DNA from: Cenarchaeum symbiont of Oopsacas minuta
GTDB taxonomy: Archaea; Thermoproteota; Nitrososphaeria; Nitrososphaerales; Nitrosopumilaceae
Direction: 5' to 3'
DNA: 64,000 nucleotides
Assembly (NCBI GenBank): GCA_029948415.1
Contig: JAJIZT010000001.1
Coordinates: 243,030-307,029 of the forward strand
The translations under genes were made by a program, and so were the position numbers. Below, in pieces: positions 1-64,000 of the stretch. How positions within the stretch are numbered: the first letter of the stretch is position 1; each line of letters opens with the position of its first letter. Below the pieces are notes generated by a model, which was not told where the DNA came from, searched no databases, and saw nothing but the letters and a program-made list of their open reading frames with translations.

Positions 1-2
1 TT

Positions 3-1049
3 CACCAGATTGCAAAATGGGCCGACTCGCAAGTGGTTGTATATATTGGATGTGGTGAACGTGGTAATGAGATGACAGAAGTACTAGTGGAATTTCCACA
101 TCTAAAAGATCCACGTACTGGAAAACCTCTGATGGATAGAACAATACTTGTGGCAAACACTAGCAACATGCCAGTAGCTGCTAGAGAGGCGAGCATCTAC
201 ACTGGAGTTACCATCGCAGAATATTATCGTGATATGGGCAAGGACGTGGTACTAGTTGCAGATTCAACTAGTAGATGGGCCGAAGCACTCAGGGAGATGA
301 GTGGTAGACTAGAAGAGATGCCCGCAGAAGAAGGATATCCTTCATATCTTGCTTCCCGTCTAGCAGAATTTTACGAGAGAGCTGGTCGAGTTCACGCACA
401 GGGCAGTCCTGATAGAGATGGTTCTGTAACACTAGTTGGTGCAGTTTCACCATCTGGAGGAGACTTTACCGAACCGGTTACAACGCATACAATGAGATTC
501 ATAAAGACATTTTGGGCACTTGATGCAAAGCTTGCATATTCTAGACACTATCCTTCCATAAACTGGATGAACAGCTATTCTGGATATCTAGCTGACATTG
601 CAAAATGGTGGACCAAAAATATCGACAAAGACTGGCTTACAACAAGAAACGAAGCGTATAGTATTCTACAAAGGGAAGATACATTAAAAGAGATTGTTAG
701 ACTCTTGGGTCCTGAGGCACTTCCAAACGAAGAAAAATTGATTCTAGAAGTTGCCCGCATGGCAAAGATCGGACTGTTACAACAAAATTCTTTTGACAAT
801 GTGGATACATACTGCAGTCCAGAAAAACAATACAAGTTATTACAACTCTTGGTGGAATTTTATAAACGCGGTCAACAAGCACTAAAAGATGGCGTAGAGC
901 TAGATGACATAAGAACATTACCAGTAATATCATTATTGTTAAAGGCTAGAATGGAGATTAAAGACGATGAGATGCCAAAATTTACAGAGATTGAAAAATC
1001 AATGAATGAGCAGTTCAAAAACATAAGTGGAGTAAAGATTGAGAATTGA
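3..1049 (+). CDS. atpA: V/A-type ATP synthase catalytic subunit A (C-terminal part, cut by window start)
   Basis: This is the catalytic nucleotide-binding subunit of the archaeal A1Ao ATP synthase on the cytoplasmic side of the membrane. The open frame enters from the left edge, so the N-terminus and P-loop are missing; about 348 residues remain. Visible family marks are the GERGNEMTE segment, the [13 protein letters not shown] stretch and the PSGGDF segment. The C-terminal helical domain is intact and ends at a TGA that overlaps the TTG start of subunit B, showing a translationally coupled operon. Family identity is very secure; only the partial state is a limit. Confidence 0.97.
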
Positions 1050-2428
1050 GCACCGGTGGAATACAGTATAGCAACATTGCCGAGATTAAAGGCCCACTAG
1101 TTGTAGTAGACGGTGTCGAGAATGCCGCCTTTGATGAGCTAGTTGAGATTGAAACCAAAGACGGCGATAAAAGACTAGGCAAAGTACTCGAGATAGGCAA
1201 TGGCAAGGCCATAGTGCAAGTCTTTGAAGGAACTACTGGTCTTTCAATAGCTGGAACCAGCGCAAAGTTCGTAGGTAAAGTCATGGAGATGTCTGTTTCA
1301 AAAGAGATACTCGGTCGTGTCTTTGACGGTCTTGGTCGTCCAAAAGATGGACTACCTGAACCAATTGCAGACAAATTTATAGACATAAACGGCGAGGCGA
1401 TGAATCCAGAACAGCGTGAGTACCCAAAAGACTTTATCCAAACTGGCGTCTCTGTCATAGACGGAATGATAACACTTGTTCGCGGACAAAAACTTCCAAT
1501 ATTCTCAGGCTCTGGTATGTCTCACAATATATTGGCAGCTCAGATTGCGCGTCAGGCCAGTGTGGTAGGTACCGACGAAGACTTTGCTGTCGTGTTTGCC
1601 GCTATTGGGGTACAGTATAGCGAATCTGAATACTTTAGAAAAAGCCTAGAAGAATCAGGCGCATTAAAGAGAAGCGTTTTATTCTTAAATCTTGCAGACG
1701 ATCCGGCAATAGAGAGAATAATTACACCACGTGTGGCACTTACCGTAGCCGAGTATCTTGCATTTGAGCTTGGAATGCACGTGCTAGTAATTCTTACCGA
1801 CATGACAAATTATGCAGAAGCACTCCGTGAGATCAGCGCTGCAAGGGAAGAAGTTCCAGGTCGCAAGGGATATCCAGGATATCTGTATACAGATCTTTCA
1901 ACTATATACGAGAGAGCTGGAAGACTACTTGGTAGAAAAGGTAGCGTCACGCAAGTTCCAATACTTACAATGCCTTCTGATGATATTACTCATCCTATCC
2001 CAGATCTTACTGGATATATCACAGAGGGACAGATTGTTCTTGGCCGTGATCTGTTTAGACAGGGAGTATACCCACCAGTCAACATATTGATGAGTCTTAG
2101 CAGACTAATGAAGGATGGTATAGGCGCAGAAAGCACACGTGATGATCATCAAGAGATTTCAAATCAAAATTATGATTCATATTCACGTGCGCAAGAAGTA
2201 CGTGCCCTAGCTGGCATAGTGGGTAAAGCTGGACTTACTGACATTGACCTAAAGTATATGGACGTGGGCAACTCTTTTGAAAAAAAATTCCTTACTCAAT
2301 CACTTGACGAAAACCGTACCATAGAGGAAACTCTAGGAATATTGTGGGATACAGCTTCAAAGCTTCCGCGTAACGAGCTTACAAAAATAAAAGATAAACA
2401 CATAGACAAATTCTTCAAGGGTGATTAG
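1046..2428 (+). CDS. atpB: V/A-type ATP synthase subunit B (non-catalytic)
   Basis: Regulatory, non-catalytic nucleotide-binding subunit alternating with subunit A in the A1 head. At 460 residues it has the normal full length. Seen in the sequence: the GLGRPKDG segment, [11 protein letters not shown] in place of a canonical P-loop, and [23 protein letters not shown], all typical of B subunits. The start is a TTG at 1046 overlapping the atpA stop; no better ATG lies near it. It overlaps atpD by 8 nt, so A-B-D are co-transcribed. Confidence 0.97.
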
Positions 2429-3065
2429 ACTGTCATTTGATCAAAACGTTGCAGCCACAAAAATTGAATTGCTAAAATACAAACGATCAAAACAAGTTGC
2501 CTCTATGGTTCAAAAAATACTTGACGACAAGCGCAAGGTTTTACTGAAAAATATCGATGAGATGATAAACGAAGCAGAAAAAGCTCGTGGTGGCATATGG
2601 GATCCACTTCAAGATATTTATAAATCCGTAAAAGAGGCATATCTTACACTAGGAGTGAATACAGTAGATACAGTAGCCCAATCCACGCCAGCGGTCATGA
2701 ATATAGAGGTAAGTGTAAAACGCATTGTCGATGTAAAGATACCTAGCATAAAGGTGACTGAAAAAGACACAAAGAGTATTCCGTATGGTTTTGGAGATAC
2801 AAACTCTTCCATAGATAGGGCAGCAAAGCAGATCAAGACGCTGTTACCTCACATATGCAAGGCAGCAGAATATGAAAATTCTATATTTCGCCTCGCAAAA
2901 GCATTAGAAAAAACACAAAAACTGCTAAATGCCCTTGAAAATGTAATAATTCCACAATATCAACAAAGAATAAAATTCATTTTGGGAACTCTTGAAGAGC
3001 GTGAACGCGAGGAATTCGCAAAGTTAAAAAAAGTGAAGGCAGCCATGGAGAAAAGAAAGCAATGA
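2421..3065 (+). CDS. atpD: V/A-type ATP synthase subunit D (central stalk)
   Basis: Central rotor stalk subunit that couples the A1 head to the membrane ring. The protein is 214 residues with long heptad-rich helices at both ends, as expected of the antiparallel coiled coil of subunit D. The N-terminal segment [21 protein letters not shown] and the C-terminal [16 protein letters not shown] region are characteristic. It starts with GTG inside the end of atpB and ends in an ATGA overlap with the following small ORF. Confidence 0.95.
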
Positions 3066-3196
3066 CAAAAAAAGATATAGATAAAATGTTGAGTGATTCA
3101 TCAGTCGCTCTAGACACAGCCCACACTGAATTTCTAAAATCGGTAAAAAATAGTCTACAAAAATACAAAACTGATACGCTTGAAAAAACCAGTTAG
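3062..3196 (+). CDS. Small 44-aa protein at the end of the atpA-B-D operon
   Basis: A 44-residue ORF beginning [10 protein letters not shown] whose ATG overlaps the atpD stop codon (ATGA at 3062-3065), which strongly suggests translational coupling. It is charged, lysine-rich and predicted helical, with no cysteines and no membrane segment. I do not recognise a family. The position suggests a small accessory or peripheral-stalk-like component of the ATP synthase, but that is inference from context alone. Confidence 0.6.
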   Translation: MTKKDIDKMLSDSSVALDTAHTEFLKSVKNSLQKYKTDTLEKTS

Positions 3197-3525
3197 GCAA
3201 TTGTATAAATAAAACAGAGGGTAATGATCTTTACATCATTTTGTGTTAGACTAGATTCTGTACGTGCTCAAAACAATATGATCCATCAGCCATGAGAATA
3301 TCAAAGATATGTCTTTTGCAAGACGAATCAAAAATAGCCAACACTAGTAGAGAACCATGTGGAAAAAGAAATCTTGTTTATAGATTTTACTAGAGATCAC
3401 TCATCACCGTCTGCAGACTCTGGAAAAGTGAAAAATGTTAGAGGAATCCTGATTTTAGCAAGACTGCAAGAAAAACAGCGGCAAAATTTAAGACTTAAAT
3501 AAGGAATATTCTAGATGAAAATTGA
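3197..3525 (+). other. 329-bp gene-free gap between the ATP synthase genes
   Basis: I find no credible ORF or RNA gene here. The sequence has stops in all frames. Near its end lies an AT-rich promoter-like stretch (around 3487-3500, containing TTAAGACTTAAATAAGG) suitably placed to drive the proteolipid gene separately from atpA-B-D. Its length is unusual for this compact genome. Confidence 0.5.
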
Positions 3526-3828
3526 ATGAGAACGTTACTTTTGGTATTTATTGCAACCACAGTACTTGCAAGCTTTGCATTTACTGGTGTAGCATCAGCC
3601 CAAGAATCCTCTAGTTCTTCAGATGGAGAAAAATTTCTCAGTGCAGGTTTAGCCTTTGGTCTAGCAGCATTGGGAGCTGGTATTGGTCTAGCTTATGTGG
3701 GATCTGCAGGTCTTGCAGTCATTAGCGAAAATCCAGCACTCCAGTCAAAGGTATTCATATTTGTTGGAATGGTAGAGTCTATAGCAATATACGGCATTGT
3801 CATGATGTTTATACTACTAGGACAATAG
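3526..3828 (+). CDS. atpK: V/A-type ATP synthase proteolipid subunit K/c with N-terminal signal sequence
   Basis: Membrane rotor-ring subunit that carries the ion during ATP synthesis. The 100-residue protein has an N-terminal hydrophobic signal-like segment ending in an ASA-Q site (about residue 25), a short serine-rich stretch, and two transmembrane helices joined by a polar loop (SENPALQSK). The ion-binding carboxylate is the Glu in GMVESIAIYG of the last helix. It stands 460 nt after atpD with its own promoter-like region. A cleaved leader is inferred from the pattern. Confidence 0.95.
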   Translation: MRTLLLVFIATTVLASFAFTGVASAQESSSSSDGEKFLSAGLAFGLAALGAGIGLAYVGSAGLAVISENPALQSKVFIFVGMVESIAIYGIVMMFILLGQ

Positions 3829-3884
3829 GTAATTATTCACATTACATAAACGCTAAATATGAAATTATACAGCTGTGAATTGTA

Positions 3885-4640
3885 ATGTTTCCAATACGTG
3901 ATGAGAATCCCCACCCACCAGGTTTTAAGCCAAAGCTTACCATAGCTCTTATCATAGTAAATGTGATCGTCTTCTTTTATGAGGTAGCGTATACGGGCCA
4001 ATTTTTAGAATTTACAAATGCTGCTGCATCAAAATTATTTTATGAATGGGGTGCTGTTCCTTCTTGCATTGTACATGGTGCGCTCCCGTCACAGTTTCCA
4101 GTTGACTGTCCACCTACACCGCAGATCTCATTGATCAGTTCTATATTTTTACACGGAGGGCTTATGCATCTTGGAGGGAATATGTTATTTTTATGGATAT
4201 TCGGAGATAACATAGAACACAAATTTGGACGTAGCAAATTTTTTGTAATATATATGGCGTGGGGAGTTGCAGCAGGTTTAGCACATGTGGCAGTGGATCC
4301 TGCTAGCACAATTCCAGCAGTAGGAGCTTCGGGAGCTATATCTGGTGTACTTGGTGCATATCTTGCAATCTTTCCACGTGCAAAGATACAGACGTTTTTG
4401 ATGTTTGGATTCTTTTGGAGAATGATGCGCATAGAAGCTAGATGGTATCTGCCATTTTGGTTTATATTTCAAAATATCCTACCATTTGTTATAGGTGGAT
4501 TCGGATCGGCTGGAGGTGGAGTGGCGTTTATGGCACATATTGGTGGTTTTGCCGTAGGATACGCGGTAGGATTTGTATACAAAAAAATGCATAATACTGA
4601 ATTCACATACGGATCTAGATACGGTTGGCGCGGTGATTAA
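3885..4640 (+). CDS. Rhomboid-family intramembrane serine protease
   Basis: Polytopic membrane protease that cuts substrates within the bilayer. The 251-residue protein has about six transmembrane helices. Catalytic features are all visible: the HLGGN motif at residues 95-99, the GASG motif with Ser149, and the partner His218 in the AHIGG segment of the last-but-one helix. The C-terminal tail is short and cytoplasmic. It is monocistronic and follows atpK by about 55 nt in the same direction. Substrate is unknown. Confidence 0.92.
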   Translation: MFPIRDENPHPPGFKPKLTIALIIVNVIVFFYEVAYTGQFLEFTNAAASKLFYEWGAVPSCIVHGALPSQFPVDCPPTPQISLISSIFLHGGLMHLGGNMLFLWIFGDNIEHKFGRSKFFVIYMAWGVAAGLAHVAVDPASTIPAVGASGAISGVLGAYLAIFPRAKIQTFLMFGFFWRMMRIEARWYLPFWFIFQNILPFVIGGFGSAGGGVAFMAHIGGFAVGYAVGFVYKKMHNTEFTYGSRYGWRGD

Positions 4641-4671
4641 GATTAAATTCCCGATGTGAAACAAAAACTGT

Positions 4672-4848
4672 ATGCCATTGATCAAAGTGTCACTGTATCC
4701 GGGCAGAACTGAAAAACAAAAGAAAGATTTTGCCGAGTCTGTGACTAATTCGGCCGTGGAAATACTTTGTACAAAAAAAGAACATGTCATAGTGGTCTTT
4801 GATGACAATCCATCAGAGAACTGGTTTTTGGCCGGAAACAAACTCTGA
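4672..4848 (+). CDS. 4-oxalocrotonate tautomerase-family protein (58 aa)
   Basis: A very short ORF encoding MPLIKVSLYPGR followed by a helical and a beta-strand part, matching the 4-oxalocrotonate tautomerase fold in length (58 residues) and layout. The catalytic N-terminal proline directly after the initiator Met is present, as is a basic residue at position 12. Such enzymes keto-enol isomerise unsaturated acids; the substrate here is unknown. Its end lies 35 nt before the start chosen for the downstream nitrilase-family gene, so the two are probably co-transcribed. Confidence 0.85.
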   Translation: MPLIKVSLYPGRTEKQKKDFAESVTNSAVEILCTKKEHVIVVFDDNPSENWFLAGNKL

Positions 4849-4882
4849 CTATCTTTTTATTTTTGTACAACATGTACTCTGT

Positions 4883-5695
4883 ATGTCCAAAGTAGCAATA
4901 GTGCAATTCAAGGCGTCAACTGATAAAAACGACAACTTGAAACGGATCATACGATATGTGGAACGTGCGTCTAAACGTGGTGCAGATTTGGTAGCATTTC
5001 CAGAATTTATGATGTTTTATACACCAATCTCACAGACTGCCTCAGAGTTAGAATCCAAAGCAGAGTCGGTACGAGGAAGTTTTGTAACCACAGTTGCAAA
5101 AGCTGCCCGTGACAATTCTATACAAGTGGTAGGAACATTTTATGAAAAAACACAAGATAGAAAAAACCGCGTTTATGACACTTCGTTTTTATTTTCAAAG
5201 ACAGGTAAGATGATATCAAAATATCGTAAAGTACACTTGTATGACGCATTGGGTTTTAGCGAATCTGCAAAAATTGCTGCTGGTTCATCTGTGATAAAAC
5301 CTGTAAAATCAATACTTGGAAAAACAGGAATGATGATATGCTATGATTTGAGATTTCCAGAGATGGCGCGTGCACTTGCAGCCTCTGGCTCACAAGTAAT
5401 GATCGTTCCGTCTGCATGGGTAAAAGGAAATATGAAAGAAGAGCATTGGATTATCATAAATCGTGCAAGAGCTATAGAGAACGGATGCTATGTGATCTCA
5501 CCTAATCATGTGGGAAATATTTACTGTGGAAGAAGTCTTGTGGTAGATCCGTTTGGAAAAATTCTACTAGACATGAAAAAATGTCAAGGCATGAACATTG
5601 TAGAGATATCCATGAAACGAGTAAAAGAAATTCGCAAAGTAATGCCTCTTTTAAAAAACAGAAGAACCGATCTGTATCCAGATATTCGTATCTAA
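4883..5695 (+). CDS. Carbon-nitrogen hydrolase (nitrilase superfamily amidase)
   Basis: Thiol amidohydrolase of the nitrilase superfamily, 270 residues. The Glu-Lys-Cys triad is complete: Glu41 in FPEFMMF, Lys116 in YRKVHLYD and Cys153 in MMICYDLRFPE. The frame is open further upstream, but the ATG at 4883 (MSKVAIVQF) gives the standard N-terminus and avoids overlap with the tautomerase gene. The YDLRFPE context resembles the Nit1/Nit2-type omega-amidase or deaminated-glutathione amidase branch, but substrate cannot be set from sequence. The 3' end overlaps the convergent zinc-finger gene by 4 nt. Confidence 0.9.
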   Translation: MSKVAIVQFKASTDKNDNLKRIIRYVERASKRGADLVAFPEFMMFYTPISQTASELESKAESVRGSFVTTVAKAARDNSIQVVGTFYEKTQDRKNRVYDTSFLFSKTGKMISKYRKVHLYDALGFSESAKIAAGSSVIKPVKSILGKTGMMICYDLRFPEMARALAASGSQVMIVPSAWVKGNMKEEHWIIINRARAIENGCYVISPNHVGNIYCGRSLVVDPFGKILLDMKKCQGMNIVEISMKRVKEIRKVMPLLKNRRTDLYPDIRI

Positions 5696-6123
5696 TCTTT
5701 AGTGAGACATTTCTGATTTGGACACTGTCTACTCCACTTTTGTTTTTTTGAATATCGAAAAATGATGATGGGCCAACCACATTTTTTACAGGCCTGCTTG
5801 AGAGCACGTAAGCGTGCTCGTTGCAATAGCGGTGCAGTTGCAGAACATCCTCCAGAATAGTTGGTACATCCAAGGAATCTTTTTCTTGTCTTTGGTGATC
5901 GAACCACTCGTATGTAACCAAATTTGCATTCGGGACATAAAACAAGACAGCCCTTTGCAGAACTAGTTCCCAATATGACATATTTTTTCTTGGCTATAGA
6001 CCATGAAAGGTACCCGTTTGCGTCATAACATTGTTTAATCTCTTCTTTGAACGAGAGGATTTTGGCTTGAGTTACTTTTACTGAATGCCGTTGTACAAGC
6101 GTCATTCTTTGTTTACGAACCAT
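5692..6123 (-). CDS. Protein with topoisomerase-type C4 zinc fingers
   Basis: A 143-residue protein, starting at the MVRKQRM methionine (ATG at 6121-6123). The C-terminal half holds two topoisomerase-I-like C4 zinc modules: CPEC...GCTNYSGGC and CKKC...CPNQKC. The N-terminal half is basic and not recognised. Topoisomerase-type zinc fingers bind single-stranded DNA, but no topoisomerase catalytic domain is present, so it is probably a stand-alone nucleic-acid-binding protein. It is divergent from the thiolase gene and convergent with the nitrilase-family gene. Confidence 0.75.
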   Translation of the reverse strand: MVRKQRMTLVQRHSVKVTQAKILSFKEEIKQCYDANGYLSWSIAKKKYVILGTSSAKGCLVLCPECKFGYIRVVRSPKTRKRFLGCTNYSGGCSATAPLLQRARLRALKQACKKCGWPIIIFRYSKKQKWSRQCPNQKCLTKD

Positions 6124-6144
6124 ACAATCTAATAATAAAACGAT

Positions 6145-6150
6145 TTTATA
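6145..6150 (+). promoter_or_regulatory. TATA-like box for the thiolase gene
   Basis: TTTATA centred about 26 nt before the GTG at 6174. This spacing is that of a leaderless archaeal transcript and decides the start in favour of GTG 6174 over the ATG at 6150, which lies inside the box. Confidence 0.6.
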
Positions 6151-6173
6151 TGGATATAACTTTATTTTATTTT

Positions 6174-7328
6174 GTGGAGAGTGTCTGTGTACTCGGAGCT
6201 GGTAGCACAAAATACGGTAAATTACAGGATAGTCTATCTGATATAACCGTACAAGCATCTGTTAATGCAATAAAAAACGCTGGCATTGATCCAAAAGAGA
6301 TTGGCGCTGGATATATCTCGAATGTTTTTGGTATAGCAGACAAACAAGTTCACCTTGGCCCAGTTATTATGAGTAATCTTGGAATACCCGAGAGACCTTC
6401 TCTTTCTATAGAATCTGCATGTGGTAGCGGTTCGGTATCTTTCAGAGAAGCGTTTGCTAATATAGCTGCAGGATTTTACGACGCCGTATTGGTAACAGGC
6501 ACAGAAAAAGTAACACATACAGGTACAGAATGGACCACGACCTATTTTTCATATTGTTCTGATTTCTTCTATGAGGGACAAGCTGGAGCATCATTTCCAG
6601 GCCTGTTTGCCTCAATGGCACGAGCATATCTAGATGAATTTGATGCAACGGAAGAAGATTTTGCACATGTAGCAGTTAAAAATCATGAAAACGGGATTTT
6701 AAATCCAAAGGCTCATCTGAGAAAAAAAATTACAGTTGATGATGTGCTAAAATCTGCTGTTGTTGCAAGTCCGCTAAAACTTTATGATTGTTGTCCATTC
6801 TCTGATGGTGCAAGCTCGGTAATATTGTGCAACGAAAAATTTGCCAAAGAACATGGTGGAGATTATATTCGTGTTATCGGCTCTGGACGTGGTGGCTCAC
6901 CTGCTGCATTACAAGGACGGGAATCCATGACAACCATACCAAGTACAAAAATTGCCGCCAAAGCTGCATACAAAATGGCAAATATTACGCCAAAAGACAT
7001 CGACTTTGCAGAAGTACATGATTGCTTTACCATTGCAGAGATTGTAGATACAGAAGATTTAGGATTCTTTGAAAAAGGCAAAGGTGCCAAAGCAGCAAGA
7101 GAGGGATATACCAAACGCAATGGCGAAATTTCCATAAACCCATCAGGCGGATTAAAGTCAAAAGGACATCCTATAGGGGCAACAGGTGTAGGACAAGTTG
7201 CAGAAGTATATGATCAACTAACTGGAGCTGCTGGAGACCGTACGGTAAACGATGCTAAAATTGGACTTACGCATAATTTTGGTGCTACAGGTGCTAGCTG
7301 TGCGGTGCACATATTTCAGAGTGTGTAA
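6174..7328 (+). CDS. Archaeal thiolase / acetyl-CoA C-acetyltransferase
   Basis: Thiolase-fold enzyme of about 384 residues that condenses or cleaves acetoacetyl-CoA. The nucleophile Cys83 lies in IESACGSGSVSF, the HDCFTIAE block and the C-terminal GGLKSKGHPIGATG block carry the His and second-Cys regions. The SCP-X-like archaeal thiolase form pairs with a DUF35 protein, and a DUF35 gene follows after 3 nt. In thaumarchaea such an enzyme can act as acetoacetyl-CoA beta-ketothiolase in the HP/HB cycle or feed mevalonate synthesis; which of these applies here is not decided by sequence. GTG start chosen from TATA spacing. Confidence 0.9.
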   Translation: MESVCVLGAGSTKYGKLQDSLSDITVQASVNAIKNAGIDPKEIGAGYISNVFGIADKQVHLGPVIMSNLGIPERPSLSIESACGSGSVSFREAFANIAAGFYDAVLVTGTEKVTHTGTEWTTTYFSYCSDFFYEGQAGASFPGLFASMARAYLDEFDATEEDFAHVAVKNHENGILNPKAHLRKKITVDDVLKSAVVASPLKLYDCCPFSDGASSVILCNEKFAKEHGGDYIRVIGSGRGGSPAALQGRESMTTIPSTKIAAKAAYKMANITPKDIDFAEVHDCFTIAEIVDTEDLGFFEKGKGAKAAREGYTKRNGEISINPSGGLKSKGHPIGATGVGQVAEVYDQLTGAAGDRTVNDAKIGLTHNFGATGASCAVHIFQSV

Positions 7329-7331
7329 AGA

Positions 7332-7697
7332 ATGGCAGATAAAGAAAAATTCATCAATGCTGCAAAGTCGGGCAAAATTCTAGTTGAAAAATGTACAAAA
7401 TGTAGCCATAGGCATCTGGCAACGGTTTATTTTTGTCAAAAATGTGGCGGTTCTGATTTCGTCGATGATCTGTTAAAAGGTTCAGGCAAAGTGGTCACAT
7501 ACACGATAATTACCGTGCCTCCTAGTGGCTTTGAAAAATATGTTCCATATGCGTGGGTGGTCATGAAATTGGACGATTCTGATCTGCGCATTTCGGGATT
7601 TATGACTGGCATAAAAACTCCCTCTGATCTACCGATAGGTACAGAATCTAGAGTAATAGGTTTTGACGATCACGGCATTTTAATCGAACGCAAGTAG
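7332..7697 (+). CDS. DUF35 / OB-fold zinc-ribbon acyl-CoA-associated protein
   Basis: A 121-residue protein with an N-terminal rubredoxin-like zinc ribbon (CTKC...CQKCGG, residues about 21-37) followed by an OB-fold domain, the standard DUF35 architecture. In archaea these proteins form complexes with thiolase and HMG-CoA synthase and help pass the acyl intermediate. It begins 3 nt after the thiolase stop, so a physical partnership with that enzyme is likely. Confidence 0.9.
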   Translation: MADKEKFINAAKSGKILVEKCTKCSHRHLATVYFCQKCGGSDFVDDLLKGSGKVVTYTIITVPPSGFEKYVPYAWVVMKLDDSDLRISGFMTGIKTPSDLPIGTESRVIGFDDHGILIERK

Positions 7698-7855
7698 ATC
7701 TAGCATCCATATACTTGATTTGATATGGTAGTCTGTTGCACAAGCTTTCTAATATTGAAAATATCAGGATGTGATTTGGGTACAAAAACTCGAGTTTTGC
7801 AACTAAATATTGATATGGGAAAATTTTTAATATTATAATTGATTTCATATATGAT

Positions 7856-7999
7856 ATGTCAGTAGATATAGCATGTGGAAAATGCGGCAAAAAAATAACC
7901 ACGTTAAGAATGTTAAAACCCATAAAGGATGTCATGACAGCATATGGTGGCAAATGTCCGTTTGCAAAAAAACTTTATCTACATCAGAATTTTCGATAG
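7856..7999 (+). CDS. Small cysteine-containing protein (47 aa)
   Basis: Short ORF MSVDIACGKCGKK... with a CxxC pair (residues 7 and 10) and a further Cys at residue 34, giving a possible zinc site. It is basic. A strongly AT-rich promoter-like tract (TTTTTAATATTATAATTG) stands about 25-30 nt upstream. I do not recognise the family; it may be a thaumarchaeal small zinc protein. The stretch 7698-7855 before it holds nothing else that I can support. Confidence 0.5.
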   Translation: MSVDIACGKCGKKITTLRMLKPIKDVMTAYGGKCPFAKKLYLHQNFR

Positions 8000-8056
8000 A
8001 TAAAGTGGAAAATTAATCTACAAAAGTCTTATTTAGTGCATGGACAATTATTTCAT

Positions 8057-10144
8057 ATGGAAATGCAAGAAGGTATGGAAACAAAACGTAACGGTTTGCT
8101 TTTGTCACAAGCAAAACGTGTCAAAATGATCTTCTCTGTTATGGCAAGTCCAAACCGTATAGATATTCTCAGAATTTTGAATTCAAAAGGTCCATTGACT
8201 TATTCAGAACTAAAATCTCTCGCAGGATTCAAATCTAAAAAAGAAAGCGGCAAGTTTGCATACCATTTACGCAAGCTACTCAGACAGTCACTGGTCGCTC
8301 TAAACAAATCTGAGCGTAGATATACAATAACCAACTTGGGTCAACTAGTTTTAAGTTTGGCTCGACAGATCGAAGAACGTTCAGTCATAGAAAGTGGCAA
8401 AATGTACGTACGTACCTCCCATGAATCAATTGAAGAATTTGCTTCCCATAAAATTACCCAGTCACTAGCAAAAGAAGGTGGACTACCGGAGAATTTAGCA
8501 CAAAAAATCAGCGAAGAAGTTGAAAATAGAATATACAAATACCAGCCATCGTACCTTACTGGCTCACTCATACGTGAAATGGTAAACGCAGTTCTTATGG
8601 AACATGGACATGAAGAATATAGAAATAAACTTGCGCGACTTGGAATGCCTGTCTATGACATTGCGGACACGTTTTCTAATATTGAAAAAGTAGACAGCGG
8701 AATAGACAGTCTAGTCTCAAAGACTGGATGTACTGTTTTTTCTGAGTTTCTTCTTGCAGAAAAACTTCCAAAAGATATTGCCGACTCTCATCTTAGCGGT
8801 GACTTGCATATTACAAATACGGGCTTGTGGTCACTTTTACCCGATACTATATTTACAAACATAAAAGAACTTGCAGACGATGGACTGGATTTGGGTGGAA
8901 AGCTTCTCAATGTTTCTAGACTCTGTCCAATCAAAACCATAGACGGAATGGCCTCTACACTCTCTATGATCATCTCACTTGTTTCTAGAGAAGCATCTCA
9001 AGAAGTTGTATTGGATGGACTTGTACAACTAGTTTCAAAATATTCAAAAAACGCTGAACTAGAAGAAAAGATCGCCTCTGCATTCTCGACTGCCTCTGCG
9101 TCACTGCAGCAGGGAAAAAATTCAGGAATAGTAACGATCCACTTGGCACTTGGCTCGAACACAAAAATCATACGATCTATAATCTCAGCCTATGTGGAAT
9201 ATGTCAAAATTACCCCAATGCCAAAACTAGGTCTAACAATAGATACGGATGCTGGTTCACTCTCAGACATCTCTGCTGGCCTAGCTGAGGCCATATCGTT
9301 TGGAGGTAGAATATCCATAGGCAAAGGCAGCTTTTCTACAAGAGGAATAGCAAATCGTGCTCCAAAAGGATCTGAACTGCCTGCCCAGAAACTTGAATCT
9401 ATATCCATAAACCTACCTCGTTTGGCTTTTGAAGCAAATAAAGATGAGACTTACTTTAGAGCTAGACTTGCCATGTTGGTAACTCCAGCATTTGCGGCAA
9501 TGGCACAGCGTAAAAAAGACGTGTCTGACATGACAAGACGTGGTTTGAATCCGATTATGGCAAAGAGTACACAATATATGCAGAGAGGATCAACTACTTT
9601 GGTGCTTAATATTGTTGGTTTGCGCGAGGCAGTATATAATATATTAAGTGCAGGTAATGAAAAAAAATACCAAAACACAATATACAAAGTGATAGAAACT
9701 GCCATAGATCGCGCCAAAAAAGAAGGCAAAGCACTTGGTGAAAACATCCACATATCCATGACCGAAAACAGTGGAACGTCTAGATTTTTTGCCCTAGATG
9801 CTGAAAAATATGGGAAAAACTCGGCCATCAAAGATCTAAACGATGAATCATATTTAGAAGGGATCGTATTTGATGGATCAAAAGCAGATGAATACACAGC
9901 CAAGAGCGAAGAGATCATACAATGTAACCGAATGTACAAGTTGCTTAACGGAGGAATGTTAATCAGTCTACAGATTTCAAAAAAAGATAATGCTGCATCG
10001 ATCAAAAACACGATCGAAAAAATGTCAACTCTATTACCATTTTTTAGATCAGAAAAGCCTGTTCCCATGTGTGGTGAATGCGGATACAAAGATGCCGATC
10101 TAGAATCAAAATGTCCTAGATGCAAGTCACCATATATTGTGTAG
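8057..10144 (+). CDS. HTH + ATP-cone + NrdD-like pseudoenzyme, predicted regulator of ribonucleotide reductase
   Basis: About 695 residues in four parts. Residues about 15-95 are an ArsR-like winged helix (ASPNRIDILRIL, then TYSELKSLAG). Residues about 115-200 look like an ATP-cone, the nucleotide sensor of NrdR and ribonucleotide reductases. Residues about 220-650 resemble the anaerobic reductase NrdD (LPKDIADSHLSGDLHI near residue 237, a SINLPRLAFEA segment, an NIVGLREAVYNI segment). A C-terminal CGECGY...CPRC zinc site follows, but the protein ends there: the glycyl-radical motif of NrdD is absent, so reductase activity is unlikely. It precedes nrdJ in the same direction. A GTG at 8036 is an alternative start; the TATTTA box at 8030-8035 favours ATG 8057. 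Confidence 0.75.
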   Translation: MEMQEGMETKRNGLLLSQAKRVKMIFSVMASPNRIDILRILNSKGPLTYSELKSLAGFKSKKESGKFAYHLRKLLRQSLVALNKSERRYTITNLGQLVLSLARQIEERSVIESGKMYVRTSHESIEEFASHKITQSLAKEGGLPENLAQKISEEVENRIYKYQPSYLTGSLIREMVNAVLMEHGHEEYRNKLARLGMPVYDIADTFSNIEKVDSGIDSLVSKTGCTVFSEFLLAEKLPKDIADSHLSGDLHITNTGLWSLLPDTIFTNIKELADDGLDLGGKLLNVSRLCPIKTIDGMASTLSMIISLVSREASQEVVLDGLVQLVSKYSKNAELEEKIASAFSTASASLQQGKNSGIVTIHLALGSNTKIIRSIISAYVEYVKITPMPKLGLTIDTDAGSLSDISAGLAEAISFGGRISIGKGSFSTRGIANRAPKGSELPAQKLESISINLPRLAFEANKDETYFRARLAMLVTPAFAAMAQRKKDVSDMTRRGLNPIMAKSTQYMQRGSTTLVLNIVGLREAVYNILSAGNEKKYQNTIYKVIETAIDRAKKEGKALGENIHISMTENSGTSRFFALDAEKYGKNSAIKDLNDESYLEGIVFDGSKADEYTAKSEEIIQCNRMYKLLNGGMLISLQISKKDNAASIKNTIEKMSTLLPFFRSEKPVPMCGECGYKDADLESKCPRCKSPYIV

Positions 10145-10152
10145 CAGATATG

Positions 10153-10195
10153 ATTCTGATCGCACATGTACTCCGATCATTCTGATCGCACATGT
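10153..10195 (+). repeat. Two 17-bp direct repeats between the NrdD-like gene and nrdJ
   Basis: ATTCTGATCGCACATGT occurs exactly at 10153-10169 and again at 10179-10195, a 26-bp period. The second copy runs into GCG to complete a CGCACATGTGCG palindrome. Placement in the 153-bp gap before nrdJ fits either an operator or part of a terminator. Confidence 0.75.
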
Positions 10196-10210
10196 GCGCT
10201 AATTTTTTTT
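10187..10210 (+). terminator. Possible transcription terminator after the NrdD-like gene
   Basis: The palindrome CGCACATGTGCG (10187-10198) is followed by a run of eight T at 10203-10210. Archaeal termination mostly depends on the T-run. It would separate the NrdD-like gene from nrdJ. Confidence 0.45.
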
Positions 10211-10297
10211 CGCAAAAAAAATTGATAAACGGTTAACGAAAAATCAACTAAATTGTTATAACCACCTAAATCCAAACCATAATGGTGTCATTATAGC

Positions 10298-12952
10298 GTG
10301 GATCGTATCTCTACAATTGAAACAAATATCGACTCTATAAAGAAAAGAAGTGGCTCTATGGTCTCATTTAGTCTCGTACAGGTATCTAGTGCCATATACA
10401 AGGCTCTATCTGCCACAGGCAACTCTGATAGGACACTAGCAGACAAGATCTCAAAAGCCGTTTTAAACAAACTAGCAAAGCATGGTTTCTCCTCATCACA
10501 TGCACCCACCGTAGAAGACATACAGGACATGGTAGAGTCTACGTTAATCGAACTTGATCACAGCGAAGCTGCAAAGGCATTCATTCTGTATAGACATGAA
10601 CGTCGTAAAATTCGTGAAGCAAAGATGAAAGTATTAAACTCCACCACTTTGGATTATGTGGCAAAAACGTTTGATATAAACTGCCTAAAGATACTAGCTT
10701 CACGCTATCTGCTACGTAACAACAAAGGAGAGATAACCGAAAGTCCAGAACAGATGTTTAGACGCGTTGCCATATTGATTACCATAGGAGATATTTTGTA
10801 CGATTCAAAAGTATTTGACAGTGTTGGAAACATAAAACAAGACACAAATGTTGCAGAGTCATATTATGCAAAGCTAGACAGCTTTGATTTCAAATTCAAA
10901 ATTGGAGAACAATATTTGAATAAATATCATTTTCGTTCTCTCATAGGGCATTACATCACGTTGGCAAAAAATGGAAACATAAAAGTAGGATTCAAACAGC
11001 TTTTGACAATGTTAGTTGCCAAAAAATTTGATTCGTATGCAACAAAGATAGATGAATATACAAAAATGATGACCATGCAAAATTTTCTACCAAATTCGCC
11101 AACAATGATGAATGCTGGTGCAAGATTAGGTCAGCTCTCTGCATGTTTTGTGTTAGATATGCAAGATGATATGGCAAAGATAATGAAGTCTACCACCGAT
11201 GCAGCGCTGATTTTCAAGTCTGGCGGTGGAGTGGGAATAAACTATTCTTCACTTCGTCAGGAAGGCGACATAGTGGCATCCACTTCAGGCGTTGCATCCG
11301 GACCAGTCTCATTCATGAACATCATAAACACCGTAACAGAGGTAGTAAAACAAGGTGGCAAACGCCGTGGCGCAAACATGGGAATCATGGACGTCTGGCA
11401 TCCTGACATTGAATCGTTCATCACACACAAAACAGAACCAGGAAATCTTGAAAACTTTAACGTTAGTATCGGTATTTGGGAAGACTTTTGGAAGGCGTTA
11501 ACAGATTCAAAAGATGGCAAGTACATGTTACGTAGTGCACGTGACCAAACACCCGTGCGTGAGATAAATGCGCATCAGTTAATGGATGTAATTGCAATGT
11601 CTGCATGGAAGAGTGCAGAACCGGGTCTAATATTCTTCGATCAGATAAACAAGTACAATGTTTTTGCCAAAGCCCGTGGCGGTCCGATACGCGCAACAAA
11701 CCCGTGCGGCGAACAGAGTCTATACCCTTACGAATCATGTAATTTGGGCTCGATAAACATTGCAAATTTGGTAAAACATACAGCCGACGGTCAGTACAAA
11801 TTTGACTGGCAAGGATATGAAGAGATAATCCGCAAGACTACAAAATATCTAGATAATGTAATTGACGTAAATCTCTATCCTGTAGACGATATTGATCGTG
11901 CATCTAAAGAATCTCGTCGCATAGGACTTGGAGTAATGGGCGTTGCTGATCTGCTCTATAAACTACGTATACCATATAACTCAAAACAAGGCTATGATCT
12001 ACAATCAAAGCTTGCCGAAGCTCTCACATACTATTCCATGGAGGAGAGTGTAGCACTTGCAAAAACACGCGGTGCTTTCCCACTGTGCTCAAAGACAGAA
12101 TATGCAGAAGGCAAGATTCCTGTGGCTGGTTATTATGAAACTCCAAAAGATCAACATAGCTACGATTGGGATGCTCTAATTGAAAAAATAAAGATACATG
12201 GAATACGCAATGTACTAACAACCACTGTTGCTCCAACTGGAACGCTGTCTATGATCGCAGACTGTGCAAACGGCATGGAACCTACATTTGCATTGGTCTT
12301 TGAAAAACGTGTAACTGTAGGACGCTTTTTCTACACAAACAAGATTATCGAACAAATACTAAAAGATGAGAACATTTACAGCGATGAGATTTTGGAAAAA
12401 ATAGCAGACAACTATGGTTCGATGCGCGGTATAGATGAAATTCCAACATGGATGCAAAATATCTACGTTACGGCAATGGATATACATTGGTCAGATCACC
12501 TGATGGCTCAGGCAGTTTGGCAAAAATGGATTGGCAATGCAATCGCAAAGACAATCAATATGCCATATGATGTGACCACCGAGGACGTCAAAGCTGCCTA
12601 TCTTTTGGCTCATGAGCTTGGACTAAAGGGCATTACCGTATACAGAGACGGTTCTAGGCACAAACAAGTATTACACATGACTAGCGACAAGGCACAAAAG
12701 ACTTTTGACGTAAAGCCTAGCGAACACACCAAAGAATTTGTCCAATCAAATATCCACAACGAATACATAAAAACTCACATTATCACGGCACTCAACACTA
12801 CAATTCCCAACGATCCTATACTCGAACCTACACCGATGACTGAAACGATCCCAGAAGATTCTTTGTGTCCAACTTGCAAGAATATACTAATCTTTTCTGA
12901 AGGATGTAGTACCTGTATAGAATGCGGTCACAGCGGATGTACCTCTGGCTAA
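10298..12952 (+). CDS. nrdJ: Adenosylcobalamin-dependent (class II) ribonucleoside-diphosphate reductase
   Basis: Makes deoxyribonucleotides using a B12 radical, 884 residues. An N-terminal ATP-cone (about residues 15-105) serves as allosteric site. The barrel contains NPCGEQSLYPYE near residues 468-479 with the radical-site Cys470, and the LxxTVAPTGTLSMIADC phosphate-binding stretch. The C-terminus carries a redox/zinc tail CPTC...CIECGHSGC. GTG at 10298 is the first possible start after an in-frame stop; a later ATG at 10358 would remove part of the cone. AT-rich box TTATAA lies about 40 nt upstream. Confidence 0.93.
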   Translation: MDRISTIETNIDSIKKRSGSMVSFSLVQVSSAIYKALSATGNSDRTLADKISKAVLNKLAKHGFSSSHAPTVEDIQDMVESTLIELDHSEAAKAFILYRHERRKIREAKMKVLNSTTLDYVAKTFDINCLKILASRYLLRNNKGEITESPEQMFRRVAILITIGDILYDSKVFDSVGNIKQDTNVAESYYAKLDSFDFKFKIGEQYLNKYHFRSLIGHYITLAKNGNIKVGFKQLLTMLVAKKFDSYATKIDEYTKMMTMQNFLPNSPTMMNAGARLGQLSACFVLDMQDDMAKIMKSTTDAALIFKSGGGVGINYSSLRQEGDIVASTSGVASGPVSFMNIINTVTEVVKQGGKRRGANMGIMDVWHPDIESFITHKTEPGNLENFNVSIGIWEDFWKALTDSKDGKYMLRSARDQTPVREINAHQLMDVIAMSAWKSAEPGLIFFDQINKYNVFAKARGGPIRATNPCGEQSLYPYESCNLGSINIANLVKHTADGQYKFDWQGYEEIIRKTTKYLDNVIDVNLYPVDDIDRASKESRRIGLGVMGVADLLYKLRIPYNSKQGYDLQSKLAEALTYYSMEESVALAKTRGAFPLCSKTEYAEGKIPVAGYYETPKDQHSYDWDALIEKIKIHGIRNVLTTTVAPTGTLSMIADCANGMEPTFALVFEKRVTVGRFFYTNKIIEQILKDENIYSDEILEKIADNYGSMRGIDEIPTWMQNIYVTAMDIHWSDHLMAQAVWQKWIGNAIAKTINMPYDVTTEDVKAAYLLAHELGLKGITVYRDGSRHKQVLHMTSDKAQKTFDVKPSEHTKEFVQSNIHNEYIKTHIITALNTTIPNDPILEPTPMTETIPEDSLCPTCKNILIFSEGCSTCIECGHSGCTSG

Positions 12953-12983
12953 ACCTGCAAAAACAACACGGTTCTCTGATCCA

Positions 12984-13661
12984 ATGCTTTCTCTAATAAT
13001 TGCAGAATCATCCCTTGAGAGAGTACCTGCAAAAATAACTGGTCACCCATCTGTTACATCCATGGCAAAAAGATTTGGTAAATATCCTGGACGTATGTTA
13101 CTTGATAAATCCTGGCATTTTGGCGCCATGTCGTATATGGATGAAAAAGAAAGGCGTGGCCGTCCAGATATAGTGCATCTATGTATGCTGATGGCTTGTG
13201 GAACACCTCTGTACATGAAGGATCTACTACATGTGTATGTGCATACGGCAGAAGACAAAGTGATCGAAGTGGGCAAGAGAGTGCGCATGCCAAAATCATA
13301 TCATAGGTTTGTAGGACTGATGGAAGATCTGTATCTAGATGGAAGAATAAAAGATGATTCAGGTCACATGCTTGTAGAGATATTTGACTCTGATCTTACA
13401 ACATTACTTGAAAGAATAGAACCAGACATTTTGACAGGACTGTCCACTATAGGATATCCTAGCACCTATGGCCGAGTAGCTTCTAGATTTGATGGTTGTA
13501 GCGATGGTTGTATTGTAATTGGAGGGTTTCCAAAAGGGCATTTTAGCGACAAGACGGTCTCAAATCTTGACGAGATGTATAGTGTACCTGGAGGATCACA
13601 AGATGCACATGTGATACTCTCAAGAATTCTCTATGAATACGAGGCTACTGCACTCGAGTAA
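12984..13661 (+). CDS. nep1: Nep1/Emg1 rRNA pseudouridine N1-methyltransferase
   Basis: SPOUT-class methyltransferase that N1-methylates a pseudouridine in helix 35 of 16S rRNA during small-subunit assembly. The 225-residue protein has the typical LLDKSWHFGAM segment near the N-terminus, RRGRPDIVH, the MPKSYHRFVGLMEDL rRNA-binding block and a C-terminal VIGGFPKGHF SAM-binding segment. It begins 31 nt after nrdJ in the same direction. Confidence 0.93.
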   Translation: MLSLIIAESSLERVPAKITGHPSVTSMAKRFGKYPGRMLLDKSWHFGAMSYMDEKERRGRPDIVHLCMLMACGTPLYMKDLLHVYVHTAEDKVIEVGKRVRMPKSYHRFVGLMEDLYLDGRIKDDSGHMLVEIFDSDLTTLLERIEPDILTGLSTIGYPSTYGRVASRFDGCSDGCIVIGGFPKGHFSDKTVSNLDEMYSVPGGSQDAHVILSRILYEYEATALE

Positions 13662-13719
13662 AATATCATTGTTATAATTGATGACCATTTTTATTTAGGC
13701 AGATGACAACGCGTTTCGT

Positions 13720-13792
13720 GCGGTCATAGTATAGCCTGGTAGTACGCTGGCCTTCCAAGCCCGTTACCCGGGTTCGAATCCCGGTGACCGCA
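13720..13792 (+). tRNA. tRNA-Gly (anticodon TCC)
   Basis: Acceptor GCGGTCA pairs fully with TGACCGC (13785-13791), discriminator A13792. D arm GTAT/GTAC, anticodon loop CTTCCAA giving TCC, and T arm CCGGG-TTCGAAT-CCCGG are all clear. The anticodon stem CTGGC/GCCCG has one T-C mismatch at the second pair. No intron and no encoded CCA. Confidence 0.93.
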
Positions 13793-13846
13793 TCAATGAA
13801 TCTACACAATTATTTAATATAATATAATATACAGACAAAGAATATC

Positions 13847-16800
13847 ATGGTTTATGAGATCCTATCAACTCTGATGTTGCCACTGTTGGTTGCAGGTGCG
13901 GCTGGAATAGCATCGGATATGCCAACATTCGAATCCCAACAAGAGTTTCATACGACATCGATAATACAGATTCCAAAACCTGATGGTACACAATATTGGA
14001 GATATATTGTATCTGGAATTGGAGAGTCTTTTACGACTAGAGCATTTGACGAAAAACAGGCTGCACAGATGCGTACTAGTGGCTATCCAACAAGACCAGA
14101 TTATACTGTTACAATGCATACGGATGAAGAATCTGAGGGATCAACGCCATTGATGCAGTATCTACCAACACATGATAGATACAACGGCACAGGGATTACT
14201 ATTGCAATAATTGATTCGGGGGTAGATTTTTCAAATATGGACATACGTAATTCGTTAGCACGTGATGAATTTGGGTTTCCAATAATGTTGGATGCAGATG
14301 GGCAGGGTATCGTATTGACAAACGCTACCTTTAAGGCAAATATCGATAAATACGGAAAACTGCGTACATTAAACACTTTGGATAATACAACTTCTTCTAG
14401 TGTATACTTGACAAAAAATGGTGTATTTTTGGACATGAATCATGATGATGGAGGCACGGTGGTGACAGTATACAATGGTCTCTATCCGTACAACGGTTTG
14501 GAACCTACATTCAACGCTACTGTATTAAACGACATGAAGATAGGAAAAAACTCACGTGATTACATCCTCTCACAGAGTGGAATATACAGATTGGGGTTTC
14601 TCTATCAACCTGGACCAAATCATGAATCAGATCGCAAGGTTCAGGTTGTACCAATGTTGATGGTTGATTCAGAGATAGCAGGCATATATGATACAGTGAT
14701 ACCTGATATGTCAACTTCATGGAAGGATTACAATAATCCATTAGCACATGGCATTACAGGATATGATTTTGATTTTACCGATGAACATCCTATACGGCTT
14801 GGAGAGGGTAAAGAGTTTCTTGTATATGATGCAGATGGCGATGGTACAGATGACTATAGTGCAGGAGTTGTTGGAGCTCGTGTAGTGGATGTATTTGGAA
14901 TTATAGACAACAAATCGTCATCATTTGGATCAGGTGGTGTAGTAAATGGAACTCTTTTACCAGCGATGGATGCAGATGGAGAATTTTTTGGTGTAATGTC
15001 TGATGTGACCGGACACGGTTCGCTGTGCGCTGCAACTATTGCATCATCAGGAACACGCCAGTATGATATTTACGAAAATGGTACAATGTATTCTATACGT
15101 GGAGTTGCCCCAGGCGTCTCAATCATACCAGTAAAATCCTTGTGGCAAGGTAACATCCAGTACAGCGCCATGTGGTCAGTTGGTTTTGATAGTACTGCAC
15201 AAGGATGGACATATTCTGGAAAACCTAGGGCAGAGATTGTCTCAAATAGCTGGGGAATTCCGACCTTTCCGGTAACTGGTAGTGCTACAGGTCTTGATGA
15301 TACATCGATAATATATGGAGCAGCAGCCCTACCTGGCTCACTACATCAGGATCATCCTGGAACTGTAATGATATCTAGTTTGGGAAACGATGGTCATGGT
15401 TATGGCTCAATTGCAATTCCATCGGCTTCGCCGTTTGTAACTGCAGTTGGTGCAACCACTAGCAATCTATACACAAGTCATGGTATGTTCTCAGAACAAC
15501 CACGGTTTGGTAATACATCATCGCATGGGAATGATGTTGCTCATTTCTCTAGCCGTGGACCTAGCATAATAGGAGATCCAAAACCAAACATAATGGCCAC
15601 GGGAGCATATGCATTTGTACCTGCTCCTGTTACCGAACTAGACGAAAGTGAGAAATTAGATGATTTTGATCTCTTTGGCGGTACTAGTATGGCAGCTCCA
15701 ATTATAGCTGGAACTGCAGCAGTATTATTGCAAGTTATGTTTGAAGAAGGTAAACAATACGATCCGTTTACGATAAAAAATATTCTCGCATCAACTGCAG
15801 ATGATGCAAGCAATGATCCATTCGTACAAGGTTCAGGAATAGCAAACATCACTAGAGCAGTAGAATTTGCAATAGGTGATGGCGGATCTTTTCTTGTATA
15901 TAATGATGCAACTTATCCTAATTTGCTTAAAAGATTGAAATTGGCGTACGAATCGTTAAACATCACAGAATATCAACTTCCGCGCATACATCTTCCAGAT
16001 CGCCCTCTGCAACAATACGAATGGTTTGCTGGATATATGTTTCCAGGAGAGCGCAGCTCGACGATCTTTACTGTAGAAAATCCCTCCAACTATACTCAAA
16101 CCATAGATGTCAAACCTGTACATTCTAAATTGATTGCACAAAGCTCATACAACGGAACGACCAAGACACATCTAAAAGATCCAATAATCAACGGTGAGGA
16201 TGCTTTTGCACCACAGTACATTCTGCTCTCGGATATACGTTCACACTCGAATTTAGTCGATTATTTCACGCCTCAAAGAGTTCCAGAGAGCGCAAATCTG
16301 TTGATACTGCATCTGCGTTTTTCTTTTGATGATTTTATGAATAAAACCAATACAATGTACGCTGATAAAACGCAGACGGCCTCACTCTATCTATATGACT
16401 GGAATGATAAAAACAACGATACGGAGATATCCAGCCAAGAACTCTCTTTGATAAATCGAGGCGCGGCATGGGGTAACGTACAAGAGATGCGCGTGGCAGA
16501 TCCTGCATCTAGATTTGAGGGCATACCAGTTGTAGGTATTTTTGCACCGCCGCACATTTACTCATATTGGACAGGCACAACAGAAGAAAATGCAACATCT
16601 ATGAACTATACAATAACGACACAATATTATCGGCATGAGAGATGGAGCGATGTTTGGCTTGAAGATAGTACAGTAGAAGTTCCAGCTAGAGGATCCGTAT
16701 CGTTGCGAGCAACTCTTACTGTCCCAACAGACTATCAAACTGGAGTATATCAGGGTTCATTAAAGTTCCAAAGTAATGAGCACACATCAATAGTACCTGT

Positions 16801-17305
16801 TAGCTATACAGTTAAGACATTGGTGGAACCAGATACGATTGTTAAAGTATCCGGTGATCATGGTGGACTTTTGTTTGATGCACGCAATTTAGAAGGGGCA
16901 ACATCATTATTCAGTAATTACGCCTCGGGAGCATGGAGACAATTTTATTTTCAAGTAAACGATCCAGAGATAAACCTCGGAGCCGCGTTCGTGTCATGGA
17001 TAGATCCTGGAACTCAAATTACAGTCTTTGTTGTAGACCCGTTAGGCAAACTTGCTGGCTCTACAGCGGATTCGGGTGTATTTGAGGAGATCTCCAACTC
17101 TGTAAGCTCTGACTGGTTAGGTCCTGGCATGCAAGGGCATGGTGGATTTTACCCAGTAACAAACATCAACTCTACCTCAGTTGGACTATACATTCCGGTA
17201 AATCAGACTGGTGTTTGGTCTATTTTGGCACATTCATCTGTATATGGTGGTAAATACAACGCAGAGCCAGTTGATCTCTCGCTGAAATTCACAAATCTTC
17301 CATAG
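13847..17305 (+). CDS. Large secreted subtilisin-like serine protease (S8), 1152 aa
   Basis: Exported peptidase with a hydrophobic N-terminal signal segment (residues about 5-22). The S8 triad is complete: Asp123 in IAIIDSGVD, His390 in VTGHGSLCAA, Ser614 in GGTSMAAP. A long insert between Asp and His includes an acidic DADGDGTDD calcium-type loop. About 480 residues of beta-rich C-terminal domains follow. It stands between tRNA-Gly and the Rieske gene with its own AT-rich promoter (TTTAATATAATATAATATAC). The function may be surface-protein processing or peptide scavenging; substrate is unknown. Confidence 0.92.
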   Translation: MVYEILSTLMLPLLVAGAAGIASDMPTFESQQEFHTTSIIQIPKPDGTQYWRYIVSGIGESFTTRAFDEKQAAQMRTSGYPTRPDYTVTMHTDEESEGSTPLMQYLPTHDRYNGTGITIAIIDSGVDFSNMDIRNSLARDEFGFPIMLDADGQGIVLTNATFKANIDKYGKLRTLNTLDNTTSSSVYLTKNGVFLDMNHDDGGTVVTVYNGLYPYNGLEPTFNATVLNDMKIGKNSRDYILSQSGIYRLGFLYQPGPNHESDRKVQVVPMLMVDSEIAGIYDTVIPDMSTSWKDYNNPLAHGITGYDFDFTDEHPIRLGEGKEFLVYDADGDGTDDYSAGVVGARVVDVFGIIDNKSSSFGSGGVVNGTLLPAMDADGEFFGVMSDVTGHGSLCAATIASSGTRQYDIYENGTMYSIRGVAPGVSIIPVKSLWQGNIQYSAMWSVGFDSTAQGWTYSGKPRAEIVSNSWGIPTFPVTGSATGLDDTSIIYGAAALPGSLHQDHPGTVMISSLGNDGHGYGSIAIPSASPFVTAVGATTSNLYTSHGMFSEQPRFGNTSSHGNDVAHFSSRGPSIIGDPKPNIMATGAYAFVPAPVTELDESEKLDDFDLFGGTSMAAPIIAGTAAVLLQVMFEEGKQYDPFTIKNILASTADDASNDPFVQGSGIANITRAVEFAIGDGGSFLVYNDATYPNLLKRLKLAYESLNITEYQLPRIHLPDRPLQQYEWFAGYMFPGERSSTIFTVENPSNYTQTIDVKPVHSKLIAQSSYNGTTKTHLKDPIINGEDAFAPQYILLSDIRSHSNLVDYFTPQRVPESANLLILHLRFSFDDFMNKTNTMYADKTQTASLYLYDWNDKNNDTEISSQELSLINRGAAWGNVQEMRVADPASRFEGIPVVGIFAPPHIYSYWTGTTEENATSMNYTITTQYYRHERWSDVWLEDSTVEVPARGSVSLRATLTVPTDYQTGVYQGSLKFQSNEHTSIVPVSYTVKTLVEPDTIVKVSGDHGGLLFDARNLEGATSLFSNYASGAWRQFYFQVNDPEINLGAAFVSWIDPGTQITVFVVDPLGKLAGSTADSGVFEEISNSVSSDWLGPGMQGHGGFYPVTNINSTSVGLYIPVNQTGVWSILAHSSVYGGKYNAEPVDLSLKFTNLP

Positions 17306-17331
17306 ATAGCATTACCTGATTCCAAATAAGG

Positions 17332-17337
17332 TTTATA
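17332..17337 (+). promoter_or_regulatory. TATA-like box for the Rieske/cytochrome b operon
   Basis: TTTATA about 30 nt before the ATG at 17365, in the context GGTTTATAACC. Confidence 0.55.
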
Positions 17338-17364
17338 ACCAAACTAACGATAATTAATTCATAT

Positions 17365-17973
17365 ATGATCGATCAAGGGGATGTGCAGAAAAGCGGTCTT
17401 TCTCGGCGTGATTTTTTAAAACTAATGGGTGCTGCAGGTACAAGTCTTGCATTTGCTCCATTTGTCCCATGGGGAAATTTTATGCCAAATCCTTCTTCTG
17501 CTTCCCTTGAACGTGTTCCAGTAGAGTTACCTGATGGCACGCAAGCAAACGTTTCCACGTTTCCAATAAACCACGCAGAAGTCATAACATATCCAAAGAC
17601 TGGTGATAGAGTTCTTGATGAGGAAGCTTTTCGCAAGTGGCAATTTATCAGACTTCCAGAAGGTCTTGGTGGAGCCAAAAACGAAATATCTTCGTTTCGA
17701 GCATACAGTATGATCTGTCTACACTTGTGGTGTCTGTGGAAATACTGGCCTCAAGATGGTAGACAACGTGGTGAATGCCCGTGTCATGGAAGCATATATG
17801 ATCCACTTACTGGTACGGCAATAGCAGGACCTGCATCATTACAAGCTGCACCGTCTGACACGCTTGCAAAGCTGGATTTTGAAAAAGACTCTGACGGCAA
17901 CTTGTGGATATCGCCTCCGACTTGGGGCGTAAACGATAATGGAGTAGTAGGATTTGGCCGTTTCACTAAGTAG
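17365..17973 (+). CDS. Rieske 2Fe-2S protein of the bc1/b6f-like complex III
   Basis: Electron-transfer subunit of a quinol-oxidising cytochrome complex. The N-terminus has a twin-arginine signal (SRRDFLKLMG, residues 13-22) and a hydrophobic stretch, so folded export by Tat with membrane anchoring is expected. Cluster ligands are Cys118-x-His120 and Cys138-x-x-His141; Cys123 and Cys140 are placed to form the usual disulfide. It overlaps the cytochrome b gene by 20 nt, a two-gene operon. In ammonia oxidisers this complex carries electrons between quinol and the copper protein pool. Confidence 0.93.
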   Translation: MIDQGDVQKSGLSRRDFLKLMGAAGTSLAFAPFVPWGNFMPNPSSASLERVPVELPDGTQANVSTFPINHAEVITYPKTGDRVLDEEAFRKWQFIRLPEGLGGAKNEISSFRAYSMICLHLWCLWKYWPQDGRQRGECPCHGSIYDPLTGTAIAGPASLQAAPSDTLAKLDFEKDSDGNLWISPPTWGVNDNGVVGFGRFTK

Positions 17974-19429
17974 AAGAACTGGCGCAGTCGCCTTTTTTAT
18001 ATGGATTTGGGACGGTCTTGATAGAACCATATTTACTGCCATAAAGTTTTCATTTCCTGCAAGATTTGTTAGTCCGTTTGGATTTCTTGGAATGCTCACA
18101 TTTATCGTATTTGTGATATTGGGCATATCTGGAGCACTGCTCATGTTTTATTATGAGCCAATCCTTGATCGAGCATGGGACAGTGTCGCATTTATTAATG
18201 ATGATGTGCCGTTTGGTTTTCATATACGTAACATACACTATCACGGATCAAACGCTATGGTTTTACTTGCTATACTACACATGTACTATCAATATTTTAG
18301 CGGCAGGTACAAAATCCGTAACGAGATACTCTGGGTTACAGGAGTTATACTGGGAACTGTAACTATTTTGGAGGCATTTACTGGATATGATATTATATTC
18401 AGTGAAAGAGCCGAGCTTGCCATAAGCATAGCAGCGTCGTTAACAAACTCCATACCTGTGGTAGGATCCACTATACGTGAGACGATGTTTGGGAATGGAT
18501 TTCATGACTTTGTTCTACGTTTTTACGCCCAACATGTCTTCATACTACCTCTAGTCATGTTAGGACTCATGGCAGTACACTTTCCAAGATTTTTGGTATT
18601 TGATGTCCCAATGGTCATGGCAATATCTGGCGCAGTGCTAATTACTGGAGGCGTTTTTCCTATAGATCTTGGTTTCAAGTTTGAGCCAACCGTACCACCG
18701 GGTATCACGGTTCCAGAATGGTATCTGACTGGTCTTTACGCATTTCTTAGGACCCAGTACGACAAGTTTGTTACCGGCGTACTGTGGCCTGGACTATTCA
18801 TAGCCTCATTACTTTTGGTACCGTTTATAGATCGGTACAAAAAATTCTCATGGAAAGATCGCCCAATTATAACATCCATCGGCATAGTAGGAATATCTCA
18901 AATCATGGTTACAACATACTGGGGTTTTTACATTCCAGCTGATACCACGTTAGCACTAGTAGAAAGACTTGTCATAGATCCAATATTCTTGTATCTTACG
19001 ATGGTACTTTTAGTGCCACTGGGATTTGGATTTAGCTATATGATGATACATCTAGCAAAAGAGTCAGAACGCAGGGCAAAGATTGCAAAAGATAAAGGTC
19101 CAAAAAAAGTGGCTACAATAGACATATCAGACAAATGGCTCAACTGGGTCATAATCGCAATTATAGCGTTTTTGGTATTCCTCAATATTGCCGCATATAA
19201 TGCAGCCATCACTGGATTCAAAAATCTCTCATTGTTTTGGACTGGATTGATACTCTTTGTATTTGCCGCATTCTTCCATATATACAGATACAGCATGGGA
19301 AAAGCAAAAAACACTCCACCTCTAGCACCGCCATCTGTACAAGAGAGACCGTTTGCAGATTCATCCGATACAGAGTCCTCAAAACCTTTGGATCGGGAGA
19401 AAGAATCTAAAGAAAAACCCAAGGTATAA
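17954..19429 (+). CDS. Cytochrome b / b6 with fused subunit IV-like half
   Basis: Di-haem membrane subunit of the quinol oxidation complex, 491 residues with about ten or more helices. Haem-ligand histidines lie in HYHGSNAMVLLAILHMYYQYF and in AQHVF...AVHFPRF. The Qo-site PEWY motif occurs in VPEWYLTGLYAF, so both the b6 and subunit IV parts are in one chain. The C-terminus is a charged cytoplasmic tail rich in Glu, Lys and Ser. The start is taken as TTG at 17954 inside the Rieske gene because no in-frame ATG occurs before the first helix; this start is uncertain. Confidence 0.92.
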   Translation: MAVSLSRRTGAVAFFIWIWDGLDRTIFTAIKFSFPARFVSPFGFLGMLTFIVFVILGISGALLMFYYEPILDRAWDSVAFINDDVPFGFHIRNIHYHGSNAMVLLAILHMYYQYFSGRYKIRNEILWVTGVILGTVTILEAFTGYDIIFSERAELAISIAASLTNSIPVVGSTIRETMFGNGFHDFVLRFYAQHVFILPLVMLGLMAVHFPRFLVFDVPMVMAISGAVLITGGVFPIDLGFKFEPTVPPGITVPEWYLTGLYAFLRTQYDKFVTGVLWPGLFIASLLLVPFIDRYKKFSWKDRPIITSIGIVGISQIMVTTYWGFYIPADTTLALVERLVIDPIFLYLTMVLLVPLGFGFSYMMIHLAKESERRAKIAKDKGPKKVATIDISDKWLNWVIIAIIAFLVFLNIAAYNAAITGFKNLSLFWTGLILFVFAAFFHIYRYSMGKAKNTPPLAPPSVQERPFADSSDTESSKPLDREKESKEKPKV

Positions 19430-19632
19430 CGTGCGTCAAGATATACAAAGGTACTGTAAAGTTATCGGAGACTATTCACGATCTTATTTGGATTGATTAG
19501 GTACTGAGACTATTGAGATCTGTTCGCAATACATCTGAAATGATGATCTTTCTGACTTTGCATGAATAGACCTAATCATGGGGTGATCTATTTGTTTAGG
19601 TTTGAATTTTGTCTATATGATATGTAGGCAGG
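19430..19632 (+). other. Gene-free spacer before the transposase
   Basis: No ORF, tRNA or clear terminal inverted repeat of the adjacent IS could be recognised here. The sequence is AT-rich with several near-repeats of the type GATTAGGT / CCTAATC, none exact over a useful length. Confidence 0.4.
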
Positions 19633-20711
19633 TTATGCAACTAAGTAGTTAAGACCATCAACCTTAATGTTTGAAGCTTCAGCAGGAGTTACACCATTTA
19701 ATCCCATATGTTTTTTAGTGTAATTATAGTAAGTCTTGAATCCACCAATAAGAGCCGTATCAGTTTTCTTTAGACCTCTAAAGTTAATTTCACGATCTCT
19801 AAATGTACCATTAAAACGTTCCATCTTGTTATTATTATGATCACCATTGAGATGTATATGCGAATGATGATGTGCATCTTTACCAAATACACGTTTAGAT
19901 GATTTACGATATGCTGGAAGTCCATCAGTTGTAAAATGTTTAGGATTTTTACCAATGGCATTTTTTGTTAGTTCTAATAGACGATCTGCATTATGTTGAA
20001 ATTTAGTATCTGCAACGTCATAAGCTAACCAATAACGAGTATTATCATCTATGGAAGCAAATAGGTATTTCTTTTGACCTGATATTTTTAGCCATACTTC
20101 ATCAGTATCCATGTACGGTTAGATGTTCTAGGGATAATTTCTTTAAGATATTTTTCAACCATTTTAGAGTATTTGGAAATCCAATTATAAACTGCCATGT
20201 GTGAAATTTTAATACCCATCATTTCATAATGGTTGGAAATATCTCTAACACTCATACCTGTAAAATACATCTGTATAGCACCTGTAATAGTAGAGGGATT
20301 AACACGAGTTTTTTCAAAACCAAAATTTGTAGTAAATTTACGCTGACATTCTAAACATTTGTATCTTTGAAGTTTACCATGTTTGTTAGTACGAAAGCCA
20401 TCTTTTTTGATATTACCAGAGCTACAGTATTTGCATAGATCAAGTTTTGATCGTTCCATGATTTTAAATTCATTATTGGCGTAACATTTGTTTTGTTTGA
20501 TAATGCCAATAATAACGTGGATATGTTTACAATCAGATTTACGGAATTGGTTGTCTGGGCATGAGCAGATTAGACCGTTACCCGTTCTTGATATGGTGTA
20601 TTCTTTATTGGGTGTGGACATGGATTTGATCTTGAATGTTTGCATATCGGTTTGAGATATGCAAGAGGGTGTTGCTAGGATCGTCTTTGCTTGTTGTTTG
20701 CGCTGGTTCAT
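19633..20711 (-). mobile_element. Frameshifted DDE transposase with SWIM and zinc-ribbon N-terminus
   Basis: Two overlapping reverse ORFs make up one transposase. The upstream part (20088-20711, 207 aa) has a SWIM-type zinc motif (CSC...CKHIH), an IS1-like zinc ribbon (CKYC...CLEC) and a helix-turn-helix. The downstream part (19633-20112, 159 aa) starts at the first catalytic Asp region (MDTDEVWLKI) and holds the later Asp (TTDGLPAY) and Glu (NKMERFNGTFRDRE) of the DDE fold. The join needs a one-base shift near 20113; no slippery heptamer is visible, so the element is probably inactive or misread. I could not find convincing terminal inverted repeats. Confidence 0.85.
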
Positions 20712-20719
20712 AGTTAGAA

Positions 20720-20785
20720 TTATCTGTATAGATAATATAAGTCCTACTATTATCTATACAGATAAAACATATCTGTATAGATATA
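20720..20785. repeat. 18-bp perfect inverted repeat plus a third partial copy upstream of the methyltransferase operon
   Basis: TTATCTGTATAGATAATA at 20720-20737 is the exact reverse complement of 20748-20765, with a 10-nt loop. The core ATCTGTATAGAT recurs at 20771-20782. The cluster lies 26 nt before the small ORF at 20811 and could be an operator array, a transposon end or a recombination site. Confidence 0.85.
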
Positions 20786-20810
20786 TATGTAAATGGAAAT
20801 ATGGTGTATT

Positions 20811-20987
20811 ATGCCTAGATGGTCAAAAGATGCTAAAGAATTTGTAGTATCTGTTATTGATAACAAGGCAGCTCAAGTTAGATTTAGTAATATTCCAAAA
20901 CCAATTTTACAAGAGTTGGGAAATCCTGACAAGTTGAAATTTATGAAGATTAGAGGCAAGGTTATCATAGAAGCTTGTGATGATTAA
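20811..20987 (+). CDS. Small protein (58 aa) directly upstream of the methyltransferase
   Basis: Unrecognised 58-residue protein beginning MPRWSKDAKEFVV. Its TAA overlaps the ATG of the methyltransferase gene by one base, so the pair is co-translated. The chain looks like alternating short strands with a KIRGKVIIEA ending, loosely like an AbrB-type or other small DNA-binding beta protein, but that is a weak resemblance. By position it could regulate the downstream gene, as controller proteins do in restriction-modification systems; this is inference. Confidence 0.6.
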   Translation: MPRWSKDAKEFVVSVIDNKAAQVRFSNIPKPILQELGNPDKLKFMKIRGKVIIEACDD

Positions 20988-22315
20988 TGGCAGAACCTAA
21001 TTGGTCTAATCGTACTTTATTTCATGGAGATAATTTGGATTTTCTTCGTGCCATGAATTCAAATACAGTAGATTTGATAACAACTGATCCACCATTTAAC
21101 AAAGGTAAAGATTTTCATGCAACGCCAGACAGCTTGGCTAAAGGTGCATCATTTCAGGATAGATGGGTGTGGGAAAAAGATGTACATGAAGAATGGGTAG
21201 ATCAAATTACTGATGATCATCCTCATGTTATGAATGTGATTCAAGGTTCACGTTCAAGTTATGGGGATGATATGGGAGCATTTTTGTGTTTTATGGGAGT
21301 TAGGTTGTTAGCTATGAAACGTGTTTTAAAAAATACAGGTTCTATTTACCTACATTGTGATCCAACAGCATCGCATTATCTTAAAGAATTAATGGATTCA
21401 ATATTTGGTAGAAAGAATTTTAGAAATGAGATAATATGGTCTTATCAAAGATGGACAGGTGCTACAAAACATTTTCAGCGTATGCACGATGTACTTTTAT
21501 TTTATGGTAAATCTAATAATATTATTTTTAATATGTTAAAAGAACCATATAGTGAAAAATCTAAACATAAAAGTGCAAGATATTCAAAATTGAAAGATAA
21601 TGGGAAAATAGAACAATCTTATACAAATGATACTTCTAGAGAAAAATCAATGAGAGATGTTTGGAATATATCTTATTTAAATTCGCAATCAAAGGAACGA
21701 ACAGGTTATCCCACACAAAAACCCTTATTGTTATATGAACGGATAATTATCGCTTCATCTAAAAAAGGAGATATTGTATTAGATCCATTTGCAGGATGTG
21801 CTACAACGTGTGTTGCAGCTGAAAAGCTTGGTAGAAAATGGGTTGGTATTGATATTTGGGATAAGGCACATGAAGTTGTAATAGATCGTCTAAAAAAAGA
21901 ATGTCATCTTGAATCAGCTGGTGGTGGTCGTGATGATCTCATATTTACAGAAGGAGACATAACATATACTTCAGAATTACCTAAACGTACTGATGATGGA
22001 GAAATTGCATCTCCATTTTTGAGAGTAAAAGAAACGGTGGTAGATGATGATAAAGATGGAGAAAAAATGAGTAGAAAAGAAATGGTATCTATATTGTTAA
22101 AAAATGAGGGACATAAATGTCAAGGATGTAATAGAGAATTTGATGACGCAAGATATTTAGAATTAGATCATAAAATGCCTAGAGCTGATGGTGGAAGTAA
22201 TAGAATTAAAAATCGAGTATTGTTATGTTCGCCATGTAACAAATTGAAAAGACATTATTTAACATTATCAGGTTTGAGACGTGAGAATGAAAAATTAGGA
22301 TATATGGTAAAATGA
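20987..22315 (+). CDS. DNA methyltransferase fused to a C-terminal HNH endonuclease domain
   Basis: A 442-residue fusion. Residues 1-300 form an amino-DNA methyltransferase of beta order: catalytic motif IV TDPPF at 33-37 comes first, then a variable target-recognition region, a YPTQKP segment at 241-246, and SAM-binding motif I LDPFAG at 265-270. Residues 365-425 form an HNH nuclease: Cys378/Cys381, LDHKMPRADGG with Asp394-His395, and Cys414/Cys417-Asn418. Methylase and nuclease in one chain suggest a single-polypeptide restriction-modification enzyme or a maintenance methylase. Codon use is more AT-rich than in flanking core genes and a transposase is adjacent, so transfer is likely. Confidence 0.88.
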   Translation: MAEPNWSNRTLFHGDNLDFLRAMNSNTVDLITTDPPFNKGKDFHATPDSLAKGASFQDRWVWEKDVHEEWVDQITDDHPHVMNVIQGSRSSYGDDMGAFLCFMGVRLLAMKRVLKNTGSIYLHCDPTASHYLKELMDSIFGRKNFRNEIIWSYQRWTGATKHFQRMHDVLLFYGKSNNIIFNMLKEPYSEKSKHKSARYSKLKDNGKIEQSYTNDTSREKSMRDVWNISYLNSQSKERTGYPTQKPLLLYERIIIASSKKGDIVLDPFAGCATTCVAAEKLGRKWVGIDIWDKAHEVVIDRLKKECHLESAGGGRDDLIFTEGDITYTSELPKRTDDGEIASPFLRVKETVVDDDKDGEKMSRKEMVSILLKNEGHKCQGCNREFDDARYLELDHKMPRADGGSNRIKNRVLLCSPCNKLKRHYLTLSGLRRENEKLGYMVK

Positions 22316-22456
22316 TCAAAATAGAGTTGATCTTGATCGTATATATGTATCAAATAACATCATAGCATGAATCCGAATAAGATCGTAAATGGCTCACGAT
22401 AACTTTACCATACCTATACAAATATGCTTTATATTTGACATATAGAATCAAAAATC

Positions 22457-22912
22457 ATGTCAACATACAAGGCAAAATACTCGCCATCAGAATCGATGAA
22501 TTTCATAATCCCAATCATCGCTTTGGCGTTTCTTGGAATTGTATACATAATGTCTCAGCGTGCAGGTTCTGAATTTGTCAGCTTTATCTTAATTGCCGCT
22601 GCTACGTTGCCTACCATATATTGGGTTTTTGTAATTAAAAAAATGACGATAAAGAATGCTACTTCATATGCTCCACGAGAGCAAGATACAAAAAATTGGG
22701 TATATGATCTAATACAAGGAGAAAAAGAATTTGTATTTGTGGCAGAAGTTCCAGGTCCAGAAGATAAGATAACAGTACGTGTGATTGATGGTATATTATA
22801 CATACGGGGAAGCTCTAATTTTTCCAAAGAAATTCCGATGGAACATTTAGGTGAACTCTCTGACTTTAAGTATAAAAATGGCGTCTTGACACTTAGAATA
22901 AAACGATCATAG
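22457..22912 (+). CDS. Membrane-anchored Hsp20/CS-domain protein
   Basis: A 151-residue protein with two transmembrane helices near the N-terminus (about residues 15-33 and 38-60) and a C-terminal alpha-crystallin/CS-type beta-sandwich (about residues 90-150: FVAEVPGPEDKITVRV, then a final NGVLTLRIKRS strand, the typical end of Hsp20 domains). Most small heat-shock proteins are soluble, so membrane tethering is unusual and suggests a chaperone acting on the inner face of the membrane. A TTTATATTT box sits about 25 nt upstream. It is convergent with top6A, overlapping by 6 nt. Confidence 0.75.
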   Translation: MSTYKAKYSPSESMNFIIPIIALAFLGIVYIMSQRAGSEFVSFILIAAATLPTIYWVFVIKKMTIKNATSYAPREQDTKNWVYDLIQGEKEFVFVAEVPGPEDKITVRVIDGILYIRGSSNFSKEIPMEHLGELSDFKYKNGVLTLRIKRS

Positions 22913-24094
22913 GCTCTTTGCAATCTCTAACTTTTGAGGAAGATATTTGTCTGTAATGTTAGTCAATCCATATTTTGAAAAAGCTTCTAGTTCTGCTTTA
23001 CGTTTTATCTTTAGAAACTCATCTAGCTCTTTTTTCCATATTCCCTTTTGATATCTAGGATCTTTTTTTAGATCATGACATCTTTTTATGTCCGCTTCTG
23101 TCATAGGTATGGTCGGCAATTTGTATTTTTCAATATCGGATGCCCACACGCCGACCCATTTGGCGTCAGGTACAGTAAGATCTCGAAGATGTGCAGCGTT
23201 TGCAGATCCAGACTTTATGACCATAGCTATGTGTTCTCCATATACGTCTCCATCAGTAAGTATGATTACTGGGAGACCAAGTTCGGTGTTGAGTCGTTTT
23301 AAGAGAGTGCGAGTTGAACGTGGAGCTTGACCACCAGTATCAACAATTATAGATTTGAATTTCTTATCAACTTGTTCTTCTATAAATCTAGTAAACAAAC
23401 CACCTTTTTCCACAGCAATAACCATATCGGCACTAGTGTCTACCAGCTGAGCACTGGTAAGACTTGGACCTATGGCATAACCGTCTGGATGGTTTGCAAG
23501 ATTCATCTTTTTGCCCTCATAACCTGGAACCGTATACTCTATGTTGAGATCCCCAAAAACACTACTTCGTTCTTCTGGAAACACATGAAAATCTTCCCTA
23601 GGACGAGACATGACCGCCTCAAAATCCACTATAATGTTATCTGATTCTGACTGGTCTTCAAAATCCACTGCGAATGCCTGAGACGAATAATACACATCCC
23701 TGAGTGTAGATGATTTTTTCTCATTTGTCAACCTGTTGGCAAAGAACGCAAGCCAAACGAGCTGTGTAAACGAACGAAGCTGTGAAGTATTTTTTGAATT
23801 ACGTAATGCTGCAGCATTTCCTAGTATATACTGTCTGAGCGTCTCATCATATACTATGTTACTTACAGATCTGCTTGGAATTAACACGTTAGGAAATCTG
23901 CCCTTGATTAGATCCTCGTATATTATCTCGCCTTTGATCTTTAACTCGTTTAGTATCATCTGTTGTTTCTCCTTTGCACTCATTACTTTGATGGCATTTT
24001 GAATTTTACCAGTACTCTTTACACTTTTGATTTTATTCTTCTTTGAAGATGACCTTTTTGATGTGGATTTTTTACCACTATTCTTACTTTTCAT
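22907..24094 (-). CDS. top6A: DNA topoisomerase VI subunit A
   Basis: DNA-cleaving subunit (Spo11 family) of the type IIB topoisomerase that relaxes and decatenates DNA. The 395 residues begin with a lysine/serine-rich tail of about 45 residues, followed by the winged-helix domain with the tyrosine pair of TLRDVYYSSQAF holding the nucleophile, and the Toprim domain with ILTDGDVYGEH. It overlaps top6B by 11 nt and is the last gene of the leftward operon. Confidence 0.96.
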   Translation of the reverse strand: MKSKNSGKKSTSKRSSSKKNKIKSVKSTGKIQNAIKVMSAKEKQQMILNELKIKGEIIYEDLIKGRFPNVLIPSRSVSNIVYDETLRQYILGNAAALRNSKNTSQLRSFTQLVWLAFFANRLTNEKKSSTLRDVYYSSQAFAVDFEDQSESDNIIVDFEAVMSRPREDFHVFPEERSSVFGDLNIEYTVPGYEGKKMNLANHPDGYAIGPSLTSAQLVDTSADMVIAVEKGGLFTRFIEEQVDKKFKSIIVDTGGQAPRSTRTLLKRLNTELGLPVIILTDGDVYGEHIAMVIKSGSANAAHLRDLTVPDAKWVGVWASDIEKYKLPTIPMTEADIKRCHDLKKDPRYQKGIWKKELDEFLKIKRKAELEAFSKYGLTNITDKYLPQKLEIAKSL

Positions 24095-25925
24095 TTATTC
24101 CCTCGGTGTTTCCAACAGCTAGTATATTTTCAAGATTGGGTTCTTTTTTCTTACCTGCCAATTCGGTGCAAAATTGGGCTATCAGTGGTAAATATTTTGA
24201 ATAAAGACTTGCTCTCTTTTTTTCTGCATCAGCCCTACCTCTTTTTTGCATATATGATGCAAGCTTGCGTAACAGATACTGTAACGCAAGTCTTAACTCA
24301 CGTTCTATCTCCTGTCGATCTGCCACATTTTCTTTGCCCACGGTCTTGTAAGGAATACGAGTAGAACAGATGTGTGATACTAAAACTAGAGGAGCCTCAT
24401 TTCCTACTTTGTATCTTTTTAGATCCATCTCGTGAATTACTTTTAACACAACATCACTACCCTCATCATACAGTAACGGTATACGGTTGGCAAATCTATA
24501 CACCTTTGTGCCACCTGAAGTAATGCCTCCGCCATATGCTATGGCCATCTCTATTACAAATGGAAATCCAGAATAGGCCGAAGCTGAACGTTGCAGCACG
24601 GCAACAAAATCAGGAGTGAAAAACTTGTTGACACCTTTTTCAAGTGGTTTGTCGCCAAGAGGAGCTAGACAGCTTGGATCTGGCGCCAAAAAATCGGTGT
24701 ATTTTTGTAATGCATCACTTAATTTTACCAATTCCTGATTTGTCATGGTTCCAAGCCTCTTTTCTGGTTTGAATCCTGCAAATTTTGCAAATTTCACCGC
24801 AGTTGTAGGCCCCACTCTCTGAAATCTCTTGGTAAGAAACGTCGAAAGTGTTTCACCATGTACAATACTTGCTACATGTTTGTAATAGATATCTTCTACC
24901 ATGTCGACCATAATTGATTTTGATCTTCCAAAATCCCAATAGGTGATTTTTTTGTTTATCAAGTCTATATCCTCAATTTTTATCTTGGAGATGGTATTAA
25001 CATCGACTTTTATCTGTGCCATAAGGGCTATTATGACTTTAGATTGTTTGGTTATGCTAGACCATTTTTTTGAAGCTTTTAAAAGTACACCTTGCAGTGT
25101 CGGGTTTGATTTTGACATGCCAATCTCTTTTAGAACTTTTATCATCGTTGCATCATCAAAGCTAGGTATGTGAAATGTGCTCTCTGTTATCATACGTCGT
25201 ATTGTCTCTACATCGATACCATATGGATGTGGATTGATTATGGTGGGAGGTTTTGGCATCTCATTAATTATTCTATTATATTTGAAATTCTCGCCTTTTG
25301 GGTCATCAAAAGTTATAGTTGCGTATGGGGTAATGAGGGAGGTTTGATACATGTACTCTCTAATTTTTACACCTGCCTTTGTATAATCACCTTCTAGATA
25401 GATACTCACGGTAAGACCTTTTTTTGAAATTGGTTTTGTATCGTGTTTTAGAATTACTGGCTTGTTTTTCTGTATATCCAAAAGCATCTCGTATGCATCT
25501 TGCGTTTGACCATCTATGGAACTACGTACTGTTACTGGCTTGTTTGTAGTAATTTGTCCATAAAGTATTGCCATGGTTGCTCCAAGACCAAACATACCTC
25601 TTGCCTGTTTCAACCCAAACTTTGATCCATACAAAACGGTGCCAAATGCCCTAGGAATGTGTTTGGATTCTATACCAGGACCGTTGTCTTTTACGGATAA
25701 TATGTACGCCTTTGGATCTGGTTTTTCAGGATCTACTGCTTTAATCGTAAGATGTACGTTTGGTAGTATGCCTTGCTGATCGCATGCGTCAAGTGCGTTT
25801 TCAACAAATTCTCTTACCGCAGTGTATAGAGATCTTGTGGGATTGCTAAATCCTGCTAAATCTCTGTTTCTGTAAAAAAACTCACTAGGAGATATTTGGT
25901 TGAAATTTTCCTTAATTGTGGACAT
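24084..25925 (-). CDS. top6B: DNA topoisomerase VI subunit B
   Basis: ATPase subunit that clamps the second DNA duplex. GHKL motifs are clear: REFVENALDACD, SVKDNGPGI and GMFGLGATMAILYGQ, followed by the helix-two-turn-helix insert and the transducer domain. The frame is open to 25955, but MSTIKENFNQISPSEFF at 25925 is the expected N-terminus. 613 residues. It overlaps the KH-protein gene by 14 nt. Confidence 0.96.
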   Translation of the reverse strand: MSTIKENFNQISPSEFFYRNRDLAGFSNPTRSLYTAVREFVENALDACDQQGILPNVHLTIKAVDPEKPDPKAYILSVKDNGPGIESKHIPRAFGTVLYGSKFGLKQARGMFGLGATMAILYGQITTNKPVTVRSSIDGQTQDAYEMLLDIQKNKPVILKHDTKPISKKGLTVSIYLEGDYTKAGVKIREYMYQTSLITPYATITFDDPKGENFKYNRIINEMPKPPTIINPHPYGIDVETIRRMITESTFHIPSFDDATMIKVLKEIGMSKSNPTLQGVLLKASKKWSSITKQSKVIIALMAQIKVDVNTISKIKIEDIDLINKKITYWDFGRSKSIMVDMVEDIYYKHVASIVHGETLSTFLTKRFQRVGPTTAVKFAKFAGFKPEKRLGTMTNQELVKLSDALQKYTDFLAPDPSCLAPLGDKPLEKGVNKFFTPDFVAVLQRSASAYSGFPFVIEMAIAYGGGITSGGTKVYRFANRIPLLYDEGSDVVLKVIHEMDLKRYKVGNEAPLVLVSHICSTRIPYKTVGKENVADRQEIERELRLALQYLLRKLASYMQKRGRADAEKKRASLYSKYLPLIAQFCTELAGKKKEPNLENILAVGNTEGINEK

Positions 25926-26484
25926 TTTGCCCTTCCCATAAAACCATCCTTTCATATTTTATACGTCGTCTTGAAGATTCCAGTTTATTATAAACAGAAC
26001 CGTGCATACTGCCAGAACACAATGCCAGTACGGCCTTTGTGACATGTCTAATTTTAGATGCATCGCATATTATGGCGACGGTTTTGCCATATATTGACAG
26101 TTTGGCATCGCTTAAATTTTCAAGAGTTCTTCTAGCTTTGCCCCCTTCTCCTATCAGCCTAGCTCTTACACGTTCTATTTGCTTTGGGGATTTACCTGAA
26201 AATTCACGTATGTCTATAATGTATAGTGCATTTTGCCCTTTTAACAATTCAAGTGCATTTTTAGGAGAAAATCCTCTGCCAATAGCTGAGATAATCTCTG
26301 CAGCTTTGAAAGGAAGTATAGCATCCATACTAGATTTTGTATATAGTGCAATCTCTCCGGTATCACTGTTTATGTCAATTTTTACAGAACACATCTCCTC
26401 AATATGTGATTTTACTTTACCCTCTTTGCCTATTAGAACGGCAATGCGTTTTGATGGTATTTTTATAGTGTCTTCGTAACTCAT
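25912..26484 (-). CDS. KH-domain protein, archaeal Pno1/Krr1-like ribosome assembly factor
   Basis: A 190-residue protein with two KH-type RNA-binding domains: an N-terminal one with VLIGKEGKVKSHIEE (GxxG loop) and a second with RLIGEGGKARRTLE. The layout matches the archaeal homologues of Pno1/Dim2 and Krr1, which act with Nep1 and RIO1 in small-subunit maturation. The neighbour RIO1 kinase gene, overlapping by 4 nt, supports this role. Confidence 0.88.
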   Translation of the reverse strand: MSYEDTIKIPSKRIAVLIGKEGKVKSHIEEMCSVKIDINSDTGEIALYTKSSMDAILPFKAAEIISAIGRGFSPKNALELLKGQNALYIIDIREFSGKSPKQIERVRARLIGEGGKARRTLENLSDAKLSIYGKTVAIICDASKIRHVTKAVLALCSGSMHGSVYNKLESSRRRIKYERMVLWEGQNVHN

Positions 26485-27299
26485 TCAATCACTTCCTTTA
26501 ATACATCAATGGGGTTTTTTACTATCAATCCTCTTTTTACAAAAAATCTTGTTATATTATTAATATCTCTCTTGAGAAATCCCAACGCATTAGGATGTTT
26601 TTTGTTAACTCCAGATCCTAAATCAAATACTATCAAACCTGATGGATCTTTGAATATATTGTATTCTGACAGATCTCCATGTACTAGTCCAGCTTTTAAA
26701 TACATTTTTTTTATAATGGATACAGTCTCAACATAATCTTTGTTTGATATTTGTGATGTATGTAGGGTTTTTTGAGGTAAACCTTTGGATCCTATAAAAC
26801 GTGATGCAATTACATTTTTTGAAATTTGAATTGGCTCTGGAACGTGAATTCCTTTATTATAGCATAGTACCATGTTTGTAAACTCTTTTCGTGCCCACAA
26901 GTTTACCATATTACGTGTTCCTTTTTTTATCTTTCCAAATCTGTGGTCGCCATCTATGTATGACATACGATTTTTGAAATTCGTTGTTGTAACTAGATGT
27001 ATTTTGAGTGCTATATCGACGCCTTTTCCATCTACTGCCCAAAATACCACTGATTCTTTTCCAGCGCTTACAGCACCGTTGACGTAGGATATGATGCCCG
27101 ACTTTATCATACCATATACGGTCATAATGGCAGGTTTGTCTAATACCTCATTTATCGTCTTATCTCCTTTGAATCCATCAAAGAGTTTATGACTAGATGA
27201 CTTTGCAATCTTTGCTTTGATCTTTGAAGATGTTTTACTGTCCAATTCGTATGATGCGGACATTATCTTATCCATCGAGTCCTCAAAAATCTCGTGCAA
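26481..27299 (-). CDS. rio1: RIO1-type serine/threonine protein kinase
   Basis: Atypical kinase/ATPase for 40S/30S maturation, 272 residues. Seen: the SAGKES phosphate-binding loop (RIO1 signature STGKEA-like), the FKNRMSYIDGDHRFG block, catalytic HGDLSEYN, and metal-binding VFDLGSG. It lies between the aIF1A and KH-protein genes; its ATG is inside aIF1A by 17 nt. Confidence 0.93.
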   Translation of the reverse strand: MHEIFEDSMDKIMSASYELDSKTSSKIKAKIAKSSSHKLFDGFKGDKTINEVLDKPAIMTVYGMIKSGIISYVNGAVSAGKESVVFWAVDGKGVDIALKIHLVTTTNFKNRMSYIDGDHRFGKIKKGTRNMVNLWARKEFTNMVLCYNKGIHVPEPIQISKNVIASRFIGSKGLPQKTLHTSQISNKDYVETVSIIKKMYLKAGLVHGDLSEYNIFKDPSGLIVFDLGSGVNKKHPNALGFLKRDINNITRFFVKRGLIVKNPIDVLKEVIE

Positions 27300-27594
27300 T
27301 GTGATTGCCGTTTTTGAGCCAATCTACCTGCGGCAGTGTAAAACGCCATACGATATCTCCACGTTCGTCTTTTTTAAAATCCCATGGAGCTATAATCACA
27401 ATGTCATTATCGCGTATCCAAATGCGGCGTTTTAATTTTCCACGTATTCTTCCTCTTCGTGTAATACCATCTGTACATTTTACTAGAACCTGATCACTAC
27501 CTAAAAGCTTGATTACGCGTCCTAAAAGCTCGCCTTCTTCGGGAAGCCGAATCTCTTTTAACGCACTTTCATTGAGTACTTTTCTTTTTCCCAT
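27283..27594 (-). CDS. Translation initiation factor aIF1A
   Basis: S1/OB-fold factor that binds the ribosomal A site and promotes initiator tRNA loading. 103 residues with the VIKLLGSDQVLVKCTDG strand pair and the RGKLKRRIWIRDNDIVIIAPWD core that are diagnostic for eIF1A/aIF1A. It leads the aIF1A-RIO1-KH-top6B-top6A leftward gene chain. Confidence 0.96.
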   Translation of the reverse strand: MGKRKVLNESALKEIRLPEEGELLGRVIKLLGSDQVLVKCTDGITRRGRIRGKLKRRIWIRDNDIVIIAPWDFKKDERGDIVWRFTLPQVDWLKNGNHIARDF

Positions 27595-27634
27595 AAATAA
27601 CAGGTAGATTTTTTGTATATAACTGTGATGCTTG

Positions 27635-27934
27635 TTATTTGAAAACTATGAGAAATGGTACACCGTTTATAGTTTTGATGCCTTGTTCTACACCGATTCC
27701 GATCTTGACTGCCGTAGATATAGTTTCTTTTCCTACCATGTTGATTATTGTGGATTCTCGTAAAAGATTTTCTGCTTCGGATTTATTAATTATTTTTTCA
27801 CCGTAATAATTTTTGCTAATATTTATCACATGTTCTTTATCACTTACATTACATCCAAGCAGATCGGCATCGCATATATTTAACATTGCACTGCCTTGAT
27901 GGTTTACAACTTTAATAGAAAATTTTACATTCAT
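27635..27934 (-). CDS. DUF424 family protein
   Basis: A 99-residue protein starting MNVKFSIKVV, with the archaeal DUF424 features of LGCNV and the FYGEKI-like NYYGEKI segment before a helix. The function is not established; the family is archaeal and often lies among translation genes. Here the ATG overlaps the aIF2beta stop (4 nt) and aIF1A follows after 40 nt. Confidence 0.8.
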   Translation of the reverse strand: MNVKFSIKVVNHQGSAMLNICDADLLGCNVSDKEHVINISKNYYGEKIINKSEAENLLRESTIINMVGKETISTAVKIGIGVEQGIKTINGVPFLIVFK

Positions 27935-28353
27935 GTGTATTTGCCTTTCATTGTAGATTTTGCACCACACGCTTCACAAATAAGAAAAGATATTCTATTT
28001 TCTTTTTCTATTTTTGTATCGGGGCTTCCACATACGGGGCATTTTACATAATCTTCTATGTATATGTTGAACAGTCTAGTAAAATCGTCGGGATCGCGTT
28101 TTCCTATAAACATGGCCTTTTCTCCTAATAATTGTGCAGGCACTGCAAATTCTTTTGATAGATATTGTAGTATCTTGTCTGGTTCGCGTCTCAAAATTTT
28201 TGGATATTCTGAAAAATTACGCAAGAATGTTTTTTGTCCTTCCCATGCAACGTCAACTGGAGGAATTTCAAAACGTATGGAGTTTTTTGTACTGCCATCG
28301 GAGATCTTGTCACTTATTCGTTTTAACAGTTTTTCATATTCAGATTTAACCAT
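27931..28353 (-). CDS. Translation initiation factor aIF2 subunit beta
   Basis: Subunit of the heterotrimeric factor that brings Met-tRNAi to the ribosome. 140 residues: N-terminal helix, the FRNFSEYPKIL-type alpha/beta core (KTFLRNF...ILRREP), and a C-terminal zinc ribbon CPVC...CEAC. First gene of the leftward translation operon. Confidence 0.95.
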   Translation of the reverse strand: MVKSEYEKLLKRISDKISDGSTKNSIRFEIPPVDVAWEGQKTFLRNFSEYPKILRREPDKILQYLSKEFAVPAQLLGEKAMFIGKRDPDDFTRLFNIYIEDYVKCPVCGSPDTKIEKENRISFLICEACGAKSTMKGKYT

Positions 28354-28535
28354 GCATTATCCACATATGTGTACAATATATGAATTAACATGCGATCTAA
28401 ATTACCTAGAGAAAAAATATATCAATTATCATATATGGATTACAAAACGATCTTGATTTAGGATAAAATAAAATAAAATAAAATATAGTACATATGAGAC
28501 TTGAATAAAAAATATGGCTTTAAAAAATAAAAATT

Positions 28536-28679
28536 TTATGGTTTGCCTATACGGAAGACGTTGGTGTTGCAAACAGGACATTTGCCTTTTACCGCTGGAC
28601 GACCGTTTTTCAGCTTTGTCTCCTCTGGATCCATTATCTCTTGTTTTTTTCTGCATTTAACGCAGTATGCTTCTGTCAT
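28536..28679 (-). CDS. Small zinc-ribbon protein (47 aa, DUF5679-like)
   Basis: Begins MTEAYCVKCRKK and has two CxxC pairs (residues 6/9 and 34/37) around a KNGRPAVKGKCP turn, matching the short zinc-ribbon proteins abundant in thaumarchaea. Probable nucleic-acid or protein-binding module; function unknown. The gap 28354-28535 upstream of aIF2beta holds no gene, only an A/T tract with four copies of TAAAA near 28458-28480. Confidence 0.8.
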   Translation of the reverse strand: MTEAYCVKCRKKQEIMDPEETKLKNGRPAVKGKCPVCNTNVFRIGKP

Positions 28680-28830
28680 GACAAATGCATGATAATGGCT
28701 CTATTTAGTTAATTACTGTAAACAATTTTTAACTATACGATGTATACTCGAGGAATTAATTTTGGAAAAATTACGGTATTTTGAACTAAATTACACCATC
28801 AGTTATAATGTACACTATAGAACAGCTATC

Positions 28831-29319
28831 ATGGCCTCTAAAAAAGGAATAATAATGACCGCAGTAATTTTGGGAGCAATTACAGCGACTAGTTTTTTAA
28901 TATGGATACTTCCATCAGGTAGCACTATTGCCATTTCAGATTATGGCGCATATCTTGATCGTGTACAACAGATAAACAGTGGTGTGACAGATGTGGTGGA
29001 TAATAATTTCCAAATGCTCATATCTGGAACGCTTGATGCTGATGAATATATTGATTCTGCAAAAGCTTCTTCCACACAACTGCGTTCGGAGATGATACAG
29101 ATTATGCAAGTTGGCATACCCGAGCAGTGGGGAGAGAGCTATCAAAAACAGATAGATTTGATAATGCGATCAGTAGAATACATACGTGAGACGATAGCAG
29201 CTGCTGAGAGGATTAACAAAGGAGAAAATGCAGATGATGCCATCGAGGCAGCATATATGGTGCGCGAACATGTAGATGAGATGGCATTAGAGATAGATTC
29301 CATGCGCCCAGACGCCTAG
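28831..29319 (+). CDS. Membrane-anchored extracytoplasmic helical protein, unknown function
   Basis: 162 residues from the ATG at 28831 (MASKKGIIMTAV). One N-terminal transmembrane segment (about residues 7-26) is followed by an acidic all-helical domain with no cysteines, in which long amphipathic helices recall four-helix sensor domains. No catalytic motif is seen. An upstream in-frame TTG at 28762 would add 23 unconvincing residues. Precedes the DUF373 gene by about 70 nt. Confidence 0.7.
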   Translation: MASKKGIIMTAVILGAITATSFLIWILPSGSTIAISDYGAYLDRVQQINSGVTDVVDNNFQMLISGTLDADEYIDSAKASSTQLRSEMIQIMQVGIPEQWGESYQKQIDLIMRSVEYIRETIAAAERINKGENADDAIEAAYMVREHVDEMALEIDSMRPDA

Positions 29320-29390
29320 ACATAAAACAATTAGGTAAGCATTAAAAGGCTATTTTGTATATTATTACAGTATTGCAAAGAGAGACTACA

Positions 29391-30491
29391 GTGGAGACAA
29401 AGACAGAATTGGCCAAGCTTTTGGTCATATGTGTTGACAGAGATAACGATGTGGGAGAAAAAACTGGACTTGCAACTCCGGTTGTGGGACGTAATGCATG
29501 CATTGAGGCTGCGCAAAAATTAGCTCTTGAAGATCCAGAAGATGCAGATTCAAACGCAATATTTTCTGCGATAAAAACATACGAAGATCTGATCAGCAGA
29601 GGATATACAGTACAGGTAATTGTAGTAGCTGGTGTTGAACACAGAGGAGTTCAAGCTGACGAAAAGATTGTTTCTGAGATAAAATCTGTTCTTAAAACAT
29701 ACAATGCTGGAGGTGCCATAATTGTATCAGATGGTGAAGATGACGAGTCGGTAATCCCTATCATACAGAACGTTCTCCCAATAGTATCTGTACAACGTGT
29801 GGTAATGAAAGTAAGTCGTACGGTAGAATATTCATACGCTGTATTTGCAAAATATGTAAAAATGTTAGCATATGATTCTAAATATTCAAAGTTTTTTTTG
29901 GGTGTTCCAGGAATGTTATTGTTGATAGGTGGTATTGCAACTGCATTTGGATATACTGCAGAAATTTTTGCCGTACTAGTAAGTATACTTGGAGCTGCGT
30001 TTGTCATACGAGCTTTTGATATAGACAAAGCGTGGACCAGCTGGACAAAACCTTCGCCGTCAGGATTTATACGATTATTTACTGTAATAGCTGGCATTGT
30101 ATTAATTATCTCTTCATTTGGTGCTGGATTATCAGTTGCAAACTTGTCTGAGATCTCTGCACCATCAGATATTCTTGCTAACGGTGTCATCGTGGGAGAG
30201 TTTCTATCTGGAGCTTTGCCCATAATGTGGGTTGGATTGGGAACATTATTTGCTGGAACTTTGCTTAGTAATTGGCTTGGTGGAGTACAGAGACAGATAA
30301 ACGACTCTCTTCGAATAATTGCCCTAGCTGCGCTATATCCGACATTGGCACAGTTTGCACATATTTTGATTACCAATGATAGCACACTTACGTTAGTATT
30401 GCCGTTGGTGGCAGGTCTGACAGCTACAGTGATCGCCGCTATCGTCCTCTTCAAGCGGTACCGAAGCCCTCGTACACATATAGATATGTAG
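29391..30491 (+). CDS. DUF373 family membrane protein
   Basis: 366 residues. The N-terminal 150 residues form an alpha/beta domain (LLVICVDRDNDVGEKTG, VVGRNACIEAA, VVAGVEHRGVQADEKI) typical of DUF373, followed by about six transmembrane helices. The family is archaeal and of unknown function. GTG at 29391 is chosen because a TATATT box lies about 30 nt upstream. Confidence 0.85.
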   Translation: METKTELAKLLVICVDRDNDVGEKTGLATPVVGRNACIEAAQKLALEDPEDADSNAIFSAIKTYEDLISRGYTVQVIVVAGVEHRGVQADEKIVSEIKSVLKTYNAGGAIIVSDGEDDESVIPIIQNVLPIVSVQRVVMKVSRTVEYSYAVFAKYVKMLAYDSKYSKFFLGVPGMLLLIGGIATAFGYTAEIFAVLVSILGAAFVIRAFDIDKAWTSWTKPSPSGFIRLFTVIAGIVLIISSFGAGLSVANLSEISAPSDILANGVIVGEFLSGALPIMWVGLGTLFAGTLLSNWLGGVQRQINDSLRIIALAALYPTLAQFAHILITNDSTLTLVLPLVAGLTATVIAAIVLFKRYRSPRTHIDM

Positions 30492-30534
30492 ACTTTTCCC
30501 ATCTGTTAAATAAACGTCAAAAGAGTCATTTTTG

Positions 30535-31275
30535 ATGGAGTCGGCAGACTTTAACTCGAGTGGCTCAAATTCGTTAGTGCCAAAGCATGTGGGATTTATT
30601 TTAGATGGTAACCGCAGATGGATGAAGAGTAAAAACCTCTTGGGCATTGAACACAAGATCGGGGCAGACAAGGTGGAAAAATTGATTGATTGGTCATATG
30701 AGCTTGATATAAAGGCGATTACCTTGTATGTACTCTCTACTGAAAATCTCGTGCGCAACTGTGACTATCTTGAAGATCTATTCAAACTGATGGAAGAGAG
30801 ACTTGAGCGATTATATTCTGATCCAAATCTTCACAAGAGAAAAATGCGTATAACTGCCATAGGTGATACAACTCTTTTACCTGATAAAATACAAAAAATG
30901 TTTGTAAAGTTAGATAAAGCAACAACAGATTATGATGGACAGTATGTCAATTTTGCTGTAGCATATGGTGGACGCCATGAAATTGTGCATGCAGTAAAAA
31001 AACTATGTGGTAAAATAAAAGATGGTCATATTTCAATTGAAGATATTGACGAAAAAGCTATAGAATCTTGCTTGTACACTTCAAACTTACCAAATCCACA
31101 ACCAGATCTGATAATTCGAACTGCTGGAGAAAAAAGACTCAGCGGATTTTTGCTGTGGCAATGCGCATATAGCGAGCTGATCTTTTTAGATATGCTGTGG
31201 CCAGAGTTTGAAAAAAAGAATCTAGTTGAATCGATTAAAATGTATCAAAGTAGAGGGAGGAGATTTGGAAAATGA
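30535..31275 (+). CDS. uppS: cis-Prenyltransferase (polyprenyl diphosphate synthase)
   Basis: Makes long-chain polyprenyl diphosphate, the precursor of the dolichol-type carrier for archaeal N-glycosylation. Motifs: HVGFILDGNRRWMK with the catalytic Asp, TLYVLSTEN, NFAVAYGGRHEI, and the C-terminal DLIIRTAGEKRLSGFLLWQ with SELIFLD. 246 residues from ATG 30535; a TTG sits directly before it. Overlaps the NUDIX gene by 4 nt. Confidence 0.95.
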   Translation: MESADFNSSGSNSLVPKHVGFILDGNRRWMKSKNLLGIEHKIGADKVEKLIDWSYELDIKAITLYVLSTENLVRNCDYLEDLFKLMEERLERLYSDPNLHKRKMRITAIGDTTLLPDKIQKMFVKLDKATTDYDGQYVNFAVAYGGRHEIVHAVKKLCGKIKDGHISIEDIDEKAIESCLYTSNLPNPQPDLIIRTAGEKRLSGFLLWQCAYSELIFLDMLWPEFEKKNLVESIKMYQSRGRRFGK

Positions 31276-31694
31276 AACAGATCAAACAAACTTCTGCTGG
31301 TGCTGTCATATACAGAGATCTGCTAGATGGAAGAGAATATCTACTATTGAGGTATCTTGGTGGGCACTGGGATTTTGTAAAAGGCAAGATCGAGACAGGC
31401 GAAACACTCAAAGATACAGTCATTAGAGAAACACAAGAAGAGACTGGAATATGTGATCTTGTCCTTATGGATGGATTTGAGGATGAGATATACTATCGAT
31501 TCAAACACGAGGGTACATTGATAGAAAAACGCGTCGTATTTTATCTTGCAAACACCAAAACCAAAAAAATAGTGATATCTGATGAACACCTAGATTACGC
31601 ATGGATGGGAATGGATGATGCCCTGAATAGACTCACATATGATAACGCACGCTTTGTTTTGTACCGTGCTAACAAGAAATTATCCTCTATTTAG
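31272..31694 (+). CDS. NUDIX hydrolase (diadenosine tetraphosphatase-like)
   Basis: 140-residue pyrophosphohydrolase. The complete Nudix box is seen: GKIETGETLKDTVIRETQEE followed by TGI. The short size and the GHWDFVKGK entry resemble Ap4A hydrolases, which clear alarmone-like dinucleotides; substrate is not proven. ATGA overlap with uppS; convergent with pyrF, overlapping by 15 nt. Confidence 0.9.
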   Translation: MKQIKQTSAGAVIYRDLLDGREYLLLRYLGGHWDFVKGKIETGETLKDTVIRETQEETGICDLVLMDGFEDEIYYRFKHEGTLIEKRVVFYLANTKTKKIVISDEHLDYAWMGMDDALNRLTYDNARFVLYRANKKLSSI

Positions 31695-32408
31695 AATAAT
31701 TTTAGCTTTTTTTACGGGGTTTGATGAATTTATGATACTTCTACCAGTTATGATGTATTTTGTCCCAGATTTGAGAGCTTTTTGAGGATCACCACCTTGA
31801 ACTCCAACTCCAGGAGAGTATATGGCAACACGCGGAAATTTTTTCTTGCAATTGCTGATTATTTTTGGATATGTGGCACCTACTATAATACCGTCTACTT
31901 TTGCATATGCGGCCCAGTTTAGAAACAGCTCATACAGCTGCTTGTTCCCTTTTACGGGAGTCTCATACGCCTCTTTGGCTTCAGGCGCGCTCATGTGGCA
32001 CAATGATATTACACCCATGTGGCGACGATGTGCTTGCAATGTTAGTGTGGCAAGTGCTTTTTTACCCATTATTGGATTTGCAATCACTGCATCAAAACCC
32101 ATCTTCTCTAGACAGTCTAGAGCGACTGTGTTTGTATTCCCAATGTCGTTTAGCTTTATGTCTGCAATACAAGTCACACCAAATCTGTGCGCAGCAGAGT
32201 TTATCGCTATAATTTCAGATGGATTTATGCTCAAGAGCAGATGAAAATTTATTTTTATGGCGCATATGTGATCTTTGACCAATTTGATCGTATTTTGGAT
32301 CTTTGATTTTATTGCCCTAGTACCAACAGTATAATCACACGCAAGAATGAGACAATCGTGCAACTCGGAAGCTGCAGTAATTCTAGTTTTGAAGCTGGCT
32401 GTGGTCAA
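31680..32408 (-). CDS. pyrF: Orotidine 5'-phosphate decarboxylase
   Basis: Last step of UMP synthesis. The 242-residue TIM-barrel shows the catalytic DIKLNDIGNT motif (Asp-Lys-Asp) and the C-terminal YSPGVGVQGGDP and IITGRSI phosphate-binding strands. The start is a TTG at 32408 lying within the 3' end of the upstream gene (26-nt overlap). Confidence 0.92.
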   Translation of the reverse strand: MTTASFKTRITAASELHDCLILACDYTVGTRAIKSKIQNTIKLVKDHICAIKINFHLLLSINPSEIIAINSAAHRFGVTCIADIKLNDIGNTNTVALDCLEKMGFDAVIANPIMGKKALATLTLQAHRRHMGVISLCHMSAPEAKEAYETPVKGNKQLYELFLNWAAYAKVDGIIVGATYPKIISNCKKKFPRVAIYSPGVGVQGGDPQKALKSGTKYIITGRSIINSSNPVKKAKIILNRG

Positions 32409-33075
32409 CTAATGGGTGCATCTCTTTTAACTTTATTATTTTGATGTATGTATATCCATGTCCGTCTGGATTTTCTACAAACTCGGGCATCTTGCCATTG
32501 TTTAATGAATATCTTAGGAATGGCATATTTGGTTTTTTATCCATCTGTACATACAAAAAGTACGATGGACCATCCTCGTTGAAATTCATAAACAGACCAA
32601 TGAGCCATTTTTTATTATGTGGAAACGCAAAGAGTGGGAACGGAACTTCGTCTAATCCATAGCTCAGTTTTGCTAGGCTTGCCATATCTTCGAGCCTTAC
32701 TGGATGATATCTTGTACCTTCACCATTACCATCTTTTAGTATGTTTGGCATATCTCTTATCTTTATTATCGGAGAATACAACTTGCTATTGTCATTGGTA
32801 TTTTCAACCACTCCTGTATCCTCTTTACCAAATTTGAAGCCATAACACAGATAGTGTCCAGAATCATCGTTTGGTGTATAGTATATGACTGGTCTTTCTT
32901 TTAGCAGATCAATTTGCACAGAGAGAACCTTTGTACCCTCATGATCGTGCAAAAATGATACTCTTGGCATACGTTCTAGCGCACATACAAGACGAGAAAA
33001 TTCCAACTTTGATTCAACTTGTATGTATTTTGGATGAGAAGTTGATTCCACAAAACGTGTATAAAATGAAACCAA
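32383..33075 (-). CDS. Hypothetical protein co-transcribed with pyrF
   Basis: 230 residues, mixed alpha/beta, no membrane segment, no cysteine cluster. Aromatic- and proline-rich stretches (PFPLFAFPHNKKWL) suggest a compact globular protein. I do not recognise it. Its 3' end overlaps pyrF by 26 nt, so it may be translationally coupled with pyrimidine synthesis, but no enzymatic role can be read from it. Confidence 0.7.
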   Translation of the reverse strand: MVSFYTRFVESTSHPKYIQVESKLEFSRLVCALERMPRVSFLHDHEGTKVLSVQIDLLKERPVIYYTPNDDSGHYLCYGFKFGKEDTGVVENTNDNSKLYSPIIKIRDMPNILKDGNGEGTRYHPVRLEDMASLAKLSYGLDEVPFPLFAFPHNKKWLIGLFMNFNEDGPSYFLYVQMDKKPNMPFLRYSLNNGKMPEFVENPDGHGYTYIKIIKLKEMHPLVDHSQLQN

Positions 33076-33127
33076 ATAAACCTAACCCATGCGTAACTAG
33101 GACTATATATCTAGAACCATTACATCT

Positions 33128-34135
33128 CTATAATGTATCACGTCTGTCAACAATATCGATAGAGGATGGACCTGTGCCTACAAGTGTAACAGGCACGCGT
33201 AGTTTTTCTTCTATATTCTCTATGAAATTTTTTACACTCTGTGGCATACTTGCATAGTCATTAATGTGTGCACACTCGGGAAAGAGTACATCCATCTTTG
33301 TTATGGCTATCTGCGTGGCTCCATTTAACATGACTGCGCGCTTTGCTAGATCAAAATTAAACTCTGCTGCGCGCCTAGCTCTACCAGTTACCGTGCCAAA
33401 TTCACCCCATCGACGCTTGCTAATCTCTTCCTCACTCAACTCACCTTCTAGGGGACCAGTACCTACCCTAGTTACGTATGATTTGAAGATGACCATTACT
33501 TCATCAACCCTAGTAGGTCCGATACCTACATCGGCACATATTCCAGAGGCAGTCACGTCCTTTGATGTAACATATGGATAGGTACCATGCCACAGTGAAA
33601 GAAACGTTCCCTGTGTCCCTTCTACAAGAACATTCTCATTTTTGTCAAGAGATTTGTTTATTCTTGCAGGCACATCGATTATGTATTTTTTCAGTGGTTC
33701 AAACTGTTCTGCCATCTTTAAAACTCTCATGGCTCGTGCCGCATTAGCAGGACCTGTTCCTGAACCAGTACTACCTATCTTTTCTTTTAGTTGCCCTTGG
33801 GTATCTTTAGATTTATGGACATCTTCTATAATGCCACAGTTGGCATCAATGTACGTTCTATCTTCTGCTCCAATACTTGCAATCTCTTTAAAAAGTACGT
33901 CTGGATCTACAACTACCCCAGGCCCTATCATTATATCTGATGATTTGTTTAGAAAACCGCTTGGGAGCATTCTTACCTTGAATGTTCTCCCTTCGTGTTT
34001 TATCGTGTGTCCTGCATTGGGCCCTGCTCCACCACGTACTACTATATGTGGAGAATCTGCCAATACCAAATGGGATATAATTTTGCCTTTTCCTTCGTCT
34101 CCAAAAAATCCCCCAACTACAACTGTTGTCGGCAC
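33128..34135 (-). CDS. purA: Adenylosuccinate synthetase
   Basis: GTP-dependent first step from IMP to AMP. GFFGDEGKGK near the N-terminus is the P-loop signature; VRGGAGPNAGHT, GPGVVVDP and GSTGSGTGPA follow. At 335 residues it is the short archaeal form. Starts with GTG at 34135. Confidence 0.95.
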   Translation of the reverse strand: MPTTVVVGGFFGDEGKGKIISHLVLADSPHIVVRGGAGPNAGHTIKHEGRTFKVRMLPSGFLNKSSDIMIGPGVVVDPDVLFKEIASIGAEDRTYIDANCGIIEDVHKSKDTQGQLKEKIGSTGSGTGPANAARAMRVLKMAEQFEPLKKYIIDVPARINKSLDKNENVLVEGTQGTFLSLWHGTYPYVTSKDVTASGICADVGIGPTRVDEVMVIFKSYVTRVGTGPLEGELSEEEISKRRWGEFGTVTGRARRAAEFNFDLAKRAVMLNGATQIAITKMDVLFPECAHINDYASMPQSVKNFIENIEEKLRVPVTLVGTGPSSIDIVDRRDTL

Positions 34136-34207
34136 AAAGTTCGTGTGTAGCGTGCAATATTTTAAGATAAGGGAACGTTTAATCGCTTACCTTATGTGGC
34201 AGTATGT

Positions 34208-34669
34208 ATGACAGAGGAAAATTATGCTGGAAACATCATTGTAGCCTTGGCAAATTTGCCAGATTTTCTGCGTAAACCAATGCTCAAAAAACGCTTAATT
34301 GAATTTTATACACTAGATCAAGCAGAAAAAGACAGCATTGTGAACAATGCTCTTAAAGCTGGATCTGATATTCCATTTGAAAATTTTGCAAAACTCTTTG
34401 AAACGTGGTTACGCGTAATGGCAGAATTGCCTAGAGAACATCAAATTGAGCTTTTTGGTGCATATACGATAAAGGCAGCAGCAAATCTACAACATCTTGC
34501 AAAATTTCATCTAGATGGTCTAATGGAGATTTTTCTCTCTCTACCAGATGATACAAAAGCAGTCATTGCATCTTCTGTATCTAGCGCCATCGAACGTATT
34601 GGAGAAGATGAGAAAAGAAAAATTCTACTTGTAATTCCAGATAGTGCAAAAAAATATCTTAAACTTTAG
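34208..34669 (+). CDS. Small helical protein, unknown function
   Basis: About 153 residues (MTEENYAGNII), entirely helical in appearance with repeated amphipathic segments. No motif known to me. An in-frame GTG at 34196 adds four residues and is about equally possible. Convergent with the YggX-like gene, overlapping by 4 nt. Confidence 0.7.
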   Translation: MTEENYAGNIIVALANLPDFLRKPMLKKRLIEFYTLDQAEKDSIVNNALKAGSDIPFENFAKLFETWLRVMAELPREHQIELFGAYTIKAAANLQHLAKFHLDGLMEIFLSLPDDTKAVIASSVSSAIERIGEDEKRKILLVIPDSAKKYLKL

Positions 34670-34935
34670 GCATCTGGATTGCGGTTATCTTTATCGATAA
34701 AGTCGGGAACGTTGCCATCAGGATCTAGCACACCAACAAATATCTTCTCTTGTTTTTTGAGTACTTTGCGGTGATCTGCCATGGACATGTCGAGTCTCAT
34801 CTCATTCATTACCATCACACGATATTCCATCCATTCTGCCCAACATTTCATACAACACGGATATGAATTAGCCCTATGATCTAATTCCTGATCATCTGAT
34901 ATTTCGGCTTTACATTTTGTACATATTCTAGGCAA
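34666..34935 (-). CDS. YggX-like (Fe2+-trafficking family) zinc-motif protein
   Basis: 89 residues. The central CWAEWMEYRVMVMNEMRLDM...HRKVLKKQ segment closely resembles YggX-type oxidative damage protection proteins. It carries an additional N-terminal CxxC (CTKC) and CCMKC, so a metal-binding site is likely. Role in iron handling or protection of iron-sulfur clusters is inferred from family resemblance. Confidence 0.65.
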   Translation of the reverse strand: MPRICTKCKAEISDDQELDHRANSYPCCMKCWAEWMEYRVMVMNEMRLDMSMADHRKVLKKQEKIFVGVLDPDGNVPDFIDKDNRNPDA

Positions 34936-35009
34936 TATATGAGAGTTAAATTATGCACTAAAATATCTTTTTGCAACAAATCTAATACTAGCTCTACTTT
35001 ATACTGTGT

Positions 35010-35219
35010 GTGCTAATAAAATGCCCTAAATGCAAAAAAAATGCCGAGTTGGATCAGAATTTTTCCAGCGTCAAATGTAGCTTTTGCAGTTTAAAGATAA
35101 GTTATGGTGAATACGTAAGAATGATCGCACACGAGGATCCAGCATATTCGGATATACTAGGCGATTATACTGGAACCACACAGGGACAGACTGCTGGAAC
35201 TTTGGATGATTGGGATTAG
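35010..35219 (+). CDS. Small zinc-ribbon protein with acidic tail
   Basis: 69 residues, GTG start. An N-terminal zinc ribbon (CPKC...CSFC, residues 5-8 and 23-26) is followed by an acidic tail ending DDWD. Function unknown. The stretch 35220-35389 after it holds no gene but includes a 16-bp palindrome. Confidence 0.7.
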   Translation: MLIKCPKCKKNAELDQNFSSVKCSFCSLKISYGEYVRMIAHEDPAYSDILGDYTGTTQGQTAGTLDDWD

Positions 35220-35343
35220 ATAAAATCCGCAATAATGATGGCATCACGTATGAGCGTAGACTTCAACGAGTTTTGTTTAATTTTAACTTGACCTATTCAT
35301 ATCATATCATATACGGAAGAATAATGAATTTTATCACAAAGAC

Positions 35344-35359
35344 AACATGACGTCATGTT
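35344..35359. promoter_or_regulatory. 16-bp perfect palindrome overlapping the promoter of the next gene
   Basis: AACATGACGTCATGTT is its own reverse complement and abuts the TTAAAATAATT box 22-32 nt before the ATG at 35390. A dimeric repressor bound here would block TBP/TFB, so it is a good operator candidate. Confidence 0.6.
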
Positions 35360-35389
35360 AAAATAATTCTCAAAATATCGTCCATCATA

Positions 35390-36025
35390 ATGGAATATCT
35401 TTTAGAGAACATATTAAATATGATCGGATTCCTAGTGGGAATAAGCGTTGGACTCGTGTCATTTTTCGGATACAAAAACACAGGCAGTCCAGTTCTCTTT
35501 CGTATGTCAATAGCGTTTTTGTCAATTGGCATAGGATTTTTTATAATTTGGATGGGATATCTTTTCAAAGATCTATTGTTGCATCAAGATCATATTGATA
35601 GATCTGTGCAGACACTTGGAATTGCAGTACAAACAATCGGATATTTTTTTATAGCATTCTCTCATGGAATAAAGTTATTTTTTCCAAAAAATCGTGCACT
35701 TCGTTCCGTTGCTGCATTTCCACTATTGATATCAGGAACGCATATAGAACATGTGCTACGTTCGGTCTCGTTCATATTCTTAGTATATGGAGCTATAGAA
35801 ACTATACTCTCATATGCAAATACGAAAAAAAAGAGTGTATTTTTTGTAGCTGGCGGACTTACAATGCTAGCGTTTGGAGAGTTTATCGCGTGGTATTCAG
35901 TTCTCTTTCCAGAATCATCTCTTTACAACATCTCAGTACTAATCAAGATTGCAGGTCTAATATCCCTCTTTATACCAGTAGGTCGTGTCTCTCTTCGTAG
36001 GGTAAGCATGAATAAATCTGGTTAG
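35390..36025 (+). CDS. Polytopic membrane protein, unknown function
   Basis: 211 residues with about six to seven predicted transmembrane helices, starting with a short amphipathic segment (MEYLLENILN). No transporter signature or catalytic motif is visible. It stands alone behind the palindrome at 35344-35359. Confidence 0.75.
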   Translation: MEYLLENILNMIGFLVGISVGLVSFFGYKNTGSPVLFRMSIAFLSIGIGFFIIWMGYLFKDLLLHQDHIDRSVQTLGIAVQTIGYFFIAFSHGIKLFFPKNRALRSVAAFPLLISGTHIEHVLRSVSFIFLVYGAIETILSYANTKKKSVFFVAGGLTMLAFGEFIAWYSVLFPESSLYNISVLIKIAGLISLFIPVGRVSLRRVSMNKSG

Positions 36026-36110
36026 GCACACACGTCAAATTTTTTTATCTTTTTTGTATATTTGATATTATCCTATAATACACATTCAAAGACCACACAT
36101 ATTGTATATA

Positions 36111-36398
36111 ATGACAGAGCATAGATCCCAGATGCGAGTAGTGGGGGATATTTTGTTTACTGCACGCGATCAGATGCAAGATGAACATGGCGTGGGAGTT
36201 ACGCTACTTGTAAGACGTGCAAACATACCATATACACGCATATCTAGAATACTTTATACGTTAGTTTCGCAAGGACTGCTTGAACAGACTGACTCGGGAG
36301 GCGCGTGTAGATACAAAGTAAGTGGAATAGGTAAAGAATTTCTAGTTGAATATCAAAAATTTAACAGCTTTGCTGAAGACTATGGAATGGCCATTTAA
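36111..36398 (+). CDS. Winged-helix DNA-binding protein
   Basis: 95 residues, MTEHRSQM start just after the TATATA box. The RRANIPYTRISRILYTLVSQGLLEQ segment is a recognition-helix-plus-wing pattern. It is clearly a paralogue of the gene at 40875-41153, sharing length, the S-R-L/I-S-x-L helix and the aromatic EYQKF..FAEDYG ending. Likely a small transcription regulator. Confidence 0.85.
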   Translation: MTEHRSQMRVVGDILFTARDQMQDEHGVGVTLLVRRANIPYTRISRILYTLVSQGLLEQTDSGGACRYKVSGIGKEFLVEYQKFNSFAEDYGMAI

Positions 36399-36480
36399 AA
36401 TCCGTCATCTATAAAATCATCCTCAAATTCGTTTCCTTCTTGCTGTTCAGAGTCTAATTCCATATATACCTCTGAACGGT

Positions 36481-36486
36481 TTTATA
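36481..36486 (+). promoter_or_regulatory. TATA-like box for the Sua5 gene
   Basis: TTTATA centred about 26 nt before the GTG at 36510, supporting a leaderless transcript from that codon. Confidence 0.55.
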
Positions 36487-36509
36487 TTAAAACTATATGC
36501 GTTGTTTGT

Positions 36510-37118
36510 GTGGCACAAACTGTTTGTACATGTGGAATCGACGGTGTAAATAAAGCACACAAGGCTATCTCTTTTGGTGGAGTGATAATATTTCCAACCG
36601 ATACAGTATATGGTATCGCATGTAGTCCATATGAAAAAAATGCCATAAGGCGTGTATACAAAATAAAAGGTAGGTCTGCGACCAAACATCTGCCAGTATT
36701 AGCTGATTCGTATAAAGATCTTGAAAACTTTTGCAAGTTTGATTCAAGACATAAAAAAATGGCAGAAAAATTCTGGCCTGGACCTATAACAATGGTGGTG
36801 AAACTTTTGGATAAAGATATAGCAAAAGCTATGGATCTTGTAGATACAATTGCAGTCAGAGTTCCATCTGGAGAATGTGCAAGATCTGTTCTTGCAGCAT
36901 GTGGACCACTTGCATGCACTAGTGCAAATATTTCAGGTAGTCCATCGGCTATCAACTATGAACAATGCTCTAATCTAGATGCTGACGTGGGTCTTGATGG
37001 GGGAACTGTGAAAGGAGGAATCGAATCTACTATAATTGATGTTGCTAGAGATAAACTGCATATACTACGTAAAGGTCCAGTTCTAGAAAAAGAGGTGTAC
37101 AGTACATGGGAGGACTGA
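36510..37118 (+). CDS. L-threonylcarbamoyladenylate synthase (Sua5/YrdC family)
   Basis: Makes the TC-AMP intermediate for the t6A37 tRNA modification. 202 residues; the KxR-type substrate site is seen in FPTDTVYGIACSP, YKIKGRSATKHLP, and CTSANISGSPS. It lacks the extra Sua5 C-terminal domain, so it is YrdC-like. It is coupled to the THUMP gene (13-nt overlap), and a Cgi121-containing gene of the same pathway lies just beyond. Confidence 0.92.
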   Translation: MAQTVCTCGIDGVNKAHKAISFGGVIIFPTDTVYGIACSPYEKNAIRRVYKIKGRSATKHLPVLADSYKDLENFCKFDSRHKKMAEKFWPGPITMVVKLLDKDIAKAMDLVDTIAVRVPSGECARSVLAACGPLACTSANISGSPSAINYEQCSNLDADVGLDGGTVKGGIESTIIDVARDKLHILRKGPVLEKEVYSTWED

Positions 37119-37633
37119 TTGTCACATGTGCAAGGCATTTTGAACCTGATGCGTGCGATGAGATTGAAAAAACACTTGAACAGATGGGAGATAAATCTGC
37201 AATAGCACATACAACGTCAATGTCTGGAATAATAACAGTAGATACAGAACTAGATCCACAAAAGATAGTGGAGAATATGCGTGATCTCATAGACGATGAA
37301 CCGTGGTTGGTGCGTTATGTAATGCGTGTAATTCCAATTCTGCAATGGATAGAATCCAATAAAGATGAAATTGTATCCAAAGTACTCCAAATGTCGGAAA
37401 AACTTTTGCCCAACAAACTCTCTTACCGTATCACTATAGAAAAACGTAATTCTATACTCTCTTCACGTGATCTTATTTCAGCTATTGCAGAAAAAATACC
37501 AAATAAAGTATCACTAGAAAATTCCGAGGCCATAGTTTTAATCCAAATACTTGGAACAAGAACTGGTATTTCAGTAATGCGTGCACCAGCTATACTTAGT
37601 GTAAGCAGACAAAAACGCCTAGAGTTAGACTAG
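37106..37633 (+). CDS. THUMP-domain protein (Tan1-like tRNA acetylation adaptor)
   Basis: 175 residues made of an N-terminal ferredoxin-like part (MGGLIVTCARHFEPDACDEIE) and a THUMP RNA-binding domain (YRITIEKRNSILSSRDLISAIAEKI). No catalytic domain follows, matching Tan1-type adaptors that assist ac4C12 formation in tRNA. Overlaps the Sua5 gene, so it belongs to a tRNA-modification operon. Confidence 0.85.
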   Translation: MGGLIVTCARHFEPDACDEIEKTLEQMGDKSAIAHTTSMSGIITVDTELDPQKIVENMRDLIDDEPWLVRYVMRVIPILQWIESNKDEIVSKVLQMSEKLLPNKLSYRITIEKRNSILSSRDLISAIAEKIPNKVSLENSEAIVLIQILGTRTGISVMRAPAILSVSRQKRLELD

Positions 37634-38395
37634 AATAGCAGCACGTTCTACAAGCACATCTTCCAACCCACCACTGCATGCATCCTCTTCCTTTTTATCT
37701 ATACCAAACATCTTTGCAATCTCAGCATGTGTGGGTATGGGGCATCCAATCTCTTCACTGTCAATCTTGGAGTATAGCTTTTTGCATTGTGCTACTGAAC
37801 CTATGACCAATAATACGAATCCGAGGCCAGATTTTGCACCTACACGTTTTATCGCTTTAGAAATCTGTGTGGTTCCAGCAAATCGAAGTAACATATCGAT
37901 CTCTAGTTTTTTTGACAACAAAAGATCTTTTTTGTATGCTCTTAATGATATCGCGGCAATCTTTTCAATGTGTGATGGTCCAAGCACGCATCTAGATGCA
38001 ACTGCCTGTATGACAAGTCTTGGAAAATCTGTACGCAGTCTGTCAATATATGTTCCAGCATCCCCCTTTATGCGTCCAATCCAATATGCCTCTAAATGCA
38101 TCCCTTTTATTTCAAATACGGTATGTCGTAGTTTTGTCTCACCTCCATGAACTACTGGTATGATACTCACAACATCGCCACTGCAAACTCTTGCATTTAC
38201 TCCGCCCGAAGAAGAGATCTCTGCCCCATTTATTGCCACCAAAGTGTTTTTTGGTTCTATGCCATCTGAACTATCTGATTTGAGTCCATCTAAAACGTTC
38301 AACAGTTCTGCAACGGTAATATCATCTCTATCCACTTGCATACTGTCTGTACCAAAGGCTTTTTTTGCTCCACCTAACATCTTTACGGTTATCAT
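37625..38395 (-). CDS. MoaD/ThiS-like beta-grasp domain fused to KEOPS subunit Cgi121
   Basis: 256 residues in two domains. Residues 1-88 resemble a MoaD/ThiS/Urm1 ubiquitin-like fold (MITVKMLGGAKKAFG, TVAELLNVLDGL, LVAINGAEI, GDVVSIIPVVHGGE), with a Gly84-Gly85 pair at the expected end. From about residue 90 the chain is Cgi121-like, with LLRFAGTTQISKAIKRVG as the KEOPS-binding helix region. Cgi121 carries tRNA to the KEOPS t6A machinery. The fusion is unusual; GG followed by a downstream domain could be cleaved like a ubiquitin precursor. Convergent with the Sua5-THUMP pair (9-nt overlap). Confidence 0.78.
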   Translation of the reverse strand: MITVKMLGGAKKAFGTDSMQVDRDDITVAELLNVLDGLKSDSSDGIEPKNTLVAINGAEISSSGGVNARVCSGDVVSIIPVVHGGETKLRHTVFEIKGMHLEAYWIGRIKGDAGTYIDRLRTDFPRLVIQAVASRCVLGPSHIEKIAAISLRAYKKDLLLSKKLEIDMLLRFAGTTQISKAIKRVGAKSGLGFVLLVIGSVAQCKKLYSKIDSEEIGCPIPTHAEIAKMFGIDKKEEDACSGGLEDVLVERAAILV

Positions 38396-38447
38396 GCGAT
38401 AATGTATTTTTAGATTAAAATTAATCTTTGGATATACAGTAAAGATT

Positions 38448-38714
38448 CTATTCTTCTTCGGTTTGGCTTTTTGATACAGCTTTGGGTTTTTCTGTGGCTA
38501 TCTTTTCGCGTTTTGCTTTTTCTTCTTTTTCATATATTTCCTTTTTAATCGATCTTGTTATGTGTCCAGTAATTTTGTTTTTGAGACTTTTTGAGCGTAT
38601 AATAGATAATGACTCGAGGGCAACTTTGTTTTCATCAAAGTTTATGCCAAAATTTGACCTGTTTTCTTCCAATACTTTATTGGAGATTTTTCTTATCCTA
38701 TCCACAAATGTCAT
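38448..38714 (-). CDS. rps17e: 30S ribosomal protein S17e
   Basis: 88 residues. The N-terminal 65 residues match S17e (DRIRKISNKVLEENRSNFG, then SKSLKNKITGHITR), and a lysine/glutamate-rich tail of about 25 residues follows. Archaeal and eukaryal-specific small-subunit protein. Confidence 0.85.
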   Translation of the reverse strand: MTFVDRIRKISNKVLEENRSNFGINFDENKVALESLSIIRSKSLKNKITGHITRSIKKEIYEKEEKAKREKIATEKPKAVSKSQTEEE

Positions 38715-38736
38715 GCAACCGTTGGGTGTTTTAAAG

Positions 38737-39507
38737 CTATACGCCTAGACCCAAAAAACGTTCAGAGTTTTTCTGTACAATCTGTTCTGTCTCTGTATAT
38801 GTTTGATCCAAAACCTGCGATGCAGCGTATATGACACTTGGAATAAACGAGACTTGAGCAGATCTCATACCAAAACACCTAGAAAATCTGACTGGACCGT
38901 CTGTTTCCACAAGTATCTGATCTCTTGGTGTTTTTTCAAGTAGACTCTTTTTATCATTTGCATACACCATGACCGGACCATATCCAAGGTACAATCCCTC
39001 ATCCACTGCACGCCGAAGCTGTTTTTTGTTTCCATCATACCAGTGCAAGCATGCAGAATGTATCGAATGTGTAGAGAGTGCATCCAACACATCATCTACA
39101 CTCTTTCTTGAATGAATGGAGATCGGTTTACGGTGTTTTTCAGCAGCCTCTAACAACTCGTCAAAAATTCGCATTTGTTCATTATACTCTGTTCTATCTT
39201 TGGCCAACGTAGGGTCAAGACCGATCTCACCTATTCCACTGATATGTTTTGCATTCTCGTCAATGATACGTAAAAGTTCACCGCATCCTCCTACTGCCTT
39301 TTCTGGATGAATGCCAACAAATGCAAGTATTGAATCATATTTATCTGCAAGATTGAGAGTTTGCTCCGAGTCAGATTCGTCCATGGAAACACAACAGGCA
39401 ACAGTATGTGTTTTTGACATGCCGCGTACTATTGTATCCATGTATGGAGTATATTCTGGATCGGTCAGATGTATATGAGTATCATACAAGTGTACATTAG
39501 AGATCAT
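38737..39507 (-). CDS. TatD-family metal-dependent hydrolase
   Basis: TIM-barrel nuclease/hydrolase, about 256 residues from the MISNVHLYDTHIHL methionine. Metal ligands: DTHIHL, GIGEIGLD (Glu), SIHSRKS (His), CLHWYDG (His) and VETDGPV (Asp). An ATG 17 codons upstream (39558) overlaps the promoter box shared with the histone gene and is less likely. Confidence 0.85.
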   Translation of the reverse strand: MISNVHLYDTHIHLTDPEYTPYMDTIVRGMSKTHTVACCVSMDESDSEQTLNLADKYDSILAFVGIHPEKAVGGCGELLRIIDENAKHISGIGEIGLDPTLAKDRTEYNEQMRIFDELLEAAEKHRKPISIHSRKSVDDVLDALSTHSIHSACLHWYDGNKKQLRRAVDEGLYLGYGPVMVYANDKKSLLEKTPRDQILVETDGPVRFSRCFGMRSAQVSFIPSVIYAASQVLDQTYTETEQIVQKNSERFLGLGV

Positions 39508-39603
39508 ACGTTTTGTATCTATATCCGTGGTCTGTATAAATCGCCTTATTTGTCGCATTTTTTTATATTTTGATTTTTAACATACATGTTGCATTATTTT
39601 GTT

Positions 39604-39825
39604 ATGAAGTCCTCAGAACTTGGTCTGCTACCCATGTATCGACTACTCAAAAAATCTGGAGCCCATCGCATAAGCGAAGAATCTGCTGAAGAGCTACGTC
39701 GTGTAACCGAAGATGTGGCAGCGGCCGTTGCAAAAAGCGCAGTGGATTTATGCAAACATGCAGGCCGTAGAACTATAAAATCCGAAGACGTTAAACTTGC
39801 CTCAAAGACAATTCTGAAAACATAA
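39604..39825 (+). CDS. Archaeal histone (HMf-like)
   Basis: 73-residue histone-fold protein: LLPMYRLLKKSGAHRISEESAEELRR, long central helix ending KHAGRRTIKSEDVKLA. The RKTI/RRTIKSEDV block is diagnostic. Wraps chromosomal DNA. ATG 39604 gives the typical N-terminus; TTTATA at 39562-39567 is about 40 nt upstream. Confidence 0.95.
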   Translation: MKSSELGLLPMYRLLKKSGAHRISEESAEELRRVTEDVAAAVAKSAVDLCKHAGRRTIKSEDVKLASKTILKT

Positions 39826-39857
39826 CGGTTTAATTGTAAAGCTGACCTAGAGACTCC

Positions 39858-39929
39858 GGTGAGGTGGCAGAACGGTCATGCGTGAGCCTGCAAAGCTTAT
39901 CCAAGGGGGTTCGACTCCCTCTCTCACCT
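39858..39929 (+). tRNA. tRNA-Cys (anticodon GCA)
   Basis: Acceptor GGTGAGG pairs with TCTCACC (39922-39928) with a terminal G-T pair, discriminator T39929. Anticodon loop CTGCAAA gives GCA. T arm GGGGG-TTCGACT-CCCTC. U73 fits cysteine identity. No intron, no encoded CCA. Confidence 0.93.
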
Positions 39930-40089
39930 TTACAAATTTAAAAAATGGCAGGCGTCTGACTGAGTAAAAAACTTGCAGGAGATTTACACAGGTCGGACAC
40001 ACTACCAAAATTAATGAAAATAGAACTATTATTTAACAATAAATTTTTGCTCTGATCATTTTTATATATGAACTAGAAATACGGCTTTA

Positions 40090-40236
40090 ATGACCGAAAA
40101 ATGTACGCTATGTAGCATGTCGATTTTGCAAAAATATATGCCTATGGAGCAGTGGAATATCAAAGGACCATTGTGCAGCAAGTGTTATTCAAAAATGATA
40201 TATGATCATTACCCTGGAGATCACATCCGTGTCTAG
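40090..40236 (+). CDS. Small zinc-binding protein (48 aa)
   Basis: MTEKCTLCSM start with CxxC pairs at residues 5/8 and 29/32, forming a likely zinc knuckle, and an aromatic-rich C-terminus. TTTTATATATG box about 30 nt upstream. Family not named by me; similar short zinc proteins are frequent in thaumarchaea. Convergent 4-nt overlap with the next gene. Confidence 0.7.
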   Translation: MTEKCTLCSMSILQKYMPMEQWNIKGPLCSKCYSKMIYDHYPGDHIRV

Positions 40237-40820
40237 ATATCTTTACTAGATGAATATTTTTTAGAGTGTAGACAATTCCACGCAAGTGGATCGTCTTTTG
40301 CTTTATCTTCTTGGAGGAATTTTATATCTGTGACAGTTTTCTTTCGCTTGTGTAATCTTACTTGAAAGCTAACAAATTTTTTACATTTACAATCTTCATA
40401 TAGACATGAATATTCGTCTTCATCGTGGTCTATTTGTTCATGTCCACAATTACATACTGCATCATCTTTTGAATCTTTGAAATATTTTTTTTCGTATGCA
40501 CCAAGACGAAAGTATGCTTCTCCGTCATGACCTTTTTTGAATCGTTCATAGTTTTTTGAGATCTCAAGTTCTTTACATAAAAAAATGTTATTGTCAGGTC
40601 TTGTGGACTCGGCACCTATGGCAAACCAATATTTTTCTCCAGATTCGATAAATCTTACTCTTATACTGTGCTCGACCCACCAATTGCATGTATTGTTCCA
40701 CAGATCGGTAACTTTGTTCATATCATTATATAATGGAACTACATTCATCCTTAGATCATAGTATCTATAGGCCACACCAAGCACATCATCTCTCCATATG
40801 ATGGAACTCTTACTAACCAA
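40233..40820 (-). CDS. Hypothetical protein with C-terminal CxCGH zinc module
   Basis: About 195 residues. The N-terminal two thirds are unrecognised mixed alpha/beta; a C-terminal cysteine/histidine cluster CNCGHEQIDH...C...CKCKKF is a compact zinc-binding motif, followed by a basic tail. Start is uncertain: the frame is open to 40892, but that would overlap the divergent gene, and TTG at 40820 lies about 25-30 nt behind an AATATAC box. Confidence 0.6.
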   Translation of the reverse strand: MVSKSSIIWRDDVLGVAYRYYDLRMNVVPLYNDMNKVTDLWNNTCNWWVEHSIRVRFIESGEKYWFAIGAESTRPDNNIFLCKELEISKNYERFKKGHDGEAYFRLGAYEKKYFKDSKDDAVCNCGHEQIDHDEDEYSCLYEDCKCKKFVSFQVRLHKRKKTVTDIKFLQEDKAKDDPLAWNCLHSKKYSSSKDI

Positions 40821-40874
40821 TATTCCATCATGTACAGCACTAGGTATATTAGTAATGATTGTTAATGTGTATGC

Positions 40875-41153
40875 ATGGCAAATCGTACTCATATGATGAT
40901 AGTTGCAGATCTCTTGTCTCTGACAAAAAATTCTGGCATGGATGGAATAAAACCGACGACGCTTCTTGTTAAAGCAAATCTGTCACATTCACGTCTCTCA
41001 AAGCTTACCACAAATTTGATCGGAGCAGGTCTTTTGACAAAGATTACATATGATGGCAAAAATACTTTTGTGATAACAGAGCGCGGTTCCACATATCTAG
41101 AACAATATGAAAAATTTGTTGACATTGCAGAGTCTTTTGGACTCGAGATGTAA
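40875..41153 (+). CDS. Winged-helix DNA-binding protein
   Basis: 92 residues, MANRTHMMIVADLL. KANLSHSRLSKLTTNLIGAGLL is the helix-turn-helix, TYDGKNTFVIT the wing, and EQYEKFVDIAESFG the dimer helix. A paralogue of the gene at 36111-36398. Probably a small transcriptional regulator; target unknown. Confidence 0.85.
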   Translation: MANRTHMMIVADLLSLTKNSGMDGIKPTTLLVKANLSHSRLSKLTTNLIGAGLLTKITYDGKNTFVITERGSTYLEQYEKFVDIAESFGLEM

Positions 41154-41154
41154 T

Positions 41155-41349
41155 CTATTTCTTTGATCTGCGCCTTTCTCTTCTTATACGTTGATGCTCT
41201 TTTCTGTTGTGCCATGTAGTATAGCCTATGATGCCAACAGCACCTACAAGCATTGAATAAAACATCGAATGGTTAAATGGCTTTGAAGTGGATGCTATTA
41301 TCATACCTGCTATTAGAAAAGCTAGTACAACCATAGCATATTTTCCCAT
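41155..41349 (-). CDS. Small two-helix membrane protein with basic tail
   Basis: 64 residues from MGKYAMVVL. Two transmembrane helices are followed by a strongly basic tail (RKEHQRIRRERRRSKK). The longer open frame upstream covers the promoter and the divergent gene, so the later ATG is preferred. Function unknown. Confidence 0.6.
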   Translation of the reverse strand: MGKYAMVVLAFLIAGMIIASTSKPFNHSMFYSMLVGAVGIIGYTTWHNRKEHQRIRRERRRSKK

Positions 41350-41407
41350 AAATCTTGTATGTAGAAAAAAGATATAACTTTTTAGTATATACGTACTAGA
41401 TACGGAT

Positions 41408-41590
41408 ATGATCAAAGCTCTTGAATTGGTGGGATTTGCACTAATTGGTGGCACAATCTTGGCATTTACGACACTGATTCCACAAAAATCTGAATTTGGT
41501 TGGCCGATCTTTTGGGTGTGCGCTGGTGGTGCATTGTGTATCATCTTATACCGAAAAAGACAGCGATCAAAAGTTGCTAAATCCGAATAA
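41408..41590 (+). CDS. Small two-helix membrane protein
   Basis: 60 residues with two transmembrane segments (VGFALIGGTILAFTTLI and FWVCAGGALCIILY) and a basic C-terminal tail. Divergent from the other small membrane gene; both share a short AT-rich promoter region. Function unknown. Confidence 0.6.
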   Translation: MIKALELVGFALIGGTILAFTTLIPQKSEFGWPIFWVCAGGALCIILYRKRQRSKVAKSE

Positions 41591-41687
41591 TCGTAATGAA
41601 TATTTTATAAAATGAAAATACAGTCTATTTTTGTCAGCTGAGATCGTATCGACAGATCTATAAAGGAATAAATCTGAATAAATTACA

Positions 41688-41762
41688 GTGAACACTGACA
41701 ATTCTAAAGAATGGTGGGTAGGTCTTGGTAAAGATCTCCAGACAGATATTGAAGCCGACTAA
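41688..41762 (+). CDS. Possible 24-aa peptide
   Basis: GTG-started frame reading VNTDNSKEWWVGLGKDLQTD to a TAA at 41760, just before the T-rich end and the convergent tRNA-Thr. Codon pattern is sensible, but the length is too short to be sure. Confidence 0.25.
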   Translation: MNTDNSKEWWVGLGKDLQTDIEAD

Positions 41763-41792
41763 GTTTTCCCAAAATATGCCCTATATTGTACA

Positions 41793-41866
41793 AGCCTCGA
41801 GTGGGATCTGAACCCACGACCTAACGCTTACGAGGCGTTCGCTCTACCGGGCTGAGCTATCGAGGC
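41793..41866 (-). tRNA. tRNA-Thr (anticodon CGT)
   Basis: Reverse strand: acceptor GCCTCGA with TCGAGGC, anticodon stem AACGC/GCGTT around loop CTCGTAA giving CGT, T arm GTGGG-TTCAGAT-CCCAC. Discriminator T. All arms pair well. Confidence 0.94.
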
Positions 41867-41916
41867 GCAACCAAAGTCGGTTAGAGTTTATAAAAAACCT
41901 TTGTGGATAAAATCGA

Positions 41917-43200
41917 ATGAAAAAAACCATATCGGGAATCCGTGGAATCGTCGGCGACGATCTTTTGATACCTGACGTGATAAATTTTTGCAATAATTTT
42001 TGTGCACTGATAGATTCTGAATGTGTGATGGCACGTGATACACGACCAAGTGGTATGATGTTAAAAGAAGTAGCATGTGCTTCTATATTACAAAACGGCA
42101 CGAATGTGTTGGATTTGGGAATTGCTCCAACTCCTGTGGTGTTTTGGGAAGCAAAAAAACATGGTGCTGGAGTAATAGTTACCTCCTCACACAATCCTCT
42201 TGAATGGAATGGTTTGAAATTCATAGTCAACGGACGAGGCATAAATCAAGAACAGCTACACACTATACAGACAAAACAAGACCTACCAAAAACAAAACAC
42301 GGTACCGAATTACCATTTGAATCCTCGTATGTGGATAGTGCTGCTGCATTGGTTGGCAGAAAATGTAACAACAAAGTCATAGTTGATATCGGAGGAGGTG
42401 CTGCAGTAAATACTGCTCCAGAACTGTTGAATGCATTGGGATGCAAAGTGCATACAATAAACACAAATCTTTCTAAATCAACACGCGGTCCAGATCCTAC
42501 AGTAGAACCACTTACAGAGCTTGTGGATGCTAGCTCTAAATACGGAATGGGATTTGCCTTTGATCTTGACGGAGACAGAATGGTGCTTGCAGTTGACGGA
42601 AAAAAACAATCTCCTGATGCTACACTCGCACTAGGCGTTGTAAAAGCACTAGATTTAGGAATAACAAAATTCGTATTGAGCATAGATACAAGCATCGCAG
42701 TTGAAAAAATCATCCTTGATAGAGGCGCTAGCGTAACACGATCAAAAGTAGGTGAAGCCAACGTAGTCGAAGAGATGATGCAGACTAGCGCGCAAGCGGG
42801 TGGAGAAGGTAGTAGTGGAGGATTTATTCTTCCAGAGTTTAATTATTGTCGAGACGGCATACTAACTGCAGGTTTTATTGCAACTATGGATGATAAAGAT
42901 ATGTATTCCACATTGAGTATGGTATCAAAGTACAGTCAGTCTAGAGAAAAAGTAAAAGTAAAATCATCATTACATAATCTTGTGCTTGAAAAAGTTGCAA
43001 CTATGATGGAAAAACAGTATGGACAAATTGTAACATTAGATGGAATAAAGGTAATGGTCGATGAGAACAGCTGGATACTAGTGCGCAGATCCAACACTGA
43101 AGATGTCATACGCGTATCTGCAGAATCTCTTGATGTGAACAGATCGATAAAACTTGTATCCAAAGTCAAAAGGATGGTGCTTGATGCAGTTGGCACTTGA
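41917..43200 (+). CDS. Phosphomannomutase/phosphoglucosamine mutase family enzyme
   Basis: Alpha-D-phosphohexomutase of 427 residues. Catalytic phosphoserine in TSSHNP, metal loop DLDGDRM, sugar-binding GEGSSGGF and the phosphate-binding C-terminal RRSNTEDVIRV. The usual metal motif DGDGDR is DLDGDR, which is an accepted variant. A second mutase occurs at 59058-60461. Overlaps thiL by 17 nt. Confidence 0.9.
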   Translation: MKKTISGIRGIVGDDLLIPDVINFCNNFCALIDSECVMARDTRPSGMMLKEVACASILQNGTNVLDLGIAPTPVVFWEAKKHGAGVIVTSSHNPLEWNGLKFIVNGRGINQEQLHTIQTKQDLPKTKHGTELPFESSYVDSAAALVGRKCNNKVIVDIGGGAAVNTAPELLNALGCKVHTINTNLSKSTRGPDPTVEPLTELVDASSKYGMGFAFDLDGDRMVLAVDGKKQSPDATLALGVVKALDLGITKFVLSIDTSIAVEKIILDRGASVTRSKVGEANVVEEMMQTSAQAGGEGSSGGFILPEFNYCRDGILTAGFIATMDDKDMYSTLSMVSKYSQSREKVKVKSSLHNLVLEKVATMMEKQYGQIVTLDGIKVMVDENSWILVRRSNTEDVIRVSAESLDVNRSIKLVSKVKRMVLDAVGT

Positions 43201-44116
43201 TGAGAATACTATAACAAGAATTATGCGAGATGCATTCAAAGTTCGTACACTAAGAAACGATACAGAGTATGCACTCATAGATGGAAAAGGTCTTACAGTA
43301 GCAATTGATACGATAACTGCATCATCTGATATTCCAAAGGGAATGCGATTGTATGATGCGGCTAGAAAGAGTGTTGTTGCATGCGTTAGTGATTTTGCAG
43401 CAAAAGGGATAAAACCACAGTTTGGAGTCGTCACCATCACAATACCATCTTCTTTTACTGTAAAATCCACAAGGGATCTAGCATCTGGAATTGCATCTGC
43501 AGCAAAAAAATTTGATTTGAAAATACTCGGAGGCGATACAAGCTTTGGCGAGCTCTCGATAAGTGTCTGTTTGTTTGGATATTCAAAGAATCCGGTTGGA
43601 CGAGACGGCGCTAAAATTGGAGATGGAATATTTGCCACTGGATGGTTTGGCTATTCTGCAGCTGGATTACATCTAGCTCTTTCTAGAAAAAAACCCATAG
43701 GATTATTTGAAATCCGCGCAAAAAAGGCATTTTGTACTCCAAATGCAAGACTAGAGTTTGGTATTGCTGCATCCAAACACTTTAGCTCCTCTATCGACTC
43801 TAGCGATGGACTAGCTGAATCATTATATGAACTAGCACAAGCAAGTGGAAAACAATTCTTGTTAGAAAAGATTCCAACACCTCTAGGTCTTGTAGAATTT
43901 GCAAAAAAATACCGGGTAAAATCAAATGATCTATTATTTTACGGTGGAGAAGAGTATGAGCTTGTCTTTACAGTACCACAAAAACAATGGTCAATTATAC
44001 ATCGTTTGGCCATAAAACATAGAGTTTCTTTGACTCGAATAGGAACCGTAAGATCAGGCAAGGATATTTATCTAAAACACAGTTCAAAAACAACAAAGAT
44101 TTTCAAACATAGTTAG
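43184..44116 (+). CDS. thiL: Thiamine-monophosphate kinase
   Basis: Phosphorylates thiamine monophosphate to the diphosphate. 310 residues with the AIR-synthase-like fold: AIDTITASSDIP, GGDTSFGE, the SSIDSSDGLAESL metal loop and FYGGEEYELVF at the active site. ATG 43184 lies within the mutase gene; a TTG 10 codons before is less likely. Confidence 0.93.
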   Translation: MQLALDENTITRIMRDAFKVRTLRNDTEYALIDGKGLTVAIDTITASSDIPKGMRLYDAARKSVVACVSDFAAKGIKPQFGVVTITIPSSFTVKSTRDLASGIASAAKKFDLKILGGDTSFGELSISVCLFGYSKNPVGRDGAKIGDGIFATGWFGYSAAGLHLALSRKKPIGLFEIRAKKAFCTPNARLEFGIAASKHFSSSIDSSDGLAESLYELAQASGKQFLLEKIPTPLGLVEFAKKYRVKSNDLLFYGGEEYELVFTVPQKQWSIIHRLAIKHRVSLTRIGTVRSGKDIYLKHSSKTTKIFKHS

Positions 44117-44170
44117 AATTATAATATAATTTGATAACATTTATGAATAACATAATAATCGTAATTGCTA

Positions 44171-44931
<761 letters not shown>

Positions 44932-44954
44932 ACAATTCATAAAAAAATACAATA

Positions 44955-45392
44955 TTGAGAATTACCAATGCGTCAAGATGGAACAAAACCACAATATTCA
45001 ACGCCAGTATGTTTGTTGGTTTTGTGGCTTCTTTTATATTGACAACGGTAATCTCACATTATGCATCTGATGAAGAACATCACATAAACGCCACCGTAAC
45101 AGTGGCAGCTGACTATACAACGTATATCGGGGTGTTTTCATTCGTGTATTTTCTATTACGCCACAATGCATACAAAGATTCGATACGAAGAGATATTCTA
45201 AAACTTGTAACGTCTATGGGCATAGCAGAAATAGTCTATGCGGTTATGAGATGGACAACACATTATTATCTTTTAGAACTAGGATACGATCCATATATGG
45301 CATCTGTTATATCCCATCTGTGTTCTACGGCAGTATACTTTACGGTGGCAAATATAGCTGCAAAGATAACAGGGTTGTTTAAAAGAAAATAA
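44955..45392 (+). CDS. Four-helix membrane protein, unknown function
   Basis: 145 residues with about four transmembrane helices and conserved-looking polar residues between them (SHYASDEEHH). TTG start at 44955 is uncertain; MFVGF at 45009 is an alternative that begins right at the first helix. Lies between two carbon-fixation genes but shows no link to them. Confidence 0.65.
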   Translation: MRITNASRWNKTTIFNASMFVGFVASFILTTVISHYASDEEHHINATVTVAADYTTYIGVFSFVYFLLRHNAYKDSIRRDILKLVTSMGIAEIVYAVMRWTTHYYLLELGYDPYMASVISHLCSTAVYFTVANIAAKITGLFKRK

Positions 45393-45532
45393 CACAACTC
45401 TACAGGCTCTTCAAAGACTGACCAATTTTGATAATTATTCTGTTTATGGTTCCCCAATCTTTTAGATCTGAATTAAGCACAGATGCGATCATTATGGTTA
45501 GATTATTATGGAAATTAGATGTGAACTATGTA

Positions 45533-47620
45533 ATGTCTACTGCGATCCTCTCACCAAAATCAATAGCCGTGGTAGGTGCATCTGACAAGAAAGGTAGTGT
45601 AGGTAGAGCGATCACAAACAATATCATAAAAGGATACAAAGGACCCATATACCCAATAAGCCCTAGTAGACCCAAAGTATTCGGCATAAAAGCATACAAA
45701 TCCGTTCTAGATGTTCCAAAAAAGATAGACCTTGCAGTTGTTGTTACAAAAAATACCATAGTTCCACTAGTGCTTGAAGAATGCGGAAAAAAAGGTATCA
45801 AAGGGGTCATTGTAATTACTGCCGGATTCAAAGAGGTGGACGAAGAAGGTAAAAAATTAGAATTAAAATTAAAAGAGATTGCAAAAAAATACAACATGAG
45901 TCTAGTTGGACCAAACTGTCTTGGTGTGATGAACCTTGATCCAAAGACAATGATGAATTCAACGTTCCTAAAGATCACTCCAAAATCTGGAGAGATTGCA
46001 TTAATCTCTCAAAGCGGTGCTATATGCGCTGCGCTTGTAGAGGATGCAAGTGCACAGGGAATAGGATTCTCAGCTGTCATAAGCATGGGCAACAAGGCGG
46101 ATATGAGTGAAGTGGACATGTTACACATACTTGCAAAACACAAGCAGACAAAGGTAATTGTAATGTATCTTGAAGACATGGGAGATGGCCAGGAATTTCT
46201 AAAAGTGTGTCGCCATCTAACACGTGATCTCAAAAAACCAGTTCTTGTATTAAAATCAGGACGCAGTCCTGAAGGTGCCAAAGCTGCAATGTCCCACACA
46301 GGTGCTCTTATGGGTTCTGATGAAACATACGATGCATTGTTACATCAATCTGGTGCAATACGAGTTGATACAATGGAGGAACTTTTTGACTATGCAACGG
46401 CATTTTCAAAACAACCCCTTCCCAAAGGAGATTTGGTAATAGTTTCAAACGCTGGAGGGCCGGCAATAATATCCACTGATTCGTGCTCTAAACTTGGAAT
46501 AAAGATGGCAAAAATAGCTAGTATGCACAAGCAGATAGATTCTGTTATTCCTCCATGGGGTAGCTCACACAACCCTGTAGACATTGTAGGTGATGCAGAT
46601 TATAAGAGATTTGAAAACGTACTAGATAGAGTGCTACGACACAAAAATGTTGGATCTGTCATTACAATGTGTACTCCATCTGCCACATTAGACTATGATC
46701 AGCTTGCAAATGTGGTGGTAAAAATGGCTAAAAAACACAAAAAGACAATGCTGGCAAGTCTGATGGGTCTTGATGAAGGAATTAAAAACAAAGAGATCCT
46801 AGCAGCTGGTGGCATACCATACTATCCATACGCAGAGCGTGCAATACGCGCACTTGGTGTAATGCTACGATTCTCGCGTTGGACTAGTTTAAAACCTGGC
46901 AAAATAAAAAAATTCCAAACCAATACTATTGCTGCAAAAAAGATTATCAATAATGCTAAAAAACAAGGCAGAAAAAGTCTACTAGAAGAAGAAGGACAAC
47001 AGATTCTAAAAGCATATGGCATACCTATTCCAAAGAGCAAACTTGCCAAAAACTCCGCCGAGGCAGTACGTGCTGCAAAGTCTATAGGATATCCAGTGGT
47101 AATGAAGATAGTTTCACCTCAGATTATTCACAAGTCCGATGCGGGAGGTGTCAAAATAAATCTGCAAGATTCTACAAAAATCAAAGCTGCATTTGAGATC
47201 ATTACAAAAAATGCCAAAAAATACAACAAAAAAGCCGAGATAAAAGGCGTCCTTGTCGTAGAGATGGTAAAGGGCGGTAAAGAGATGATCATAGGATCAA
47301 AGCTAGAATCAGGGTTGGGTTCTGTAGTGATGCTCGGAATGGGTGGAATCTATGTAGAAGTACTAAAAGATGTCACGTTTAGACTTGCACCTGTTACTGA
47401 TATCGAGTCTCATGAGATGGTTGATTCATTAAAAGCATCAAAACTACTTGGTGGAGTACGCGGAGAAAAACCTTCAGATACGGCTACTCTCTCAGAGTGT
47501 ATACAGAGACTCTCACAACTAGTAACAGAACTAGACATAAAAGAACTAGATATGAATCCAGTGTTGGTACTTGAAAAAGGACGCGGTTGCAGGGCATTGG
47601 ATGTGCGTATTGGATTATAA
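45533..47620 (+). CDS. ADP-forming acyl-CoA synthetase (3-hydroxypropionate or 4-hydroxybutyrate CoA ligase)
   Basis: 695 residues of the acetyl-CoA synthetase (ADP-forming) superfamily with alpha and beta parts fused: CoA-binding Rossmann domain (SIAVVGASDKKGSVGRAI), ligase domains with LISQSGAICAA and the phospho-His loop region ALKSGRSPEGAKAAMSHTGAL-type segment, then an ATP-grasp part (GYPVVMKIVSPQIIHKSDAGGV). In thaumarchaea two such enzymes activate 3-hydroxypropionate and 4-hydroxybutyrate with only one ATP bond spent. Here the gene lies next to both the hydratase and the dehydratase genes, so the substrate is ambiguous. ATG 45533 gives the standard MSTAILSPKS start. Confidence 0.9.
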   Translation: MSTAILSPKSIAVVGASDKKGSVGRAITNNIIKGYKGPIYPISPSRPKVFGIKAYKSVLDVPKKIDLAVVVTKNTIVPLVLEECGKKGIKGVIVITAGFKEVDEEGKKLELKLKEIAKKYNMSLVGPNCLGVMNLDPKTMMNSTFLKITPKSGEIALISQSGAICAALVEDASAQGIGFSAVISMGNKADMSEVDMLHILAKHKQTKVIVMYLEDMGDGQEFLKVCRHLTRDLKKPVLVLKSGRSPEGAKAAMSHTGALMGSDETYDALLHQSGAIRVDTMEELFDYATAFSKQPLPKGDLVIVSNAGGPAIISTDSCSKLGIKMAKIASMHKQIDSVIPPWGSSHNPVDIVGDADYKRFENVLDRVLRHKNVGSVITMCTPSATLDYDQLANVVVKMAKKHKKTMLASLMGLDEGIKNKEILAAGGIPYYPYAERAIRALGVMLRFSRWTSLKPGKIKKFQTNTIAAKKIINNAKKQGRKSLLEEEGQQILKAYGIPIPKSKLAKNSAEAVRAAKSIGYPVVMKIVSPQIIHKSDAGGVKINLQDSTKIKAAFEIITKNAKKYNKKAEIKGVLVVEMVKGGKEMIIGSKLESGLGSVVMLGMGGIYVEVLKDVTFRLAPVTDIESHEMVDSLKASKLLGGVRGEKPSDTATLSECIQRLSQLVTELDIKELDMNPVLVLEKGRGCRALDVRIGL

Positions 47621-47644
47621 TTTGTTCTTGAATTTAGTAGACTT

Positions 47645-47666
47645 TGCATATTGACAAAAAATCAAT
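47645..47666 (+). repeat. Left terminal inverted repeat of the IS
   Basis: TGCATATTGACAAAAAATCAAT; pairs with 48937-48959 except for one extra A in the latter. Confidence 0.8.
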
Positions 47667-47795
47667 AGACCGATGCGTATTCTCTCATAAAGATAGATCA
47701 ATTCTTGACTAGATACTGTATGAGCAAACAGATCAAAATGTCACAAGTATGACAAAAACGGCAACATCATACGGACATGTTACACAAAGATGAAC

Positions 47796-48890
47796 CTACC
47801 TTTTTGAAGAACAGACTCGTTCCATCAGTTCGATATATTTGCGGTCATTGAACATGATGTGCAGGTTTGACAGCCCCGAGACGACTTGGATCTCTTTGTA
47901 AAACTCTTCCTTGCTGTCATCATATACAGCACTCATCCTGCGGAACCATTTTAATCGGTTTATCGCATGCTCTACTTTGACGCGTTTATGATTAATTCTT
48001 TTATCGTGTTTTTTATCTTTCTCTGTCATCCCATTACCTTTGGGTTTTTTGTATGGCTGCTTTGAAATTATTCCAGGATAATCTTTCTCTACACCAAAAT
48101 ATTCTTTATCTGTGTACAGCATGATACGATGTTCTTGTTTTGTATTAGAATCTCTCATGTTCTTTGTCCATTTGCCAAAATTTGGGAGATTGTGTCGTAT
48201 TACATCCATGTCGCGTGTAGAGCTTTCTTCAGGGTGGCCTATATCCAGTACTAGTCCATCTTTGTTTGAGGTTATCTGTATGTTGTAAACATGCTGCTTG
48301 TGTTTTCCTGAATATGCGTTTACTTTTGATCTTTGAACCTGTACAAACGTGGCATCAAGATATATCTCACCTGCACTCTTGCCGGGAGCAAATTTTTTAA
48401 ACGCTTTGATGGTGCATTCTTTCCGTATTGCAGCTGCAACGTTTTCAGCAGTTGGAAGGATCTTCATCAACAATACATCTGCGATTGCTAGATATCTGTC
48501 AACTGTACTTGGATCAATGGCGGCAGTTGCTCCAAGTATTATTTGCGTAAAGTTGGTGCGTTTGCGGAACAATGCAACAAACAAGGCTCGTCTTACAGAG
48601 AGAATGCATATGTCTTCTGACTCGGCATACTCGGAGAAACGTGGCGCATCTGACGAGTGTTTGACGGTTTTTTCAAACTGTGTTAGGATCCATTCAAACT
48701 CGTCTCTGTTCATTCCAGTTGTCCTGTACAGATTTTCGTCGTTGTCAATTATGTCATCCAAAATATTGTCTGAAAACAATCGAGGATTCTCGATTCTGCT
48801 CTGTTCAGCCTCGTAATATTCCAGCTTTGTTTCCAACATTGCAATCCTCTCTGCTTGTTTGGAGATCATATCCTTGACTGAGAGGTGCAT
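47796..48890 (-). CDS. DDE transposase (IS5-like, DDE_4 type)
   Basis: 364 residues, intact. N-terminal coiled coil, a helix-turn-helix region (TGMNRDEFEWILTQFE), then the catalytic core: first Asp in IYLDATFVQVQR, second Asp in LYTDKEYFG, Glu in KRVKVEHAINRLKWFR. The HKQHVYNIQITSNKDG strand is typical of the DDE_4 superfamily. No frameshift, so the element may still be active. Product cuts and joins its own terminal repeats. Confidence 0.9.
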   Translation of the reverse strand: MHLSVKDMISKQAERIAMLETKLEYYEAEQSRIENPRLFSDNILDDIIDNDENLYRTTGMNRDEFEWILTQFEKTVKHSSDAPRFSEYAESEDICILSVRRALFVALFRKRTNFTQIILGATAAIDPSTVDRYLAIADVLLMKILPTAENVAAAIRKECTIKAFKKFAPGKSAGEIYLDATFVQVQRSKVNAYSGKHKQHVYNIQITSNKDGLVLDIGHPEESSTRDMDVIRHNLPNFGKWTKNMRDSNTKQEHRIMLYTDKEYFGVEKDYPGIISKQPYKKPKGNGMTEKDKKHDKRINHKRVKVEHAINRLKWFRRMSAVYDDSKEEFYKEIQVVSGLSNLHIMFNDRKYIELMERVCSSKR

Positions 48891-48936
48891 ACAATGTGTA
48901 CATTACACTTGATTTTTGATCTTTCGTTTTAACATA

Positions 48937-48959
48937 ATTGATTTTTTTGTCAATATGCA
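48937..48959 (-). repeat. Right terminal inverted repeat of the IS
   Basis: Reverse complement reads TGCATATTGAC, then seven A, then TCAAT; matches the left end over 22 of 23 positions. Confidence 0.8.
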
Positions 48960-49013
48960 TAAAATCTATTCATTATTTAAATAATATAGTCTCATATACA
49001 ATATTTAGTTAAT

Positions 49014-49019
49014 TTTATA
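49014..49019 (+). promoter_or_regulatory. TATA-like box for 4-hydroxybutyryl-CoA dehydratase
   Basis: TTTATA centred about 27 nt before ATG 49044; the upstream ATG at 49026 is too close for a transcript from this box. The box lies 55 nt outside the IS end, so the gene keeps its own promoter. Confidence 0.6.
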
Positions 49020-49043
49020 GTATGCATGCATTTCCATAACCAC

Positions 49044-50543
49044 ATGGCGATCAGAACTGGAGACGATTATATCCAAAGTCTACGCGGAAGAGATCTTAAA
49101 GTCTATCTTTTTGGCGAGCTTGTAAAAGAACCAGTAGATCACCCGATGATACGTCCGTCGATTAACGCCGTGGCCGAGACATACGATTTGGCTGTACGAG
49201 AAGAAGATTTGGCTTCTACCACATCTGCATTTACAGGTCAAAAGATAAGCCGATTTTTACATATTGCAGAGAGTGCACAGGATTTGGTAATGCAAAACAA
49301 AATGCAACGCAAGCTTGGACAAAACACAGCTACGTGTTTTCAGCGATGTGTAGGTATGGATGCACTCAATTCATTACATTCTACCACATTTGAAATTGAT
49401 GAAAAATATGGTACAGACTATCACAAAAAATTTCTAGATTTTGTTAAAATGATGCACAAAGGCAACTTTGTCATAGGTGGCGCCATGACGGATCCAAAAG
49501 GTGATCGAGGTAAAGGACCATCTGAACAAGCAGATCCAGACTTGTTTGTACACGTGGTTGAAAAAACCGACAAAGGTGTATACGTTACAGGAGCCAAAGC
49601 ACATCAAACAGGATGCATAAACTCGCATTGGATAATTCTCATGCCGACAATAAACCTCTCAGAGGCCGACAAAGATTATGCAATCGTGGGAGCAATTCCT
49701 GCCGATGCCAAAGGTGTCACGTACATTTACGGCAGACAGTCGTGTGACACACGTAGCATGGAAGATGGTGATATTGATTCAGGAAACGCAATGTACGGAG
49801 GACAAGAAGCGCTAATCATATTGGACAGGGTGTTTATACCAAATGAACTAATATTCATGTACGGAGAATATGAATACGCCTCGATGCTAGTTGATAGATT
49901 TACTTGTTATCACAGACGTAGCTATGTGTGCAAAACAGGACTCGGTGATGTATTGATTGGAGCTGCTGCGACAATAGCCGACTATAACGGGGTTACAAAA
50001 GCGTCTCACATAAAAGATAAACTTGTAGAGATGACTCACCTAAATGAGACAATATTTGCAGCCGGAATAGCATCTTCGTACCAAGGATATGAAACAAAAT
50101 CTGGCGTATATCTAAACGATAACGTACTAGCACAAGTATGCAAACATAACGTGACGCGGTTCCCATATGAAATCAGCAGACTTGCACAAGACATAGCAGG
50201 AGGTTTGATGGTTACACTTCCATCAGAAAAAGATTTTCGTCATCCAGAAGCTGGTCCATTATTGAAAAAATATTTGGTAGGTAGAAAAGGAATAGATGTA
50301 GAAGATCGTATGAGAATATTGAGACTGATTGAAAACATGACACTAGGGCGTAATGCTGTAGGCTATCTGACTGAATCTATGCACGGAGCAGGCTCTCCAC
50401 AGGCTCAGAGAATACAGATTGCAAGGCAGATGCAATTGGGATATAAAATGAACCTTGCAAAAAAACTCGCACAGGTCAAAGGTGACATTGAAGAACCAAA
50501 AGAAAACTCTGATTATTTCAAACGTATCTTTACGATAAAATAA
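49044..50543 (+). CDS. abfD: 4-Hydroxybutyryl-CoA dehydratase
   Basis: Key radical-mechanism enzyme of the HP/HB cycle, turning 4-hydroxybutyryl-CoA into crotonyl-CoA with FAD and a 4Fe-4S cluster. 499 residues, normal length. Cluster ligands are visible as Cys98 and Cys102 in ATCFQRCVG, with His290 and Cys296 in CYHRRSYVCKTG. FAD/substrate regions GGAMTDPKGDRGKGP and VTGAKAHQTG are intact. It is a hallmark gene for autotrophic thaumarchaea and Sulfolobales. Start set at MAIRTGDDY by the TATA spacing. Confidence 0.96.
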   Translation: MAIRTGDDYIQSLRGRDLKVYLFGELVKEPVDHPMIRPSINAVAETYDLAVREEDLASTTSAFTGQKISRFLHIAESAQDLVMQNKMQRKLGQNTATCFQRCVGMDALNSLHSTTFEIDEKYGTDYHKKFLDFVKMMHKGNFVIGGAMTDPKGDRGKGPSEQADPDLFVHVVEKTDKGVYVTGAKAHQTGCINSHWIILMPTINLSEADKDYAIVGAIPADAKGVTYIYGRQSCDTRSMEDGDIDSGNAMYGGQEALIILDRVFIPNELIFMYGEYEYASMLVDRFTCYHRRSYVCKTGLGDVLIGAAATIADYNGVTKASHIKDKLVEMTHLNETIFAAGIASSYQGYETKSGVYLNDNVLAQVCKHNVTRFPYEISRLAQDIAGGLMVTLPSEKDFRHPEAGPLLKKYLVGRKGIDVEDRMRILRLIENMTLGRNAVGYLTESMHGAGSPQAQRIQIARQMQLGYKMNLAKKLAQVKGDIEEPKENSDYFKRIFTIK

Positions 50544-51209
50544 TCAAGTATTTTTCTCAGATTCTGAATTCTCTTTTTTCGGTGTAGACTCTTTTGATTT
50601 TATTTCATCTTTAAGCGAAGCAGAATCCAAATTATTTTCAATATTTGACTTTGTATCGTCTTTAGAGTTTCCAAAATATTTTGCTGCAGGATCTATATCT
50701 TTATTTTTTGATTTTTTGCCAAGAAAATGCTTTGCAATCATTATGGCTATAATTATGGCCATGATGATATAGTTTGTCGGAGGCGTAAGTACCTTTGTCA
50801 CATATCCTACCTGCGGCACGGTAAAAATTACGGTTCCAATATACTCTTCTGCAGTTATCGGATAATCGGTACCTGGAATTGACGCAGAATTTGCATCACC
50901 TTTTGTTCTCAGCTCCACTGGATCCTCATTCGTTATCGACTCTACTCTGTGTACTATGACTCTGTCGTGATCTGATGGTCTATCAAATACTATAATATCT
51001 CCAATTTGTACCTCATCGATTGAATTCTTGCCTTGTACCACGATTATGTCATTTACCTCTAGTTCCGGAACCATACTTCCACTTGAAACCACATAAAACG
51101 GATTAGCTACCCCAAGTGTCGCTTGTAAAAGTACCCAAACTACAACAAGACCTGCAAGTGTGACAAATAGATCCCTTATTACTTTGTTAGAAAGTATATT
51201 TGCAACCAT
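50544..51209 (-). CDS. Signal peptidase I (archaeal/Sec11 type)
   Basis: Membrane protease removing Sec signal peptides. About 221 residues from MVANILSNK. One N-terminal helix, catalytic Ser in VSSGSMVPEL, catalytic His in RVIVHRVES (archaeal Ser-His type), the GDANSASIPGTDYPI region, a second transmembrane helix, and an unusual charged, Lys/Glu/Ser-rich cytoplasmic tail of about 55 residues. The longer frame upstream would overlap the zinc-ribbon gene. Confidence 0.9.
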   Translation of the reverse strand: MVANILSNKVIRDLFVTLAGLVVVWVLLQATLGVANPFYVVSSGSMVPELEVNDIIVVQGKNSIDEVQIGDIIVFDRPSDHDRVIVHRVESITNEDPVELRTKGDANSASIPGTDYPITAEEYIGTVIFTVPQVGYVTKVLTPPTNYIIMAIIIAIMIAKHFLGKKSKNKDIDPAAKYFGNSKDDTKSNIENNLDSASLKDEIKSKESTPKKENSESEKNT

Positions 51210-51222
51210 TCTACCATTTCGC

Positions 51223-51930
51223 CTAAATTTTACTGCCACACTGTTCACAAAACTTTGAGCCTGGTTTATTTGTCTCACCACATTCAGGACATTCATCTGA
51301 TGGTTTTGCAGAATCATCTTTTCCATTTAGTAGAATTATTTCTCCCACTTTTTTTACATGTGACCAAGGCACAGTTATACTAGTCCCATCATTTTTATCA
51401 ATTGTCAATACAAGTGACTGTGAGTCATCGATGCCGATCTGTCCTGCTGTACCAACCTTTATTCCAGATCCATCGTATACGACCATACCGTCAATAGGTT
51501 TAATCTCGCCTTTTGCATTATCAGTTGGAGTCGAGATCTGTGTCTGTTGAGAAACAATCGTTTGTTGTGAAGGCTGTTGAGGTTTTGCTAGTCCAACTTC
51601 ATTTGATTCGTTTGGTTTTACAAACTGACGATATTCTGCTATAGCTGAACCACATTCTGTACAAGAGTATTTTCCACGTTCAGCAAGAACAAGATTGTCT
51701 GCCACTTCTTCATTTGGACTTTCATAATCAATTTCAGGACACCCTTTCATCTCTTTCTCACATGTATTGCAAAAATATTTTGAAATCAACTCGTTTGGAA
51801 GTCTACCTATAGGAGCCAAAAATAGATCTGGACCTCCCAAATTACCTTTGCTTTGTTGTTCGTCGGTAAGTGATGCCATGATATAGCCACCAGATCCACG
51901 AAGTTTTTTGATCCGAAGTTCTGAACTCAT
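51223..51930 (-). CDS. Zinc-ribbon protein with PRC-barrel-like domain
   Basis: 235 residues from MSSELRIKK. A first zinc module (CNTCEKEMKGC...CTEC), a Gln/Pro/Thr-rich linker, a PRC-barrel-like beta domain (IDGMVVYDGSGIKVGTAGQIGID), and a C-terminal zinc ribbon CPEC...FCEQCGSKI. Ends 13 nt before the signal peptidase start, so probably co-transcribed. PRC-barrels mediate RNA or protein contacts; the role here is unknown. Confidence 0.75.
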   Translation of the reverse strand: MSSELRIKKLRGSGGYIMASLTDEQQSKGNLGGPDLFLAPIGRLPNELISKYFCNTCEKEMKGCPEIDYESPNEEVADNLVLAERGKYSCTECGSAIAEYRQFVKPNESNEVGLAKPQQPSQQTIVSQQTQISTPTDNAKGEIKPIDGMVVYDGSGIKVGTAGQIGIDDSQSLVLTIDKNDGTSITVPWSHVKKVGEIILLNGKDDSAKPSDECPECGETNKPGSKFCEQCGSKI

Positions 51931-52054
51931 AGATCGACTAATATCATACACCTTTATGTGTATTTTCAAAACTCATACATCCAAGTTTATTCTATATGGC
52001 ATTGGTCTGAACAATTCTTAACATTTTTAGGGCGTATTTACAGTGCAGTATGTA

Positions 52055-52378
52055 ATGACTCTAGAAAAAGTCTCAAATTCTGAAGAATGGCAATCCAAAG
52101 TCATGGAATCCCCAATACCTGTCTTTGTAGATTTTTGGGCTGAATGGTGTGGTCCATGTCGGATGGTAAGTCCTGTTGTCGAAGAACTTGCAGGCGAGTA
52201 CGATGGTAAAGTAAACTTTGTTAAAGTAAATGTAGACGAAGCTGGAGATGTAGCCTCAAAATATAGCGTATTTAGTATCCCGACGCTAATACTGTTCAAC
52301 AAGGGAGAAATTATAGAACAACAAGTGGGAGCTGCATCAAAAGACTCTTACAAAAAGATGATCGATAAATCTCTCTAA
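52055..52378 (+). CDS. trxA: Thioredoxin
   Basis: Small redox protein, 107 residues from MTLEKVSNS. Active site FWAEWCGPCRM, cis-Pro in VFSIPTLILF. Classic thioredoxin fold with no membrane anchor. An in-frame GTG at 52043 is an alternative start. Confidence 0.94.
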   Translation: MTLEKVSNSEEWQSKVMESPIPVFVDFWAEWCGPCRMVSPVVEELAGEYDGKVNFVKVNVDEAGDVASKYSVFSIPTLILFNKGEIIEQQVGAASKDSYKKMIDKSL

Positions 52379-52465
52379 ACTAGCAATTTTGTCCAATTTT
52401 TCACGTATACTCTATTTTACATATTTTTCAAAACCGTTTAATATCGCCAATATACATGACAAGTC

Positions 52466-52990
52466 ATGTCGCTTGGAGAAGTAGATACACTAAATCTATT
52501 GACGGAGAAATTGGATAGTCTTTTTACGGATTCACAAACCTATTACGAATCATTTCTAGACATGAATAATCTATATAAAAATGGCAAAATTGGAGACAAG
52601 GAATTCTTTTCAAAGCTTGGTGATTATGTTGTAGCATATTCTGCGTTGGAATTTCTTTCAGTAAAAGTAATTTTGGAACTCAAAAAATCAATTGATAAAA
52701 TTGCTGGCGGACAAGCGCCAGGAGGAACCTCATCACCTGGACTCATGCCTGGCATGGGATCTCCTGGAATGATGCAACCTCAACCTAGAATGGGAACAAG
52801 TGACAACCCCGTGGGTGGACCTCCAGGAATAGTGTCTGCAGCACAGGGATTTAACGAATTAGGGACTCTACCTTCACCAGATCCTGCACTTGTGCCAAGA
52901 CAACAACCACCTGCTAACGCATGCCCTTCATGTGGTTCAAATCTACGTTCTGGTGCAAAATTCTGTACATCATGCGGTACAAAAATCTAA
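52466..52990 (+). CDS. Zinc-ribbon protein with Gly/Pro/Met-rich linker
   Basis: 174 residues. N-terminal helical domain of about 80 residues, then a low-complexity Pro/Gly/Met segment (about 85-145), then a zinc ribbon CPSC...FCTSCGTKI. The same C-terminal ribbon occurs in the genes at 51223 and 52987. Function unknown; looks like an adaptor with a flexible tether. Converges with the next gene with a 4-nt overlap. Confidence 0.75.
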   Translation: MSLGEVDTLNLLTEKLDSLFTDSQTYYESFLDMNNLYKNGKIGDKEFFSKLGDYVVAYSALEFLSVKVILELKKSIDKIAGGQAPGGTSSPGLMPGMGSPGMMQPQPRMGTSDNPVGGPPGIVSAAQGFNELGTLPSPDPALVPRQQPPANACPSCGSNLRSGAKFCTSCGTKI

Positions 52991-53349
52991 TCTTGAGTAC
53001 TGCCACATTCGGTACAAAATTTTGCAGCTAGAGATATTTTTGTACCACATTCTCCACAAAATTTGGATTCGCCATCTTCTATACTATGTGTACTACCGTA
53101 AACATTGGATTGCTTGACAGCTCCAGAAGGAACATAAGTTTCATCATCAATTATGTTTGCCGGAGCAAAATCTTTTTCATCTATGTAAGAGTAAAGTCGT
53201 GGCATGGTTGAATCTTTATCGGTTGGATCTGGTATGATATCCCCTAGCCAAAAGGCGAATCTTGTAAGAGTTAGCTCTGGCGTAGAAAATGCAAGTGTAT
53301 GAGCAGACATGTAATCTTCTGCAGCTTTTTTCCCGTTGAATACTTTCAT
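52987..53349 (-). CDS. Zinc-ribbon protein
   Basis: 120 residues from MKVFNGKKA. Unrecognised N-terminal domain with many aromatic residues, acidic middle, and C-terminal zinc ribbon FCGEC...FCTECGS. The third zinc-ribbon protein of this small cluster. Confidence 0.75.
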   Translation of the reverse strand: MKVFNGKKAAEDYMSAHTLAFSTPELTLTRFAFWLGDIIPDPTDKDSTMPRLYSYIDEKDFAPANIIDDETYVPSGAVKQSNVYGSTHSIEDGESKFCGECGTKISLAAKFCTECGSTQD

Positions 53350-53388
53350 GAACAATCATCACTGCTTTTGGTAATGTATAACTTTTGA

Positions 53389-53460
53389 TGGACCAGGAGG
53401 GAATTGAACCCTCGACATCCACGTTGCGAACGAGGCATTATACCACTAAACCACTGGCCC
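53389..53460 (-). tRNA. tRNA-Ala (anticodon CGC)
   Basis: Reverse strand: acceptor GGGCCAG with CTGGTCC, including the G3-U70 pair that defines alanine identity. Anticodon loop TTCGCAA gives CGC. T arm GAGGG-TTCAATT-CCCTC. Anticodon stem CCTCG/CGTGG has a T-T mismatch in the middle, and the D stem has a T-T pair. Discriminator A. Confidence 0.88.
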
Positions 53461-53748
53461 ATACAAATACACATCTTTATGTATTTTTAATCATTACGTG
53501 TATGTATGCTTCCACATGATCTCTTACCAGATTCATATTGCGATCAGGATTTGAGATACTATTCTAATTGAACAATGGGATCAAATTCATGAAAAAGACA
53601 TAATTTAAAAGTATATGATATTTGACTTAATCAAGATATGTGTATATTGATTTGAATAAAATGAATCTTGGCAGAATATTATAAATTCTAAAAAAAATCC
53701 ACATAATATCACCATGCTGTTAATAATACAGATTGTGTAAACTATGAT
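53461..53748 (+). other. Gene-free AT-rich spacer
   Basis: No ORF or RNA gene recognised between tRNA-Ala and the amidohydrolase gene. The last 60 nt are AT-rich and should contain the promoter of the downstream gene. Confidence 0.4.
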
Positions 53749-55158
53749 ATGGTAACATATGATATGGTGGTTTCAGGTGCCCATGTTGTAACACCTACGG
53801 GCATAGTAGAAAAGAACATTGTCATAAACGAAGAAAAGATCTCTTTGCTTACGACAAATGTACCACCATGTGATAAAAAGATCAAAGCAGACGGACTTGT
53901 TGCAATACCTGGAGTAATTGACACACACGTACACTATGGTGTATATTCTCCGATAGATCGTGCCGCATCAACTGAATCGCACGCAGCTGCGATCGGAGGA
54001 GTGACAACAATGATGCGCATGCTTAGATTAGGCGGTTCGTATAAAAAATTTCTAGGCGAACAGCTTGAGGCAAGCAAGGAAAAACATTACATCGATTATG
54101 CAATACATGCATCGATATTCGATCACTTGCAGGCAGAAGAGATGGATTTTTGCGCAAGATCTGGAGTTACCTCGTTCAAGTTGTACATGAATCTTGGATC
54201 GGAGATTGGACATGTATACATGGACATGTCTCCAAGTTCTACAAATCTAGCAGAAGAACGTGTAGAGGTTACAGACGATATCGTGGACAAGGTGATTGCA
54301 AATGCAGCTAGGATGGGATGCCCAGTATTGGTTCATGCAGAGGATTACGAGTCGTGCTCATGTGGAATAAAGACTGCCAAAAAGAAAAACCAAGATGGGC
54401 TTGTAGCATGGTCTGAGAGTCGCTCTCCAAAATATGAGGTAAAAGCAATAGGGAGAGTCTCGACCATGGCAAGAAAGCATGGTTGCATCATATACTTTGT
54501 ACACATAGGATCGGCTGCAGCACTAGAAAAAATACGCATCGAGCGTATGCTTGGCACAAAAATATTTGTCGAGACGTGCCCTCATTACCTTACACTCTCA
54601 CATGAGAATCAAACTGGCTATCTTGCAAAGGTAATGCCACCGATTAGAACAAAGAGAGATCGTGAGGCAGTATGGGAAGCAATTTGTTCTGGTGAAATTA
54701 ATACAATAGGGACAGATCATGTTGCAAATCAAATAAAGCTAAAACTAGATAAAACAGACGAGAATGGTGTATGGGGAGCGCTTGCTGGATTTCCTGGAAT
54801 CGGCACATTATTACCAGTTCTTGCTAGTCGTGGGGTCAACACGGGCAAGATCTCACTTGAAAGACTAGCAAATCTTACTAGCTTTAATGCTGCCAAAATA
54901 TTCTCATTTGCGCCACATAAAGGTGCTATATCAATAGATGCAGATGCAGATATTACAATATTGGACATGAAACTGGAGAAAAAAGTTTCAAGCGAATTAT
55001 TTGGAGGATTTTCAGATTATACAGTATACGATGGCTGGAAACTAAAAGGCTGGCCTGTTAAAACAATTGTGCGAGGAAGTTTGATTGCCGAAGACTTTGA
55101 GATCGTGGGTAAAATGGGACACGGCAAATTTGCACCGAGGACTAGTATCAAACCTTGA
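53749..55158 (+). CDS. Cyclic amidohydrolase (dihydropyrimidinase / dihydroorotase-like)
   Basis: Metal-dependent amidohydrolase of 469 residues. Metal site GVIDTHVHYG, probable carbamylated Lys in TSFKLYMN, further His in VHAEDY and FVHIGS, and Asp in GTDHVANQ. The long form with a C-terminal beta-sandwich part resembles dihydropyrimidinase and hydantoinase, while archaeal dihydroorotases share the same fold, so the substrate is undecided. Overlaps the convergent rpiA by 11 nt. Confidence 0.88.
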   Translation: MVTYDMVVSGAHVVTPTGIVEKNIVINEEKISLLTTNVPPCDKKIKADGLVAIPGVIDTHVHYGVYSPIDRAASTESHAAAIGGVTTMMRMLRLGGSYKKFLGEQLEASKEKHYIDYAIHASIFDHLQAEEMDFCARSGVTSFKLYMNLGSEIGHVYMDMSPSSTNLAEERVEVTDDIVDKVIANAARMGCPVLVHAEDYESCSCGIKTAKKKNQDGLVAWSESRSPKYEVKAIGRVSTMARKHGCIIYFVHIGSAAALEKIRIERMLGTKIFVETCPHYLTLSHENQTGYLAKVMPPIRTKRDREAVWEAICSGEINTIGTDHVANQIKLKLDKTDENGVWGALAGFPGIGTLLPVLASRGVNTGKISLERLANLTSFNAAKIFSFAPHKGAISIDADADITILDMKLEKKVSSELFGGFSDYTVYDGWKLKGWPVKTIVRGSLIAEDFEIVGKMGHGKFAPRTSIKP

Positions 55159-55819
55159 TTTTTTCAAATCTGTTATTTGTCATTGCTTTGTAAATAATGT
55201 CTGGTCTGCGTTGAAATATTCCAACTTCAGCTACGCCTGCAATTGTAGAGATTTTTTTGGCAAGTAATAATGGAGATTTTATTGTGCCAAAATCACAGTC
55301 TAGTATAATATTTCCATTTTCAGTAATAAACGGATATCCACGATCGAGTATCCTCACTTTTGGTTTACCATTCATTTTTTTTATGGCAGTCTCTACTACA
55401 TATTTTGCAAATGGATGAATCTCAACTGGAACACTCTTGTTTAGCTGTTTGACAAATTTTGTGCGATCTGCCATGATTACTATCATATGTGCAGAACTTG
55501 CCAAAATATTCTCACGCAGTAGAGCTCCGCCACCACCCTTGATGAGATATCCTTTGGAATCTATCTGATCTGCTCCGTCAAAAACAATATCAACTTTATT
55601 AAATGATAAAAGTGGTATATCATATGACTCGGCAACCGATGCAATCTGCATCGATGTGGGAACTCCAGATATTGAGATCTTTGTTTTTCTACAATGTTTT
55701 CCCAAAGAGTGTACAAAAGTAGTGGCTGCCCTTCCGCTACCAAGTCCAAGTATTTGACCATCCTTTACTAGTTTTAATGCATCATGTGATAATGCTTCAA
55801 AAGCACCATCAAAAGACGT
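55148..55819 (-). CDS. rpiA: Ribose-5-phosphate isomerase A without a standard start codon
   Basis: Interconverts ribose-5-P and ribulose-5-P. The complete fold is open in one frame of 223 codons: KDGQILGLGSGRAAT near the N-terminus, ISGVPTS, FDGADQIDSKGYLIKGGGGALLREN with the catalytic Asp, and VPVEIHPFA. The frame opens directly after the stop of the upstream gene (55820-55822) with ACG at 55817-55819, and there is no in-frame ATG, GTG or TTG before the TTG at 55705, which would delete the substrate loop. Either a rare start or a base error is implied. Confidence 0.85.
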   Translation of the reverse strand, partial: TSFDGAFEALSHDALKLVKDGQILGLGSGRAATTFVHSLGKHCRKTKISISGVPTSMQIASVAESYDIPLLSFNKVDIVFDGADQIDSKGYLIKGGGGALLRENILASSAHMIVIMADRTKFVKQLNKSVPVEIHPFAKYVVETAIKKMNGKPKVRILDRGYPFITENGNIILDCDFGTIKSPLLLAKKISTIAGVAEVGIFQRRPDIIYKAMTNNRFEKIKV

Positions 55820-56707
55820 CTATTCCACCTCTACTTGATCTAGTTTTTCCAAAGTCTTCATGATATCTTTTTTAAGTTTATCAAGATCTGCAGTATTGTC
55901 CAAATCTGCATCTACTTTAGGAACAAAATTTTTTGTATCTGTTGATGGTTTTGTAAGAACATCTTGTTTAGTTGACTCTGTTTTTATAGGATCTGAAACA
56001 TAATTTGTTTTGGGTGGAACAATATCGGACGTTTGTATAATCTCTGGCTTTGCATCTAAAACTGGACTGTATGGATCTTTTGATGCAACTTGCGATATTG
56101 TCGGTTCAACTAAATCTGGTTTTGATGGCGGATACATCTGCGATCTCTTGGCAAGCGAGGTAAGTGTGGTAATCTCTACACGTTGTCGATTGTTTTCAGA
56201 TTGAGGAATTTCAGATGGTGTAACGTCTACCGTTTTGGAAACCTGGATACGAGGATCTTTGTGCAAGTTTTGTGCAATTTTTTTATTCCTTGCTTCTGAA
56301 TATGTTGGTGCAATTGATATCTTTGATGATATCTCATGTAGTTTTTTGTCTAGAGTTGAAAGTTTTTGATCCATCAATGTTACTAGTCCATCTCCTATCG
56401 GACCCATGTCTGGATGTTTACTTGCAATCTCTAATTTTTCAATTCTAGCTAGTACTAAACCCAACTGGTTTTGGTATTTGGCAAGTAATCTACCTCGTTT
56501 CTCATCTCTAACTGTATTTTGTTGGTAGAGTCTAGATACAGTTTTTACAAGTATATCGCGTTCTACACTCATGTATGCAATCTCTCTTTGAATACGTGGA
56601 TTTGCGCCTATGAGTTTGAGTTTACTTGTATCTCTTGGAAATTTTGTAAATGCCACAGCTGATGCAGCTCCTACCAAACCAGTTAGTAATAGTGCTAGCT
56701 CTTGCAT
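55820..56707 (-). CDS. Membrane-anchored coiled-coil protein, unknown function
   Basis: 295 residues: an N-terminal hydrophobic helix (about residues 3-20), then a helical coiled-coil-like region (about 40-140), a long Pro/Ser/Thr-rich linker, and a short C-terminal helix (LDKLKKDIMKTLEKLDQ). No catalytic motif. Its stop is immediately followed by rpiA and its start lies 2 nt after the L37e stop, so the four genes L37e-this-rpiA and LSm upstream appear linked. Confidence 0.7.
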   Translation of the reverse strand: MQELALLLTGLVGAASAVAFTKFPRDTSKLKLIGANPRIQREIAYMSVERDILVKTVSRLYQQNTVRDEKRGRLLAKYQNQLGLVLARIEKLEIASKHPDMGPIGDGLVTLMDQKLSTLDKKLHEISSKISIAPTYSEARNKKIAQNLHKDPRIQVSKTVDVTPSEIPQSENNRQRVEITTLTSLAKRSQMYPPSKPDLVEPTISQVASKDPYSPVLDAKPEIIQTSDIVPPKTNYVSDPIKTESTKQDVLTKPSTDTKNFVPKVDADLDNTADLDKLKKDIMKTLEKLDQVEVE

Positions 56708-56708
56708 A

Positions 56709-56876
56709 TTATGTATACCATTTTACCCAAGAATATTTTCTAATCTTTGCATCTGGATATCCGCAACTTGCACAGCGTAAATGACGTTTATGAAAAGCAT
56801 TCTTACCACATCGCCTACAACGTATATGGACTTTTTTCTTTGTAAAACCACCCATAGAGGTGGTACCTTTAACCAT
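56709..56876 (-). CDS. rpl37e: 50S ribosomal protein L37e
   Basis: 55 residues, [11 protein letters not shown]. Zinc finger CRRCG...CASCGYP and the [11 protein letters not shown] and RKYSWVKW blocks are those of L37e. Pairs with the LSm gene just upstream, a conserved archaeal arrangement. Confidence 0.93.
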
Positions 56877-56879
56877 GAA

Positions 56880-57113
56880 CTATTCTCCAGGAGGCGGGGA
56901 TATCATTACCACGTTGTCTCCCCTGACAACAATGGTTCCAAGTGTCTTTGTGTTGTTTTCCTCACCAAATTCCTCACAGGAATCCAATATGAGGTTCATA
57001 TGTTGATCAAAGCCTTTTAGTTTGCCACGTATGGTCTTGTTGCCTTTGAGCTTTATCAAAACCGTCTTGTTGATGCTCTCATCAAGCACCTTTACTGCCA
57101 TATCTACGGACAT
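56880..57113 (-). CDS. Sm-like (LSm) RNA-binding protein
   Basis: 77 residues from MSVDMAVKVL. Sm1 (KGNKTIRGKLKGFDQHMNLILD) and Sm2 (GTIVVRGDNVVMI) motifs are complete. Forms ring-shaped heptamers on U-rich RNA. ATG 57113 is about 25 nt behind an ATATAA box; the ATG at 57125 would be too near. Confidence 0.93.
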   Translation of the reverse strand: MSVDMAVKVLDESINKTVLIKLKGNKTIRGKLKGFDQHMNLILDSCEEFGEENNTKTLGTIVVRGDNVVMISPPPGE

Positions 57114-57162
57114 ATCATACCTCATTAATCGCTATTATATTAAAATATCAGCGTAAATGAGT

Positions 57163-57882
57163 CTATGCGGTGTCATTTATACACATACGACATTTTTTTT
57201 CTAGATTTTTTACGATCGTGGCAAGCATTCTTTTACCATCTGATGCAGTAGCACTCCTCGGATCTCCCCATATGCCATTTTTTGTCACAGATACAAACGA
57301 CTTGGATGCTAGTCTAGTAGCCTCTTTGAGTTTAGCTCCCTTTGGTTCTTCAAATCCTTTGATGGCTCTACTCATTCTTGTGTTTTTTGAGACTGCTAGC
57401 ATCAGTGATGTCTCTATATGACCTGCATGATCAAAACCCTCACTCATAAACTTCCAGTATGAAAAGACAAATGTCTTTACCTTGCCTTTACACGCTTTCT
57501 CGGCCATCTTTTCTACACCTTTGAGGGCTGCCTGATTTCCATGGTGTCCATTTATGACAAAGATCGTACGTATTCCAAGTTCTGCAGAAGATTTTACCAA
57601 ATCACATACTAGAGAGCGTAGTGTGGCTGGACGAAGGCTCAGATTGAAGAGAGGTGCATGCTCGCGTGAAACACCATATTGTATAACTGGTAAAAGAAGA
57701 TATCCTGTTTTACTGCATAATTTTTTTGATACTTTGTATGCCAAATCTGCATCAGTAGATACTGGAAGGTGTGCACCATGTTGTTCTATTGAACCTATGG
57801 GAATAACTGCTGTATGTTTTTTGATTATCGCATTGCGTAATTCGGGATCAAATCCATCTTTTACATTAGACATTTGAATCAT
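57163..57882 (-). CDS. Creatininase-family amidohydrolase (possibly ArfB)
   Basis: About 239 residues. Metal site GSIEQHGAHLPVSTDAD and INGHHGNQ plus FDHAGHIETS define the creatininase family. In archaea one branch (ArfB) removes formate from a pyrimidine intermediate in riboflavin and F420 synthesis, which would suit this organism, but the substrate is not proven. Its ATG overlaps the purU stop (ATGA at 57879-57882), so it is coupled to a formate-releasing enzyme gene. Confidence 0.85.
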   Translation of the reverse strand: MIQMSNVKDGFDPELRNAIIKKHTAVIPIGSIEQHGAHLPVSTDADLAYKVSKKLCSKTGYLLLPVIQYGVSREHAPLFNLSLRPATLRSLVCDLVKSSAELGIRTIFVINGHHGNQAALKGVEKMAEKACKGKVKTFVFSYWKFMSEGFDHAGHIETSLMLAVSKNTRMSRAIKGFEEPKGAKLKEATRLASKSFVSVTKNGIWGDPRSATASDGKRMLATIVKNLEKKCRMCINDTA

Positions 57883-58712
57883 TTTTTGATATGAACCTTT
57901 CTCCACCGAACATCAGTTTTTCCATTTATGTGAAGTTTTGTTGCATTCAAAAGTGTAACAGCTTCGAGTTTCTGACCACGTTTTTTTATAATCTCTAGTG
58001 CATCCTCGGGTTTGACATTGAATGAATTTTGGAGTATTATTGGACCTTGATCTAGATTCTCGGTAACATAGTGGGCTGTAACACCGACCATTTTTGTTCC
58101 TCTCTCAAAAGCTTGCGTGTATGCTGCAGCACCAGGAAACGCTGGAAGAAGCGACGGGTGTATATTGATTATTCTGTTTGGATATCTCCAAACAAAGTTT
58201 GGTGTTAGTATGCGCATGTACCTTGCTAATAATATCAAATCAATTGCATATTTTTTACATGTGGTAATTATATTCAATTCTGCTTTTTCTTGTTCACGAT
58301 CAGATATCAGAATAAAAGGCACGCCAGCTTTTTTGGCTTTTGGAGCAAGGGTTTTCTCGGTTCCGATTATTACAGATATGTTGCATTTTAGATTTTTGCG
58401 CACATTTAATATTGCATCTAGGCAGTGTGATTCCTTTGTAACAAAAATTGCAACGTTTTTTCTTTCGCTTGTCTCATAATGTGCACTAGTATCCATCTTG
58501 AATTTTTTTGCTAGAGTATTCATGTGGTTTTCTAAATTTGAGTTTTTTTTGACAAATGATGCTTCTAGATACATTCCAAACACGCCTTTTACTACATTTT
58601 GACTAATTTTTTCCACGTTTCCTCCTTCGTTAAAGATCATGTTTGTAAAGGCGGCAACGGTGCCTTCGCGATCCTTACCCACCACTGTTATCCCAATACG
58701 GGTTTTTTTCAT
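57879..58712 (-). CDS. purU: Formyltetrahydrofolate deformylase-like protein
   Basis: 277 residues from MKKTRIGITVVG. N-terminal ACT-like domain (DREGTVAAFTNMIFNEGGNVE) and C-terminal formyltransferase fold with the catalytic NIHPSLLPAFPG block and HYVTENLDQGPII holding the Asp. The arrangement is that of PurU, which yields formate from 10-formyl-THF. Longer frame upstream runs into tRNA-Leu and is rejected. Confidence 0.9.
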   Translation of the reverse strand: MKKTRIGITVVGKDREGTVAAFTNMIFNEGGNVEKISQNVVKGVFGMYLEASFVKKNSNLENHMNTLAKKFKMDTSAHYETSERKNVAIFVTKESHCLDAILNVRKNLKCNISVIIGTEKTLAPKAKKAGVPFILISDREQEKAELNIITTCKKYAIDLILLARYMRILTPNFVWRYPNRIINIHPSLLPAFPGAAAYTQAFERGTKMVGVTAHYVTENLDQGPIILQNSFNVKPEDALEIIKKRGQKLEAVTLLNATKLHINGKTDVRWRKVHIKK

Positions 58713-58759
58713 GGTAGCATGATTTCTGAATTGACATTTAACCATATCCATACAATAGG

Positions 58760-58844
58760 TGCGGAAGGTGGGATTCGAACCCACGAACACCTAAGTGACA
58801 GGGACCTAAACCCTGCGCCTTTGACCAGGCTTGGCAACTCCCGC
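58760..58844 (-). tRNA. tRNA-Leu (anticodon TAG)
   Basis: Reverse strand: acceptor GCGGGAG/CTTCCGC, anticodon stem CAGGG/CCCTG with loop TTTAGGT giving TAG, long variable arm (TCACTTAGGTGTTC) typical of leucine tRNA, T arm GTGGG-TTCGAAT-CCCAC, discriminator A. Confidence 0.95.
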
Positions 58845-59057
58845 ATACATTCTCTTTAATACACAAACTTAACGTTTGTTATACAAGATCTTGTAGATGA
58901 TAATACATTTCACCTGTAGGATCTATGTTTAATTGCTGATCTTGCAATCTAATGGTTGACATAATGTAGAGAATCATTGAAATTATCAAAACCAACTACT
59001 AGTCCAATAGTTTACACAATGGATACCCACAAATTTAGAGTGTATATTGCTATACGC

Positions 59058-60461
59058 ATGACCCGTCTCTTTGGAACAAACGGCATACGCGGCGTCTTTG
59101 GTAAAGATATGAGTCTTGAATTCGTACACGATATCTCTCTCTCATTGGCTATACACTTTGGCAAAGGACCTGTCCTAGTTGGATACGATGGCAGAAATTC
59201 TGGACCAGCAATGACAAAGATGGTATGCTCGGCGTTAAACTTTGCCGGTTTGGACTGTAATCTTGCTGGACTAGTGCCCACACCGTGTTTGGAATTTGCC
59301 GTCAAAAAATTAGGATATGCTTGGGGAATAATGATAACTGCATCGCATAATCCTCCAGAATACAATGGCATAAAACCAATAAGCTCTAATGGCACAGAGA
59401 TATCGCGTCAGGATGAACTAGATGTGGAATCTGTATATTATGATAGAATAAAGCCCTTGAAATCTGCTAAATGGGGAGAGACCAACAAAGAAAAAAGAAC
59501 AGTCGATGCATATATCAAAGGAATAACATCTTTGGTTAATTCTGCACATATAAAAAAACAAAACTTGTCCATCGTATTGGATATGGGAAACGGAGCACAG
59601 ATAGTCACTGCAAAGATCCTATGTGAAAATCTTGACTGTAAAACTTTTACGATAAATGGAGATATTGATGGATCTTTTTCTGGAAGAGGATCAGAGCCGA
59701 CTCCTGAGAATCTTCAAGAACTATCTATTGCGGTAAAAAAACATCATGCTGATTTGGGAGTTGCATTTGATGGCGATGGTGATCGTAGCATGTTTTGTGA
59801 TGAACTCGGAAACATATTAACTGGTGATCAGTCGGCATTACTTTTTACAGAATATATTTTAGAAAAAAATCCTGGCTCTACCGTAGTGACATGTCTAAAC
59901 TCTAGCAATGCTATAGAAGAGCTTGCATCAAGGACAAAGTCGCCCATAATACGAACAAATGTAGGCAGTGTCGAGGTTACACAGCGAATGCTACAAGAGA
60001 ATGCACTTGTAGGATTTGAAGAAAACGGTGGATACATGTACGGTCCACATAATCCGGTTCGGGATGGGGCAATGATGACCGCATTAGCACTAGAGATGAT
60101 TGCCACAAGTGGAAGAACCATCTCGCAGCGAATACAGTCGTTACCAGAATCGTTTACTGGTAAACGCAAGGTCGCATGTGATAGCAATAATGCTAAATCC
60201 CTCTTGGATGCACTCTCAAAAGAGTACCCTGACGCAGACACAACTGATGGTATAAAGATGAGCTTTGGCGATGAAAAATGGGTTATGGTGCGCCCTAGTG
60301 GAACAGAACCTATTGTACGCGTCTATGCAGAGGCCACATCAGAGGAGGAACTTGTCGACTTGCTCTCAAAATATGTAAACAAAATAAGATCAACCCTATC
60401 CGATAACACTTTTAATACCAATACAGAACAGTTTGAAGATGGAAATAACATACACAGGTGA
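59058..60461 (+). CDS. glmM: Phosphoglucosamine mutase-like phosphohexomutase
   Basis: 467 residues from MTRLFGTNGIRGVFG, the classic GlmM start. Catalytic Ser in TASHNPPEYNG, metal loop AFDGDGDRSM, substrate GFEENGGYMYG and C-terminal RPSGTEPIVRVYAE. Interconverts glucosamine-6-P and -1-P, or mannose phosphates, for nucleotide-sugar synthesis. The 213-bp gap upstream holds a 14-bp palindrome (TACAAGATCTTGTA, 58882-58895). L7Ae follows by 6 nt. Confidence 0.92.
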   Translation: MTRLFGTNGIRGVFGKDMSLEFVHDISLSLAIHFGKGPVLVGYDGRNSGPAMTKMVCSALNFAGLDCNLAGLVPTPCLEFAVKKLGYAWGIMITASHNPPEYNGIKPISSNGTEISRQDELDVESVYYDRIKPLKSAKWGETNKEKRTVDAYIKGITSLVNSAHIKKQNLSIVLDMGNGAQIVTAKILCENLDCKTFTINGDIDGSFSGRGSEPTPENLQELSIAVKKHHADLGVAFDGDGDRSMFCDELGNILTGDQSALLFTEYILEKNPGSTVVTCLNSSNAIEELASRTKSPIIRTNVGSVEVTQRMLQENALVGFEENGGYMYGPHNPVRDGAMMTALALEMIATSGRTISQRIQSLPESFTGKRKVACDSNNAKSLLDALSKEYPDADTTDGIKMSFGDEKWVMVRPSGTEPIVRVYAEATSEEELVDLLSKYVNKIRSTLSDNTFNTNTEQFEDGNNIHR

Positions 60462-60467
60462 ATTATA

Positions 60468-60854
60468 ATGGCAGATCCTTATTACGTAAAATTTGAAACC
60501 CCAGAAGATCTTGTAAATCCTATTTACGAAGCAGTCAGGGTGTCTGCAGAGAATGGCAAGATCAAAAGAGGCACAAACGAGGCCACCAAAGCCGTTGAAC
60601 GAGGAACAAGCAAGCTAGTCGTAATTGCCAAGGATGTAGACCCACCAGAACTCGTAGCCCATCTGCCAATATTATGTGACGAACAAAATTCCGCATACGT
60701 CTTTGTCCCAAGCAAACAGGATTTGGGTAAAGCACTAGGAATTGACATCGTATCAGCTGCTGCAGCAATCATAGACGCTGCAGACGCACAACACATTGTC
60801 GATCAAGTGATCAACACAATATCAAAGATCAAAGGTGGCAAGACTGAACAATGA
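60468..60854 (+). CDS. rpl7ae: 50S ribosomal protein L7Ae
   Basis: Kink-turn RNA-binding protein of the ribosome, box C/D RNPs and RNase P. 128 residues with [23 protein letters not shown] and [11 protein letters not shown], both diagnostic. First gene of the L7Ae-S28e-L24e-Ndk-aIF5B operon; overlaps S28e by 4 nt. Confidence 0.96.
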
Positions 60855-61062
60855 GCACAGAGCAGGAAGAAGTAGTCTCCGCTGAAGTAATCCAAGTTGT
60901 AGGTCGTACTGGTATTGCAGGTGAAGTAATACAGGTTCGTGTAAAAATTATGCAAGGTGCAGATACAGGTCGCATTCTTACTAGAAATGTAAAGGTTCTG
61001 TTCGCATGGGTGACATACTGCGTCTTCGCGAGACCGAACGCGAGGCCAAGAAAATCAAATAG
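60851..61062 (+). pseudogene. rps28e: 30S ribosomal protein S28e gene with a one-base deletion
   Basis: The frame starts correctly ([29 protein letters not shown]) but then leaves the S28e sequence. Adding one G to the AAAGG at 60991-60995 gives [22 protein letters not shown] ending at the TAG at 61060-61062, the normal conserved C-terminus. Because S28e is a core ribosomal protein in a conserved operon, a sequencing or assembly error is the most likely cause. Confidence 0.92.
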
Positions 61063-61090
61063 GTGAAATGATACGAGTCTACTAGTTAAA

Positions 61091-61273
61091 GTGTGTAATT
61101 TCTGTGATCGTCCTGTGGCAAAAGGTTCGGGAACAATGTACATAAAAAATGACAACACCATAATGTGGTTTTGTTCATCTAAATGTAAAAAAAATATGTT
61201 AGATCTAAAACGTGATCCACGAAAGTTCAAATGGACTAAAAAATTCGTAAAGGGCGGAATTAGGAAAAAATAA
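61091..61273 (+). CDS. rpl24e: 50S ribosomal protein L24e
   Basis: 60 residues with GTG start. Zinc site CNFC near the N-terminus and FCSSKCKKN, followed by the DPRKFKWTKKF block. Immediately before ndk (its stop ends where the ndk reading frame begins). Confidence 0.94.
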   Translation: MCNFCDRPVAKGSGTMYIKNDNTIMWFCSSKCKKNMLDLKRDPRKFKWTKKFVKGGIRKK

Positions 61274-61282
61274 GTGCATTCC

Positions 61283-61684
61283 ATGATGGAACACTCTCTC
61301 TTTATGGTAAAACCCGATGGCGTAACTCGTGGGTTGGTAGGAAATATTGTAAACAGATTTGAGCAAAAAGGCTTTATCATACAAGAGATGAAGATGCTAA
61401 GATTTACACAAAAACAAGCAGAAGAATTTTACAAAGTACACGCGGAAAGACCTTTCTTTAAAGAACTAATACAGTTTATCACATCTGGTTCTGTCGTGGT
61501 AGCTGTTGTACAAGGTCGTAACGCAATATCTGCAGCACGTACGATGCTAGGCTCCACTGACTCTTCAAAAGCAGAAGCTGGCTCGATACGAGGTGATTAT
61601 GGCTTGGGTTTTACTGATAACATCATACACGCATCTGATTCTACTGCAAGCTTTGAACATGAACAGAGGGTAGTATTTCAGTGA
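61283..61684 (+). CDS. ndk: Nucleoside diphosphate kinase
   Basis: Equilibrates nucleoside triphosphates. About 133 residues; FMVKPDGVTRGLVG, the SGPV-like SGSVVVAVVQG strand and the catalytic histidine in NIIHASDS are present. Start choices are GTG 61274, ATG 61283 or ATG 61286. Confidence 0.95.
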   Translation: MMEHSLFMVKPDGVTRGLVGNIVNRFEQKGFIIQEMKMLRFTQKQAEEFYKVHAERPFFKELIQFITSGSVVVAVVQGRNAISAARTMLGSTDSSKAEAGSIRGDYGLGFTDNIIHASDSTASFEHEQRVVFQ

Positions 61685-61690
61685 TCTGCT

Positions 61691-63472
61691 TTGAAGATAC
61701 GACAACCAATTGTGGCAGTGTTGGGTCATGTGGACTCTGGAAAGACGTCACTATTAGACAAAATTAGAGGAACTGGTGTACAAGAGCGTGAAGCTGGAGG
61801 TATAACGCAACACATAGGAGCAAGTTTTCTACCAGAGGAGATCATCCGCAAAAGATGTGGCTCCATGTACAACAGATTGGATAATTCAAACGTCAAAATT
61901 CCTGGGGTGCTAGTGGTGGATACTCCAGGACATGAGGTCTTTGCAAATTTACGAGCGCGTGGCGGCTCTGCTGCAGATATTGCAATACTCGTAGTAGATG
62001 TAAACAGAGGATTTCAGCCACAGACCAACGAAAGTCTACAGATACTCAAAAACCGTAAAGTTCCGTTTGTGTTAGCTCTAAACAAAGTAGATCAGATCTC
62101 TGGATGGCGTGCCTCAAACAAACCAAGAATAGAGCAGGCGATAAAAGATCAAGATGATTCTATACAAACGAATTTAGATCAAAAGATCTATGATGTTGTA
62201 GGAACACTCTCCGTTCTAGGATATCCCTCGGAGGCGTTTTATCGCGTAAAAGATTTTGCAAAAGAAGTATCCATCGTACCAATAAGTGCTAGAACGGGAG
62301 TCGGAATATCAGAACTGCTCACCATAATGGTAGGACTTGCACAACAGTATCTTGCAGAGCGGTTAAATCAAGATGAGAAAACAACACGAGGAATCGTACT
62401 AGAAGTAAATGACGAGATTGGGGTTGGACCTTCTGCCAACATTATACTAATTGATGGCTTGCTGACCAAAAATGACACAATACTTGTCTCAAAACGTGAT
62501 AAAGTGATCATAACAAAACCAAAAGCGATACTACTTCCAAAACCACTAGATGAGATGCGTGATCCTCGAGACAAATTCCGACCAGTGGAATCAGTGCATG
62601 CAGCAGCTGGAATCCGACTTGCCTCGCCTGATCTTGCAGGTGTACTTCCTGGAAGTACCGTATACGTGGCAAAGAACACTTTTGAAATTGAAAAATTTAC
62701 CGCCGAGATTAAAGCTGAGATAAAGTCAGTCTTTGTAGATACATCCACTGACGGTGTTTTAATAAAATGTGACACAATGGGGTCATTAGAGGCGATCGTC
62801 TCTATGCTAAAGCAAAAAGGCATCTCTATAGCACGTGCTGATATTGGACCAATAAACCGTCGTGACATAATAGAGGCACGCGCCATAAAAGAGAACGATA
62901 GGCACCTTGGAGTCGTATTGGCATTTAACGTGAAAACGCTCCCTGATGCAGAAGAAGAGGCAGAGATCTCACACGTGAAAATTTTTACAGACAGCATCAT
63001 ATACAGCCTAATCGAAGATTATGTTGAATGGGTAGAACACGATACGACCAACGAAGAAGATGCAATATTTTCAGAGATAACCCCAATTGCCAAATTTACC
63101 TTTCTAAAAGGATACATATTTCATAACAACGATCCAGCCGTCTTTGGCATACACGTTGATGTTGGAACACTGAGGCAAAAGATCTCGTTTATGAATGATG
63201 CTGGAAGAAAGATAGGTCAAATACATCAGTTACAAGAGAAAAAGACAACCGTAAAGTCGGCAAAAAAAGGTGATGAAATTGCCTGCTCTGTAAAAGGAAT
63301 AACTGTGGGAAGGCAGATTGCAGAGGGAGATGTATTTTATACACTACCAACCTCACGGGAGGCAAAAAAACTCTTAAAAGATCTATCGCACAAGCTAACC
63401 TCTGAAGAGTTTGAAACTCTAGATCACATAGTAACAGTTCAACGTAAACTAGATGCTGCATATGGACACTAG
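61691..63472 (+). CDS. infB: Translation initiation factor aIF5B
   Basis: GTPase joining ribosomal subunits at initiation, 593 residues with TTG start. G1 LGHVDSGKTSLLD, G3 VDTPGHEVF, G4 LNKVD, then domains II-IV with DTSTDGVLIKCDTMGSLEA in domain III. The archaeal/eukaryal type IF2. Ends the operon, overlapping a convergent thioredoxin-like gene by 4 nt. Confidence 0.96.
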   Translation: MKIRQPIVAVLGHVDSGKTSLLDKIRGTGVQEREAGGITQHIGASFLPEEIIRKRCGSMYNRLDNSNVKIPGVLVVDTPGHEVFANLRARGGSAADIAILVVDVNRGFQPQTNESLQILKNRKVPFVLALNKVDQISGWRASNKPRIEQAIKDQDDSIQTNLDQKIYDVVGTLSVLGYPSEAFYRVKDFAKEVSIVPISARTGVGISELLTIMVGLAQQYLAERLNQDEKTTRGIVLEVNDEIGVGPSANIILIDGLLTKNDTILVSKRDKVIITKPKAILLPKPLDEMRDPRDKFRPVESVHAAAGIRLASPDLAGVLPGSTVYVAKNTFEIEKFTAEIKAEIKSVFVDTSTDGVLIKCDTMGSLEAIVSMLKQKGISIARADIGPINRRDIIEARAIKENDRHLGVVLAFNVKTLPDAEEEAEISHVKIFTDSIIYSLIEDYVEWVEHDTTNEEDAIFSEITPIAKFTFLKGYIFHNNDPAVFGIHVDVGTLRQKISFMNDAGRKIGQIHQLQEKKTTVKSAKKGDEIACSVKGITVGRQIAEGDVFYTLPTSREAKKLLKDLSHKLTSEEFETLDHIVTVQRKLDAAYGH

Positions 63473-63879
63473 CGACGTTTTGATTCATGTGTACTGTACT
63501 TGTCTATAATTCGTGTCAACTCTGATCTCCCAACGGCACCAGTTATTCTATCTGTTTGAATACCGTCTTTGAAGATGATAAACGTAGGTATTGATTGAAC
63601 TCTATATCTGCTAGCTATTGACTGTGCGCGATCTATATTGACACGTGCAAATCTTGTACGCATATCTTCTCTTGCTATTGTCTCAAATATTGGATGCATG
63701 GATTTACATGGACCACACCACTCTGCCCAAAAGTCTACTAGGACAAGCTTGTTTACAGAGATAAATTTACCAAAGTTTCCTGCGTCAAGTTCTGTAATCA
63801 GAGGTTCAGATGCCCTCTGGCGCCTACGCAGTAATTCTTGCATCTGTATTCGTTTTATGGCTTCAAAATCTTCATCCAT
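63469..63879 (-). CDS. Thioredoxin-like protein with charged N-terminal helix
   Basis: 136 residues from MDEDFEAIKR. The first 30 residues form a highly charged helix (IQMQELLRRRQRASE) not found in ordinary thioredoxins. Active site FWAEWCGPCKS, cis-Pro in VQSIPTFIIF. Distinct from the thioredoxin at 52055. Probable target-specific reductase. Confidence 0.9.
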   Translation of the reverse strand: MDEDFEAIKRIQMQELLRRRQRASEPLITELDAGNFGKFISVNKLVLVDFWAEWCGPCKSMHPIFETIAREDMRTRFARVNIDRAQSIASRYRVQSIPTFIIFKDGIQTDRITGAVGRSELTRIIDKYSTHESKRR

Positions 63880-63912
63880 GTAAAACATGGGGGATACTAG
63901 ATATTTTATCTG

Positions 63913-63999
63913 TTACAAATCTAACAAAAATTGCATACTAGTGCCATTTTGACTCTCATCTATCCGCATGTCATAAAATGTGGGCGCCTTTATCTCAAC
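63913..63999 (-). CDS. C-terminal end of a gene cut by the window edge
   Basis: Reverse frame open from the right edge to a TAA at 63913-63915, ending in QNGTSMQFLLDL. About 28 residues, too little to identify. Confidence 0.4.
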   Translation of the reverse strand, partial: VEIKAPTFYDMRIDESQNGTSMQFLLDL

Positions 64000-64000
64000 T

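Follow-up and report, generated by a model that had tools for sequence, protein, structure and literature searches.

A catalytically dead class III ribonucleotide reductase with a winged-helix head is a likely regulator of the adjacent reductase gene in archaea

The stretch of DNA analyzed here, 64,000 nucleotides from the Cenarchaeum symbiont of Oopsacas minuta (the window), encodes a protein in which a winged helix and an ATP-cone precede the body of a class III ribonucleotide reductase (RNR), NrdD, that has lost its catalytic residues. We consider it likely that this dead class III RNR has turned into a transcription factor, which is controlled by its cone and binds DNA upstream of both the adjacent RNR gene and its own gene. 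As a switch for that RNR, the dead-NrdD protein would probably be of a kind not described before. The case is built on the conservation of the head and cone, the loss of the catalytic cysteines, the substrate flap, and an intact radical motif, the linkage to RNR genes, and a word shared by the two upstream regions.

Gene and domain architecture

The frame of the regulator gene (positions 8036 to 10144, plus strand) holds 702 open codons, with a GTG at 8036 and an ATG at 8057, near which the homology of most close relatives starts; residue numbers refer to the 702-residue frame from the GTG (Table 1). Four Pfam domains match this protein above their curated cutoffs, namely, DUF7347 (residues 32 to 106; 40.6 bits against a cutoff of 27.6), HTH_20 (32.6 against 27), the ATP-cone (residues 123 to 195), and NRDD (residues 452 to 698), and the NCBIfam NrdD models fall far under their cutoffs (e.g., TIGR02487 with 81 versus 326 bits). 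Among the 39 members of a diverse alignment, DUF7347, the ATP-cone, and NRDD were each matched in all 39 and HTH_20 was matched in 33 (E value of ≤0.01), and weak YjjI-like matches occurred in 5. The N-terminal models for the winged helix are weak, which counts against our main reading; a phmmer search of the PDB with the protein alone gave a single weak ArsR match (E value of 1), and a family profile was needed. Together with the alignment described below, the profile matches confirm the preliminary description of a winged helix, an ATP-cone, an NrdD-like body, and a zinc site with no glycyl-radical segment.

Table 1. Features of the regulator gene and the adjacent nrdJ in the window
Feature	Position	Strand	Remarks
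HTH / ATP-cone / dead-NrdD protein gene	8057..10144	+	695 aa from ATG
Winged helix-turn-helix (DUF7347 / HTH_20)	8129..8353	+	Residues 32-106
ATP-cone	8402..8620	+	Residues 123-195
NrdD-like barrel	8690..10051	+	Residues 219-672; without either catalytic cysteine, without NxN flap
NrdD-type zinc site C679, C682, C693, C696	10070..10123	+	ORF stops 6 codons on; no glycyl-radical loop
Two 20-nt direct repeats	10150-10169 and 10176-10195	+	19/20 identical, 26 bp apart
Inverted repeat AATTTTTTTT / AAAAAAAATT	10201-10223		After regulator; possible terminator
TATA-like element	10256..10261	+	About 37 bp ahead of the nrdJ start; aligned by eye with a TTATA conserved among relatives
nrdJ, adenosylcobalamin-dependent (class II) RNR with own ATP-cone	10298..12952	+	Presumed target

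Directly upstream of the regulator and on the same strand, a microprotein of about 53 residues with two CxxC pairs is encoded in 88 of the 96 loci examined; at the corresponding place in the window (7857 to 8015), a frameshift interrupts it and only the first CxxC pair remains. A cobalamin riboswitch or other known RNA between 7600 and 10500 was rejected, as an Rfam search of this region returned no match up to an E value of 1.

Distribution and linkage to ribonucleotide reductase genes

The dead-NrdD gene was matched in 60 of 61 genomes of a sample of the family and order and in all 42 genera; the sole miss (G042, 99% complete) nevertheless has an RNR, which counts against our main reading, and its genus mate carries the gene. 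Across a sample of the phylum, 221 of 300 genomes matched at an E value of 1e-3, the weakest of which may be just the cone or the helix. The 80 best of 537 related stretches came mostly from Nitrosopumilus, Nitrosarchaeum, Nitrosotenuis, and other Thaumarchaeota, and on this basis we assign the window to their family. Two contigs titled Phycisphaerales and Proteobacteria (L084 and L137) carry the archaeal locus at 63 to 64% identity and are probably misbinned. Viral carriers were also sought and rejected, as 72 pattern matches in viral contigs contained no relatives by tblastn.

In 120 of 121 loci, the regulator is followed by an RNR gene in the same orientation, and the exception is cut by a contig end. 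These loci comprise the window, 40 from the genome samples (including the window's own copy), and 80 relatives and are not all distinct: L001 and L061 both represent the gene of the window, and L011/L101, L012/L097, and L015/L116 are the same by coordinates. This survey of neighborhoods, which the preliminary description had proposed, bears out the RNR linkage in the sampled members of the order. The gap between the two genes is mostly near 200 bp and exceeds 1 kb in L021 and L112; in the window, nrdJ starts 153 bp downstream of the regulator gene on the same strand. A class I/II-type RNR is present in every genome of a 21-genome sample, with an RNR match adjoining the dead-NrdD gene in all 20 genomes that have the gene, and the single PF02867 match in the window's genome is the adjacent nrdJ.

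The RNR linkage outlives replacement of the adjacent enzyme. Adjacent NrdJ proteins are of a type with an ATP-cone (the window, L037, and L039), a type without one (L031, L036, and L041), or the type of L029 and L033, and in other lineages of the phylum the neighbor is a true class III NrdD (L042, L045, L058, and L059) or an NrdJ (L041). The NrdJ frame of L038 (2346 to 5792, minus strand; 1149 aa) carries a large insert, probably an intein, with a match to a replicative-helicase model over residues 251 to 541.

Words shared by the two upstream regions

The regions upstream of the regulator and of the RNR have an over-represented word in common. In the window's family, GATC was counted 330 times upstream of nrdJ versus 102.9 in shuffles (101 loci) and 243 times versus 58.5 upstream of the regulator (100 loci; here and below, regulator-upstream stretches rest on an estimated start), and no excess was found in the other intergenic stretches of the same loci (81 versus 105.4; 187 regions). 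GATC stood at 3.4 to 3.5 fold in both target regions, which were the two densest gaps in 61 of 79 loci. After removal of near copies (26 sets), counts were 76 versus 26.1 and 54 versus 14.5 in the two upstream regions and 28 versus 34.5 in the control, and in both regions GATC was the top 4-mer (of 136) and GATCA the top 5-mer (of 512). Distances between GATC sites have a period near 10 bp (Rayleigh p of about 1e-6 at 10.0 and 1e-5 at 10.5; 98 loci in 27 sets, the pairs not being independent). L025 was placed with the window's family in the raw counts and the periodicity and with the other families in the near-copy-free counts and the ranking.

In the order's other families (16 loci), GATC shows no excess (8 versus 10.1 and 7 versus 9.2), and GATC as an operator of the whole order is unsupported outside the window's family. 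There, GTCAA is found instead, with 27 versus 7.8 and 15 versus 5.0 in the two regions and 22 versus 19.4 in the control, where the 200 bp that follow the regulator were taken as the RNR-upstream stretch, so that shorter gaps bring in part of the RNR coding sequence. This word was spotted by looking and then ranked against all words, and it is the best joint 5-mer of 512 in these families; the window's family has no GTCAA enrichment (19 versus 13.1 and 1 versus 8.7).

In the window itself, GATC occurs at 10158 and 10184 within the direct repeats and a third time at 10175, and there is none in the last 130 bp before the regulator, which counts against the main reading. The 16-nt repeat core, TTCTGATCGCACATGT, is found nowhere else in the 1.63-Mb genome at zero or one mismatch and at one site with two mismatches; with up to three mismatches allowed, two or more matches also arise in 20 of 100 shuffles of the window, and both real copies are exact. 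A T-run follows the repeats, as expected of a terminator, and we regard the repeats (10150 to 10195) as a candidate operator or terminator. Upstream of the TATA-like element, many relatives have a TATGAA-N-TTCATA palindrome and a GTGTnAA...TTGA block that are not there in the window.

GATC triplets number 8 to 16 per genome versus 4 to 14 for a reversed control in eight genomes and so are not special to the RNR locus, which counts against the main reading and makes a regulon search by triplets nonspecific; a triplet lies just before the regulator or nrdJ in at least four genomes (G003, G029, G151, and G197). A consensus search for NrdR boxes gave 13 matches in the window (7.8 expected), no more than chance, as 13 of 100 shuffles reached that number; the best one, with two mismatches, lies inside the coding end (10127 to 10142).

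GATC and GTCAA might be sites of another factor, methylation marks, or parts of terminators, with the operator located elsewhere, for example, at the TATGAA-TTCATA palindrome. We view this as a tentative possibility, less likely than not, and it is compatible with a cone-controlled regulator of the RNR. The words may belong to another factor because they differ between lineages while the stretch presumed to contact DNA is nearly invariant, a point against our main reading; the T-run after the window's repeats is terminator-like, and alignment of the nrdJ upstream regions shows the palindrome to be conserved. Against this possibility, one word ranks highest in the two upstream regions alike and has no excess in other intergenic DNA.

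Loci outside the order

Outside the order, an NrdJ- or NrdD-like neighbor was found in 5 of the 14 long-type loci with room for one, which counts against our main reading, and the remaining 9 have no such neighbor downstream. The four short members (L053 to L056) likewise have no NrdJ- or NrdD-like match beside them, also to the detriment of that reading. Six of the long-type loci (L043, L044, L046, L047, L049, and L057) are convergent with an aspartate carbamoyltransferase-like (pyrB) gene and L050 lies by a pyrI-like gene, these products having been read from sequence by eye. The convergence with pyrB-like genes hints at a link to pyrimidine synthesis.

Such loci would suit a nucleotide-responsive DNA-binding regulator with its main targets elsewhere, in pyrimidine synthesis or a wider nucleotide regulon, and with the RNR as one site of several. 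We think this unlikely, as RNR linkage is strict in the order and the regions upstream of the regulator and the RNR share their over-represented word.

Conservation of the head, the cone, and the barrel

Mean pairwise identity among 39 rows of the dead family is 0.52 for the winged helix, 0.63 for the cone, and 0.28 and 0.29 for the two halves of the barrel; within the order (24 rows), the respective values are 0.78, 0.69, 0.33, and 0.36. Among 32 true NrdDs, the values are 0.56 for the cone and 0.67 and 0.57 for the barrel halves. Both the 39-row comparison and alignment A1 omit the four short members, and alignment A2 used 54 of 80 named loci (L112, with a stop in frame, and 25 others were excluded); frames of relatives were taken from stop to stop, and some include residues before the true start. 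By this pattern of identity, the DNA-binding and nucleotide-binding parts are conserved while the former catalytic body drifts. The stretch of the winged helix presumed to contact DNA, SGKFAYHLRK, is identical in all 24 order rows shown, and the cone arginines R126 and R180 are present in all 43 family members.

A protein that adjoins nrdJ, that keeps a whole barrel unneeded by a plain DNA-binding switch, and whose true NrdD relatives are described as forming dimers and tetramers (PMC11226230) could act on NrdJ itself, as a dead subunit that inhibits or stabilizes the enzyme and uses its winged helix for protein contacts. We find this improbable, because a specific protein contact would hardly survive beside differing NrdJ types and class III NrdD, where the gene persists, and because few parts of the protein are as well conserved as the winged helix.

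Ancestry and loss of catalysis

The dead-NrdD family descends from class III RNR. To the window's protein and 42 other members, 43 in all, we aligned four true NrdDs found beside some of them, with the roles of catalytic columns transferred by sequence alignment, not structure, from the P. copri enzyme, for which PMC11226230 gives Cys171 and Cys416 as the catalytic cysteines. Both columns hold cysteine in 4/4 true NrdDs and in 0/43 family members, which answers, by alignment, the check for catalytic cysteines suggested in the preliminary description. Both asparagines of the NxN substrate flap are found in no family member (0/43), with the second alone in 6. The glycyl-radical motif (R-x-x-G-Y) near the C terminus is likewise absent from all 43, the radical glycine column being glycine in 1 (L052, without the motif) and L041 having a displaced S-R-T-A-S-G-Y; S-R-[IV]-T-G-Y-Y-Q is kept in 30/30 true NrdDs of a wider set, two of which are among the four aligned. 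All four zinc cysteines are retained in 39 of 43 members, and several far relatives have a degenerate tail after the zinc site.

A search for another NrdD found none in the window's genome (1.63 Mb, 96% complete), where the dead-NrdD gene is the single NRDD match, and the NrdG activase exceeded the TIGR02491 cutoff in none of 21 genomes, with weaker matches in 20. A glycyl-radical motif encoded elsewhere, which the preliminary description named as evidence against itself, was therefore not indicated, and its proposal of an anaerobic reductase that lost catalysis agrees with the missing cysteines, flap, and intact radical motif. As judged by these residues and profiles, the protein is no class III RNR: it keeps the barrel fold and the zinc site but has neither catalytic cysteine, no flap, and no intact radical loop, and no activase exceeds its cutoff in the sampled genomes. 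In a tree of the 43 dead and 32 true NrdD sequences, a quick one with long branches and no outside root, a single branch with a support of 100 parts the two groups, so that one origin of the dead family is possible.

Retained enzyme activity, be it that of a class III RNR whose radical site is unusual or that of some other glycyl-radical enzyme, draws on the NRDD match, the intact zinc site, the weak YjjI-like matches, and the glycines that L052 and L041 have close to the radical site, but is exceedingly improbable given the losses in all 43 members, the lack of NrdG above the cutoff, the relaxed conservation of the barrel, and the class I/II-type RNR in all 21 sampled genomes.

Comparison with known systems

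The dead-NrdD protein shares its barrel fold, zinc site, N-terminal ATP-cone, and ancestry with NrdD (PF13597) but lacks the catalytic cysteines, the NxN flap, and an intact glycyl-radical loop, has an added winged helix, and inverts the pattern of conservation. By profile, its DNA-binding domain is of the ArsR/HTH_20 type (DUF7347, PF24038), although here this winged helix is joined in one protein with an ATP-cone and an NrdD barrel. NrdR, which also has an ATP-cone, is described as a protein of 140 to 220 residues whose DNA-binding part is an N-terminal zinc ribbon (PMC9110341), whereas the dead-NrdD protein has a winged helix before the cone and, after it, an entire inactive NrdD barrel whose zinc site is C-terminal. 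TIGR00244 (NrdR) is not among its ten NCBIfam matches up to an E value of 1. The protein thus differs from NrdR in sequence, in the order of its domains, and in the part that would bind DNA, in keeping with the different design foreseen in the preliminary description, and would work alike.

NrdR is reported to be rare in archaea (PMC12176259). Above the cutoff, we found it in 22 of 300 phylum genomes, all in a single family (f18) outside the window's order; in that order (about 50 of the 300 genomes), no match reached the cutoff and one fell below it. Family f18 has both NrdR and the dead-NrdD gene, which counts against our main reading. Among the rows listed for f18, NrdR lies beside a true nrdD in at least 13 of the 22 genomes, and in the rows compared the dead-NrdD gene lies elsewhere than NrdR. 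Frames of about 95 to 115 aa in phylum genomes (e.g., G097, G074, and G121) match the ATP-cone part alone of the NrdR model, below the cutoff, and are possibly stand-alone ATP-cones.

Going by titles and the starts of abstracts, our searches of the open literature brought up no description of a fusion of winged helix, ATP-cone, and dead NrdD, with an early mention possible in the paper that introduced the ATP-cone (Aravind 2000). The same searches yielded no regulator of RNR genes in these archaea.

Proposed function and significance

Taken together, NrdD ancestry, catalytic loss, a conserved head and cone, and RNR linkage support the interpretation given in the preliminary description. ATP-cones are reported to bind ATP or dATP and to change oligomers in RNRs and NrdR (PMC9110341, PMC11226230, PMC12176259). 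For the dead-NrdD protein, we infer binding to both upstream regions, reading of ATP and dATP, an oligomer switch, and repression. The N-terminal winged helix would bind DNA upstream of the adjacent RNR gene and upstream of the regulator's own gene; ATP or dATP bound by the cone would alter the association of the dead NrdD barrels, which would determine how far apart the DNA-binding heads stand. Binding, and with it repression of nrdJ and of the regulator's own gene, would be favored at high dATP and released by ATP. The retained barrel is best explained as an oligomer frame, and it possibly keeps a specificity site for other dNTPs. The protein would then fill the job of bacterial NrdR with different parts.

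On balance, and with less assurance than for the function itself, we lean toward a history in which a class III RNR was converted once, early in the archaeal phylum, to a dNTP-sensing regulator of RNR genes. This regulator would have stayed as the enzyme was exchanged (class III NrdD and several class II NrdJ types), and in ammonia-oxidizing archaea it would govern the B12-dependent replacement and stand in for NrdR. The dead-NrdD family would join the nucleotide-sensing RNR regulators with an unusual origin.

Nitrosopumilus and its kin are abundant marine ammonia oxidizers, and our reading, if true, would supply an RNR regulator for the order that includes them (60 of 61 sampled genomes). The system is directly testable, with two candidate promoter regions, a defined pair of ligands, and hundreds of natural variants (537 related stretches). 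If true, our reading would moreover add a second example, of a different build, in which ATP-cones serve RNR expression as well as RNR activity, and it would clearly show an enzyme that came to regulate the very enzyme that replaced it.
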